From Thermoplasmata archaeon (GTDB lineage Archaea; Thermoplasmatota; Thermoplasmata; Thermoplasmatales; Thermoplasmataceae), in assembly GCA_021794355.1 (NCBI GenBank), contig JAJYRA010000043.1:1-43466 (forward strand): a stretch of DNA of 43,466 nt, in the 5' to 3' direction. Shown in pieces: positions 1 through 43,466 of this stretch. The position numbers and the translations under genes were made by a program. Below the pieces are notes generated by a model. It was not told the DNA's origin and searched no databases. It worked only from the letters and a program-made list of their open reading frames with translations. Positions within the stretch are counted from its first letter, which is position 1. The number at the start of each line of letters is the position of its first letter.

Positions 1-95
1 CCATATATTACACATCAAAGCTCAGGAAAAACAGTTTCATAAAGGATACACCAAAGGTCATAGTGAGAAAGGGCAAGAATCCAAAACCAGGATAA
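1..95 (+). CDS. IS66-family transposase, C-terminal end (partial)
   Basis: Only the last 30 or so codons are visible; the first full codon starts at base 3 and the TAA stop is at 93-95. The residues match the end of the transposase at 16143-17561 (YYTSKLRKNSFIKDTPKVIV is shared) and then differ at a few positions. The frame is open to the stop, so the copy may be intact, but most of it is outside the window. Confidence 0.8.
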   Translation, partial: IYYTSKLRKNSFIKDTPKVIVRKGKNPKPG

Positions 96-127
96 TAAGT
101 TTCATGCACTCAAGACTGACCAGTTAC
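1..127 (+). mobile_element. IS66-family element, right end (cut by window edge)
   Basis: The first 127 bases closely match 17467-17593, the right end of the complete IS66-family element in this window. The match covers the transposase C-terminus and the right terminal inverted repeat at 105-127, which ends in CCAGTTAC. Both copies lie in the same orientation. The rest of this copy lies outside the window, so its intactness cannot be judged. Confidence 0.85.
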
Positions 128-196
128 TTCAAGCCAAAACATTTTTATAGAAGTTTAAAATTACTATTCGATTTGTACTAATTGGAGGCGAAGAAA

Positions 197-550
197 ATGA
201 CCACCAACGAGGATACAAAGGAAGTTGTTAGAGAAAAAAAGGAACAGGAAGTGGAAAGCAGATACACCTTCCAGAATGGTGATATCAGCAGAGACAGGTT
301 TTTGGAGATTGAGTCCATAGGAGAGAAGATTGGGCAAATATGGCAGGAGCACGATCTCAGCATCCTTGATCTGAAGTCCCTGTTGCCATATCTTGCATCC
401 ATGATTTTCCTTGAGGCTGGTGACTCCGACTTTGAGGTTCTTGATTATATCGAGAACTACATGAAACCTGCAATCTTTGAGTTTGGCAGGAGAATAAGGA
501 ACTCAAAGAAATTCAAGGGGTTTGGATACAACCCGACTGTTACCCGCTAG
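197..550 (+). CDS. hypothetical protein, 117 aa
   Basis: I do not recognise this family. The ATG at 197 is preceded by a good Shine-Dalgarno site (GGAGG, 184-188, spacer 8); the frame is also open from a TTG at 182, but that start would sit on the ribosome site. The protein is soluble and highly charged, with a lysine/glutamate-rich N-terminal 20 residues and two probable amphipathic helices (about residues 45-70 and 75-105), ending in a basic tail. A weak AT-rich promoter-like stretch lies at about 145-165. It sits 70 bp beyond the IS66 right end, so it could be accessory cargo. No motif supports a function. Confidence 0.6.
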   Translation: MTTNEDTKEVVREKKEQEVESRYTFQNGDISRDRFLEIESIGEKIGQIWQEHDLSILDLKSLLPYLASMIFLEAGDSDFEVLDYIENYMKPAIFEFGRRIRNSKKFKGFGYNPTVTR

Positions 551-561
551 GGTGACAGTCC

Positions 562-582
562 TTTTATTTTTTTATTATTTAC
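562..582 (+). terminator. T-rich tract after the 117-aa gene
   Basis: A run of Ts (CCTTTTATTTTTTTATTATT) begins about 12 bases after the stop codon. Archaeal termination commonly uses oligo-T tracts on the coding strand. There is no clear hairpin. Confidence 0.35.
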
Positions 583-1258
583 ATCAATTTTTGGTAAGAA
601 GTGTGGTTTATACTTTATTTACGCGAGTCCCGGATCAATTTTTGCAGGAATCTAAAATGGTTGGTAGGTACTAGGCGAAATAATAGTGCTCAACTCCTAA
701 CCTAGAAATTATTAGGCAATAAATACCTGGAGAATAAGACTTTGCTCTATTGGTTACTATATACAACCATTATCATTACGGTAATACAGGAAAAGAATAA
801 TATATTACGAACAAGCATATCAGAAGACTTTGGAAGAATGGAAAATATCTATTTGTAGTATTTCAGAAGGGAGAAATTTAATCTGAACTTGAATTTCGCA
901 AGAATTACAGGAACAAAATTCATACTGAAGCCGACAGATCCGTGATTTATGTCTATTCTTAATCTGATTTTGGTAGTGCACCAACCAGTATTTGATCCTG
1001 TTGCTTTTTTCCCATCTCATTGAGTATTCTTTCCGCTTCCACTGATTTAGAATTATATATTATATTCAAGGGTGATTTAACTGGAATTGTCTTTACCCCA
1101 CCAGGTATCTCTGCCGTTCGTTCTACTGTAAGATGGGATTCTGTCAGCTTCTTTTCCGTGAGTCTTGAAGGTGCATGACCAAAATTCAACAAGAAAGAGC
1201 CTATTGTGCTACCTTAGGTCAAAAAAGACTTGCGAAACTCAAGTCTGAACATAAATCA
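583..1258. other. gene-poor stretch with decayed sequence
   Basis: No convincing intact gene is visible. On the minus strand a frame at 959-1192 is open and ends in residues RILNEMGKKQQDQILVGA...; the same C-terminal pattern (RILVGA) recurs in the decayed copy near 15910-15978. This suggests a dead gene or element end rather than a working gene. The repeat is listed separately. Confidence 0.5.
889..1037. repeat. decayed dispersed repeat, copy 1
   Basis: This stretch aligns with 15832-15978, roughly 70% identical by eye, in the same orientation. Shared blocks include TTTCGCAA-AATTACAG, CAAAATTCAT and GTGCACCAACCAGTAT. On the minus strand the better conserved half would encode the C-terminus ...ILVGA, followed by a conserved non-coding tail. 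That is what an element end with the last codons of its gene would look like. Confidence 0.6.
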
Positions 1259-1516
1259 CTATTCATTTCCGTGATTATAACTCCAATTTATGCCGTGTTT
1301 AATTTTCCGGAACTTGTTAAATGCGAGGATACCCCAAACTCCTTCAATCACGCCAAAAGGCCAAGTCCCTGCAAGAAATCCATAGGATGATGAGCCTATA
1401 CACATAATTCCAAAAAGGAGGGTGAAAGTGGAAGATTTCTCCTCCTTTAGATAGAAAATCATCATAAGAATTAGCACAATCGAACCATAGATATTCAGAT
1501 CTGAAAAGATTTGCAC
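1259..1516 (-). CDS. small membrane protein, 85 aa
   Basis: The predicted protein has two or three hydrophobic segments (about residues 8-24, 31-48 and 52-64). Near the C-terminus is a WPFGVIEGVWGILAF motif followed by a basic tail. That arrangement (a short membrane protein ending in a WPF.VIEG.W... segment) is seen in a widespread family of small membrane proteins related to CBU_0592; function is unknown. The start is a GTG at 1516 without a clear ribosome site, so a missing N-terminus is possible. It lies alone in decayed sequence and may itself be a remnant. Confidence 0.45.
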   Translation of the reverse strand: MQIFSDLNIYGSIVLILMMIFYLKEEKSSTFTLLFGIMCIGSSSYGFLAGTWPFGVIEGVWGILAFNKFRKIKHGINWSYNHGNE

Positions 1517-1754
1517 GCCATTTACATGCCTTACTTAAATTTATAATATAGCACAATAATCCAACTGCTAACAAGTGCTTTTACAAATAGAGTAATAATT
1601 GTTCTTGCATGTATGATCTAATGTTCTTTCCTATCCTTTCTTCGCTGTTATCATGGGATTCTTTTGTGAATATCCTCCTGTTCTTCGAGAAATAGTTAAC
1701 CTTCCTCTTTTCTGAAAAACACCTGTCAGCCTTGATACTTTTTGACCTCTTTTC

Positions 1755-3302
1755 TCAGGATTGATCTTCATCTCCACTGGTTCCTATTGCCCTGACTCTT
1801 TCCAACTCAGCAGTTTCAGGGAAAACCTTCAAGAATAGGTCATAACCGAAACTGGTTTGAATGGGATCTGCCCGATTAACTTTGAATGTCCGTGTTCCAT
1901 CTTCCAGCCTCTCTGCCCTGAGAAAGGTTGGATTGTGCACGTTTCCGATGTATGCTTCTGCAAGCCCGTTAAAATGAGTTACCAAGATTATCCTCATCCC
2001 ATTATCAAGCAAGGCGTCGATAATCTGCCTGGCAATCTCCGATCCTTCCCTCTCGTTTGTTGACGAGAACGATTCATTGAAAAGAAGTCTGCTTCCAACA
2101 GTTAAGCGGTCAACTATTGCACTCATCCTGCTCAGTTCCTCGTCAAATTTTCCCATGGCCATGTTTGAATCCTCCTCTCTCTTGAAATGTGTATAGATAT
2201 TACTCGCAATGTAAGTGCTGAATGATTCTGCAGCTACGAACATCCCGCACTGCATCATCAACTGCGCCTGTCCAATGGCCCTGAGCAGCGTTGATTTGCC
2301 TCCCCTATTGGCACCGGTTATGAATATCATATGATCGGATTCGGCATGGAGATTGTTTCCCACAGGAATCTTATGGGTCTTCAGACTGAGTGCCACATCA
2401 TAAATGCTTTCATAGCTGGTTCCACTTTTAGCATCACTTTCAGGTACTGGAAATGATATCTTTGAACCTATGGAACCCAGTTCGTTCCACAGATTGATGC
2501 ACCCAAGATAAAATGCAATCTCCTCCTTCAGCTTATCCATAAAGACCAGAACGTTTTCAGAGGATTCAGTTACAATTTCAGAGGTTTCGAGAATGCTTCT
2601 TTTGCGCATATCAGCCATTGCCTGAGCTCCACTTTCGTCACGATCAGGAAGGACATATGTGTAGTGAGGTTCCTTTATGTGGGCTATCCGTTTCCTAATC
2701 CTGTCCGGTTTTACTTCAGGAATCACAAGTGAATATCCTGTGAGGGAATTTCCCATTCCAAGCTTACCACGTACATAAATTCCCCTAGGAAAACGGAGAT
2801 TTTCCAGATGATCTAACACCATACTGATATATTCCTGGCTGAATTCGCGAATTATCATTTCTAACAGTTTCCTGAAACCTTCAGAATAAAGGTAAGGCAA
2901 TGCTGCCTTGCCCAGATCCCTGATCTTCTCTAGGGCAGCAAGATAAATCTTCAACACAGATATGGATTCACGGAGATTGAATTCCGGGTTCGTACTGCTT
3001 ATCCAGAAATGCTGCTTTTTTGCCTCATTCACAGCATTGACAATGGTTGAATATATTTCCTGTATGAATGATTGATTGTTAATGGAATCCCTCAACACAT
3101 CCTGACGGTATATTATTGTCTCACGATCTTTAAGACTTTTAAGAATCGTTTTCTTGCAAACCTCAAGCACATAGGTATCCTTTCCTGCCATGGCATTGAA
3201 TATTGTCTCAAGATCCAGATCTTTTTCAATGTCCTCACTGTTCCATGGTATATCTTCGGTTGTTGCATTGATCCCCTCCCTGAAGAGCAAATTCACATTC
3301 AT
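1755..3302 (-). CDS. MutS-like ATPase (second gene of pair)
   Basis: This 515-aa protein has the ABC-type ATPase domain of the MutS family at its C-terminus. The Walker A is TGANRGGKST (residues 329-338), followed by the conserved block YTHFKREED. The Walker B position reads LLFNESFSST (about 407-415) instead of the usual DE-G-GT form, so the first acidic residue is Asn while Glu410 remains. The N-terminal 300 residues are helical and resemble the lever/clamp region; there is no mismatch-binding domain I and no C-terminal Smr nuclease domain. Its ATG overlaps the stop of the upstream paralogue by 4 bp (3299-3302), so the two are co-translated and probably form a heterodimer. A role in recombination or DNA-structure processing is inferred. 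Confidence 0.8.
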   Translation of the reverse strand: MNVNLLFREGINATTEDIPWNSEDIEKDLDLETIFNAMAGKDTYVLEVCKKTILKSLKDRETIIYRQDVLRDSINNQSFIQEIYSTIVNAVNEAKKQHFWISSTNPEFNLRESISVLKIYLAALEKIRDLGKAALPYLYSEGFRKLLEMIIREFSQEYISMVLDHLENLRFPRGIYVRGKLGMGNSLTGYSLVIPEVKPDRIRKRIAHIKEPHYTYVLPDRDESGAQAMADMRKRSILETSEIVTESSENVLVFMDKLKEEIAFYLGCINLWNELGSIGSKISFPVPESDAKSGTSYESIYDVALSLKTHKIPVGNNLHAESDHMIFITGANRGGKSTLLRAIGQAQLMMQCGMFVAAESFSTYIASNIYTHFKREEDSNMAMGKFDEELSRMSAIVDRLTVGSRLLFNESFSSTNEREGSEIARQIIDALLDNGMRIILVTHFNGLAEAYIGNVHNPTFLRAERLEDGTRTFKVNRADPIQTSFGYDLFLKVFPETAELERVRAIGTSGDEDQS

Positions 3303-4819
3303 TCCTTTATCCTCCCCGCAATCTTCTCATATGTAAGCTCATATTTCTCTGCAAGAGACATGGCATAGGCCAGACCGTTGGGATCACTTCTCACGACCCT
3401 GAATGTTCTCATTTCAGATGCAGATGGATCAACCTGGCTGACCATGCTGACTACACCGCGGATTCTGGCAAACTCATCAAGAAACGTCACATAAACACAG
3501 ATGGAGTTTTTCTTCCCGATGAGATCTATAATCCTCTTTCCTATCTGAATTGCGTCTGTTGAGGCTGTGGAACTGAGCATTTCATTTATGATTATCACAC
3601 TCCTTTCGGTGGCCAAATTAAGGATTTTTTTCATCTTTACCAGATCGTTCTCCAGTTTTCCCATGAGGTTATCCGGATCCTCAGATTTTTCAAAATGGGT
3701 GTAAATATTGTCCACAAGGAATAATTTTGACTTCTTTCCAGGTATGGGAAGACCCAGTGCTGCAAGGAAATATACCTGTCCCAGTGATCTGGCAAATGTA
3801 CTCTTTCCGCCGTTGTTAGGTCCTGTTACAACAATGGTATTTTCACCTCCGGATAAATTGAAATCATTTGTTATTACTCTGGATCCTGAAGATGTAAGCT
3901 TGTGTGCAAGTGCAAGATCGAAGGAGCTGAGGCAATATAAGTCCCGTTCATTTCCCATTTCAGGTATACAAAATTCCAGGTCTTCCTTCATGAGAGGAGA
4001 GATATATTCAAGGTAGGAGATATAGAATTGAAGTTCCCTATATATTTCAGCAACAACCGGATCAATGAATCCTGAGTGTATCTTATGGAATGATATGAGA
4101 GCTCTAAATTCCTCTGGGAACAAACGGGCAATCAATTCAAGAACTCCAAATTCAACGTGATTCATGGTAGACTCACTGAAGTGCTGCCTCTTTCCCACCT
4201 GTTTCCTGTTCTCCTTGAATTTTATGAAAGCTTCACGGATGATTTCGTTGTAGTTCTCCCTGCCCCTGTCTTTCCTCACTGATATCCTTGCCGAACCAAT
4301 GGACATCTCATAGGTGATTGCAGATAAATTGGCCTTCACTTTCATAGCCTCTTCCGAAGCTTCTCTGTATACGCTAGAATCAACATATGTCTGAATGTAA
4401 TCTCTGAATGATCTGAGACCTTCTGAATTCAATTCCGCATGTTTAAGTTTTTCAGAAAGATCCCGCAATGCATCAAAGTACAGGAGGGCAGCCTCAAGAA
4501 ACCATCCCTGTTTCTGGTATTCATAAAGCTCTTCAATTCGGAAGAGCCTCATATTGACACCTTTCATTTTTGAGGAGAAACCCTTCAGAAATGCAATATT
4601 ATCAGGGTTCTGAAGGTCCTTGAAGACCTCCTGCCTGTATCTCACGGTATGTATGTTTTTAGGCATGGTACCGAATACGGGCCTGAGGTCGTAATCTCCA
4701 TACCCCTCAATTACTCCGTTTATGATCTGATCAATGTTGAGATCAACAAAAAACTCTGGATCTTTCTCTGCAAGATTTCCTTTCTGGCCATCAGGCCACA
4801 AAATGCTGTTGAATCCCAT
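3299..4819 (-). CDS. MutS-like ATPase (first gene of pair)
   Basis: This is a 506-aa paralogue of the next gene, with the same layout: a helical core, then an ATPase domain with Walker A TGPNNGGKST (residues 332-341), the block YTHFEKSEDP and a Walker B-like IIINEMLSST in which Asn again replaces the first Asp (Asn412, Glu413). It lacks the mismatch-recognition domain of MutS. I chose the ATG at 4819 because GGGGGAG lies 8 bases upstream; an in-frame start at 4843 would include that site in the coding sequence. It is the first gene of a two-gene operon. The substrate cannot be told from sequence. Confidence 0.78.
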   Translation of the reverse strand: MGFNSILWPDGQKGNLAEKDPEFFVDLNIDQIINGVIEGYGDYDLRPVFGTMPKNIHTVRYRQEVFKDLQNPDNIAFLKGFSSKMKGVNMRLFRIEELYEYQKQGWFLEAALLYFDALRDLSEKLKHAELNSEGLRSFRDYIQTYVDSSVYREASEEAMKVKANLSAITYEMSIGSARISVRKDRGRENYNEIIREAFIKFKENRKQVGKRQHFSESTMNHVEFGVLELIARLFPEEFRALISFHKIHSGFIDPVVAEIYRELQFYISYLEYISPLMKEDLEFCIPEMGNERDLYCLSSFDLALAHKLTSSGSRVITNDFNLSGGENTIVVTGPNNGGKSTFARSLGQVYFLAALGLPIPGKKSKLFLVDNIYTHFEKSEDPDNLMGKLENDLVKMKKILNLATERSVIIINEMLSSTASTDAIQIGKRIIDLIGKKNSICVYVTFLDEFARIRGVVSMVSQVDPSASEMRTFRVVRSDPNGLAYAMSLAEKYELTYEKIAGRIKE

Positions 4820-5168
4820 CGCCGTTACTCCCCCTACAACCATCGGTTGCCCCTAAGGAGTTATCAGTCTCAGGGAGACAATCATTGGGAACTCCATCCC
4901 TCTGCACCATGCGGTGTATCTTTCCTGTCACCAAATCAGCGAATTTTATATAAATTTTGTGAGTGATCTTTTTGGGTTCTCCCTTAAAATCTACAGTCTC
5001 AGTGTGTAGGGTACAGTAACTGTTTCATTAAAACATAAGCCAAATCAAGACAAACTAAAATTTCTATCCCGATCTCTCAGGAATTATATTGAAAAAAATA
5101 ACACAAAATCAGGAAATGGGGTTGATGAATAAAATCAACTATGAGATTGGAAATGGGGATGGATATTT
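4820..5168. other. upstream region of the MutS-like pair
   Basis: No gene is seen here. It holds the ribosome site of the MutS-like pair, a TATA-like palindrome at 4945-4954 and, towards 5168, AT-rich sequence downstream of katG. Confidence 0.5.
4945..4954 (-). promoter_or_regulatory. TATA-like box for the MutS-like operon
   Basis: The sequence TTTATATAAA is a strong archaeal TATA-type match, about 125 bases upstream of the chosen start. If used, the transcript has a leader of roughly 100 bases, consistent with the presence of a Shine-Dalgarno site on this gene. Confidence 0.4.
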
Positions 5169-7385
<2,217 letters not shown>

Positions 7386-7572
7386 TTATCAAATATAGTG
7401 ACTATGGGCTATTAAGGGTTATTCATTTCTGGCTCATTCTGAATAGTTCCTGAAAACTTAAATAAAAAGGAAGATTGGCAATCTAACCCTAAACCATTAA
7501 TTTTCCCGACTATTTTAATCGCTAATCAAATTAAAAGTGTTTTTAGCGCCTTAATTCAATATTATACCTAAT

Positions 7573-8097
7573 TTACAGAGGAAGATTTTTCCAATCCATT
7601 AGATCCTTATCATTGAGAGACTTTATTTCAAGATTCTCGAGAATATCCGTAAAGAGGTCATCCCTTATCTCCCCGCTGAATACCTTCTCCTCAGAATGCC
7701 TGAATATGGAAGATTTGATAGCACCTGCAGCCATTGTTGATTGTAAACCTGTGGCTTTCTCCGAGCCATCCTTTATTTGCCTTGAATAGGCTTTGGAGAT
7801 ATCATCCTTCTGAATATCCTTAAGGAAATCATCCACTGTATTTTCAAGCAGTTTGTTATGCTCCTCTGCAAGCACTACTCTGACCTTGTAGGTTGGATTA
7901 AAATCCACCCTATCATCCTCAACCTTGAACCAATTAATGGCGTCCTTTTCAAAAAATACCTCCGATAATGCCTTCGCCACGAACTTAGGGTTTGAAAAGT
8001 CAACACCCTGTGTCAGATCATAAATAACCAGAGAACTATCCTGAGAAACTCTCCTTGTATTCTCTATAACGGACTTCAATTTTTCTTCATCTACCAT
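7573..8097 (-). CDS. hypothetical protein, 174 aa
   Basis: Not recognised. The protein is acidic and soluble, with alternating helices. A central segment around residues 100-135 is rich in Gly/Ala/Ser (ATGLQSTMAAGAIKSSIF), and the C-terminus is leucine/aspartate-rich. I prefer the ATG at 8097 to the TTG at 8103; there is no Shine-Dalgarno site, consistent with a leaderless transcript. It is transcribed in the same direction as katG and the CARF-wHTH gene but is separated from both by non-coding gaps. Its position next to the CARF cassette makes it a possible accessory member; nothing in the sequence proves that. Confidence 0.6.
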   Translation of the reverse strand: MVDEEKLKSVIENTRRVSQDSSLVIYDLTQGVDFSNPKFVAKALSEVFFEKDAINWFKVEDDRVDFNPTYKVRVVLAEEHNKLLENTVDDFLKDIQKDDISKAYSRQIKDGSEKATGLQSTMAAGAIKSSIFRHSEEKVFSGEIRDDLFTDILENLEIKSLNDKDLMDWKNLPL

Positions 8098-8198
8098 TGG
8101 CAATGCATGATAAATTGATCATATAAGCTTTAAAGTCCAGGGAAAGGAGAAATAAGGAGAATTGTTGATGTCATTGAATTATTTGGGGGAAGTTTACT

Positions 8199-8960
8199 CT
8201 ATCTCCTGTTCCTGTTTATAAAATTGAATGTGAACACTCCATCATGTGTCAGTTTCAAGAGTTTGTTCCTGTGATTTGAGGTCTTATATTCTTCTTCTAT
8301 TAGGCTATGCTCAATTAGATACCTCACCAATTTAGAGAATGTACCCCTTCTGAGTTTGGGATACTTCCCCTTGGATCTCTGAGTTGAGGGTCGATAAATT
8401 TCACTCAGTTTTTCATACACTTCAGAATATAAAACTGCTTGCTTGCCCTGATTACTTAGGCTAAAGAGTATTGAAAGGATTGAAAAATAGGACCCATTTG
8501 GATCAAGATTATCTGAATGTATACGAGGGATAGTGAATTCAAGTATATTCTCGTTTATGTCAACATAATAAACTATTGCATCAATCCACACTGCCATTGT
8601 AAATAAGTTAAGTGAGAGGATCTTCTTTCCCCCAGTTATATTGAAATAAAACTCAGCATCAGGAAAATCTCCCTTTAACCTGAGAATCTCATCTCTAATC
8701 TCGTTTGCATTATCTTCAGAAACAGTTATTACGTTCGTTGCTACACCTATTTCTTTAGCTTTAGATCTAAGTAACCTTATTGAGTTTTCTATGTTCATGT
8801 CCTCCTTCTTATCAGACTCTGATTTACCAAGCATTGTCTTAAGAATTACAAGGGTATCAATCCTATATCGCTTGACAGCCTGAATAAATGTGGAATCAAC
8901 ACTTCTCCCTGCAGAGAATATATGCAGGCACTCTTTGTCCACATCTAATTTGCTTGACAT
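8199..8960 (-). CDS. CARF-domain winged-helix regulator (Csa3/HFX_2341-like)
   Basis: This 253-aa protein has an N-terminal Rossmann-like CARF domain (about residues 10-145). Its first strand and loop read HIFSAGRSVDST, and the ligand-loop motif is FYFNITGGKKILSLNLF (ITGGK at 108-112), typical of CARF proteins that bind cyclic or linear oligoadenylates. The C-terminal part (about 165-250) predicts a winged helix, including LRRGTFSKLVRYLIEHSLI and a wing ending in LLKLTHDGVF. It is divergent from the NYN/helicase operon with only 93 bp between the starts, so it probably controls that operon in response to a nucleotide ligand. A TTTATTAAA box about 30 bases upstream suggests a leaderless transcript. 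Domain assignment is by motif and order only. Confidence 0.75.
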   Translation of the reverse strand: MSSKLDVDKECLHIFSAGRSVDSTFIQAVKRYRIDTLVILKTMLGKSESDKKEDMNIENSIRLLRSKAKEIGVATNVITVSEDNANEIRDEILRLKGDFPDAEFYFNITGGKKILSLNLFTMAVWIDAIVYYVDINENILEFTIPRIHSDNLDPNGSYFSILSILFSLSNQGKQAVLYSEVYEKLSEIYRPSTQRSKGKYPKLRRGTFSKLVRYLIEHSLIEEEYKTSNHRNKLLKLTHDGVFTFNFINRNRR

Positions 8961-9053
8961 TATCTATGAATATATTTCGTCTTTAATAAACATTTTCCAA
9001 ATGAGGAAACTATTGTAAAGAATGTGTAAGTATTATTCCTTAATTAGTGTATT
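8961..9053. promoter_or_regulatory. divergent promoter region with inverted repeat
   Basis: Both the CARF-wHTH gene (minus) and the NYN-helicase-PLD operon (plus) must start from this 93-bp gap. It contains a TATA-like TTTATTAAA (minus strand, about 8981-8989) and a small inverted repeat TTTCC-AAATGA-GGAAA at 8994-9009 near its centre. The repeat could be an operator for the CARF regulator. The arms are only 5 bp, so this is tentative. Confidence 0.4.
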
Positions 9054-9629
9054 ATGGAATCTAATGCCTTAGAAAGGAAATATGTTACTGACTCAGAAAA
9101 TGTGTATATAGGGAACATGGAAACTAATTCTGGAAGGGAAAGCCTGGGGGAGAAAAGGATTGCAATAGTTGACGGTTTAAATATAGCATATTCTAGAAAT
9201 GATCGGAAAGCTAGGCTGGCGGATATTATTGCCGTTGAAAAGACCTTAAAAAGGCACTTTGATTCCGTTGAAATTTTCATAGATGCTTCGGCAAGATACA
9301 AGATAGATAACAACAAGGCAATGGAGGATCTGATAAAGAAGAACAGAATTATTTTATGTCCTGCAAAAATTTCTGCAGATGATGTCATTTGGGTTAGAGC
9401 TGCTTCCCTCGTTGAAAATGGGGTGAATGTCTGGATTGTAACGAATGACCTCTTCCCTCTGGGAAGATCACAAAAAAATGGAATTTTAGTCGGGAATCTT
9501 ACTGTCACAATAATGCCATCGGGAGAAACTTATCTTCTTGAACGTAATGTTAAGTATTTAGAAGTTATGAATGATACAGAGATAGAGTCGCAGAACCATT
9601 TGCATTTAGCTGAATGCCTTAACAAGTAA
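9054..9629 (+). CDS. NYN/PIN-like RNase (Zc3h12a-type)
   Basis: A 191-aa protein with the acidic active-site pattern of NYN/PIN RNases: IAIVDGLNIAYSR (Asp40, Asn43), VEIFIDASARYKID (Asp77), ISADDVIWVRAA (Asp109/Asp110) and VWIVTNDLFPLG (Asn131, Asp132). The order and spacing fit the Zc3h12a-like branch, which are single-strand endoribonucleases. The first 30 residues are extra and polar. It opens the operon that runs to 15333; the next gene begins after a few bases. In this context it is a good candidate effector nuclease. The start at 9054 is the first ATG and has no clear ribosome site; ATG 9117 (Met22) is an alternative. Confidence 0.78.
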   Translation: MESNALERKYVTDSENVYIGNMETNSGRESLGEKRIAIVDGLNIAYSRNDRKARLADIIAVEKTLKRHFDSVEIFIDASARYKIDNNKAMEDLIKKNRIILCPAKISADDVIWVRAASLVENGVNVWIVTNDLFPLGRSQKNGILVGNLTVTIMPSGETYLLERNVKYLEVMNDTEIESQNHLHLAECLNK

Positions 9630-9638
9630 GGTGAAATG

Positions 9639-10139
9639 ATGCCATTAGGTGGACGTAATATCAAGTACCCATTAGAATCTCCCTCTGTTCATATATTATT
9701 ATGTGGTCAATCAACTGGTCATATATATGAAGTAATTAGAGAGTTTTACCCCAATCACGTAGAATTGCTCACCACTGAGGAGTTACTTCAAAGCACAACT
9801 GAATTAGCTACAGAGTTGAATGAAATCTCAAATTCTGTAACGGTAATCCCTGCCTTCACAAGTTCATCTATATGCGAAAGTATTTCCATAATCCTTCAAA
9901 AGTATTATGAACTCCGGAATAGGTATCCACTTGCAAAGTTTTACTTTGGAATCACGGGTGGAACTAATACCATGGTCACATCTGTGGCTTATGCTGCTCT
10001 CATAGTGGATGTTGAGTTGCATTATATCATCAAACTCTCAGAACCTGAGGGTTTACTGGATAGATTCATCTTTTTCAAACCCGGGGAAATTTTTGCACGA
10101 TTCAACCGGTCAGCAAATATGGGAGGAGATTTGAAATGA
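9639..10139 (+). CDS. CARF-like domain protein without effector
   Basis: A 166-aa single-domain protein. It starts with a hydrophobic strand and glycine loop (VHILLCGQSTGHI) and contains KFYFGITGGTNTM (ITGG at about 105-108), which closely parallels FYFNITGGK in the divergent CARF-wHTH protein at the same relative position. It then has a hydrophobic helix and strand pair (AYAALIVDVELHYII). It has no HTH or nuclease domain. I prefer the second of two consecutive ATGs because AAGGTGA lies 4 bases upstream; ATG 9636 is the alternative. The stop overlaps the helicase start by 4 bp, so expression is coupled. It may sense or degrade a nucleotide signal for the cassette. Confidence 0.68.
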   Translation: MPLGGRNIKYPLESPSVHILLCGQSTGHIYEVIREFYPNHVELLTTEELLQSTTELATELNEISNSVTVIPAFTSSSICESISIILQKYYELRNRYPLAKFYFGITGGTNTMVTSVAYAALIVDVELHYIIKLSEPEGLLDRFIFFKPGEIFARFNRSANMGGDLK

Positions 10140-12832
10140 TGAACCCGAAAACAAAAGATTTTCAGGATGATCTTTACTACTCGAACCTTGGAGAGAATAG
10201 TGAAATCCTTAAGGACTCAACCTCAAAACAGCTTTCTATTTACCTGAGCTTCCTAAACAGATATCAGCGGTATCTAAAATCGAGGTCTGATTCTATATCA
10301 TTCATCTGGGAAAAAATCCCCCCAACTGAACCCGAAGGAAACAAAAAGATCTTCATCAAATTAACATCACCAGAAAACGTTTCGCAAGTCGAAGTTGATA
10401 GATATAAAGTGATTCTTGATGAGATATTCAATCAGGAAATAAATAGGCTCTTTACGGTGGAAACTTCGTCGGGTATCAAAGGGAAAAACCACGATTACAT
10501 AAAAATATTGGAAACTTACCCAAAAGAAGAAAAGATTGAGTTAGAGAAATTACCCTCAAAAGAAATAGTTTATCCTGATTTTTCCGATAGAAAGATTCAA
10601 AAGGAGAAATCAGCAATATTAAAACTCATAGACCGTCCAGAAAAACATATGATTCCAATCCTTAATCTCACTGTACCTTCCAAAAAGGCAACATGGAAAA
10701 CCCCAGAAATAATAATGAATCCTGAGTGGAAAATATTAACTGACGATACAGTTGAGGGGATTGAGTCTCAAAGAGGTATGGTTAGAAAGGCACTTGGAAC
10801 TTCCGACTTTGCCATTCTTGAAGGCCCTCCCGGATCTGGAAAAACAACCGTTTTATCCGAAATCATTCTGCAATTACTTGAAAAAGGGAATAAAGTTCTG
10901 GTAGTTGCGTCTACACATGTAGCAGTTGACAATATTTTAGAGAGAATTTCCAAATATAAAAATCTGGTAGTTCCAATAAGGATCGCACCAGCAGACAGAG
11001 ATTTGCCGGAAGAAATCTCTAAGTTCACCTACGGAAAATATGTAAGAAGTTTCAAGGATGACCTTATCACAAATTTACTTCATAAAAATGATAAGCTTGA
11101 GGAGGAAAAGGAATGGTTAAAAATCCTTCAAAGTAAACAAGCAGATTCAGTGTTACAAGAAGTTATAGATTCTGGCATTAATGTGGTTTGCGGAACAACA
11201 ATAGGTGTTCTACAGTATGCTCCAATCAAGGAAGCTATCAATAATGGAAGATTTGATCCAATCTTTGACGTAATGATAATAGATGAAGCCAGTAAAACAA
11301 CATTCTTAGAATTCCTCGTGCCTGCACTTTTTGCTAAAAAATGGATAATCTCAGGTGATCCGAAACAGCTTTCTCCTTTTATAGAGAGAGGTCTCATTGA
11401 AGATCAGATAAATGGGATTCTGAAGGAACTTTATGAAAAAATTAAAAGCGAAGATAAGGAAGAACTTACCTTTGAAGAGTTCCAAGAGGTCTGCACAGAA
11501 TCATTTTATGCCATAAGGGAAGTTACTTCTGGAAAAGATTCTGAAATCAAATCTTACATGATCCCCTCTAAGGGAAGAAGTCAATTTTACTTCGAAACAA
11601 TTAGAAAGCAGATTAAACTTCAGAAACCCGACCTCATTGTACACATTCCAGATCAAGAAAAGATGAGTATTGAGGAACGTTGTCTTTCATTGAGTGCCTC
11701 CAATATATTTATAGAGAGAGAAAACGAACTTCACGAATTTGTAGATTGTATCCCCTATAACACTGTAATTCGCGGAGATATTAAATTCCCACTGGTTTTG
11801 GGTTACAGAAATAATTATCTAACAAAGGATGGTAAAAACACTTTTAAAAAAAATAGAAACCTTGAGGTGAAGCCCTTGCCCGAGGAAATTGCTTTCAGAC
11901 TAATTCGGATCCATGAGCTTAAAGAACTGGGGAGTAGATCACTTGATTTTGAAAAACAGATAAAATCTTTATTGCCTTCATGGAACGCCTTTCCATCATG
12001 GAACAAAGACATTAATCAAACCTATAACCATTTGAAAAAAATACTTACAATTTCACTTCCATCCGTAATTGAGGCGTTGCTTCTTGGAATAGATAGCAAA
12101 TTTAGGGGACGAGGTTCAATCTTGCATGAAGGGTTTACCCAGGAACTCAAGAATTCTCGCCATGAGATTTTAACCCATCAACTCAGGATGCATCCAGAAA
12201 TATCCTGGTATCCCAGAAATCTCATATATTCTGCGGGAAACGGGAAACCAATTGCATTAAACGATGGAAAAATAAATCGTGATTGGGGATATAATCGATA
12301 TTCCAGTCGTGTGACATGGATTGATGTAAATGGTCACGAGGAAAAAAAACAAAATAGAGGAGTTTTTAACCAGAAAGAAATAGATTCTCTCTTAGAAGAA
12401 CTTGACGCATTTATTAGATGGGCAAAGGGTGCAGGCAGACGCAGCGAGAAATATTGGGAAATAGCAATCTTAACTTTTTATGATAAACAGCGCCAGAAAA
12501 TTCTAGATAAACTCAAGACCAAATTCAATTTGAGAGGGCCTTACTTTGTGCTAAAGAGTGAGATGATCAAAATATTTGTTGGAAATGTAGATTCGATGCA
12601 GGGAAGGGAGGCAGATATAGTCTTTCTTTCGATGGTGAGAACTAATGGCATAGGGTTCCTAGACAACCCGAACCGGGTAAATGTAGCAATTACCAGATCC
12701 AGGTACCAATTGGTAGTTTTAGGAAAACATAAGTTCTTTTCTGAATGCGATGATGAGTTAGTAATTACTAAACTTGCTAAAAAAATAGTTCCAGAATATA
12801 AATTTCAAGGGGCAAAAGGTGGTATAAGATGA
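10136..12832 (+). CDS. SF1 helicase (Upf1/DNA2-like, COG1112-type)
   Basis: An 898-aa superfamily 1 helicase with all motifs in order: Walker A GPPGSGKTT (230-238), Ia VVASTHVAVDN (256-266), II IIDEAS (381-386), III GDPKQL (407-412), IV HQLRMHP (681-687), V VDSMQGREADIVFLS (818-832) and VI NVAITRSR (849-856). The N-terminal 190 residues match no motif I know. An insertion of about 260 residues separates motifs III and IV, where many relatives have far less. GGAGGAG 7 bases upstream supports the ATG at 10136. It overlaps the CARF gene and the next gene by 4 bp each. Coupling of an SF1 helicase with a PLD nuclease recalls Mokosh defence systems. Confidence 0.9.
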   Translation: MMNPKTKDFQDDLYYSNLGENSEILKDSTSKQLSIYLSFLNRYQRYLKSRSDSISFIWEKIPPTEPEGNKKIFIKLTSPENVSQVEVDRYKVILDEIFNQEINRLFTVETSSGIKGKNHDYIKILETYPKEEKIELEKLPSKEIVYPDFSDRKIQKEKSAILKLIDRPEKHMIPILNLTVPSKKATWKTPEIIMNPEWKILTDDTVEGIESQRGMVRKALGTSDFAILEGPPGSGKTTVLSEIILQLLEKGNKVLVVASTHVAVDNILERISKYKNLVVPIRIAPADRDLPEEISKFTYGKYVRSFKDDLITNLLHKNDKLEEEKEWLKILQSKQADSVLQEVIDSGINVVCGTTIGVLQYAPIKEAINNGRFDPIFDVMIIDEASKTTFLEFLVPALFAKKWIISGDPKQLSPFIERGLIEDQINGILKELYEKIKSEDKEELTFEEFQEVCTESFYAIREVTSGKDSEIKSYMIPSKGRSQFYFETIRKQIKLQKPDLIVHIPDQEKMSIEERCLSLSASNIFIERENELHEFVDCIPYNTVIRGDIKFPLVLGYRNNYLTKDGKNTFKKNRNLEVKPLPEEIAFRLIRIHELKELGSRSLDFEKQIKSLLPSWNAFPSWNKDINQTYNHLKKILTISLPSVIEALLLGIDSKFRGRGSILHEGFTQELKNSRHEILTHQLRMHPEISWYPRNLIYSAGNGKPIALNDGKINRDWGYNRYSSRVTWIDVNGHEEKKQNRGVFNQKEIDSLLEELDAFIRWAKGAGRRSEKYWEIAILTFYDKQRQKILDKLKTKFNLRGPYFVLKSEMIKIFVGNVDSMQGREADIVFLSMVRTNGIGFLDNPNRVNVAITRSRYQLVVLGKHKFFSECDDELVITKLAKKIVPEYKFQGAKGGIR

Positions 12833-14019
12833 ATTCTAAAAAAATTATTCTAAAAAAAAATATAACTTTGAATTGTTACGAATGCCTTGCGACGGTTAGA
12901 AGAATATCCAAAAACAGGCCAGACATAGAAATTGCAATGGAACTTTTGAGGAGATTCGATAATCTTTCATCAGAAATTATAAGAAAGTATCTTTTGCCTG
13001 GAAAACCTGAAGCTATGGCAAACAACCTCTTTAGAAGGTATCAGGATCTTGGTTTTGTAGATGAGTTTGGTATTCCAAAAAAGTTTGGTGAATACGCTAT
13101 AGCTGGAAACATTTATCTTCCAGAGAGAGGTCAATATCGCCTCTGTAGCGCTGATGATCCAATGATAAGCCAAGGAATTGTCTCCTTGATGTATCATAGG
13201 GACGAGAAAAACCATCCAAAAAATAGTGAAAATGGTCAAAGTGGCATTGAGCAGAAACATGAGTCCTTGCCTATTCCTCCAAGTGTTAAAGCCGCAATTT
13301 GTCAGAGAATTCTTGTTTGGTCTGAGAAGCCAGATGGTGTATTCATAGAAGAACCAAAGGGGAGGGTGACTCCATCAAAGGAAAAACTTCAGATTAATGA
13401 TATTTACATAGAAAAAATAGAGGAAAACCTGATCTCTTTAAGTGAAAAACATCAGATTGAATTAGAAATTGAGGTTAATGTAAGTTCAACCATAATCAGG
13501 TTTCGAACGAACGATTCTAAAGAACCTATCCAACTAAATGACGATAGTAAACTTGATTTAAGTAGACTTTGGAGCGTGCTTGAACAGACAGATGCATTGG
13601 AGACATGGAAAGGTGGGCCCCTCGATCAAGGATCCCTCAATTTAAGGTTTGAGGAACTGACCTTACCGGAAATACTTCATTTTGAGAGAACAATACCCAT
13701 TCAGAATCTGGATATTCTTCAACTTGGGCGGTATTCAGTTTTGCAGTTTACCGTTCCAATTGCCCCTTATAGCAAAACTGACGCAGAGTTATGGGAAAGA
13801 AGTCTTCTTATTTCTAATATTAACGATTACCAAACACGGGAAACTATCCAGGCATTGAGCGATATAAATAAGAGTAAATTCTCTGCTTTTGAACTAGAAA
13901 TTCCAAGTGCAGAGGATTTGATAGGTATTCTCGATAAACAAAAATATCTTACAGAAACAGAAAGGATGAGGAAAATTTGGTATTTAAGGGCACCATTAGA
14001 CCTTATGGAGGCGGATTGA
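12829..14019 (+). CDS. unknown cassette protein, 396 aa
   Basis: Not recognised. It begins inside the helicase stop (ATGA overlap) and ends directly before the PLD gene start, so it is a core part of the operon. The N-terminal third contains a CxxC pair (Cys16, Cys19) and a helical stretch with a winged-helix-like pattern (about residues 33-90: a basic-hydrophobic helix, a turn at LPGKPEAMANNLF, then a short wing). The middle and C-terminal parts alternate short strands and helices, ending with KIWYLRAPLDLMEAD. There is no recognisable catalytic motif. It may be an adaptor or specificity subunit for the helicase and nuclease; this is inference. Confidence 0.8.
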   Translation: MNSKKIILKKNITLNCYECLATVRRISKNRPDIEIAMELLRRFDNLSSEIIRKYLLPGKPEAMANNLFRRYQDLGFVDEFGIPKKFGEYAIAGNIYLPERGQYRLCSADDPMISQGIVSLMYHRDEKNHPKNSENGQSGIEQKHESLPIPPSVKAAICQRILVWSEKPDGVFIEEPKGRVTPSKEKLQINDIYIEKIEENLISLSEKHQIELEIEVNVSSTIIRFRTNDSKEPIQLNDDSKLDLSRLWSVLEQTDALETWKGGPLDQGSLNLRFEELTLPEILHFERTIPIQNLDILQLGRYSVLQFTVPIAPYSKTDAELWERSLLISNINDYQTRETIQALSDINKSKFSAFELEIPSAEDLIGILDKQKYLTETERMRKIWYLRAPLDLMEAD

Positions 14020-15333
14020 ATGACTGAGCTAAAGAAAATAACTTTAACATTGGATGGAAATAGAAAAATTGGGCATTGCTTGATTAAAAACACAAGTTCC
14101 TATCAAAATCAAATAGTTTCTAAAAAGTCAAATATTTATCAGCCAGCAAATCGGGAAATGACTATTGCTGTTATTAAATTAATCGGAGAAGCCAAGGAAG
14201 TCATATGCATAAGTAGCTTTATCATTCAGGATTCAGAGATTATAGCTGAAATAGAAAAAGCCGCCAATCGTGGTGTTAAGGTTTACTTGCTGACTGCTGC
14301 GGAAAAGCAGGTTGACAGTCCTTATGAAGATGATAACGCCAATCTTAAGGATAGAAAGGAGGCAAGCAGGGACCTATTGATCAGGTTGGGTAAGAAGGCG
14401 CTAATAAAAACTTCCCAACACTTGCATTCAAAATTTATTCTCATAGATCCGAGAAAATTTCCGAAAGGCTTCCTTTTCACTAACAACCTTACGGTCAGAG
14501 CTATGAATGAGAACATAGAACTTGGTGTAAAACTGGAGGAAAGTGAGGTTTCTGAACTGTTTCATCAGTTCTTAATAGGCTTTTGGCTGGAGGCAGAAAG
14601 AGAAATTTGGCTAGAAGGAAATGAATCTAAGTTAAGGGATGTAAAGAAACACCCGGAATTTATCACAACAAATCTTGAACCGAAGAAAGTGGTTTGGACG
14701 GTGTCAAACCAGAGTTTAATCAAGCAAAATCTTTTACAAATTTTAGGCCCTGCAAAAACTTCAATTTCAATCTCTGCCTGGACTTTCGACTCAAACCATG
14801 AAATATCAAAACTCCTGATTGACAAAGCGAAGGAAGGGGTGAAACTTACGATATTCACTCGTCCTCACCACGCCAATCAAGATTTTATGCGCCAAGCGAT
14901 TAAGGTTGGCGCTGAGATATACGCCCACAATTTATTGCACGCAAAATCGGTTCTCGTAGACGATTCGATCGGGATGATTATGACGGCCAATATCTCCAGC
15001 AGGGGATTAGACACAGGATTTGAAACAGCAATCAAGCTTAATTCTGAAGAAACCAATGCTCTAAAAGATATCCATTCTGAGTGGAAGAAGAGGTCTGAAT
15101 TCATTTTGCTCAGAGATGCATGGTTGAAGGATTTATCCGTTCCTTATTATGATTTATCTCAGAAAATGGAATTGAAAGAACCTCCGCGTGAAGAAACTAA
15201 GAGGGATGGCGGGAAATATACAGCTAAGAACATGGAAGAATTTAAAGAGGGCAAAGTTGATACAGGAAATCTTGTCCCCGATCCAAACGCATTAATCACG
15301 ATTTATAACATAACGCTTTTCCCGCCCAAATAA
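14020..15333 (+). CDS. phospholipase D-superfamily nuclease, two HKD motifs
   Basis: A 437-aa protein with two PLD-like halves. HKD motif 1 is HSKFILID (His136, Lys138, Asp143), followed by TNNLT; motif 2 is HAKSVLVD (His307, Lys309, Asp314), followed by TANISSRGLDTGFE. Each is preceded by the usual strand-helix repeat (EVICISSF and SISISAW). Two HKD motifs in one chain make a complete active site, so it can act as a monomer nuclease. There is no signal peptide, which argues against a secreted lipase. A polar extension of about 60 residues closes the protein. It starts immediately after the upstream stop with GGAGGCGGA in front, and is the last gene of the operon. Confidence 0.88.
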   Translation: MTELKKITLTLDGNRKIGHCLIKNTSSYQNQIVSKKSNIYQPANREMTIAVIKLIGEAKEVICISSFIIQDSEIIAEIEKAANRGVKVYLLTAAEKQVDSPYEDDNANLKDRKEASRDLLIRLGKKALIKTSQHLHSKFILIDPRKFPKGFLFTNNLTVRAMNENIELGVKLEESEVSELFHQFLIGFWLEAEREIWLEGNESKLRDVKKHPEFITTNLEPKKVVWTVSNQSLIKQNLLQILGPAKTSISISAWTFDSNHEISKLLIDKAKEGVKLTIFTRPHHANQDFMRQAIKVGAEIYAHNLLHAKSVLVDDSIGMIMTANISSRGLDTGFETAIKLNSEETNALKDIHSEWKKRSEFILLRDAWLKDLSVPYYDLSQKMELKEPPREETKRDGGKYTAKNMEEFKEGKVDTGNLVPDPNALITIYNITLFPPK

Positions 15334-16050
15334 TCCGGAAGAATGAATTAAAATCTGTAAAACAAAGTTAACGCCATTTGAGTAGAATCCCATAAAATTT
15401 ATGGGGTCATACAGTATACCTAAATATTAATATCTCGATATATATATATTATTATCACGACTAATTTACCATTTACCGGAAGAATTCATCTAAAGAACTG
15501 CGTAATTAACAATATTATGATCAACGCGCAAACTGATCAGGTCTCTGAATGCTCTGTAACTTGGGGTTTGCATGATAATTATTATCAGTATGAGATGCTG
15601 ACATCATCTTTTTATTGTGTTTTCTCAACACTTTAGACGATTTCTAAAAACTTCGATTTCTTGGAGAACACTAACTTAACAAGTTTCCACAAACACGGAT
15701 GAATACACCTTTTCCATCAAGAGTCAATGAATTGAAAGATTCCACTTTTACGGTTATTAGAAATCCTCTTTAGAAAAATATGTAGGTGCACATCCACGGA
15801 TCTGGGACATGAGAGCACTAGGCTTTTCAGATTGAGTTTCGCAAAAATTACAGAGTCAAAATTCATGTTGAGGTAGACGAATTCGTCACTTATATTCACA
15901 TTAACCAAATTCTTGCGGTGCACCAACCAGTATTCTATCCAATTTTTTATTCCCATTTCGTTGAATAATCCTGCCGGTTAGAGGAATCAAAGGGTGTGCC
16001 ATATCAACTGGAGCAAATCACTACAAATAGGTAATTGTTTTTGATCTACC
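15334..16050. other. gene-poor stretch between the cassette and IS66
   Basis: No intact gene is visible. It holds an AT-rich tract with TA repeats (about 15435-15455), a second CCGGAAGAAT near 15477 echoing the one at 15335, and the decayed repeat at 15832-15978. Minus-strand frames here are short and broken by frameshifts compared with copy 1. Confidence 0.5.
15832..15978. repeat. decayed dispersed repeat, copy 2
   Basis: It aligns with 889-1037 in the same orientation. Read on the minus strand, one frame ends RILVGAPQEFG then stop, matching the C-terminus QILVGALPKSD then stop in copy 1. Upstream of that point the two copies need a frameshift to stay aligned, so at least this copy is dead. 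Confidence 0.6.
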
Positions 16051-16073
16051 GTAACTGGTCAGTCTAAAGTGCA
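16051..16073 (+). repeat. IS66 left terminal inverted repeat
   Basis: It starts GTAACTGGTCAGTC and is the inverse of 17571-17593 with two mismatches. Confidence 0.88.
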
Positions 16074-16142
16074 CAGTATGTTTAGAAATAGCGTATTGTA
16101 AACCGAAAGATCCTTATATAATGAATACATTATATTAATAGA

Positions 16143-17561
16143 ATGATTAAACTTTGTGCAGAAACACCTAGAGATCAGGATATGATCGACAAATTCCAGA
16201 GGGCTTATAACAATTTGAAGAAGATCGTTGATAGACTGCAGGAGGAGAATGAAAAGCTCAAGAAAGAGCTTGACGAGTATAAGAAAAGACATCCAGCCAA
16301 TGTTGGCGTCAAAAATGGAAAACCTTACGTGATAACGACAGGTGAGAATAAATCACATGAAGATGTTAACAATATTGATGCTAATACTGCAAACAAAGAG
16401 GAAAAAAGAAAACCGGGAGCACAGAAGAATCACAAGGGGTATTATAGAATCAGGAAGAGGATAACAGATAGAATAAATGTCCATTCTACCGATTCAATCT
16501 GTCCTTCATGTTCATCAACACTTGTAAGAAGAGGAACAAGGAAGAGGGTTATTGAAGATATCCCTGAGATATCTCCAAAAGTGACACAATACCGCATTGA
16601 CAAGATGTACTGCAATAAATGCAGGAAGATGTATGAACCGGAAGTAACAGACGCACTTCCCAAGGCAACGTTCTCACTGAGAACCATGCTGACGGTTGCA
16701 TACTTCCGCATAGGCATGAGGATGAGTATTGAGAACGTTGTAGCAACCATGGATGGTGTATTCGGAATCGTGATGTCAGAGGGTGAGGTTCAGAACATAC
16801 TGTCACAGCTATCTGACAGTCTTGGGGAAGAGTATGAAAAGATTCTTTCCCTCATACGTGAAGCAGTAAGCAGGAACATGGATTCCACCACATACCCCAT
16901 CAACGGAATAACATACAATCTGTGGACATTCCTCACAAAGACAGAATCCATATTCATCATATCAAGAAGCAACGGTCATGTTGTTCCATTAACTGTATTG
17001 GGAGATCATAAAGGCACAGACATCCATGACAGATACAGTGCATTCGAGACCTTTGCAGAAAAGACAGGCAATGATCAGCAGTACTGCTGGTCACACATCA
17101 ACTGTGATGGAAAGGAACTGGAAGAGTTCTATGGAGAGGAGGGTGGAAGAATCAAGAGGGTATTGAAGAAGATCCACAATAAAGGAAAGGCATTCAAGGG
17201 ACATGGAACGATGGAAGATGTGGATAAACTGTATCAAGAACTGGTATTTCTCCTTGATACGGATTATGAACACCTGAAAAGCAGGAATTTTGTCAAGAAT
17301 CTCCTGAGAAGAAAGAAAGAATGGCTCTTCGCCTATGTCATGAACCCGGAGGTGGAATCCACAAACAACAGAGCAGAAAGAGCATTGAGACCATGTGTTA
17401 TATATAGAAAGGTTTCAGGTGGATCACGAACAGAAAGGGGTGCTGATATATACGCAAGATTATCATCCATATATTACACATCAAAGCTCAGGAAAAACAG
17501 TTTCATAAAGGATACACCAAAGGTCATAGTGAGAAAGAAAGGGAATCTAAAACCTGGATGA
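16143..17561 (+). CDS. IS66-family transposase
   Basis: A 472-aa transposase. An N-terminal coiled coil (about residues 20-50) is followed by a cysteine zinc finger (CPSC...CNKC, about 120-160) and the catalytic core. The C-terminal signature NNRAERALRPCVIYRKVSGG is the family hallmark, with Glu in RAER as the last catalytic acid. The first acid is probably in MDSTTYPINGITYNLW and the second in GDHKGTDIHDRYSAF; the usual DETG reads DSTT here. A TTATATAAT box 25-35 bases upstream of the ATG points to a leaderless transcript. The frame is intact, so the element may be active. Confidence 0.93.
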   Translation: MIKLCAETPRDQDMIDKFQRAYNNLKKIVDRLQEENEKLKKELDEYKKRHPANVGVKNGKPYVITTGENKSHEDVNNIDANTANKEEKRKPGAQKNHKGYYRIRKRITDRINVHSTDSICPSCSSTLVRRGTRKRVIEDIPEISPKVTQYRIDKMYCNKCRKMYEPEVTDALPKATFSLRTMLTVAYFRIGMRMSIENVVATMDGVFGIVMSEGEVQNILSQLSDSLGEEYEKILSLIREAVSRNMDSTTYPINGITYNLWTFLTKTESIFIISRSNGHVVPLTVLGDHKGTDIHDRYSAFETFAEKTGNDQQYCWSHINCDGKELEEFYGEEGGRIKRVLKKIHNKGKAFKGHGTMEDVDKLYQELVFLLDTDYEHLKSRNFVKNLLRRKKEWLFAYVMNPEVESTNNRAERALRPCVIYRKVSGGSRTERGADIYARLSSIYYTSKLRKNSFIKDTPKVIVRKKGNLKPG

Positions 17562-17570
17562 TAAGTGTCA

Positions 17571-17593
17571 TGCACTCAAGACTGACCAGTTAC
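17571..17593 (-). repeat. IS66 right terminal inverted repeat
   Basis: It ends GACTGACCAGTTAC and is nearly identical to 105-127 of the partial copy at the left edge of the window. Confidence 0.88.
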
Positions 17594-17769
17594 AAGAAAT
17601 AGACATTGTCAAATCTTAGTTGATTTTTTCTCTTTGCGGATTTAAGTGATTTTATGAGTATTCGCTTGAACCAGAGAATAGTGCGGTTTTTGCTCCAAGC
17701 AACTGTTCCACAGTATTTTCCATTTTCAAATTATCAACGCAAAAGTGACAATGTCAAGAAATAAAAAGA

Positions 17770-18000
17770 TTGAAATCTTATAAGACTATATTGTTTCCAA
17801 TTAGAGGACCTAACCACTTCCCAGGCATTCTCTCATATGTTGAGAATATGAAATCAACGGGGCTGATTGTTTCAAGATTAGACAATTTAAGAGATCTACC
17901 AGAAAGCGTAATAGAACTAACGGAAAGAGGAGAGAGGGTTGCTGAGAAGCTCAAGGAAGTTGAGAAACTGTTAAAAGGACGAAAAAATGGGAAAATATGA
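17770..18000 (+). pseudogene. truncated wHTH-type regulator, C-terminal part
   Basis: The 76 residues read like the end of a winged-helix regulator: a hydrophobic helix (GILSYVENMKSTGLI), a wing (VSRLDNLRDLPESVIELTERG) and a basic C-terminal helix (VAEKLKEVEKLLKGRK). The recognition-helix part is missing and the first codon is TTG, 177 bp from the IS66 right end. I infer that the 5' part was lost, perhaps with IS insertion or later rearrangement. The stop overlaps the small gene at 17987. An intact short protein starting at TTG 17770 cannot be excluded. Confidence 0.45.
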
Positions 18001-18094
18001 TTTGATAAAAGTAGATGGATTAGAGAATGAGGATTCTGTCATGAAGATCGGTAAGTTGCTGGATGAAAATGTAAAAGATTCTGAGGTAGACTAA
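17987..18094 (+). CDS. small protein, 35 aa
   Basis: This short frame begins with ATG inside the end of the previous gene and stops directly before the GTG of the next one, an operon-like packing. The product is acidic (MGKYDLIKVDGLENEDSVMK at the N-terminus) with no membrane segment. The overlap at both ends supports translation; function is unknown. Confidence 0.4.
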   Translation: MGKYDLIKVDGLENEDSVMKIGKLLDENVKDSEVD

Positions 18095-19060
18095 GTGAAT
18101 AATAAATTTGCAGCAATACTAACTGCAACAATTATGGTTTTAGCTGGGATTGGAATATACTATAGTTTGGAGAGTGATGGATATATAAACCCAGGAATAA
18201 CAATCTCGTCTTTTTCCTCATCATCTGATACGTACATGAGCGGTTACAGTTCCATGCCATTAATATTTGCCCACGTTGATTCATCCAAAACGGCAGAATA
18301 TGAACTTTTAGTCAGTTCTCACACAATTACCACAGGGGTAGTAACTGGAGAGGAAAATATTTCTCTTCTATCATCCTTCGGTCAAGGTTTCTTAATGCAT
18401 GAGTTTCTGGATACACCAGGACTCCATACAGTTACTTTGAAAATTTTATACAATTCATTCGTAACCTCGAAAACACTTGATATTTACACATTTCCTCAAG
18501 ATAATTTTTCCGTTTCACATTGTTACATAGATACAGGAATCAGTTCAAGAATAATATCGTCATTGTCAGGATATAATATCACCATAAATGGACAAAAAGG
18601 CGACTCATATACTTATGAGGGTACTTCTGCAGGTATATATAATATCCCATTTTCCCTTTCGTCTGGGAATTATACATACTCCGGAACAGCTGCGTCTATA
18701 AATGTGTGTAATAAACCTGAGGCAACTAACATTTATTACTCAAGATATTCCTACTGTTCTTTTGATAACTTGTCAAATTTTTACATCCATATGAATGAAA
18801 CCGGAGGAGACTTATACTCCAAAACCAGTGGGTACCCTAATTGGCAGCCACTCAATTACTCAATCTATTTGAACGGAACCTATTATACCACAGTGTCTAA
18901 CTCTGGACATTATAATTTGAACTCACCCTCAGAATACGGTTTAGACAAAAACATTTCATATCAACTTTGTTCAAGTGGACGCGGGCCTTTTTACTTTTAT
19001 TACATTATAGGGGATAGATATTATAACAATTCGAAGTCAGATACAATCGAGGTTCCATAA
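18095..19060 (+). CDS. secreted or surface-anchored protein, 321 aa
   Basis: A short N-terminal hydrophobic segment (AAILTATIMVLAGIGIYYSL, about residues 6-25) is followed by a Ser/Tyr/Asn/Gly-rich, beta-type region with many N-x-S/T sites. This pattern suits a glycosylated exported or membrane-tethered protein of an archaeal surface. Five cysteines are scattered in the second half. The start is a GTG at 18095 that follows directly on the stop of the 35-aa gene. I recognise no family; immunoglobulin-like repeats are possible given the alternating strands. It is in the disturbed region beside the IS66 element. Confidence 0.65.
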   Translation: MNNKFAAILTATIMVLAGIGIYYSLESDGYINPGITISSFSSSSDTYMSGYSSMPLIFAHVDSSKTAEYELLVSSHTITTGVVTGEENISLLSSFGQGFLMHEFLDTPGLHTVTLKILYNSFVTSKTLDIYTFPQDNFSVSHCYIDTGISSRIISSLSGYNITINGQKGDSYTYEGTSAGIYNIPFSLSSGNYTYSGTAASINVCNKPEATNIYYSRYSYCSFDNLSNFYIHMNETGGDLYSKTSGYPNWQPLNYSIYLNGTYYTTVSNSGHYNLNSPSEYGLDKNISYQLCSSGRGPFYFYYIIGDRYYNNSKSDTIEVP

Positions 19061-19062
19061 AG

Positions 19063-19413
19063 ATGAAAAGAGAAGTAATCATAATGTTAAAATTTGGCAA
19101 TTCAGGGTATCCTCCAAGGAATGAATTGTTTTCTAAGGAGAAAGCAAGGGTGATTGCTTAGAGACTGAATGAAAACGAGGAGATTTTCAAGAGACTTCTC
19201 ACTCAGGTTGGCTATGAAACTAACCGGTCTATCTTGGATTATATAGTTAAATATCTGGGGACCAGAATGGTACATGGTGAACGTCTTGGATTGGGAAATG
19301 TCCGATCCGGGAAGGATAAAATCCATGATCAAAGTGAGACTCACCATGATCTGCAGTCTCAAGAAAATTTAGAACCAGAAAAGGAATCACTATTATGGGC
19401 GTTGGTCAAATGA
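19063..19413 (+). pseudogene. small gene with an in-frame TAG stop
   Basis: A frame of 117 codons runs from ATG 19063 to TGA 19411-19413 but is broken by TAG at 19159-19161, after 32 residues (ending FSKEKARVIA). The segment after the stop continues in protein-like fashion (RLNENEEIFKRLLTQVGYET...) with two charged helices and a polar tail. I do not recognise the family. It starts 2 bases after the secreted-protein stop. The most likely reading is a dead gene; suppressor readthrough is much less likely. Confidence 0.4.
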
Positions 19414-19441
19414 AGATATAGCGAAATGTCTGGGTAATTTC

Positions 19442-19558
19442 CTAAAATTCCACAATAGGGATCCAGTTATGGATGTAAGCAGCTGCCTTTCCCATACCAT
19501 ACTGAGTTTTCCTTCTTATATACTGGAGAAGTTTCCTGTTGTCATTCTCCATTTTCAT
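19442..19558 (-). CDS. small basic protein, 38 aa
   Basis: The frame starts 9 bases after the stop of the MFS gene on the same strand, and the sequence TAGGAGGTAAATATG places a perfect Shine-Dalgarno site over that stop codon. The product has a basic first half (NRKLLQYIRRKTQYGMGKAA) and an aromatic/hydrophobic end (YIHNWIPIVEF). The ribosome site and coupling are the main evidence. It may be a full small protein or the start of a gene truncated later. Confidence 0.45.
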   Translation of the reverse strand: MKMENDNRKLLQYIRRKTQYGMGKAAAYIHNWIPIVEF

Positions 19559-20684
19559 ATTTACCTCCTATGTCATATTGAATTTCTTTAGTTCACTTGA
19601 TAGAATATATGAGAATACTGCGAGAAATGCCATTGCTGCTGAAATGTAAAATCCTATGGAAACCCCAAAAAATTTTATGGCGATTCCAATCATGATAACC
19701 GTTGCTGCCGAACCAATACCAGTTATGGTTTTGTGTGCTGATGTTAGGTAGAGTAATTGTTCACCCTCTGCAATCTGGTAATGAAGACTTTCAACCAATG
19801 GACCAGCAGATGAAGCAATCACCCCATATGCAAACAGGGATATGGCTACCAGCAGGTATGAATTCAGGAAGGGTATAATCACCAGTGTTGGTATAACAAG
19901 TGCATTAAGCATGATATTTTTCTTTCTGATATTTCCATGTTTAAATCTTGAACCGATTGTGGGACCTACTATACCTCCTATGAATGCAACCACTATCAAT
20001 AGGGTCAGTGCTATGGGTGACCTTGAAAATCTTACTAAAACAAGCATTTCTACTATTAAGTAGAAGGGTGCTCCAATAGAATTCTCAAATAATGCAGTCG
20101 TCAAAAGGTACTGCTTTATTGTCCTATCGTTGAGTGCTTTTGAGATGCTTTCTCGAAAACCCTTATTCTCCTGTTCTGGGATATTATCATTCTTTGGTTT
20201 GAGCATTGCTGTAAGGATTGTTGAAATTAACATTGCGGTGAAGAATATCATGACACCATAATAATAAGAAAAATATGTTACCATTCCAGCTATAACCGTT
20301 CCTACTATTGAACTTGTGGCGAAGACTATATGTGCCAGAGAGAAGGCCTTATGGTACTGTTCTTTTTTTACAAACTCACTCTCCCACATAGAGTGAACGG
20401 GGTTGACAATAATGGTTCCCACACTAAGAATAATCGAACTTGCGAAAATACTTATGATCACAATAGAATGTATTCCTGTAAATAGGGCACCCAATACCAG
20501 CAGGATGGAAATTACCCCATACGTTTTATATTTAATCACAAGGCGTTTTTTGTTATTGATTCTGGAAGTATAGAAAGAGAGGGGTAGATACAATAAGCCC
20601 AATCCATAACTAATCCCCCCATATAATCCGCCTAAAATTGAACTATTTGAATATACAAGAATGATCCATAGAAAGAGTAATGAG

Positions 20685-20714
20685 GCCATTGATTCGCCAA
20701 TATGTGATGCAAAC
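20685..20714. repeat. 30-bp direct repeat, copy 1 (at MFS body start)
   Basis: The 30 bases starting GCCATTGATTCGCCAATATG recur exactly at 20750-20779. This copy contains the ATG used by the downstream MFS frame. Confidence 0.95.
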
Positions 20715-20749
20715 TATAGTCAAGGTAAATTAATAATCGGGTCACCTAT

Positions 20750-20779
20750 GCCATTGATTCGCCAATATGTGATGCAAAC
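20750..20779. repeat. 30-bp direct repeat, copy 2 (in MFS N-terminal part)
   Basis: Exact second copy, 65 bp from the first. Read on the minus strand it ends ATGGCATAG, giving the stop that separates the original N-terminus from the rest of the gene. Confidence 0.95.
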
Positions 20780-20847
20780 CCGCTAGAAATTTGTAGTCTG
20801 AAATTTCTTGACAATTTCTCAATATTATCTTTATTTTCTGCAGTCAA

Positions 20848-21184
20848 AAATCATCCACCTTGAGTCACCCTTTCAATTTCAGTAATTCATGTTATCAAAT
20901 ATATATTACTGATCCAATCAAGTTGAAATTGCACAGCTCTGGACACCCTTTATCGTTCAGTTTGTCTCTCTCCTATTTTCAAGTATATTCACTTTTGCTT
21001 CATTTTTCATTTCCATTCATCATTTTAACATAGGTCCCCCCCACAAATTGGTTTAAATTTCTATCCTGTGATGGGAAAGCGTTTCGAATAACCTTCCCTT
21101 TTAAGAGGAGGGGAAAGCACTCACTGGTCATTCACCAAACACAAGAATATCATTCCACTGAATGGAATGCACAACCAGCATTGA
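20848..21184. other. non-coding gap upstream of the MFS gene
   Basis: I see no gene here. It contains the MFS promoter region, a run of seven Cs at about 21036-21042, and a perfect 7-bp inverted repeat CATTCCA-CTGAA-TGGAATG at 21151-21169. Confidence 0.5.
20897..20907 (-). promoter_or_regulatory. TATA-like box for the MFS gene
   Basis: AAATATATATT on either strand, about 50 bases upstream of the TTG at 20847. It fits a promoter of the original, undisrupted MFS gene. Confidence 0.4.
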
Positions 21185-21226
21185 CCCCTTTTCCAATTCA
21201 GGTAATAAACCTCTGAGGAAAAAGGG
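21185..21226 (-). terminator. long hairpin after the SMP-30 gene
   Basis: Outer arms CCCCTTTTCC (21185-21194) and GGAAAAAGGG (21217-21226) pair, and inner TCAGGT (21198-21203) pairs with ACCTCTGA (21209-21216) with a small bulge. It starts about 10 bases beyond the SMP-30 stop codon, so termination or 3'-end protection is likely. Confidence 0.5.
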
Positions 21227-21236
21227 AATTCACCCC

Positions 21237-22124
21237 TTATGGAATATTGATTTTTGAATCATCAAAATGGTACGTTTCCACACCTTTTATTTCAACTCTC
21301 ACCCTGAATAGAGACCCGCCAAGGCCCTTTGGGTCATGAGGTTGGTTCTGGGTGAGTTTGGCAGATGTTACATACAGTTCATCAGAGTTCTTTCCCCCAA
21401 AGACGCAGGAAGTAATGTTAGTTGCCGGGAATATGATTTCGTCTAACTTTTTTCCGGTTTCTGGATTCCATCGGGAAATCCTGTGGCCTCCCCAGTGCGC
21501 AACCCATATATTTCCCTCCACATCCATGTTCATTCCATCGGGAAAACCCATTTCATCCATGAAATCAACTGCTACCCTTCCATCAGTAAGATTGCAGTCC
21601 TCATCATAATTATAGGCCATCACCTTCCTGGTTGGTGTATCAATGTGATAAAAAACCTTCCTGTTCACATCCCATGCAAGTCCGTTGGAAATGGTCTGTC
21701 CATCCATCACTTTCCTCAGCTTTCCATCGGAAGTAAATACGTAAAGTGAAGCAACCGGTTCATTTTCATTCATGTCCATGGTCCCTGCCCAATAGTTTCC
21801 ATAGGGATCGACCTTTCCATCATTGAACCTGTTGTTTTTTATGTCCGTTTCAGTTTCAGTCAAAACCCTTTCAAATCCGGTTTCTGGGTCTATGGCTACA
21901 AATTTATGATCTATGGTTGCATAAACCTTTCCCGACCTGGAAGGTACGATGGAGGATATCATGCCAGAAGCATTTCTTGTTTCAATCTCCCCAGTGGAAA
22001 TGTTGTAGAATCTGAATAGTTTCCCCTTAATGTCAACCCAGTAGACCCTTCCGGTTCTCTTTTCCCATGTGGGGCCTTCCCCAAGAATTTCTGTCTGTTT
22101 CGATACAACTTCAATTTCAACCAT
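21237..22124 (-). CDS. SMP-30/gluconolactonase-family protein
   Basis: A 295-aa six-bladed beta-propeller of the SMP-30/regucalcin/gluconolactonase family, soluble and cytoplasmic. The metal ligands are in place: Glu16 (LGEGPTWE), Asn101 (NNRFNDGK), Asn147 (TISNGLAWD) and Asp196 (GFPDGMNMD). Such enzymes hydrolyse sugar lactones; in Thermoplasmatales the non-phosphorylative Entner-Doudoroff route makes gluconolactone, so that is the natural substrate guess. It follows the aldo/keto reductase gene on the same strand after 76 bp. A strong hairpin lies after its stop. Full length for the family; exact lactone is not known. Confidence 0.88.
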   Translation of the reverse strand: MVEIEVVSKQTEILGEGPTWEKRTGRVYWVDIKGKLFRFYNISTGEIETRNASGMISSIVPSRSGKVYATIDHKFVAIDPETGFERVLTETETDIKNNRFNDGKVDPYGNYWAGTMDMNENEPVASLYVFTSDGKLRKVMDGQTISNGLAWDVNRKVFYHIDTPTRKVMAYNYDEDCNLTDGRVAVDFMDEMGFPDGMNMDVEGNIWVAHWGGHRISRWNPETGKKLDEIIFPATNITSCVFGGKNSDELYVTSAKLTQNQPHDPKGLGGSLFRVRVEIKGVETYHFDDSKINIP

Positions 22125-22200
22125 GGTATGTTAAGGACATCTAACGATAAAACATATAGCTTTCACATGCAATTCAATCTGAAATTTTGAAAGAAAAAAA

Positions 22201-23088
22201 TCAGTTAGTGTTATCTCCACTCCATGATGGTCCCCTGACGGATTGAGCAGCTTTTTCCAATTTCTCAATTTCTTCAGGGGTCATCTTCCATCCCATGCAT
22301 CCAGCATTTTCTTTCACGTGATCTGGATTGGAGGCCCTCGGTATGGGATGAACAAAATCATATTTGCTGATAAACCAGTTCAGCACAATCTGTGTTATGG
22401 TCTTCTTACCATGATTTTTTTCTATCTCCTGCATTACTTCCTGGCCCAATACAGAGGAATCGGTGAGGACTCCATGGGCCAGTGGATAATAGGCCAGAAT
22501 GGAAATTTTATTCTCCCTGCAGAATGGCAGCAGGTCATTTTCAATATTCCTGTGTGCTATATTGAAATTCATCTGGGTTGAGGCAAGGGTATGTTTCTTG
22601 AAAAAAGTAATTGCTTCCCTTGTCTGTTCCAGATTGAAGTTACTTATGCCTATGTTCCTTACCTTTCCCTCATCCACAAGGTGTTCCATGGCCCTTATGG
22701 CCTCTTTCACCCTTTCAGGTTTGGCGTGCATGTGCAACTGGTATAGATCAATATAATTTGTTCCAAGTTTCCTTAAACTCCTCTTGCAGGATTTTATCAC
22801 ACCATCGTAGGAATAGTGGAGGGGAAAAACCTTGGTTGCAAGAAACAGTTCATCCCTTTTCACGCCCTTTATTGCTTCCATCACGAGAGGTTCTGTCTGA
22901 TAGATTTCTGCCGTGTCAATAAAGTTTATTCCGGATTCCAAGGCAGCCCTTATGGCAGATATCTTCCTGTCCTTTCCGGATTTTATTCCGAGTACTTTTG
23001 CCGGTGCTATCCATTTGAAGTCATAATAGGTTCCAACACCCATGGGACTTATTTTCATATCTGTGGTTCCAAAATTAACCCTATCCAT
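22201..23088 (-). CDS. aldo/keto reductase
   Basis: A 295-aa NAD(P)H-dependent oxidoreductase with the AKR (beta/alpha)8 barrel. The catalytic tetrad is visible: Asp58 and Tyr63 in FIDTAEIYQTE, Lys86 in ATKVF and His119 in DLYQLHMHA. The C-terminal region has the usual NADPH-binding helix pattern (IPRASNPDHVKENAG). It precedes the SMP-30 gene in the same direction, so a joint role in sugar or aldehyde oxidation/reduction is plausible. The ATG at 23088 is the first in frame and close to AT-rich sequence; the gene looks intact. Confidence 0.9.
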   Translation of the reverse strand: MDRVNFGTTDMKISPMGVGTYYDFKWIAPAKVLGIKSGKDRKISAIRAALESGINFIDTAEIYQTEPLVMEAIKGVKRDELFLATKVFPLHYSYDGVIKSCKRSLRKLGTNYIDLYQLHMHAKPERVKEAIRAMEHLVDEGKVRNIGISNFNLEQTREAITFFKKHTLASTQMNFNIAHRNIENDLLPFCRENKISILAYYPLAHGVLTDSSVLGQEVMQEIEKNHGKKTITQIVLNWFISKYDFVHPIPRASNPDHVKENAGCMGWKMTPEEIEKLEKAAQSVRGPSWSGDNTN

Positions 23089-23185
23089 GGGTTAACATGC
23101 CCTATGCCATATTAAACCGTATCTTTCTTTCCCGTGAAAGAGTTCCTTCACGCTCCGTTGTTCTCAGGAATAATAAGCGAAATAT

Positions 23186-23881
23186 TCATTTGGAACCATT
23201 GGAAGGATCCTTCTGATCTGTCATGAGCCTTATTTTCGCAGAGTTCTTTCTCAGCCACATTTTTTTCTCTTTCCAGTCCGGTATCTCCTTCCCGACCCTT
23301 TCATAGAAAGTTCTGTCATGGAGAAACATTTCTGTATGTACCAGTTCATGGACAATCACATAATCGATTACTTCTGGAGGAGCCATGGCAAGCCTCCATG
23401 AAAATCTCAATCTCCTGCTCTTATCACAGCTGGCCCACATTGTTATGGAACTGCCAATGGTGTATTTGCTGTATTCCAATCCAAGTTTTCTAGAGTAGTA
23501 AGGAACTCGTCGGTCAAGAACCTGTAAAAGTTCATTCCGGCAGAACCTCTTGAAATGCCCCACCACATCTTCCACACATCCAGGTGATACATGGAAAATA
23601 CCATCAAAATCGAAGCACCTGGTGGAATCGGAAACTGAAACCTCATATTCATTTCCCATGAATAGAAAGTTTCTCTTCCTTTTGGAGGAGAGGTCCCTTC
23701 TCATTTCAGACACCCTCATAAATTCTTCATTCCTTTTCTTGATCCAGATCCTATGCTTACGAAGGAAATCCTCAACTTCCTTTTCATCTGCATTGTATGG
23801 CACTCTGGCAAGAAACTTTCCATCTTCAGAGTGTTCAAGCCTGAAGTTCTTTCTTCTTTCTCTCTCCACCTTTATATTCAT
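23186..23881 (-). CDS. DUF45 (YgjP/SprT-like) metallopeptidase
   Basis: A 231-aa protein with the zincin signature VIVHELVHTEMFLHDRTFY: His178, Glu179 and His182, with His188 as the probable third ligand. The N-terminal part is rich in basic residues (VERERRKNFRLEH) and is typical of the YgjP/DUF45 family. Substrates are unknown; related SprT-like proteins act on DNA-protein crosslinks. The frame is open further upstream to 23992, but that would overlap the M13 peptidase gene, so I chose ATG 23881, which would be leaderless. It follows the M13 gene on the same strand. Confidence 0.85.
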   Translation of the reverse strand: MNIKVERERRKNFRLEHSEDGKFLARVPYNADEKEVEDFLRKHRIWIKKRNEEFMRVSEMRRDLSSKRKRNFLFMGNEYEVSVSDSTRCFDFDGIFHVSPGCVEDVVGHFKRFCRNELLQVLDRRVPYYSRKLGLEYSKYTIGSSITMWASCDKSRRLRFSWRLAMAPPEVIDYVIVHELVHTEMFLHDRTFYERVGKEIPDWKEKKMWLRKNSAKIRLMTDQKDPSNGSK

Positions 23882-23915
23882 TGATATACTGAAAAAATAG
23901 GTTAAATTAAGGTAT

Positions 23916-25913
23916 TCACCAGATAAATATTTTATTTCCCGGGGTGGCCTTAACCTTTGAAAGCTTTTCGAAGGACTCCTCAAATTTCTCATGATTCCTT
24001 ACTGGCACGAATCCACGGAAAGCATTGGGTGAGTGGGGATCTATGGAGATTCTTCTCCTTATTTCCTGTTCCCTGTTGTTACCCCTCCATATCTGTGCCC
24101 ATGAGAGGAAAAACCTCTGTTCAGGGTTAAAGCCGTCTATATCTCTCCTCAATTCAGGATTCTTTCTCAATCTTCTCTGGAGTGCCTCAAAGGCTATGCT
24201 TACTCCCCCAAGATCTGCAATATTTTCCCCCAGTGTCAATTTTCCGTTCACGTGCAAGCCAGGAAGTACCTCAAGGGAATTGTAGAGATCTACAACCTGA
24301 TCAGCCCTTTCCGTGAACTTCTTCTCATCTTCCGGTATCCACCAGTCCTTCAGGTTCCCCTCATGATCATATCTTCTCCCCTGATCATCGAAGCCATGAG
24401 TGATTTCGTGGGATATGACGCCTCCAATGCCGCCATAATTAACCGCATAATCCATGGAGACATCAAAGAATGGGGGTTGCAGGATTCCTGCAGGAAATAC
24501 TATTTCATTCTCCGTGGGAGAGAAGTAGGCATTGACAGTGGGTGGTGTCATGAGCCACAGCTCCCTGTCAACATTTTCGTTCACCCTCTTTGCTTCCCTC
24601 TTGAATTCAAAGTTTTCTGATCTCATTATGTTACCCAGAAGATCATCTTTCCTGATCTCCACCGTGGAATAATCCAGGAATTTTGACGGAAAACCTATCT
24701 TAGCCCTGAATTTCTTGAATTTCTCCATGGCCTTCTCCTTCGTTATGTCACTCATCCATGGCAGATTTTTCAATTTCTCCTCGAAAACCGATCTGATGTC
24801 ATTAACCATGGTTTCCATTCTTTCCTGGGCATCCTTACCGAACTCTTTCTCAACGTATAATTCTCCTAGGGCCTCTCCTATGCCCCTGTCAATAATGCTG
24901 ACAGCCTTTTTCCATCTTTTTTCCGGGACTTCCTGGCCGAGAAGCTTTTTGTTGAAGAAATCAAAATGCTCATTCTCAACCTCTTCGTGAAGATAGGGGG
25001 CAGCAAAGTTCAGGGCATTCCACTGAAGATATGCCTTCCATTCTTCTAGGGGAAACTCCTCCAGCATTTTATTAACAGAACCAATAACCTCAGGTTGTCC
25101 TATTATAATATACTCCGTTTGTGGCACCTGTGATATCTCCATGTATTTATTAATCCTAAGTTCTCCATAATCCTCAGCCAGTTTTGATATGGGTATCCTG
25201 TTATAATTTTTCTCTGAGTCCCTTAAATCAGCCTGAGGTCTGCTCACCTTTGCTATCTCTGTCTCTATCTTCATAACAGAGGCTACTTTTTTATCCGCCT
25301 CTTCCGGGGAGTTTCCGTATAGCACGAACATGTTTTTCAGGTGTTTCCCGTAATCGGAAAGAATAGGTTTAAAGGAGTCCAGGAGATAGTAATCCCTGTT
25401 TGGAAGGGAAAGCCCTCCCTGGTAGATATACAGGGCATATATGGAACTGTTTTTCTCATCGGGCATGGAGAATATGGAAAAAAATCCAGGGACACCGTTT
25501 GAATGCAGGTATTGCATCACAGATACAATGTCCTCGCCGCTCCTTACCTGATCTATCCTTTCCATAAGGGGTTCAAGGGGCTTAAATTTCTTGGTTTCAA
25601 GGATCTTCCTGTTCATTACGGATGTGTAGAAATCTCCAACCATTCTTTCTATTTTTCTGCTCTTTCCTGAATCAAGTGCACAGGCTTCAAGGATCTTTCC
25701 CAGTATGTATATGTTCCTGTCCCTCAATTCCATGAAACCTCCCCATGAAGATTTGTCCGGTGGTATGGGGTGAGTATCCATCCATTTCCCGTTAGCGTAC
25801 CTGTAGAAATCAACCAGTGGGTCAGCATTCCTATCCATGTTGTGAATGGAGAACTTTGCCTCCTCCGGACTCTCATCATCGTTGATCTTCTCTATAAAAC
25901 CATTATCAACCAT
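23916..25913 (-). CDS. M13 family metallopeptidase (neprilysin/PepO-like)
   Basis: A 665-aa zinc endopeptidase, full length for the family. It has the N-terminal M13 domain (from about residue 25: DPLVDFYRYANGKWMDTHPI), the NAYFSPTENEIVFPAGIL segment that lines the substrate cleft, the zinc motif HEITH (about 502-506) and the third ligand in GENIADLGG (about 563). Unlike mammalian neprilysin it has no N-terminal membrane anchor or signal peptide, so it is cytoplasmic and probably degrades peptides. I chose ATG 25913 over the TTG at 25928. It is followed by the DUF45 gene on the same strand. Confidence 0.93.
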   Translation of the reverse strand: MVDNGFIEKINDDESPEEAKFSIHNMDRNADPLVDFYRYANGKWMDTHPIPPDKSSWGGFMELRDRNIYILGKILEACALDSGKSRKIERMVGDFYTSVMNRKILETKKFKPLEPLMERIDQVRSGEDIVSVMQYLHSNGVPGFFSIFSMPDEKNSSIYALYIYQGGLSLPNRDYYLLDSFKPILSDYGKHLKNMFVLYGNSPEEADKKVASVMKIETEIAKVSRPQADLRDSEKNYNRIPISKLAEDYGELRINKYMEISQVPQTEYIIIGQPEVIGSVNKMLEEFPLEEWKAYLQWNALNFAAPYLHEEVENEHFDFFNKKLLGQEVPEKRWKKAVSIIDRGIGEALGELYVEKEFGKDAQERMETMVNDIRSVFEEKLKNLPWMSDITKEKAMEKFKKFRAKIGFPSKFLDYSTVEIRKDDLLGNIMRSENFEFKREAKRVNENVDRELWLMTPPTVNAYFSPTENEIVFPAGILQPPFFDVSMDYAVNYGGIGGVISHEITHGFDDQGRRYDHEGNLKDWWIPEDEKKFTERADQVVDLYNSLEVLPGLHVNGKLTLGENIADLGGVSIAFEALQRRLRKNPELRRDIDGFNPEQRFFLSWAQIWRGNNREQEIRRRISIDPHSPNAFRGFVPVRNHEKFEESFEKLSKVKATPGNKIFIW

Positions 25914-26044
25914 GGCTGTCCATAACAACCTTACATTTTAAGGTTTACCGATTTTATCTATGGTTTTCTTCAATGGCCTGGGGGGAAAAGTCAATCTGTG
26001 AAAGTTCTTGAATGGATCACATTTGTTCACGTTGCAAATAACAA

Positions 26045-26782
26045 CTAAAGGGTTATGCCCCCATCAATGAGGAACGTCTGTCCTGTTATGAAGGATGATT
26101 TTTCAGATAGAAGGAAAGATGCCATGTTTGTAACATCCTCAATGGTTTCCATTCTTCCCATCGGAGTCATCCTGACTATGACTTCCCTGAATCCACTATT
26201 TGAAAGTATATTCCCAGTCATATGGGTTTCCACAAAGGAGGGAGCAATGGCATTAACCCTGGTTTTTGGCGCAAGGGATAGGGCCATTGACTTTGTGGCA
26301 TGAATGAGGGCAGCCTTACTGGACTGGTAGGCAATGGAAATCTCCCTGGAAGCCCTTAGGCCAGAGGCTGAACTCATATTAAGGATGGATGAAGAATCAG
26401 TAAAAAATTTTAGGAGTCTTTTCGTGAGGAGAACCGGCGCAGTGAGATTTAAGCTCAGGACCATGCCCCAATCCTCATCAGTTATGTTTCTCACATCACC
26501 GGAAACAGCAATTCCTGCGTTATTCACCAATCCCCCCAGTTTTATACCTCCCTCCTCAACCTGATCCCTCAGGGAATCAAGGCCGGCAGTGGAACTGAGA
26601 TCTGACCTCAGGAGGATGGTTTCCACATCCCTCTTCCTGCAGAAATCATCAATTTCCTTTATTCGCTTCTCACCCCTGTTATAGTGAAGGGCAACATTCC
26701 TTCCCTCTTCCGATAGGGAACGGGCAATTCCTGCACCTAGACCACTGGATGAACCTGTTATGAGGACAAAGTTTTTCTGCAT
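26045..26782 (-). CDS. short-chain dehydrogenase/reductase (FabG-like)
   Basis: A 245-aa Rossmann-fold oxidoreductase. The cofactor loop is TGSSSGLG (9-16), the NNAG motif is at 87-90 and the catalytic residues are Ser138 and YxxxK (Tyr152, Lys156). The C-terminus FITGQTFLIDGGITL is the usual SDR end. It resembles 3-oxoacyl-ACP reductases and glucose/sugar dehydrogenases of the classical type, and the substrate cannot be assigned. His34 and Arg36 after the second strand hint at NADP preference. The start is ATG 26782, divergent from the methyltransferase gene. Confidence 0.9.
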   Translation of the reverse strand: MQKNFVLITGSSSGLGAGIARSLSEEGRNVALHYNRGEKRIKEIDDFCRKRDVETILLRSDLSSTAGLDSLRDQVEEGGIKLGGLVNNAGIAVSGDVRNITDEDWGMVLSLNLTAPVLLTKRLLKFFTDSSSILNMSSASGLRASREISIAYQSSKAALIHATKSMALSLAPKTRVNAIAPSFVETHMTGNILSNSGFREVIVRMTPMGRMETIEDVTNMASFLLSEKSSFITGQTFLIDGGITL

Positions 26783-26890
26783 AAATTGTCAGTTAAATAT
26801 AGGCTAAAACGTTTTCCAATTTTCTCCTTAAGGAATGGAAGAAACTCCCCAATACAAAATGAAATTAAGCCATTAAAACATGATGAAAGG

Positions 26891-28213
26891 ATGAGGAAGG
26901 ATCTGCAGAGGGAAATGGCATTCAGGAGGGATTCTGGAAGTCATTCAACCACTTCAGAACTGTTCAGGGATTTCATTCTCCCCATGATCGGAAGCAGGGT
27001 AAGAACATGCAGTTTCATGGATCTGTTCTGTGGGGAAGGGAACCTCATTCTACCCATCCTTGAATACATACCTCCGGAAGAAAGAACAGATTACTTCAAA
27101 AAAAATATCTTCTTGGTAGATAAATATCAAGATAAGATAGAAAAATGCATCCGGAATGTAGAGGAACTTGGTGTCGAAGAGAAGGTTGCTGAGGAAAACA
27201 TATTCTGCATGGACTCGCTGAACGGTTTTCCAGCATTGCCAGAGCAGGTGAAAAAAAGAATTATTCACATAACAAATCCACCATACCTTTATTCCGGTTA
27301 TACAGGAAAGACAGAGAATAGGGAAAAATTTAAGCCATATTTTAAAGGCTCAAATGAAAAGTTCCAGGATCTTTATCAGATAGCCATGATGAATGATCTG
27401 AGAAATGGAATAGAAGAAATGATCTATATAATTCCCTCAAACTTCCTGTATGGTGGAACGGGTTCTGATTTAATAAGAAAATCCTTCCTTCCCCATTATG
27501 AAATTAAGGATGCATACATATTTGAGGGAAGGCTGTTCAGATACACGGGAACCAATGTATCCATCCTTCACTTTAAAAAATCTCCATCCATAAATAATAG
27601 CATAGAATTCCAGGCATTCAAGATTAATTCAAGAATTCTCAGCAAGAATTATGTTCTCAATCAATTCAATTCTTACCGTCCGTCCGGGGGGTTTCAGGAG
27701 TTTGTATCCAGAGGAAAGAGGAATAACCTGAGCATCACGTTCCACCTGAAGATGGAAGATATCCAAAGAAATCCGGGCGATCATAGGATAAAACTCATGG
27801 ATTCAACAAGATACGTGAAGAGAAGGTATTTCCAGAGGGAGTTTTATGTAAACTCCTCATTATATGAAAGAATAAAGCAAAATTTCCTGTATCTGAGAAC
27901 CCTTGATACAGGAAGCCTGGAGGGAAGGGCAGGGATATACCGAATTGACGAACAGTTTGGTGTGGATGGCATCTACGAAAGTGGGAAATCACACAGGACC
28001 AACCCCATTCAGATTTTCATTGAACCCAATCCGGGTGAGGAGGCAATGGTAAACTTCATGTATAATTTTAACAGAAACTTAAACAGGCTTCGGGAATCCA
28101 CGGACAGTGATTTTCTCACAACGTACAGATACAGTGATTTCCAGAAATACACAAGGAAATACCTGGGGCTGATACAGGCAAGGCAGTTGATGGAAATAAC
28201 AGACATTTCCTGA
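26891..28213 (+). CDS. orphan N6-adenine DNA methyltransferase
   Basis: A 440-aa SAM-dependent methyltransferase with motif I FMDLFCGEGNLILP and the catalytic motif TNPPY of adenine-N6 methylases, followed by a target-recognition-like C-terminal region. No restriction endonuclease gene is adjacent. I place the start at ATG 26891; the frame is open from TTG 26786, but that start would leave 3 bp to the divergent SDR start and no promoter space. A TATA-like TTAAATATAG sits at about 26792. It could be a solitary methylase, the MTase half of a Type II or IIG relative, or an RNA/protein methylase; the NPPY core favours DNA. Confidence 0.78.
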   Translation: MRKDLQREMAFRRDSGSHSTTSELFRDFILPMIGSRVRTCSFMDLFCGEGNLILPILEYIPPEERTDYFKKNIFLVDKYQDKIEKCIRNVEELGVEEKVAEENIFCMDSLNGFPALPEQVKKRIIHITNPPYLYSGYTGKTENREKFKPYFKGSNEKFQDLYQIAMMNDLRNGIEEMIYIIPSNFLYGGTGSDLIRKSFLPHYEIKDAYIFEGRLFRYTGTNVSILHFKKSPSINNSIEFQAFKINSRILSKNYVLNQFNSYRPSGGFQEFVSRGKRNNLSITFHLKMEDIQRNPGDHRIKLMDSTRYVKRRYFQREFYVNSSLYERIKQNFLYLRTLDTGSLEGRAGIYRIDEQFGVDGIYESGKSHRTNPIQIFIEPNPGEEAMVNFMYNFNRNLNRLRESTDSDFLTTYRYSDFQKYTRKYLGLIQARQLMEITDIS

Positions 28214-28484
28214 GAGACAATGGGAAGGAAGTCGGTCAAGAGTGTAATTGCAGTAAAGTGGAAATTATCAGTGGCACGATGAAGGCCGGGGACAAAGTTC
28301 CGGCGATGTGGGTAAAGGAAGTCATATCGGAAGGGGAAGAGGGGAATGAAATATACCACAACCTGAATTGTCCATAAGCCATATAGATTTCCATTGTGGG
28401 TGAATTCCCGCACTTCCTAAATGATTATTGCTACCAGGTTGTATTCAGGCAAGTGTTTAAATATGGTTCTTATTATTTTCTTCG
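28214..28484. other. gap with a possible cysteine-rich small frame
   Basis: A plus-strand frame is open from inside the methyltransferase 3' end to TAA 28375-28377. Its last part is protein-like and cysteine-containing (ECNCSKVEIISGTMKAGDKV). The only in-frame ATG is at 28279, giving 32 residues without the Cys pair. It may be a fragment; I do not call it a gene. A TATA-like TTTAAATATG at about 28456 serves the next gene. Confidence 0.35.
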
Positions 28485-28682
28485 ATGAAAAAGAGCATAT
28501 ATGGAATAATAACAGTGGGACTGATTTCCATCGTGATCCTGGCCATAAATGTAATGGCATTCTACCACGGGCAGGCAACGGAATACCTTTACATTCTTGA
28601 CATGGTGTATGTGGTGGGAAACAGTGCCCATCTGGTTGCCTTATCCCTATCCTCAAATGGCCTGGACATAAGTGCGAAATAA
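28485..28682 (+). CDS. small membrane protein, 65 aa
   Basis: The protein starts MKKSIYG and has one clear hydrophobic segment (IITVGLISIVILAINVMAFY, about residues 8-27) and a second weaker hydrophobic stretch (about 36-57). A TTTAAATATG box lies about 29 bases before the ATG, the correct distance for a leaderless transcript, which is the main support for the call. I do not recognise the family. It stands alone between the methyltransferase and the methionine-salvage operon. Confidence 0.55.
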   Translation: MKKSIYGIITVGLISIVILAINVMAFYHGQATEYLYILDMVYVVGNSAHLVALSLSSNGLDISAK

Positions 28683-28843
28683 TGCTGTTCTATCTATATT
28701 TGTTTTAAGGAAAGGAGAGAGTTCACTTGAGAACCCCTAAGTGATGCTTAGGTATGCATTATCAGACTATTTGTTTCTCAGTTTCTTTCTATATTTCTTA
28801 ACAAAATTTTTAAGTTTTATGTAAAAATTAAAGTTCAATAGAG

Positions 28844-29497
28844 ATGAATGAGGATCAGGAATTTCTTAAGGAAGAAAATGAAACCTATTACGGGGTTAAG
28901 GAAAAGATCATCAAAATGGGAAATCAATTCTACTCACGGGGTTGGTTGTATGCAACAAGTGGAAACTTGAGCTCAGTTATTAATATGGATCCTGTCCAAC
29001 TAGTCATCACCGCAAGTGGCGTAAACAAGGGTGATATGTCAGTTTCTGACATCATAGAGGTGGATTCCCAAGGAAATGGCATCAACACGGAGTTGAAACC
29101 TTCAGCTGAAACTTTACTTCACCTCACGGTTGTGAGGGAGACAGGTGCGAAGGCTGTGATACATACCCATTCCATCTGGGCCACAATCCTTTCAAGGAAA
29201 TTTTCAGGTAAGGGATATATGAAAATTTCAGGATATGAGATGCTCAAGGGGCTCGATTCAGTTAAAACCCATGAAGCAGAGGAGATTATACCAATATTCG
29301 AAAATTCCCAGAATATGACTTTCCTTTCGGGAAAAATTGGTAATTACCTGGCAACGAATCCAGCAGTCCACGGTTTTTTGCTCAGTGGGCATGGGCTCTA
29401 TACATGGGGAAAAAGCATGGAATCTGCTGCCAGGAATCTTGAAGCACTGGAGTTTATGCTTGAAATAAAAGGAAGGAGCCTTTCATCTGGTCTATAA
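28844..29497 (+). CDS. mtnB: methylthioribulose-1-phosphate dehydratase
   Basis: A 217-aa class II aldolase/adducin-fold protein. It has the fold motifs ATSGNLSSV and ITASGVNKG, the SAETLLHL segment, metal-binding histidines in HTHSIWATIL and a GHGLYTWGKS C-terminal motif; the last is diagnostic for MtnB rather than sugar-phosphate aldolases. It removes water from methylthioribulose-1-phosphate to give the diketo compound used by MtnC. It begins the mtnB-mtnD-mtnC operon (32-bp gap to mtnD). It contains all conserved residues and normal length. An AT-rich promoter is at about 28795-28825. Confidence 0.9.
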   Translation: MNEDQEFLKEENETYYGVKEKIIKMGNQFYSRGWLYATSGNLSSVINMDPVQLVITASGVNKGDMSVSDIIEVDSQGNGINTELKPSAETLLHLTVVRETGAKAVIHTHSIWATILSRKFSGKGYMKISGYEMLKGLDSVKTHEAEEIIPIFENSQNMTFLSGKIGNYLATNPAVHGFLLSGHGLYTWGKSMESAARNLEALEFMLEIKGRSLSSGL

Positions 29498-29529
29498 ATC
29501 TGGAAAAATATGTGCGAGGTAATAAAAAT

Positions 29530-30096
29530 ATGGTAAGCCTGAAAATAATGAATAAGAATCTGGAAATCAAAAATCCGGAAGAGATAGGAGAATACCTTGG
29601 AAAAATTGGAATTCAATACGAAAGGTGGAACTGGGAAAAATTGAGTTCTGAAGATGCAAGCCAGGAAGAGATACTGGAAGCATATGCCCGGGAGATAGGG
29701 AAATTAAAGGAACAGGGCGGTTATGTAACGGCTGATGTTATTGACATAAACAAGAAAACTGAGAACCTGGGAGCAATGCTGGAGAAGTTCAACAGGGAGC
29801 ACTGGCATGACGAGGATGAAGTCAGGTATACCCTGAAGGGCCATGGATTGTTCCATATTCGCACGGAGGATGGAGATATTCTGGTCATAGAAGTGGAAAG
29901 GGGTGATTTGCTCAGGGTTCTAAGGGGGACAAAACACTGGTTCAATCTGTGCAGTGACATGGAAATTAGGGCCATAAGGCTTTTTCAACAAAAATCAGGA
30001 TGGACCCCATACTATACGGGGAGCAGGGCCGACGAGAAATTTCAACCGCTATGTTTTGGGCCATCATTCATCAAGAATGCTGTTTCCAGAGATTGA
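29530..30096 (+). CDS. mtnD: acireductone dioxygenase
   Basis: A 188-aa cupin-fold dioxygenase that converts acireductone plus O2 to the ketoacid precursor of methionine and formate (iron form) or makes CO (nickel form). The metal ligands are in HWHDEDEVRY (two His and the Glu) and GTKHWFNL (fourth ligand His). I chose ATG 29530 because GAGGT lies 9 bases upstream; an in-frame GTG at 29512 would cover that site. mtnC begins 2 bp after its stop. It needs oxygen, which fits an aerobic or microaerophilic host. Confidence 0.93.
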   Translation: MVSLKIMNKNLEIKNPEEIGEYLGKIGIQYERWNWEKLSSEDASQEEILEAYAREIGKLKEQGGYVTADVIDINKKTENLGAMLEKFNREHWHDEDEVRYTLKGHGLFHIRTEDGDILVIEVERGDLLRVLRGTKHWFNLCSDMEIRAIRLFQQKSGWTPYYTGSRADEKFQPLCFGPSFIKNAVSRD

Positions 30097-30098
30097 AA

Positions 30099-30797
30099 AT
30101 GGCCTGTAACCAGTACCTGAAAAGCATAGTTTTACTGGATGTGGAAGGTACCACAACACCGCTGAACTTCGTTCACGGTATCCTGTTTCCATACGCCGAA
30201 AGAAACATGGAGTCGTTTCTTAATTCCATGCCACGGGGTCAGGAAGTTTCAGGATGTATTTCTGATCTGGAAGCATTCAGGAAGGAAAATAAAATGGATT
30301 CCGGAGAAAATCTCCTAAATTTTATCAGGAAATGCATGAAGCAGGATCTCAAGATAGGTCCTCTAAAGACCCTTCAGGGACTCATATGGGAAAGAGGGTA
30401 CAGATCAGGAGAACTGAAGGGCGAGGTATATGATGATGTTCCAGGAGCAATGAAAAGATGGACATCCTCGGGGAAGAAAATCTATATCTATTCATCGGGA
30501 AGCGTTCTTGCCCAGAAAATGATATACAGGTATTCCAGTGGAGGTGATCTCTCAAGATTCATAACAGGTTACTTCGACACCTCCGCTGGCCCAAAAAAGG
30601 AAAGCTCAAGTTATTCCAGAATTTCCCATATGATCGGGGTAGATTCAGGCAATATGAGTTTTCTAACAGATTCACCGGAAGAATTAAGGGCTGCCAACCA
30701 GGCAGGTTTTCATGCCATAAGGGTGGATAGGGATGGAACCATGGTCGAAGGAAAAGAAAATGAGGATATTGTTCATGATTTCCGGGAACTCTGTTGA
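30099..30797 (+). CDS. mtnC: enolase-phosphatase E1
   Basis: A 232-aa HAD-superfamily protein performing enolisation and dephosphorylation of the diketo compound to acireductone. HAD motif I is LLDVEGTTTP, motif II IYSSGS, motif III includes the Lys in GPKKESSSY and motif IV is FLTDSPEELRAA. The E-G-T-T-T-P version of motif I is typical of E1. I placed the start at ATG 30099, directly after the mtnD stop; the longer frame from 30000 overlaps mtnD and has no homology. Complete in length. Confidence 0.93.
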   Translation: MACNQYLKSIVLLDVEGTTTPLNFVHGILFPYAERNMESFLNSMPRGQEVSGCISDLEAFRKENKMDSGENLLNFIRKCMKQDLKIGPLKTLQGLIWERGYRSGELKGEVYDDVPGAMKRWTSSGKKIYIYSSGSVLAQKMIYRYSSGGDLSRFITGYFDTSAGPKKESSSYSRISHMIGVDSGNMSFLTDSPEELRAANQAGFHAIRVDRDGTMVEGKENEDIVHDFRELC

Positions 30798-30801
30798 AAT
30801 G

Positions 30802-31995
30802 TTAAGGACCTATGGTTAGGGAATCCGTATCCCTTGGGTAATAAGTTATAACCTCAGGACCGTCGGCATGCATCACCACAGTATCCGAGTGCCTGAATCC
30901 CCCAAGTCCCCTCACATATATTCCCGGTTCCACTGAAAAGGTCATATTTTCCTGGATCTTTTCCGTCTCTCCCACATCAAGAAACGGAGCTTCGTGGCCT
31001 TCCAGTCCAATGCAGTGTCCGGAATGGTGCAGCCTGAATTGTAGCACGTTATTTTCCTCTGCGAACTTTATGACCTTCCTGTCTATGTCGCCAAATGATT
31101 TTCCAACCTCCAGTTCGCCTATGGCAATTTCCTGCATCTTCACAGCCAGTTCGTGGTATTTCCTCATCGTATCCGTTGGTTTTCCCACGAACATGTTTCT
31201 TTCAATCTCAATGTGATAACCATCAATTTCACCGCTGGCTCCCGATCCAAGCATATCACCCTTCCTGATTTCCCGATTATTGGAAAGGGAATGGGGGTAA
31301 TAGGAGTGTTCACCAACCTGCCCCCTGAACCCTGCTCCAATTTCTATTGGGTAATTAATGGGTGGAACAGCATTCTTTCCAAAGGCATCCATGGCAATCA
31401 TGTTTGCTTCAGAGGATGCCCTGGCAGATATTTCAAAATCGAATTTTCCAGGTTCCGTATATTTTTGAAGCAAATTGTGGGCAAGATTACCCCATTTGGA
31501 ACTCTCCCGCATCAGTTCAATTTCCTCTCCTGATTTTATCTTTCTCATATTGTACAGATCTTCAGAAATATTCACGATTTCCATGTCTCCAACGATTTCA
31601 CCTGTAGGAATTGGCCTGAATCCCCAACTGGAGCCATAGAATGATGGGTTATCCACGCCCAGCCTGCCCCTGCCCATTATCTGCTGGATCCACTGTCCAA
31701 AGAACTTCAGCGGATGCTTCTCCCCCGGATAGTCTGGATATCCATAGGAATCCTCCACATTGGGGCACTGTGAAAGAATGTGTTCCTTTTCCATTAAGGG
31801 TCCAAAAAAATGAATTTTGCAGTCTTTATCTATGAGAAATGCTGCAGGCCTCTCCGTGGGTATATAAAAATAATCCGCCAGATATTTAAATGATGTGGTG
31901 CCTGTAATATACACTCCAGATAACGTTTTTTCATTCATCAGGTTGCCGATCTTTTCCATTCTTCTCTTAAGTTCTTTTTGCGATACTCTGAACAT
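30802..31995 (-). CDS. M24-fold peptidase-like protein (Xaa-Pro type), altered metal site
   Basis: A 397-aa pita-bread-fold protein with an N-terminal creatinase/prolidase domain and a C-terminal M24 domain. The block RLHHSGHCIGLEGHE supplies the expected His and the segment TFSVEPGIYVRGLG the expected Glu. Other ligands differ: the first Asp of the canonical D-x-G...GYxSD motif is Gly (LGSGASGEIDGY), the second is Glu in GYHIEIER, and the last Glu is Asp in FRHSDTVV. It could bind metal differently, or act without metal like creatinase or ectoine hydrolase. It converges on mtnC with a 4-bp gap. A leaderless ATG is likely. Confidence 0.82.
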   Translation of the reverse strand: MFRVSQKELKRRMEKIGNLMNEKTLSGVYITGTTSFKYLADYFYIPTERPAAFLIDKDCKIHFFGPLMEKEHILSQCPNVEDSYGYPDYPGEKHPLKFFGQWIQQIMGRGRLGVDNPSFYGSSWGFRPIPTGEIVGDMEIVNISEDLYNMRKIKSGEEIELMRESSKWGNLAHNLLQKYTEPGKFDFEISARASSEANMIAMDAFGKNAVPPINYPIEIGAGFRGQVGEHSYYPHSLSNNREIRKGDMLGSGASGEIDGYHIEIERNMFVGKPTDTMRKYHELAVKMQEIAIGELEVGKSFGDIDRKVIKFAEENNVLQFRLHHSGHCIGLEGHEAPFLDVGETEKIQENMTFSVEPGIYVRGLGGFRHSDTVVMHADGPEVITYYPRDTDSLTIGP

Positions 31996-32078
31996 AACAT
32001 GCTTATTATTTTGATTTGATTAAAACATGATTGCCCATAATTTCCCTTTATATGCCCGTTCAGGGATTTCGGAACCTC

Positions 32079-32213
32079 ATGGTAATGAAAAAGGACGAAA
32101 ATAATAACAATGTTCCTAAGAAAATTGATCACACATTCCGCTGGAAAAGAGCTTTTTCAGTAATAATTGGAGTGAAGATTATTCTTCTGCTACCATTTCC
32201 ACATGGGCAGTGA
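32079..32213 (+). CDS. possible small membrane protein, 44 aa
   Basis: A TTTATATG box lies about 28 bases before this ATG, as expected for a leaderless transcript. The product has a polar start (MVMKKDENNNNVPKKIDH) and a hydrophobic stretch (AFSVIIGVKIILLLPF). Its 3' end overlaps the convergent yceI gene. It may instead be the truncated start of a transporter. Confidence 0.3.
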   Translation: MVMKKDENNNNVPKKIDHTFRWKRAFSVIIGVKIILLLPFPHGQ

Positions 32214-32721
32214 ATTTAATCTTGCTTCCAACCATAACTTTTCCTGCTTCCAAAACCATGTTCCACTTGAGGCCAAAGTCCTCCCTGGCTATTTCTCCCT
32301 CAATGGACATTCCGGCTCTCGTTTTTCCATAGGGGTCTTTTATTACACCCTCCAGGTCACCCTCAAGTTTTATCTCCTTCGTCACGTTCTTAATGGTGAG
32401 ATCACCGGTGATTATGTGCTTTGTATCATTTACCTTCTTTATGGACTTACTCACAAATTTTATCTCCTTGAATTTTTCCACATCGAAAAAATCAGGTGAC
32501 TTCAGGTGATTATCCCTATCCTTTTCCCTTGTTGAAATGGATGAGGGATCTATGGTAACCTCAACCTTTGCAGCCTCAGGATCCGTATGGGTGCCCAGTG
32601 CAACTATCTCAAAATTCCCGAAATTTCCCTTAACAGTGGAAATCATCATGTGCCTTGCAGAAAATTCTATTTCAGAGTGGGCTTTATCAGAAACCCACTT
32701 TATCTGTTTTTGTTCTTCCAT
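32179..32721 (-). CDS. YceI-family lipid-binding-like protein
   Basis: A 180-aa YceI-domain protein: the N-terminal W-x-x-D-x-x-H-S-x-I-x-F signature (WVSDKAHSEIEF), the HLKSPDFFDVEKFKEIKF block and the ending GLKWNMVLEAGKVMVGSKIK are diagnostic. The fold is an extended lipocalin-like barrel that binds isoprenoid chains. No signal peptide is present, so it is cytoplasmic. It is divergent from an hxlR gene across a duplicated 90-bp regulatory segment, which suggests HxlR control. The ATG at 32721 is close to the promoter and probably leaderless. Confidence 0.9.
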   Translation of the reverse strand: MEEQKQIKWVSDKAHSEIEFSARHMMISTVKGNFGNFEIVALGTHTDPEAAKVEVTIDPSSISTREKDRDNHLKSPDFFDVEKFKEIKFVSKSIKKVNDTKHIITGDLTIKNVTKEIKLEGDLEGVIKDPYGKTRAGMSIEGEIAREDFGLKWNMVLEAGKVMVGSKIKFTAHVEMVAEE

Positions 32722-32881
32722 AATCAGGTATCAATAATACATTAAAATACTTATGGTAACTTGCACTATATTAGATATCATGAAAACAACCTATCTGTTT
32801 CTATTCTTCCATAGATTGGTATCAATAATACATCAAAATACTTATAGTAACTTGCAATATATCAGATACCATGAAAACAAC
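32701..32881. repeat. 90-bp imperfect tandem duplication between yceI and hxlR
   Basis: 32701-32790 and 32791-32881 are similar along their full length: both hold ATCTGTTT...TTCTTCCATA, GGTATCAATAATACAT, AAAATACTTAT, GTAACTTGCA and end ATGAAAACAAC. Copy 1 includes the first codons of yceI, and copy 2 ends in the real start of hxlR. Each copy carries GGTATC about 41 bases from GATATC/GATACC, an inverted pair that could be an operator. Confidence 0.85.
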
Positions 32882-33215
32882 AACTCAAATTGTGGGAGAA
32901 ATTTGTCCAGTTGTGCAAACCATAAAGGTAATTGGCGGTAAATGGGAACTCATCATCATTCGTTACCTGGCGGACAGCCCCATGAGGTTCAACGAGCTTC
33001 TCAGGAACGCGGATGGAATAAGTTCCAGAACCCTGTCTAGGATATTGAAAACGTTAATGGAGAGGGGATTGGTGAAGAGGGAACTCGTATCCATTCAACC
33101 TGTTAAGGTCATTTACTCACTCACGGAGTCAGGCAATGAAATAAAGCCCGTGATTGAGGCTCTCAGGAAATGGGGAGAAAAGAACATTAAAAACCTGAAC
33201 CCAAATGCATATTGA
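32871..33215 (+). CDS. HxlR-family transcriptional regulator
   Basis: A 114-aa winged-helix protein of the HxlR family. The sequence CPVVQTIKVIGGKWELIII near the start is the hallmark, with Cys12 in the position used by redox- or electrophile-sensing members such as HypR. The recognition part is MRFNELLRNADGISSRTLSR and the wing is in the VKVIYSLTESG region. It is divergent from yceI and the duplicated segment spans both starts, so it most likely controls yceI and itself. The duplicate ATGAAAACAAC at 32779 is an upstream copy of its start that reads into ACCTATCTG rather than the gene. Confidence 0.92.
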   Translation: MKTTTQIVGEICPVVQTIKVIGGKWELIIIRYLADSPMRFNELLRNADGISSRTLSRILKTLMERGLVKRELVSIQPVKVIYSLTESGNEIKPVIEALRKWGEKNIKNLNPNAY

Positions 33216-33329
33216 AGAAATCCCAACAGGATCACCGGAATAATATGGGGGGTATATTCTCACACAGTCCATTCTTACACTATTTATACAATGAGTAAAT
33301 GCCAGTTATGGTGATTACTTGGAACAACG

Positions 33330-34082
33330 ATGGAGGTTTCTGGCCTCGATTTTAGATATGACAATGGTTACAAAGTTTTTGAAAATATTAACATCAAAGT
33401 CGAGAGAGGCAAATTCGCATCCATAGTTGGACCTTCTGGAGTCGGTAAATCAACCCTTTTAAGATTATTTGGCTCATTCCTGAAACCGGAACACGGGGAA
33501 GTTTTATTGCATGGAAAACCCGTGCTGAGACCCACACCACTGATTTCCATGGTGCATCAGTCCATCGTCACATTTCCCTGGATGACCGCAGAAGAAAATG
33601 TTATGTTATCGCTGAAGACCAAGGGGTATCCAAGGGCTAAATGTGAAGAGATAGCCCAGAAATCCCTGGACATGGTAGGCCTGCAGGGCTTTGAAAATTT
33701 ATATCCCAAGGAAATGAGTGGGGGAATGAGGCAGAGAGTATCGGTGGCCAGATCACTGGCTGCTGAACCAAAGGTATTGCTTATGGATGAGCCCTTTGCT
33801 CATCTGGATGAACTGACTGCTGAAGGTTTGAGGCAGGATATTTATAACATCCTTTTTAACCCAGAAAGTTCCCTCGAATGTGTCATAATGGTATCACACA
33901 ACCTGACTGAGGTTGTGGAGTTATCGGATCAGATTTTCGTTCTGAACAACAATCCAGCCACGGTGGTAGGACATCTTGAAATAGATATGAAGAGGCCCAG
34001 AAGCAGCAGGGACCCGGTATTTGATAATTATCTTGACCAACTCTACGCAATGTTAACAAAGAAAAAAGGTGGTACACGCTGA
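33330..34082 (+). CDS. ABC transporter ATP-binding protein (NitT/TauT type)
   Basis: A 250-aa ABC ATPase. Walker A GPSGVGKST, a Q-loop VHQSIVTFPWMTAEENV, the signature MSGGMRQRVSVARSLA, Walker B VLLMDEPFAHLD and the switch His in MVSHNLTEVVEL are all present. Sequence pattern matches nitrate/sulfonate/taurine importers. Its stop overlaps the region encoding the permease start. No substrate-binding protein gene is adjacent. Many archaeal homologues carry a C-terminal AAA-associated domain; here it is missing and is encoded at 35705-36172 instead. Substrate is unknown. Confidence 0.93.
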   Translation: MEVSGLDFRYDNGYKVFENINIKVERGKFASIVGPSGVGKSTLLRLFGSFLKPEHGEVLLHGKPVLRPTPLISMVHQSIVTFPWMTAEENVMLSLKTKGYPRAKCEEIAQKSLDMVGLQGFENLYPKEMSGGMRQRVSVARSLAAEPKVLLMDEPFAHLDELTAEGLRQDIYNILFNPESSLECVIMVSHNLTEVVELSDQIFVLNNNPATVVGHLEIDMKRPRSSRDPVFDNYLDQLYAMLTKKKGGTR

Positions 34083-34132
34083 ATCCCTACCTTCTCATCA
34101 TACTGGCAGTTCTTGCCACAGGGGGTAGGGTT

Positions 34133-35701
34133 GTGGGATTGATCCTTTTATCCATAGTAATAGGTTGGGCTTTTGCCTATTCTGCCATCAAGAGCCGAAT
34201 ATTTGAGAACATATATATATCCATAATAGAGGTTTTTGAAAGTGTTCCAATCATATCATTTTTTCCCATAGTCCTCATAATTTTTGTGGATAGGGTTGGA
34301 GGTCCACTTGGAGTTGAATTGGCTGCAGACTTCCTTGTATTCACGGCGGTTGCATGGAACATATGGATGGGACAATATCAGGCCTTTAAGACCATTCCCA
34401 GTGAGATGGTAGAGGTTACGGAAAATTATAATTTCAGCCTGTGGCATAAAATGAGGGATGTGTACATCCCCTTTTCAATCCCAAGGATTGTGGCAAATTT
34501 ATTCCCCAGCATATCGGATGGTTTCTTCTATATAACTGTAAGTGAGGTATTTACCGTTGGTGTAACATCATATAGCACCTTTGGGGTTGGACTGCCCATC
34601 GATAAGTTTGCTAAAAATGGAAACCTGAACTTTCTTGTAATTACATTTATAGCTCTGGGAATATTTGTGGTATTCCTCATAGCCATAGTGAGGGAAATGG
34701 GAAATCATGCCGTGGCCAAATACACCATAGATACAGAGGCTCCCATCATTAAAAGGGGGAAACCAAGGATAAGGCAAACATCCAGATTCTCAGCCATAGT
34801 TTCACAGAACACGCTGGGAAAACTGGCAAGTTACAACAGGGTAAGAAAAGGCCCAGAGGATCTGGAAGAACTATTTTCCAGGGAAAAGAAGAACAGCAAG
34901 ATAGGTATTATAGCAGGAGTACTGGCACTGGCAATTTTTGTATATATAATATATTCTGTCGTGATGTTCGTTATGTCCGTGAGCCATTCGGAATGGTCAT
35001 ATCTTTTTTCCCAGACTCCGGCCCTTCTCTATGGACTGTTAATTGATTACATACGTGTCATAATTATCACCCTTGCATCCATAGCATTTGCCTTTACCCT
35101 GGGTTATTTGCTGGCCACACGGAGAAGGGCGGAAGCTGTGGGTGTCCCCCTGATACAGACCATAAGTGCATACCCTGTTCCGGCCTATTTCCCATTTATT
35201 TTCCTGGGAATTTACCCGTTTATAATTGCAATTCTAGGCCCCCTGGCCGAGGAGGGTGTCGTGCTGTTCTTAGGGTTTTTGGCAACGTTCTATTATGTCT
35301 TTTACAGTTTTTGGATGGGCATAAAGGCAATGCCATCAGAGTACAATGAAATAATGAACAACCTTGATATGGGATTTTTTAAGAAGATGAGATACGTGAT
35401 CATTCCATCCACCTTTCCCTATCTCATATCAGGAATATCCTCCACCATAAACAGTGCCTGGGGTGGATTGGTAATTGGAGAATACTGGCCCGATATAGCC
35501 GGAGGTGAAACTCTTCAAGTCCATGCGGGGTTGATGAAAACAATCGATGTATCCACACGTAATGGAAACATTGCACTTGCAGGCTGGGGGTCTTTCCTTT
35601 TTGCCATAATAGTGGCAGTCTATTCAATACTGTTCACAAGGAAAATGATGGATCTTGCCAGAAAGAAATACGTTGCTGAAGAGGGGATTTACAGCGTTTG
35701 A
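34133..35701 (+). CDS. ABC transporter permease, fused double domain
   Basis: A protein of 522 or 540 aa with two BPD_transp_1 permease domains in tandem, each with an EAA-type loop: IPSEMVEVTENYNFSLWHKM and MPSEYNEIMNNLDMGFFKKM. So the pore needs only one chain. I use the GTG at 34133. The frame is open 18 codons further upstream to a CTG at 34079 preceded by AGGTGG with a 6-base spacer, giving a CTGA overlap with the ATPase stop; this would add a hydrophobic first segment (LNPYLLIILAVLATGG). That rare start is credible and is noted as a finding. It follows the ATPase in one transcription unit. Confidence 0.88.
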   Translation: MGLILLSIVIGWAFAYSAIKSRIFENIYISIIEVFESVPIISFFPIVLIIFVDRVGGPLGVELAADFLVFTAVAWNIWMGQYQAFKTIPSEMVEVTENYNFSLWHKMRDVYIPFSIPRIVANLFPSISDGFFYITVSEVFTVGVTSYSTFGVGLPIDKFAKNGNLNFLVITFIALGIFVVFLIAIVREMGNHAVAKYTIDTEAPIIKRGKPRIRQTSRFSAIVSQNTLGKLASYNRVRKGPEDLEELFSREKKNSKIGIIAGVLALAIFVYIIYSVVMFVMSVSHSEWSYLFSQTPALLYGLLIDYIRVIIITLASIAFAFTLGYLLATRRRAEAVGVPLIQTISAYPVPAYFPFIFLGIYPFIIAILGPLAEEGVVLFLGFLATFYYVFYSFWMGIKAMPSEYNEIMNNLDMGFFKKMRYVIIPSTFPYLISGISSTINSAWGGLVIGEYWPDIAGGETLQVHAGLMKTIDVSTRNGNIALAGWGSFLFAIIVAVYSILFTRKMMDLARKKYVAEEGIYSV

Positions 35702-35704
35702 TGA

Positions 35705-36172
35705 TCAGACAACAGCTTCAAAATCATCATCATCTTTCTTTATAAGACCGGAATAGACTCCCCACTCTATGAGGGTTATTTCAAGATTGTGCAATCCCGA
35801 AGGATTGTTGTATTTTTGAATGCCCTTATTTTCAAGCTCTTCCATAATATCTCCTATTTCGAACTTTTTCATCTTGATGGCGGTTACAAAGGGTTCCATC
35901 GTGATTATGGATGTCTTCAGTAGTCCCTTTCTGGCCTTCGGTCCAGCCACAAGGAAATTCTTTCCCTTATCTGTTATCCAAATATCTCCCTGATCCGTTC
36001 CTATGAACCCCAGGTTAGCAGCGGTGTAAACTATGGGCATGAGGTCGTCAATATCAACCTCCATTTCCTTTTCAAGCTCAAAAAGATCTGTCTTGTCGTC
36101 AAAAAGATGATTCAGCACATGCAATAATCCTACCAAATCTGCAATCCTGGCATCGGGGTCTACTGTTTCCAA
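35705..36172 (-). CDS. AAA-associated C-terminal domain protein
   Basis: A 155-aa protein that matches the AAA_assoc_C (PF09821-type) domain usually fused to NitT/TauT-type ABC ATPases. It starts DPDARIADLVGLLHVLNHLF and holds two winged-helix-like parts (WITDKGKNFL in the first, GLHNLEITLIEWGVYSG in the second). Such a domain is a likely regulatory module of the transporter. It is separate and convergent with the permease, 3 bp from its stop. The TTG at 36172 is a weak start and no better one is seen. It probably binds the ATPase in trans. Confidence 0.75.
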   Translation of the reverse strand: METVDPDARIADLVGLLHVLNHLFDDKTDLFELEKEMEVDIDDLMPIVYTAANLGFIGTDQGDIWITDKGKNFLVAGPKARKGLLKTSIITMEPFVTAIKMKKFEIGDIMEELENKGIQKYNNPSGLHNLEITLIEWGVYSGLIKKDDDDFEAVV

Positions 36173-36453
36173 TTCCTATCCTGTCTTTAGTATTTGCTTG
36201 TTATTAAATCTTGAGTAAGAATATATTATCAATTCTTCCATAACTACCTAAACTTATCATTATGAGCGTGAATACCCATTCATTCAGAATGCAGGGAGGA
36301 CCCTTACAGATCTTGTAAATATGCGGGAGAGATATTTTTTTCCCCTATTTTTTGGTGGAGTTTTCCCGGCGAAAGGCCTGAAAAAACGGTATGGAAGCAA
36401 AAATTTCCCCAATCTAAGTTAAACTTATTAAGGGTGCTTCCTTAAACTTCCAA
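36173..36453. other. intergenic region before the APC gene
   Basis: No gene is seen in these 281 bp. An AT-rich segment at 36405-36432 (TTAAACTTATTAAGG) is a possible promoter for the transporter gene, about 25-35 bases before its ATG. Confidence 0.4.
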
Positions 36454-38274
36454 ATGACAGAATCATCTGAAAATAAGGGAGAGTTGGGCAGGCATCTTAC
36501 ATTCAAGGATGTCTTCTTTCTCTCCTTTGGAGGAATGTCCCCACTTTTAAGCATTCTCACCTATGGTGCATTTGCCATAACCCTCGCAGGAAATGACGCT
36601 CCCATTGTCATGATTATAGGAACACTACTTGTTCTTGTAAATGGGCTTTCAGTCACACAGCTTTCCAAGAGGTTTTCCACTTCCGGTGGTTACTACACCT
36701 ACGCCTTTCAGGCCCTTTCAGCCAGGATAGGTTTCGACACAGGCTGGATGTACATGTTCTATTCAGTACTATACGGACTGGCCTATCTTGTTGGTGGAAT
36801 ATTCATAATAACAACCGTTCTTGGGATTTCCGGTTATCTTGCCTTCCTCCTGATCATGGTGCCATCCATAACCTTCCTCATCGTTGGAATTTCAGCCTCA
36901 GCAAAATATGCCCTGTTCGCAGTGATAATAGAGATTGGGCTTATGTTATCTATTGCCCTGTATTCATTTTATCTCACAAAGGGTGCAGCTTACATTCCCA
37001 ATCCTTCAGTTTATCCCATATCCGGTGGTGATTTTGTTCTGGGCATCCTGTTTGCCATGGGAATACCAACCGGATACGGATCAATTGCCCCTGTATCTGG
37101 GGAAGTCAAGGACCCAAAGAAGGTTGTGGGTAGAAGCGTAATATCCGTAATTCTCATTGGAGGCACTCTTGCTACATTCATGATTTACGCCATAGCCAAT
37201 CTTCTGTTGCAAAATCATCTGGTCATTCCTGTAGCAGATAAACTGCCTGTTATCGGTATTCTTAAAAATGATTTTGGCGGTTTAAGCACATTTTTCTATT
37301 TTGCCGTTGCCATTGCAACAATAAACGATTCCATACTGGCCATACTTTCCTTTGGATCTGCGGCAACCCGTACACTTTTCAGGATGGGTTATGACAGGAC
37401 GCTTCCAGGTGTATTTGGAAAGAAATTCAAGGATAAACCTCTTGTGGCAACGCTTTTCGTCAGTGCAATTATGATTATTATACCCGTTCTTCTTATGAGC
37501 AATATATCCACTGAAACTGCGTTTATAATACTGGGAACAATTTCAGCAATGGGTGGACTATTCATACATGTAAGTGCTAATTTTTCCCTCATAAGGATTG
37601 GATTTAGAAGAGGAAGGAGACTGGCACAGAGGGCAAAGGGAACAGTCCTGTCATATGTGTCTGACTACAGGGAGTTTATACTTGCCTTAACGGGTGCCGT
37701 AATAAGCTCCATAGTTCTGGTATATTCTGCATATTCTACCGTACCTGTTTACACAACTATTTTCCTGGTATGGATAGTAATAGGATTTATTCTATCTGAG
37801 GTGAAGGGAATCATAGGAAAAACCCCCTATGACGCGGATGTGAGCAAGGAAGGGATCATAGTTGCACAGAACCTCATAAACGTGGTGGTTTCAGATGTTG
37901 TGAAACAGGAAAAGGAGGCCATGGTTTCCCTAAATGATTCCCTCAGGGACGTGCTCAATGGATTACTTTCCAGGAATCTTCCAGCTGCCATAGTCGTGGA
38001 TAAGGATCAGAAACCTGTGGGTAGACTGGAAGTCATAAATCTCCTGCTACTGCCAAAGAGTACGATAGACAGGGGACTGGTAAAGCAGACGCACCTTGAA
38101 AGGAGCGTGAATATTAAGGGAGGCGAGAATGTTGCAGATGCAATCAGGATCCTTAAGGAAAACAACATCAACATTCTTACGGTGGTGGATGGTGTTGGAA
38201 AGGCAACCGGAACAATAAACGAGAGGGACGTTCTGGCAAAACTAAGTGAGGTAAACAGGCCGGAAATTGATTGA
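36454..38274 (+). CDS. APC-family amino acid permease with C-terminal CBS domains
   Basis: A 606-aa transporter. About 12 membrane helices occupy residues 20-445 with the LeuT-type APC pattern: FGGMSPLLSILTYGAF in helix 1, PTGYGSIAPVSGEVKDPKK near helix 6 and FGSAATRTLFRMGYDRTLPG before helix 9. The last 140 residues lie in the cytoplasm and form a CBS pair, with the typical strands AAIVVDKDQKPVGRLEVINL and INILTVVDGVGKATGTINER. CBS pairs often bind adenosine nucleotides, so transport may respond to energy or ligand status. The wHTH gene converges on it. Substrate is unknown. Confidence 0.9.
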   Translation: MTESSENKGELGRHLTFKDVFFLSFGGMSPLLSILTYGAFAITLAGNDAPIVMIIGTLLVLVNGLSVTQLSKRFSTSGGYYTYAFQALSARIGFDTGWMYMFYSVLYGLAYLVGGIFIITTVLGISGYLAFLLIMVPSITFLIVGISASAKYALFAVIIEIGLMLSIALYSFYLTKGAAYIPNPSVYPISGGDFVLGILFAMGIPTGYGSIAPVSGEVKDPKKVVGRSVISVILIGGTLATFMIYAIANLLLQNHLVIPVADKLPVIGILKNDFGGLSTFFYFAVAIATINDSILAILSFGSAATRTLFRMGYDRTLPGVFGKKFKDKPLVATLFVSAIMIIIPVLLMSNISTETAFIILGTISAMGGLFIHVSANFSLIRIGFRRGRRLAQRAKGTVLSYVSDYREFILALTGAVISSIVLVYSAYSTVPVYTTIFLVWIVIGFILSEVKGIIGKTPYDADVSKEGIIVAQNLINVVVSDVVKQEKEAMVSLNDSLRDVLNGLLSRNLPAAIVVDKDQKPVGRLEVINLLLLPKSTIDRGLVKQTHLERSVNIKGGENVADAIRILKENNINILTVVDGVGKATGTINERDVLAKLSEVNRPEID

Positions 38275-38301
38275 TATTATCTTGATAACTCAATCATGAA
38301 G

Positions 38302-38793
38302 TCAACGTTTCAAGACGCCGATCCTCAATCCTTCCTTAAATATTTCCTCACCGGTAGGGGTAATTTTTCCTTTTCTATCTATGATCCAGAATTTAATCAA
38401 CTCCTCCCTGAGCACATAATCTTCCGGCACAATTTCCTTCCTGAGGAATATGTTGAGTGCAGATATATCCATGGTTTCAAGATACAATTTTGGGGTGATA
38501 TCATTAAGCAATCCGGTTCCTGTCTTCGTTATGGAATAATAGGTATGATGCTTGTGAACTTCGCTGCTCTTTTTCAGCTTTGCTGCGGTTCTCTTTACCG
38601 AGGTGTTCCTGTAAATGGTTACTGCATCAATTTCCTTCAGGTATTTAAGGCAATTATTTACCACATCCATCCTTATTTCAGTGTATTTGGTGATATTTTT
38701 TGCATAATCAACCTTGGCAAGTTGCATATGTTTCAGGACCCTCAACACATCCTGATCCGAAATTATTCCCTTCAGTAGTTTTGGATCGTTCAA
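38302..38793 (-). CDS. winged-helix regulator (DUF2250-like)
   Basis: A 163-aa protein whose first half has a winged-helix pattern: DQDVLRVLKHMQLAKVDYA, then TEIRMDVVNNCLKYLKEIDA as the probable recognition region, and a wing with HHTYYSITKTGTGLLNDI. The second half has another HTH-like stretch (FWIIDRKGKITPTGEEIFKE). Such archaeal DUF2250-like proteins are regulators of unknown targets. It converges with the APC gene, with 27 bp between. The start ATG 38793 has no clear ribosome site. Confidence 0.72.
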   Translation of the reverse strand: MNDPKLLKGIISDQDVLRVLKHMQLAKVDYAKNITKYTEIRMDVVNNCLKYLKEIDAVTIYRNTSVKRTAAKLKKSSEVHKHHTYYSITKTGTGLLNDITPKLYLETMDISALNIFLRKEIVPEDYVLREELIKFWIIDRKGKITPTGEEIFKEGLRIGVLKR

Positions 38794-38861
38794 CGGAATG
38801 GATCATTCAAACGTAACATATTTCCTTTTTCCACTTACACACCTGTGCTTATTCATTGGTG

Positions 38862-39122
38862 ATGATTTCAGGAAAATATCCAGAAATCACAGGTAGATCA
38901 CGGTTCATGGCAACAGTGCACTTCACTGAAGTGAGTGGAAAAACGATCAGCATTGCAAGAGATATAAGCGAGAAGAAGATCCGGTACAGATGGTCTGAAA
39001 AACACATCTGCAGAAGAACTGGAAGATCACCGACAGCAAGGGAGATGGTAATTCACGTCGATCCCGATTCATTTCTTCCCATCATTGATTCTGTGAAGGA
39101 ATCCAGAACCATTACAGAATAG
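38862..39122 (+). CDS. hypothetical protein, 86 aa
   Basis: Not recognised. It is basic and soluble, with strand-rich segments (MATVHFTEVSGKTISIARDI, MVIHVDPDSFLPIIDSVKES) around a central Arg/His/Cys part (KKIRYRWSEKHICRRTGRS). In-frame TTG and GTG codons directly precede the ATG at 38862. GGTG just upstream gives weak ribosome-site support. It is transcribed alone, divergent from the DUF2250-like regulator, so control by that regulator is possible. Confidence 0.45.
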   Translation: MISGKYPEITGRSRFMATVHFTEVSGKTISIARDISEKKIRYRWSEKHICRRTGRSPTAREMVIHVDPDSFLPIIDSVKESRTITE

Positions 39123-39220
39123 GAGATTGATAACTCCAGAAAACCAATAAGGCCTGAGCACATTCCGATGACATATTTCTAATCGGCCCAAATTATTAAT
39201 AGCATAATTCGTTTTCATAA

Positions 39221-39616
39221 ATGATACGCATGAATCGAAACATAAAAGCGATCAGAATATTCGCTGCAGCGTTAGCGATTCTATGGGCAGGCATACATAT
39301 GACACTGGCCTCAATTAAGGTTCCAAGTGCGTTTGCAACGGAGATCTACGACCCAACCTTCGGAGTATTCGCTGCCCTCAGTATACTTGCGGCAATGCTT
39401 TTCATACAGGGGATGAGATCATACTATCCTGCCATTGCGGCACTTTACACCTTTGATTTATTATTGCTGATAGAAACCAGGGTCGGCCCAGCACCCTTCC
39501 TTGGAGTCAAACTGCCTGTACTGCCATCTGTGATCCTGACAATTGTGCTCGATATTATTCTGATTCCGGTAACATTGGGATTGTTCAAGTTGGAACCAAA
39601 ATATGAAAAAAGTTAG
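39221..39616 (+). CDS. four-helix membrane protein, 131 aa
   Basis: Four hydrophobic segments are clear (about residues 11-30, 45-62, 68-86 and 100-122), with a short polar loop (ETRVGPAPFLGVKLP) between the last two. No conserved motif I recognise. An AATTATTAA box about 25-32 bases ahead supports a leaderless start at ATG 39221; ATG 39230 is an alternative. It is followed by a gap of about 290 bp with no supported gene. Confidence 0.65.
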   Translation: MIRMNRNIKAIRIFAAALAILWAGIHMTLASIKVPSAFATEIYDPTFGVFAALSILAAMLFIQGMRSYYPAIAALYTFDLLLLIETRVGPAPFLGVKLPVLPSVILTIVLDIILIPVTLGLFKLEPKYEKS

Positions 39617-39910
39617 GCTTGATGGCCCTATTATTTCACTTTTTTTAATTCAACTTCATACGCCCTTATAACAATTGGAGTTACCACCATACGCAACATT
39701 GCAAACTGAGGAAGTGCTTAATTCAGTCATGGGCAAAATAGAGGATGAAATCTCTGATCAGGAACGCATAATCAACCAGAAACTTTGACGGAGATTATAT
39801 GATTTCGTATCATTTTTAGAATTTGTTTCATTTTATATGTCCTGGATTAATTGAAATTCTGGAAGAGACTTTTTTTTACCGGAATAAGGACCATGCGTTG
39901 ATTTATGAAT
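39617..39910. other. non-coding gap, possible remnant
   Basis: I see no supported gene. A short plus-strand frame from TTG near 39678 to TGA near 39788 encodes a charged 37-residue peptide (ending MGKIEDEISDQERIINQKL) and could be a remnant. Oligo-T tracts near 39640 and 39870 may end the flanking genes. Confidence 0.35.
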
Positions 39911-40672
39911 TTATATAGTTGTTAGAATGGTTATACCCTCCAGGATTGAAACCGCAAAGAATACAGACCCCAGGAAGTAGTAGATGGTACTGTCTTTCAT
40001 ACCCAGTGCTCTTCTTGCAAAATAAAAACCAGATATAAGGGAAACCGTTCCAATAATAATTCCACCAAGGAAATCTATGCTGTTAAGTATGGCATAGCCA
40101 GCTGTACCGCTTACTGCAGATACAAACATGGATAGGGTTGCCGTTCCCACCATTGTTTTTGGGTTCATTGTATAAAAGACCATCATAACGGCAATGAACA
40201 TTATGCCACCGCTGGTTCCAAGCGTTCCTGTCATTATACCAATTGGTACGCTTATAATAAAACCAAGAATGTAAGGGTGTGGAAATGATCTGTGTTTCAA
40301 GTTCAATCCAGATTTTGCCCTCTTGAAGGATTGCCATGCCATTATCAGTGCCATTAAAGTGAAAACGATTTCCAAAGGCATGTCACTTATAAAAATAGCA
40401 ATATGTGATCCTATCTGTGCACCCAAAAGCGCACCTCCTCCAAGAATCAATCCAATTCTCCAGTCAATCATCTTTCCTTTTGTGTAAACATATACGACCG
40501 ATGCTGTCGTGATAACATCCACCAGGAGGCTTGTACCCACCGCAATGTGGAATGAATGCCCAAGAAAGGTCATGGCCGGAACGACCACTATAACTCCGCT
40601 TGAACCGGTTATGCCTGTGAGAATTCCGGTGATTATACCTATTAATGTGTAGATTCCTATACTTTCCAGCAT
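39911..40672 (-). CDS. TauE/SafE-family membrane exporter
   Basis: A 253-aa membrane protein with about eight helices in two repeats. The repeated glycine-rich motifs GILTGITGSSGVIVVVPAM near the start and GIMTGTLGTSGGIMF in the second half are diagnostic of TauE/SafE (DUF81) anion exporters, which move sulfite or organosulfonates. It is the second gene of a unit with the MFS transporter, 5 bp after its stop, so the two probably respond to the same compound. Acidophiles that meet sulfur compounds would use such an exporter. Substrate is inferred from the family only. Confidence 0.88.
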   Translation of the reverse strand: MLESIGIYTLIGIITGILTGITGSSGVIVVVPAMTFLGHSFHIAVGTSLLVDVITTASVVYVYTKGKMIDWRIGLILGGGALLGAQIGSHIAIFISDMPLEIVFTLMALIMAWQSFKRAKSGLNLKHRSFPHPYILGFIISVPIGIMTGTLGTSGGIMFIAVMMVFYTMNPKTMVGTATLSMFVSAVSGTAGYAILNSIDFLGGIIIGTVSLISGFYFARRALGMKDSTIYYFLGSVFFAVSILEGITILTTI

Positions 40673-40677
40673 CTATT

Positions 40678-41904
40678 TTACCTCATCCCATTGGCCATCA
40701 GGCCAGCATCCGGTCTTTTTCTCAATCTGTACATGCTGATCACCCCTATGAGGGGGCCAAGACTCAGAAGGGAAAAAGCGTATTTCCAACCCACAATCGG
40801 AACAATATATCCTATTAAATCGATGGAACCAACTGTGATAAGAAAACCAACGGCCATTTGAAACGTCAGGGCACTTCCTGTAAATGTCGGAGGGCTCAAT
40901 TCAGTCACTGCTGTGGAGAACTGGGCTGAATCGGAGATTACTGTTATACCCCAGACAAAGGCAAGTGCAAATGTTACTATGGGCAACTGCCCAAACGTGA
41001 ATCCCACAATAACTGAGCATAGGCCACTTATGGACATTGAGAGAATTGTTTCTGCGGTTCTTCCTATCCTGTCCGCCAAAACCCCCCCTGTTATTGAACC
41101 TATTAACCCTGCCAGGCCTATAACCACAAAGGATCCTATGGTTGAATAGACAAACAGATTGGAGGTGGTGAAATAACTTTCCCAACTCAAATACAGGAAA
41201 GTTGGTATCCAGGTCCACATTGCATATAATTCCCACATATGTCCAAAATACCCAATATTATCATACATCAGCGATTTGTTCCTTATGACCCTGGATATAT
41301 GTTTCCATGAAAATGCCGGACGCTGATTCTTCACGGGAGGATCATGAAACCTGAATACAGAAATAATTGCTGCAAAAAAAGCCAGTCCAGAACTGGCGAA
41401 TATAAGACTTTGCCAGGATCCTGCCAAGGACAGACCCTCTACAAATTCAGGAAGTGCAGAACCAAGGGTCAGCCCACCTATAAGAAGGCCTATTGCAAAT
41501 CCTCTCCTTTGGGGAAACCATGATGATATGAACTGAACAGCCACAGGATAAATTCCAGCCAAAAATACTCCCGTTAGAAATCTCAAAATGAAGGCTAAGA
41601 TGATAAGATGCACCGAGAAGACAAATATAACATTGAAGGTTGATGCCAAACCAGCCGATAAGGAAAATATTGTTCTGGGGTTAAATCTATCCTGCAGACC
41701 AAGGGTAGCACTCAGGATAGCCCCTACCACAAATCCTATCTGCACCGATGATGTGATGAGGGGTGTTTCATTCCCCGTCAGATCCATCACTCCAGCAAGG
41801 GTGCCAGATACTGCTGATGCACTGAACCAAAGGCTCATTGCAAGAACTTCAGCTATAGTTACCCAGATTAGAACCGAGTTTTGTTCTTTTTTAATATTTT
41901 CCAT
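40678..41904 (-). CDS. MFS transporter
   Basis: A 408-aa major facilitator with 12 predicted helices. The loop after helix 2 reads LQDRFNPRTIF and the equivalent loop in the second half GGVLADRIGRTAETI, the two conserved MFS loops. Helix 5 begins GLLIGGLTLGSALP. It resembles cyanate/nitrate-type or organic-anion MFS proteins, and I cannot name a substrate. First gene of the unit with TauE/SafE. The HxlR-like gene on the same strand upstream is 208 bp away and may control it. Confidence 0.88.
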   Translation of the reverse strand: MENIKKEQNSVLIWVTIAEVLAMSLWFSASAVSGTLAGVMDLTGNETPLITSSVQIGFVVGAILSATLGLQDRFNPRTIFSLSAGLASTFNVIFVFSVHLIILAFILRFLTGVFLAGIYPVAVQFISSWFPQRRGFAIGLLIGGLTLGSALPEFVEGLSLAGSWQSLIFASSGLAFFAAIISVFRFHDPPVKNQRPAFSWKHISRVIRNKSLMYDNIGYFGHMWELYAMWTWIPTFLYLSWESYFTTSNLFVYSTIGSFVVIGLAGLIGSITGGVLADRIGRTAETILSMSISGLCSVIVGFTFGQLPIVTFALAFVWGITVISDSAQFSTAVTELSPPTFTGSALTFQMAVGFLITVGSIDLIGYIVPIVGWKYAFSLLSLGPLIGVISMYRLRKRPDAGLMANGMR

Positions 41905-42112
41905 ATCCGCTTAGATAAATCCCGTTTCCCTTTAACTCTGCGTTAAAACAATAGTTCAACTGACGTGTAACTGTTCGGCTTAAAGATTTTTTATCCATCA
42001 CTTTATCGATCAACACATTATTCATGCATATCAAATCTTAAGCGAAAGAACCTTAATAAATTGGGTAGTGGAAAAAGTTAAATCAGGTTTAAAGTTATGA
42101 ACCGCCATCGAT

Positions 42113-42481
42113 TTACCTGAAGTAACAGTTACAGTCAATCCACATAAAAAGTGGAATAAGTTTTTCCCTCAACTCTTTCCCTTTCTTTGTTAGTTCATAT
42201 TTTACTGAAACAGGGTACAGATTGTTCACTATTCTTTGAGTTATTCCTGCAGCATTCATTTCCTTAAGTCTCGCAGATAGAAGGTTTGATCTGGGGCATC
42301 CTACAGTTTTTTTAATCTCATTGAAATTAACTGAAGGAAAGTTTCCAAGCACGCCAATTATTAAAAGTGAGTATTTCTTTCCTAGTATCCTGAGCACATC
42401 TTCTGATTTCTCGATGTTGATTTCCCTGCCGTTGTGCATAATAGTGCAATTGTCAGGTCTCAAGGTGTGGGACTCTTCCAT
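42113..42481 (-). CDS. HxlR-like winged-helix regulator
   Basis: A 122-aa winged-helix protein with an N-terminal extension (two cysteines lie in the protein ends). The core GKKYSLLIIGVLGNFPSVNF, the recognition segment NEIKKTVGCPRSNLLSARLK and the wing VSVKYELTKKG follow HxlR order, though the CPV hallmark is absent. The C-terminus has a Cys-x-Cys (DCNCYFR), which could bind metal or sense redox state. It is upstream of the MFS-TauE/SafE unit on the same strand and is the likely regulator. ATG 42481 is probably leaderless. Confidence 0.75.
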   Translation of the reverse strand: MEESHTLRPDNCTIMHNGREINIEKSEDVLRILGKKYSLLIIGVLGNFPSVNFNEIKKTVGCPRSNLLSARLKEMNAAGITQRIVNNLYPVSVKYELTKKGKELREKLIPLFMWIDCNCYFR

Positions 42482-42628
42482 GTTTCACATATATTTCACG
42501 ATCTATTCAACTTGTTGGGTAATCACTCCACATTTTGTCACTATAAAGCTATCCGGAATTACGTGTAATCCTTAACCCATCATTTTCTGTGTAATACACC
42601 ATACCTATTTTTGTGTTAACATTCTCTC

Positions 42629-43278
42629 TGACGTTTCTTCTCTTCTGATAATGTGAAGAAGCTGAAGAAAAGACATCTCAGCTTCATCATACCGCTGAGA
42701 AGAAACTCGTCCCTTATTCCAGATTCTGGAGAATTCTCCGGCGTCTTCATGTATGACGGGAAACCTGTGAAATTCTGGAATCGTGAAAAGGGTGTGTATG
42801 TCTTTGAGGATCCGGTTCTGAAAAGTGAGGAGGAGAAGGATTACCTCATCCGGATACGTGACAATATAAGAAGCAAATCTTCATTCAATGAAATATCGGA
42901 AGATTTCGGAAAGTTATATTTCCTTACAGATTTGAAAGAACAGCCGGAAAGAATATACCGATTGTATAAACAGAGGGGGAATACGTGGAATATGCATTCA
43001 ACGTGTACAAGAACGATCTGGAGGCTGACAAATCCTATCTCAGGGACGACCACATGCTTTTCACATATATGTTCCTGAACCTTCTATCACCGTACCTGCA
43101 CTTCCAGATACTGAACATGATCGATGGGAAGTACAGTGTAAGATATGTTCTCCTGATCCTGTCAAGAATCAAGGTCTACCGTATGGAAAAGGGAGAGATC
43201 ATAAGTGAGATACCAAAGAAGGCAAACGATCTTGTGGCAAACTTGAAGATAGATCTGGACCTATTACGTAAAAAGTGA
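42629..43278 (+). pseudogene. IS1634/IS4-type transposase remnant, frameshifted
   Basis: Two overlapping frames together give the C-terminal half of a DDE transposase. The first includes KKRHLSFIIPLRRNSSLI and RIYRLYKQRG; the second continues EYAFNVYKNDLEADKSYLRD and FLNLLSPYLHFQILNMIDGK up to TGA 43276-43278. The switch is at a run of five Gs (42975-42979), where one extra G would restore a single frame. The left edge is broken inside what would be the DRGFFS-type motif, with a stop at 42629-42631. The N-terminal half is missing, so the element is dead. Confidence 0.8.
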
Positions 43279-43395
43279 TGAGTTAAGGTTTAACTTATAA
43301 AGTGATTAATTAAGGATTTACAGAAATTTACAACGTGAACAGAATGTTATTATGCGTGACACTAAATTTTTATATTTTGAAAATATCTTTAATAA

Positions 43396-43466
43396 TTGAA
43401 AATAACAAATAAATCGATCGGAATAACAGCAATATTGATAGTGATCTTGTTTTTGGGAACGGCAGT
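43396..43466 (+). CDS. start of a secreted or membrane protein (partial)
   Basis: A TTG at 43396 opens a frame that runs off the window edge: a short basic start (KITNKS) then a hydrophobic segment (IGITAILIVILFLGTA). It has the form of a signal peptide or N-terminal membrane anchor. A TTTTTATATTTTG box about 25-30 bases upstream fits a leaderless promoter. The frame is too short to name. Confidence 0.4.
   Translation, partial: MKITNKSIGITAILIVILFLGTA

Follow-up and report, generated by a model that had tools for sequence, protein, structure and literature searches.

A tandemly duplicated divergent yceI/hxlR promoter in a Thermoplasmata archaeon, with putative decay of each copy toward its distal gene

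The promoter region between the divergent genes yceI and hxlR is present twice, in tandem, in the genome of an acidophilic Thermoplasmata archaeon. We propose, at what we consider an even chance of being right, that a single divergent promoter was duplicated once in this lineage and that each copy was then weakened toward the gene lying farther from it. On comparative sequence evidence, we read the duplication as real and accidental, specific to this lineage, and followed by relaxed constraint and a probable partition of promoter function. The window analysed is the whole of contig G000:C83 (43,466 bp), from a 2.05-Mb draft genome in 89 contigs (G000; completeness 97%, contamination 0.71%). 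The features discussed are as follows.

32179–32721, minus strand: yceI (PF04264, 180 aa)
32701–32791, no strand: copy 1 of the 91-bp unit, yceI-proximal
32727–32779, no strand: conserved 53-bp core (putative promoter/operator), copy 1; 38/38 congener-invariant columns kept
32742–32749, minus strand: predicted yceI TATA box, copy 1 (TATTTTAA, -28 to -21 of the yceI ATG); intact; motif model
32749–32756, plus strand: predicted hxlR-directed TATA box, copy 1 (ACTTATGG); predicted weaker by derived A to G at 32755
32780–32941, plus strand: decoy hxlR start with its 53-aa ORF, which runs out of frame across the true hxlR start
32792–32881, no strand: copy 2 of the 91-bp unit, hxlR-proximal
32801–32812, minus strand: decoy yceI start, copy 2, ATG GAA GAA TAG (M-E-E-stop), ATG at 32812
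32818–32870, no strand: conserved 53-bp core, copy 2; 36/38 congener-invariant columns kept, departures at 32834 and 32863
32833–32840, minus strand: predicted yceI-directed TATA box, copy 2 (TATTTTGA); predicted weaker by derived T to C (plus strand) at 32834
32840–32847, plus strand: predicted hxlR TATA box, copy 2 (ACTTATAG, -31 to -24 of the hxlR ATG); intact; motif model
32871–33215, plus strand: hxlR-family regulator (PF01638, 114 aa, N-terminal Cys12)

Tandem Repeats Finder describes positions 32701–32881 as 2.0 copies with a period of 91 (89% matches, score 290). The unit carries 21 bp of yceI (7 codons), the yceI–hxlR spacer and 11 bp of hxlR, and the breakpoints of the duplication fall just within the two coding sequences. 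The initial annotation had described a tandem duplication of the divergent promoter that includes both start codons, and this is borne out by the 91-bp unit and by the families of the flanking genes. It had also put the divergence of the copies at about a tenth, which is right: aligned with MAFFT, the two units differ by 11 substitutions over 90 columns, without internal gaps. Compared base by base, 12 of 91 positions differ and the longest identical run is 16. The window holds exactly two occurrences of the 53-bp core, and 0 of 100 shuffles gave a match. The invariant columns of the core, as listed above, are the 38 that show no variation among eight congeners.

Long tandem arrays in G000 are uncommon but not unique, since arrays of period 40 or more number 5 in 521,710 bp (the yceI–hxlR array included) and one in 500,000 bp examined in the congener G009. 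Further long arrays in G000 lie at L114 8893–10333 (243 bp x 5.9), L131 18401–18843 (231 bp x 1.9, 96% matches), L116 7426–7839 (126 bp x 3.3) and, at a contig end, L126 1–633 (320 bp x 2.0).

Both flanking genes were assigned to their families by domain. The yceI product has the YceI-like domain PF04264 (150.2 bits, cut-off 23.7), and the hxlR product has the HxlR winged-helix domain PF01638 at residues 20–108 (93.4 bits, cut-off 20.8). The closest solved structures to the latter are YybR (4a5m, E 3.4e-19), YodB, HxlR and QsrR. Reading of its translation places Cys12 near the N terminus; the reactive N-terminal cysteine of B. subtilis HxlR is Cys11 (PMC7835342). A second HxlR-like gene on the contig (42134–42397, minus strand; 31% identity, E 1.7e-8) is distant from either copy of the core.

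Each duplicated gene start has left a decoy. The decoy hxlR start noted in the initial annotation exists, though its ATG is at 32780 and not at 32779. Codon 4 of yceI is CAA in the true gene, CAG in G009 and TAG in the decoy, which we read as a synonymous change in the true copy and a nonsense change in the decoy relic.

The ancestral arrangement was a single copy. All eight congeners that have both genes share the identical divergent arrangement with a single 53-bp core, and their projected start-to-start gaps are 49–61 bp. The gap is 58 bp in G009 and 149 bp in G000, a difference of exactly 91. R1, a sequence-only profile of the core built from 9 sequences, finds two matches in G000 and one strong match in each of the eight congeners. 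Across the family, 25 of 77 genomes match R1 at an E value of 0.001 or below; G000 has two matches and each of the other 24 has one. The filters of this search were stricter than those of the genus search, so that weak second copies could escape it. Among the 26 matching family loci, Tandem Repeats Finder places a repeat at the operator in G000 only. Checking copy number in relatives, as the initial annotation had suggested, thus gives a single copy in 8/8 congeners and 24/24 other matching family genomes. Since every relative with a match, at one genome per species, has a single copy, the duplication is derived and, among these genomes, confined to the G000 lineage. The relatives' single copies in themselves say nothing on regulation.

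hxlR adjoins the match at 26 of the 26 family loci and yceI is present at 25. Of the family's 19 genera, 9 have the core beside hxlR, and in 8 of these 9 yceI flanks it on the opposite side. This recurrence of core, hxlR and yceI across genera suggests an unstudied regulator–target pair; our literature search found no publication on HxlR, YceI and archaea together. When contigs were scanned with the core, one true relative was retained (six short-match alphaproteobacterial loci being left out): a Thermoplasmata MAG, L047, with a single core at 4909–4961 upstream of hxlR. Judged by eye, its other flank is not yceI-like, which would mean that the core travels with hxlR. Viral contigs scanned in the same way gave 0 matches.

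We can place the putative promoter elements with a motif derived from the genomes themselves. In 175 regions preceding long ORFs, taken from sampled stretches of both G000 and G009, the sequence is A-rich from -35 to -32 and W-rich from -28 to -24 relative to the start codon. Archaeal genes that are leaderless and carry BRE and TATA elements are expected to look like this. A BRE/TATA motif was learned by expectation-maximisation from 172 regions for a first model and 277 or 552 for later models, leaving out those of yceI and hxlR both in the window and in G009, and the coordinates of the copy 1 yceI TATA box derive from its register. Within each unit, the two TATA boxes located by the model abut back to back, and therefore each overlaps the upstream element of the opposite direction. 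On this model, the unit is a compact divergent promoter. Both yceI and hxlR are probably leaderless, and the start sites that we infer on this basis lie about 58 bp apart within one copy.

The two copies have changed in different places. When the eight congeners serve to polarise the core differences, copy 1 carries the derived changes 32755 A>G and 32766 A>C, and copy 2 carries 32834 T>C, 32863 T>C and 32869 T>C; the equivalent of position 32834 is T in 8/8 congeners. Three motif models were used to rank the 159 possible single core changes by specificity: 32755 A>G takes places 1, 2 and 2 toward yceI, and 32834 T>C places 7, 2 and 6 toward hxlR. The changes at 32766, 32863 and 32869 have almost zero effect on motif scores. 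With all registers scored, the hxlR score falls in copy 1 and the yceI score in copy 2. When the same changes were placed at random, the observed sum was reached in 0.13% to 2.7% of 4,000 trials (8 motif models; p 0.001–0.027), in a test designed after the pattern had been seen and bearing on a partition argument that rests on two substitutions. With the first, smaller motif model the same test gives p 0.005 at registers chosen post hoc and 0.063 at the best register.

Bootstrapping the motif (60 replicates) separates what is robust from what is not. The hxlR score of copy 1 is lost in 60/60 replicates and the yceI score of copy 2 in 56/60, whereas a gain of yceI score in copy 1 is seen in 50/60 and a gain of hxlR score in copy 2 in 24/60; copy 2 is polarised toward hxlR in 46/60. 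Losses toward the distal gene are thus well supported in silico and gains are not robust. We rejected the idea that each change also improved the opposing promoter, and claim only losses, because the bootstrap fails the gain in copy 2. Moreover, a low predicted TATA score is no proof of a silent promoter, since three single-copy congeners (G002, G006 and G010) have predicted hxlR TATA scores as low as that of copy 1. A general trade-off between directions was likewise rejected: the effects of the 159 single changes on the two directions correlate positively (0.32–0.45), so the antagonism would be confined to two specific sites.

How much of this could be chance? A neutral and recent accident, in which the duplication had no regulatory consequence, the copies drifted freely and the two TATA changes fell where they did by chance, is a serious contender that we rate below the directional decay proposed here. 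Indeed, the duplication occurs in no other genome compared, and it looks young: 11 of 90 columns differ between copies, against 131 of 196 fourfold sites between G000 and G009 in yceI, hxlR and the neighbouring peptidase gene, which is near saturation. Against that background copy 1 of the core differs from G009 at only 5/53 positions and copy 2 at 6/53, and for this reason we regard the core as strongly constrained between species. Yet the two copies differ from each other at 5/53 positions, despite common changes absent from G009. It looks as if constraint was relaxed after duplication, because this intercopy difference is as large as that to another species, and the decoy yceI codons differ from the true ones at 2/21. 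Core divergence between copies is not appreciably lower than that of the decoy codons, and no purifying selection is visible on the extra copy, as a neutral accident would have it. What such an accident leaves to coincidence is that both promoter-element changes strike the distal-facing TATA box, in the pattern that random placement seldom reached. Drift in redundant halves would nevertheless give the same direction without positive selection.

Two HxlR operators in place of one, giving stronger repression or, as the initial annotation had suggested, stronger autoregulation, find no support here and seem improbable to us. The core is kept in both copies, at 38/38 and 36/38 invariant columns, and in the genus it is strong only at the yceI–hxlR locus; because of this restriction it is probably the regulator's own site. 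Across 12 genomes of the genus R1 reveals no second strong site, the next matches having E 0.026 and 0.032, and we dropped the idea of a regulon beyond this locus. The operator itself had been proposed as GGTATC...GATACC, and that proposal does not find support. GGTATC...GATATC arms are conserved and present in both copies, but the dyad is not above alignment column shuffles (70/300 reach it), nor is a direct-repeat half-site (102/200). Furthermore, two invariant positions are gone from copy 2, and we see no sign of selection for two operators. Least probable of all is an assembly artefact joining two strain variants of one promoter. Such an error is conceivable in a draft genome of 89 contigs that is the one assembly of its species analysed, but the 16-base longest identical run between copies, breakpoints in coding sequence with no long common word there, and the completeness and low contamination of the assembly all speak against it. 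At the word sizes commonly used, de Bruijn paths would not be joined through an identity of 16 bases.

We return to duplication followed by directional decay, and picture it as follows. One tandem duplication in the G000 lineage would have copied a compact divergent promoter whose TATA boxes adjoin within a 53-bp core. yceI would then be served by the adjoining copy 1 and hxlR by the adjoining copy 2. The distal-facing halves would start transcripts only at decoy ATGs, and each of them may have taken one TATA-box mutation and begun to decay. The change might thereby relieve competition of the two directions over one site. From the gene arrangement, and by analogy with relatives, HxlR likely represses both yceI and hxlR. 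A bolder version, which we hold only tentatively and think rather doubtful, is that a two-way promoter escaped a built-in conflict: the tandem copies would have become two one-way promoters facing away from each other, with decaying, decoy-ended halves between them, and single changes would each damage one TATA box and possibly improve the opposing BRE. For the coli promoters tested, a published study found a value too low for competition.

If this bolder version is correct, the locus offers a natural example of promoter subfunctionalisation in a prokaryote, resolved to the single base. Divergent genes with a promoter in common may have to compete for one site, and directional decay after a tandem duplication would illustrate how that conflict can be resolved in a few steps. 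At 91 bp and five core changes, the system is short enough for reporter testing of every intermediate. Even if drift alone was at work, the locus would still show cleanly how redundant promoter halves decay. A literature search that covered few subscription journals found no publication dealing with the yceI–hxlR pair or with an archaeal divergent promoter present in duplicate.

The locus resembles three known systems and departs from each. In Bacillus and Staphylococcus, genes for HxlR/DUF24 regulators often lie divergently to a neighbour that the regulator acts on. Like HypR/YybR, YodB, HxlR and QsrR of these bacteria, the regulator described here has the PF01638 domain, an N-terminal cysteine and a divergent neighbour with which it has a conserved core in common. 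Unlike theirs, the host is archaeal, the neighbour is yceI, and the putative operator, recognised by conservation, is duplicated. The unit also resembles compact divergent or bidirectional promoters (Warman and colleagues; PMC10268837, PMC12825309), in which one short stretch with overlapping elements serves two opposite genes and polymerase in one orientation can exclude the other. Their bidirectional promoters are defined by divergent starts 7–25 bp apart. By contrast, the yceI–hxlR starts would lie outside that range in each copy, if the leaderless starts hold, and here the element is duplicated in tandem.

A conceptual parallel is duplication-degeneration-complementation, in which a duplication is followed by complementary damage and each copy keeps one ancestral task. 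The yceI–hxlR copies would likewise carry complementary damage, each keeping one direction. Of the marks of a subfunctionalised duplicate, duplication relative to a single-copy ancestor is present (8/8 congeners, 24/24 other matching genomes), and the changes form a pattern that may be one of complementary degeneration (p 0.001–0.027 in 8 models, 0.005–0.063 in the first model; two changes only). Unlike in usual subfunctionalisation, the duplicated unit, known here from its sequence, is not a gene but the common promoter itself.
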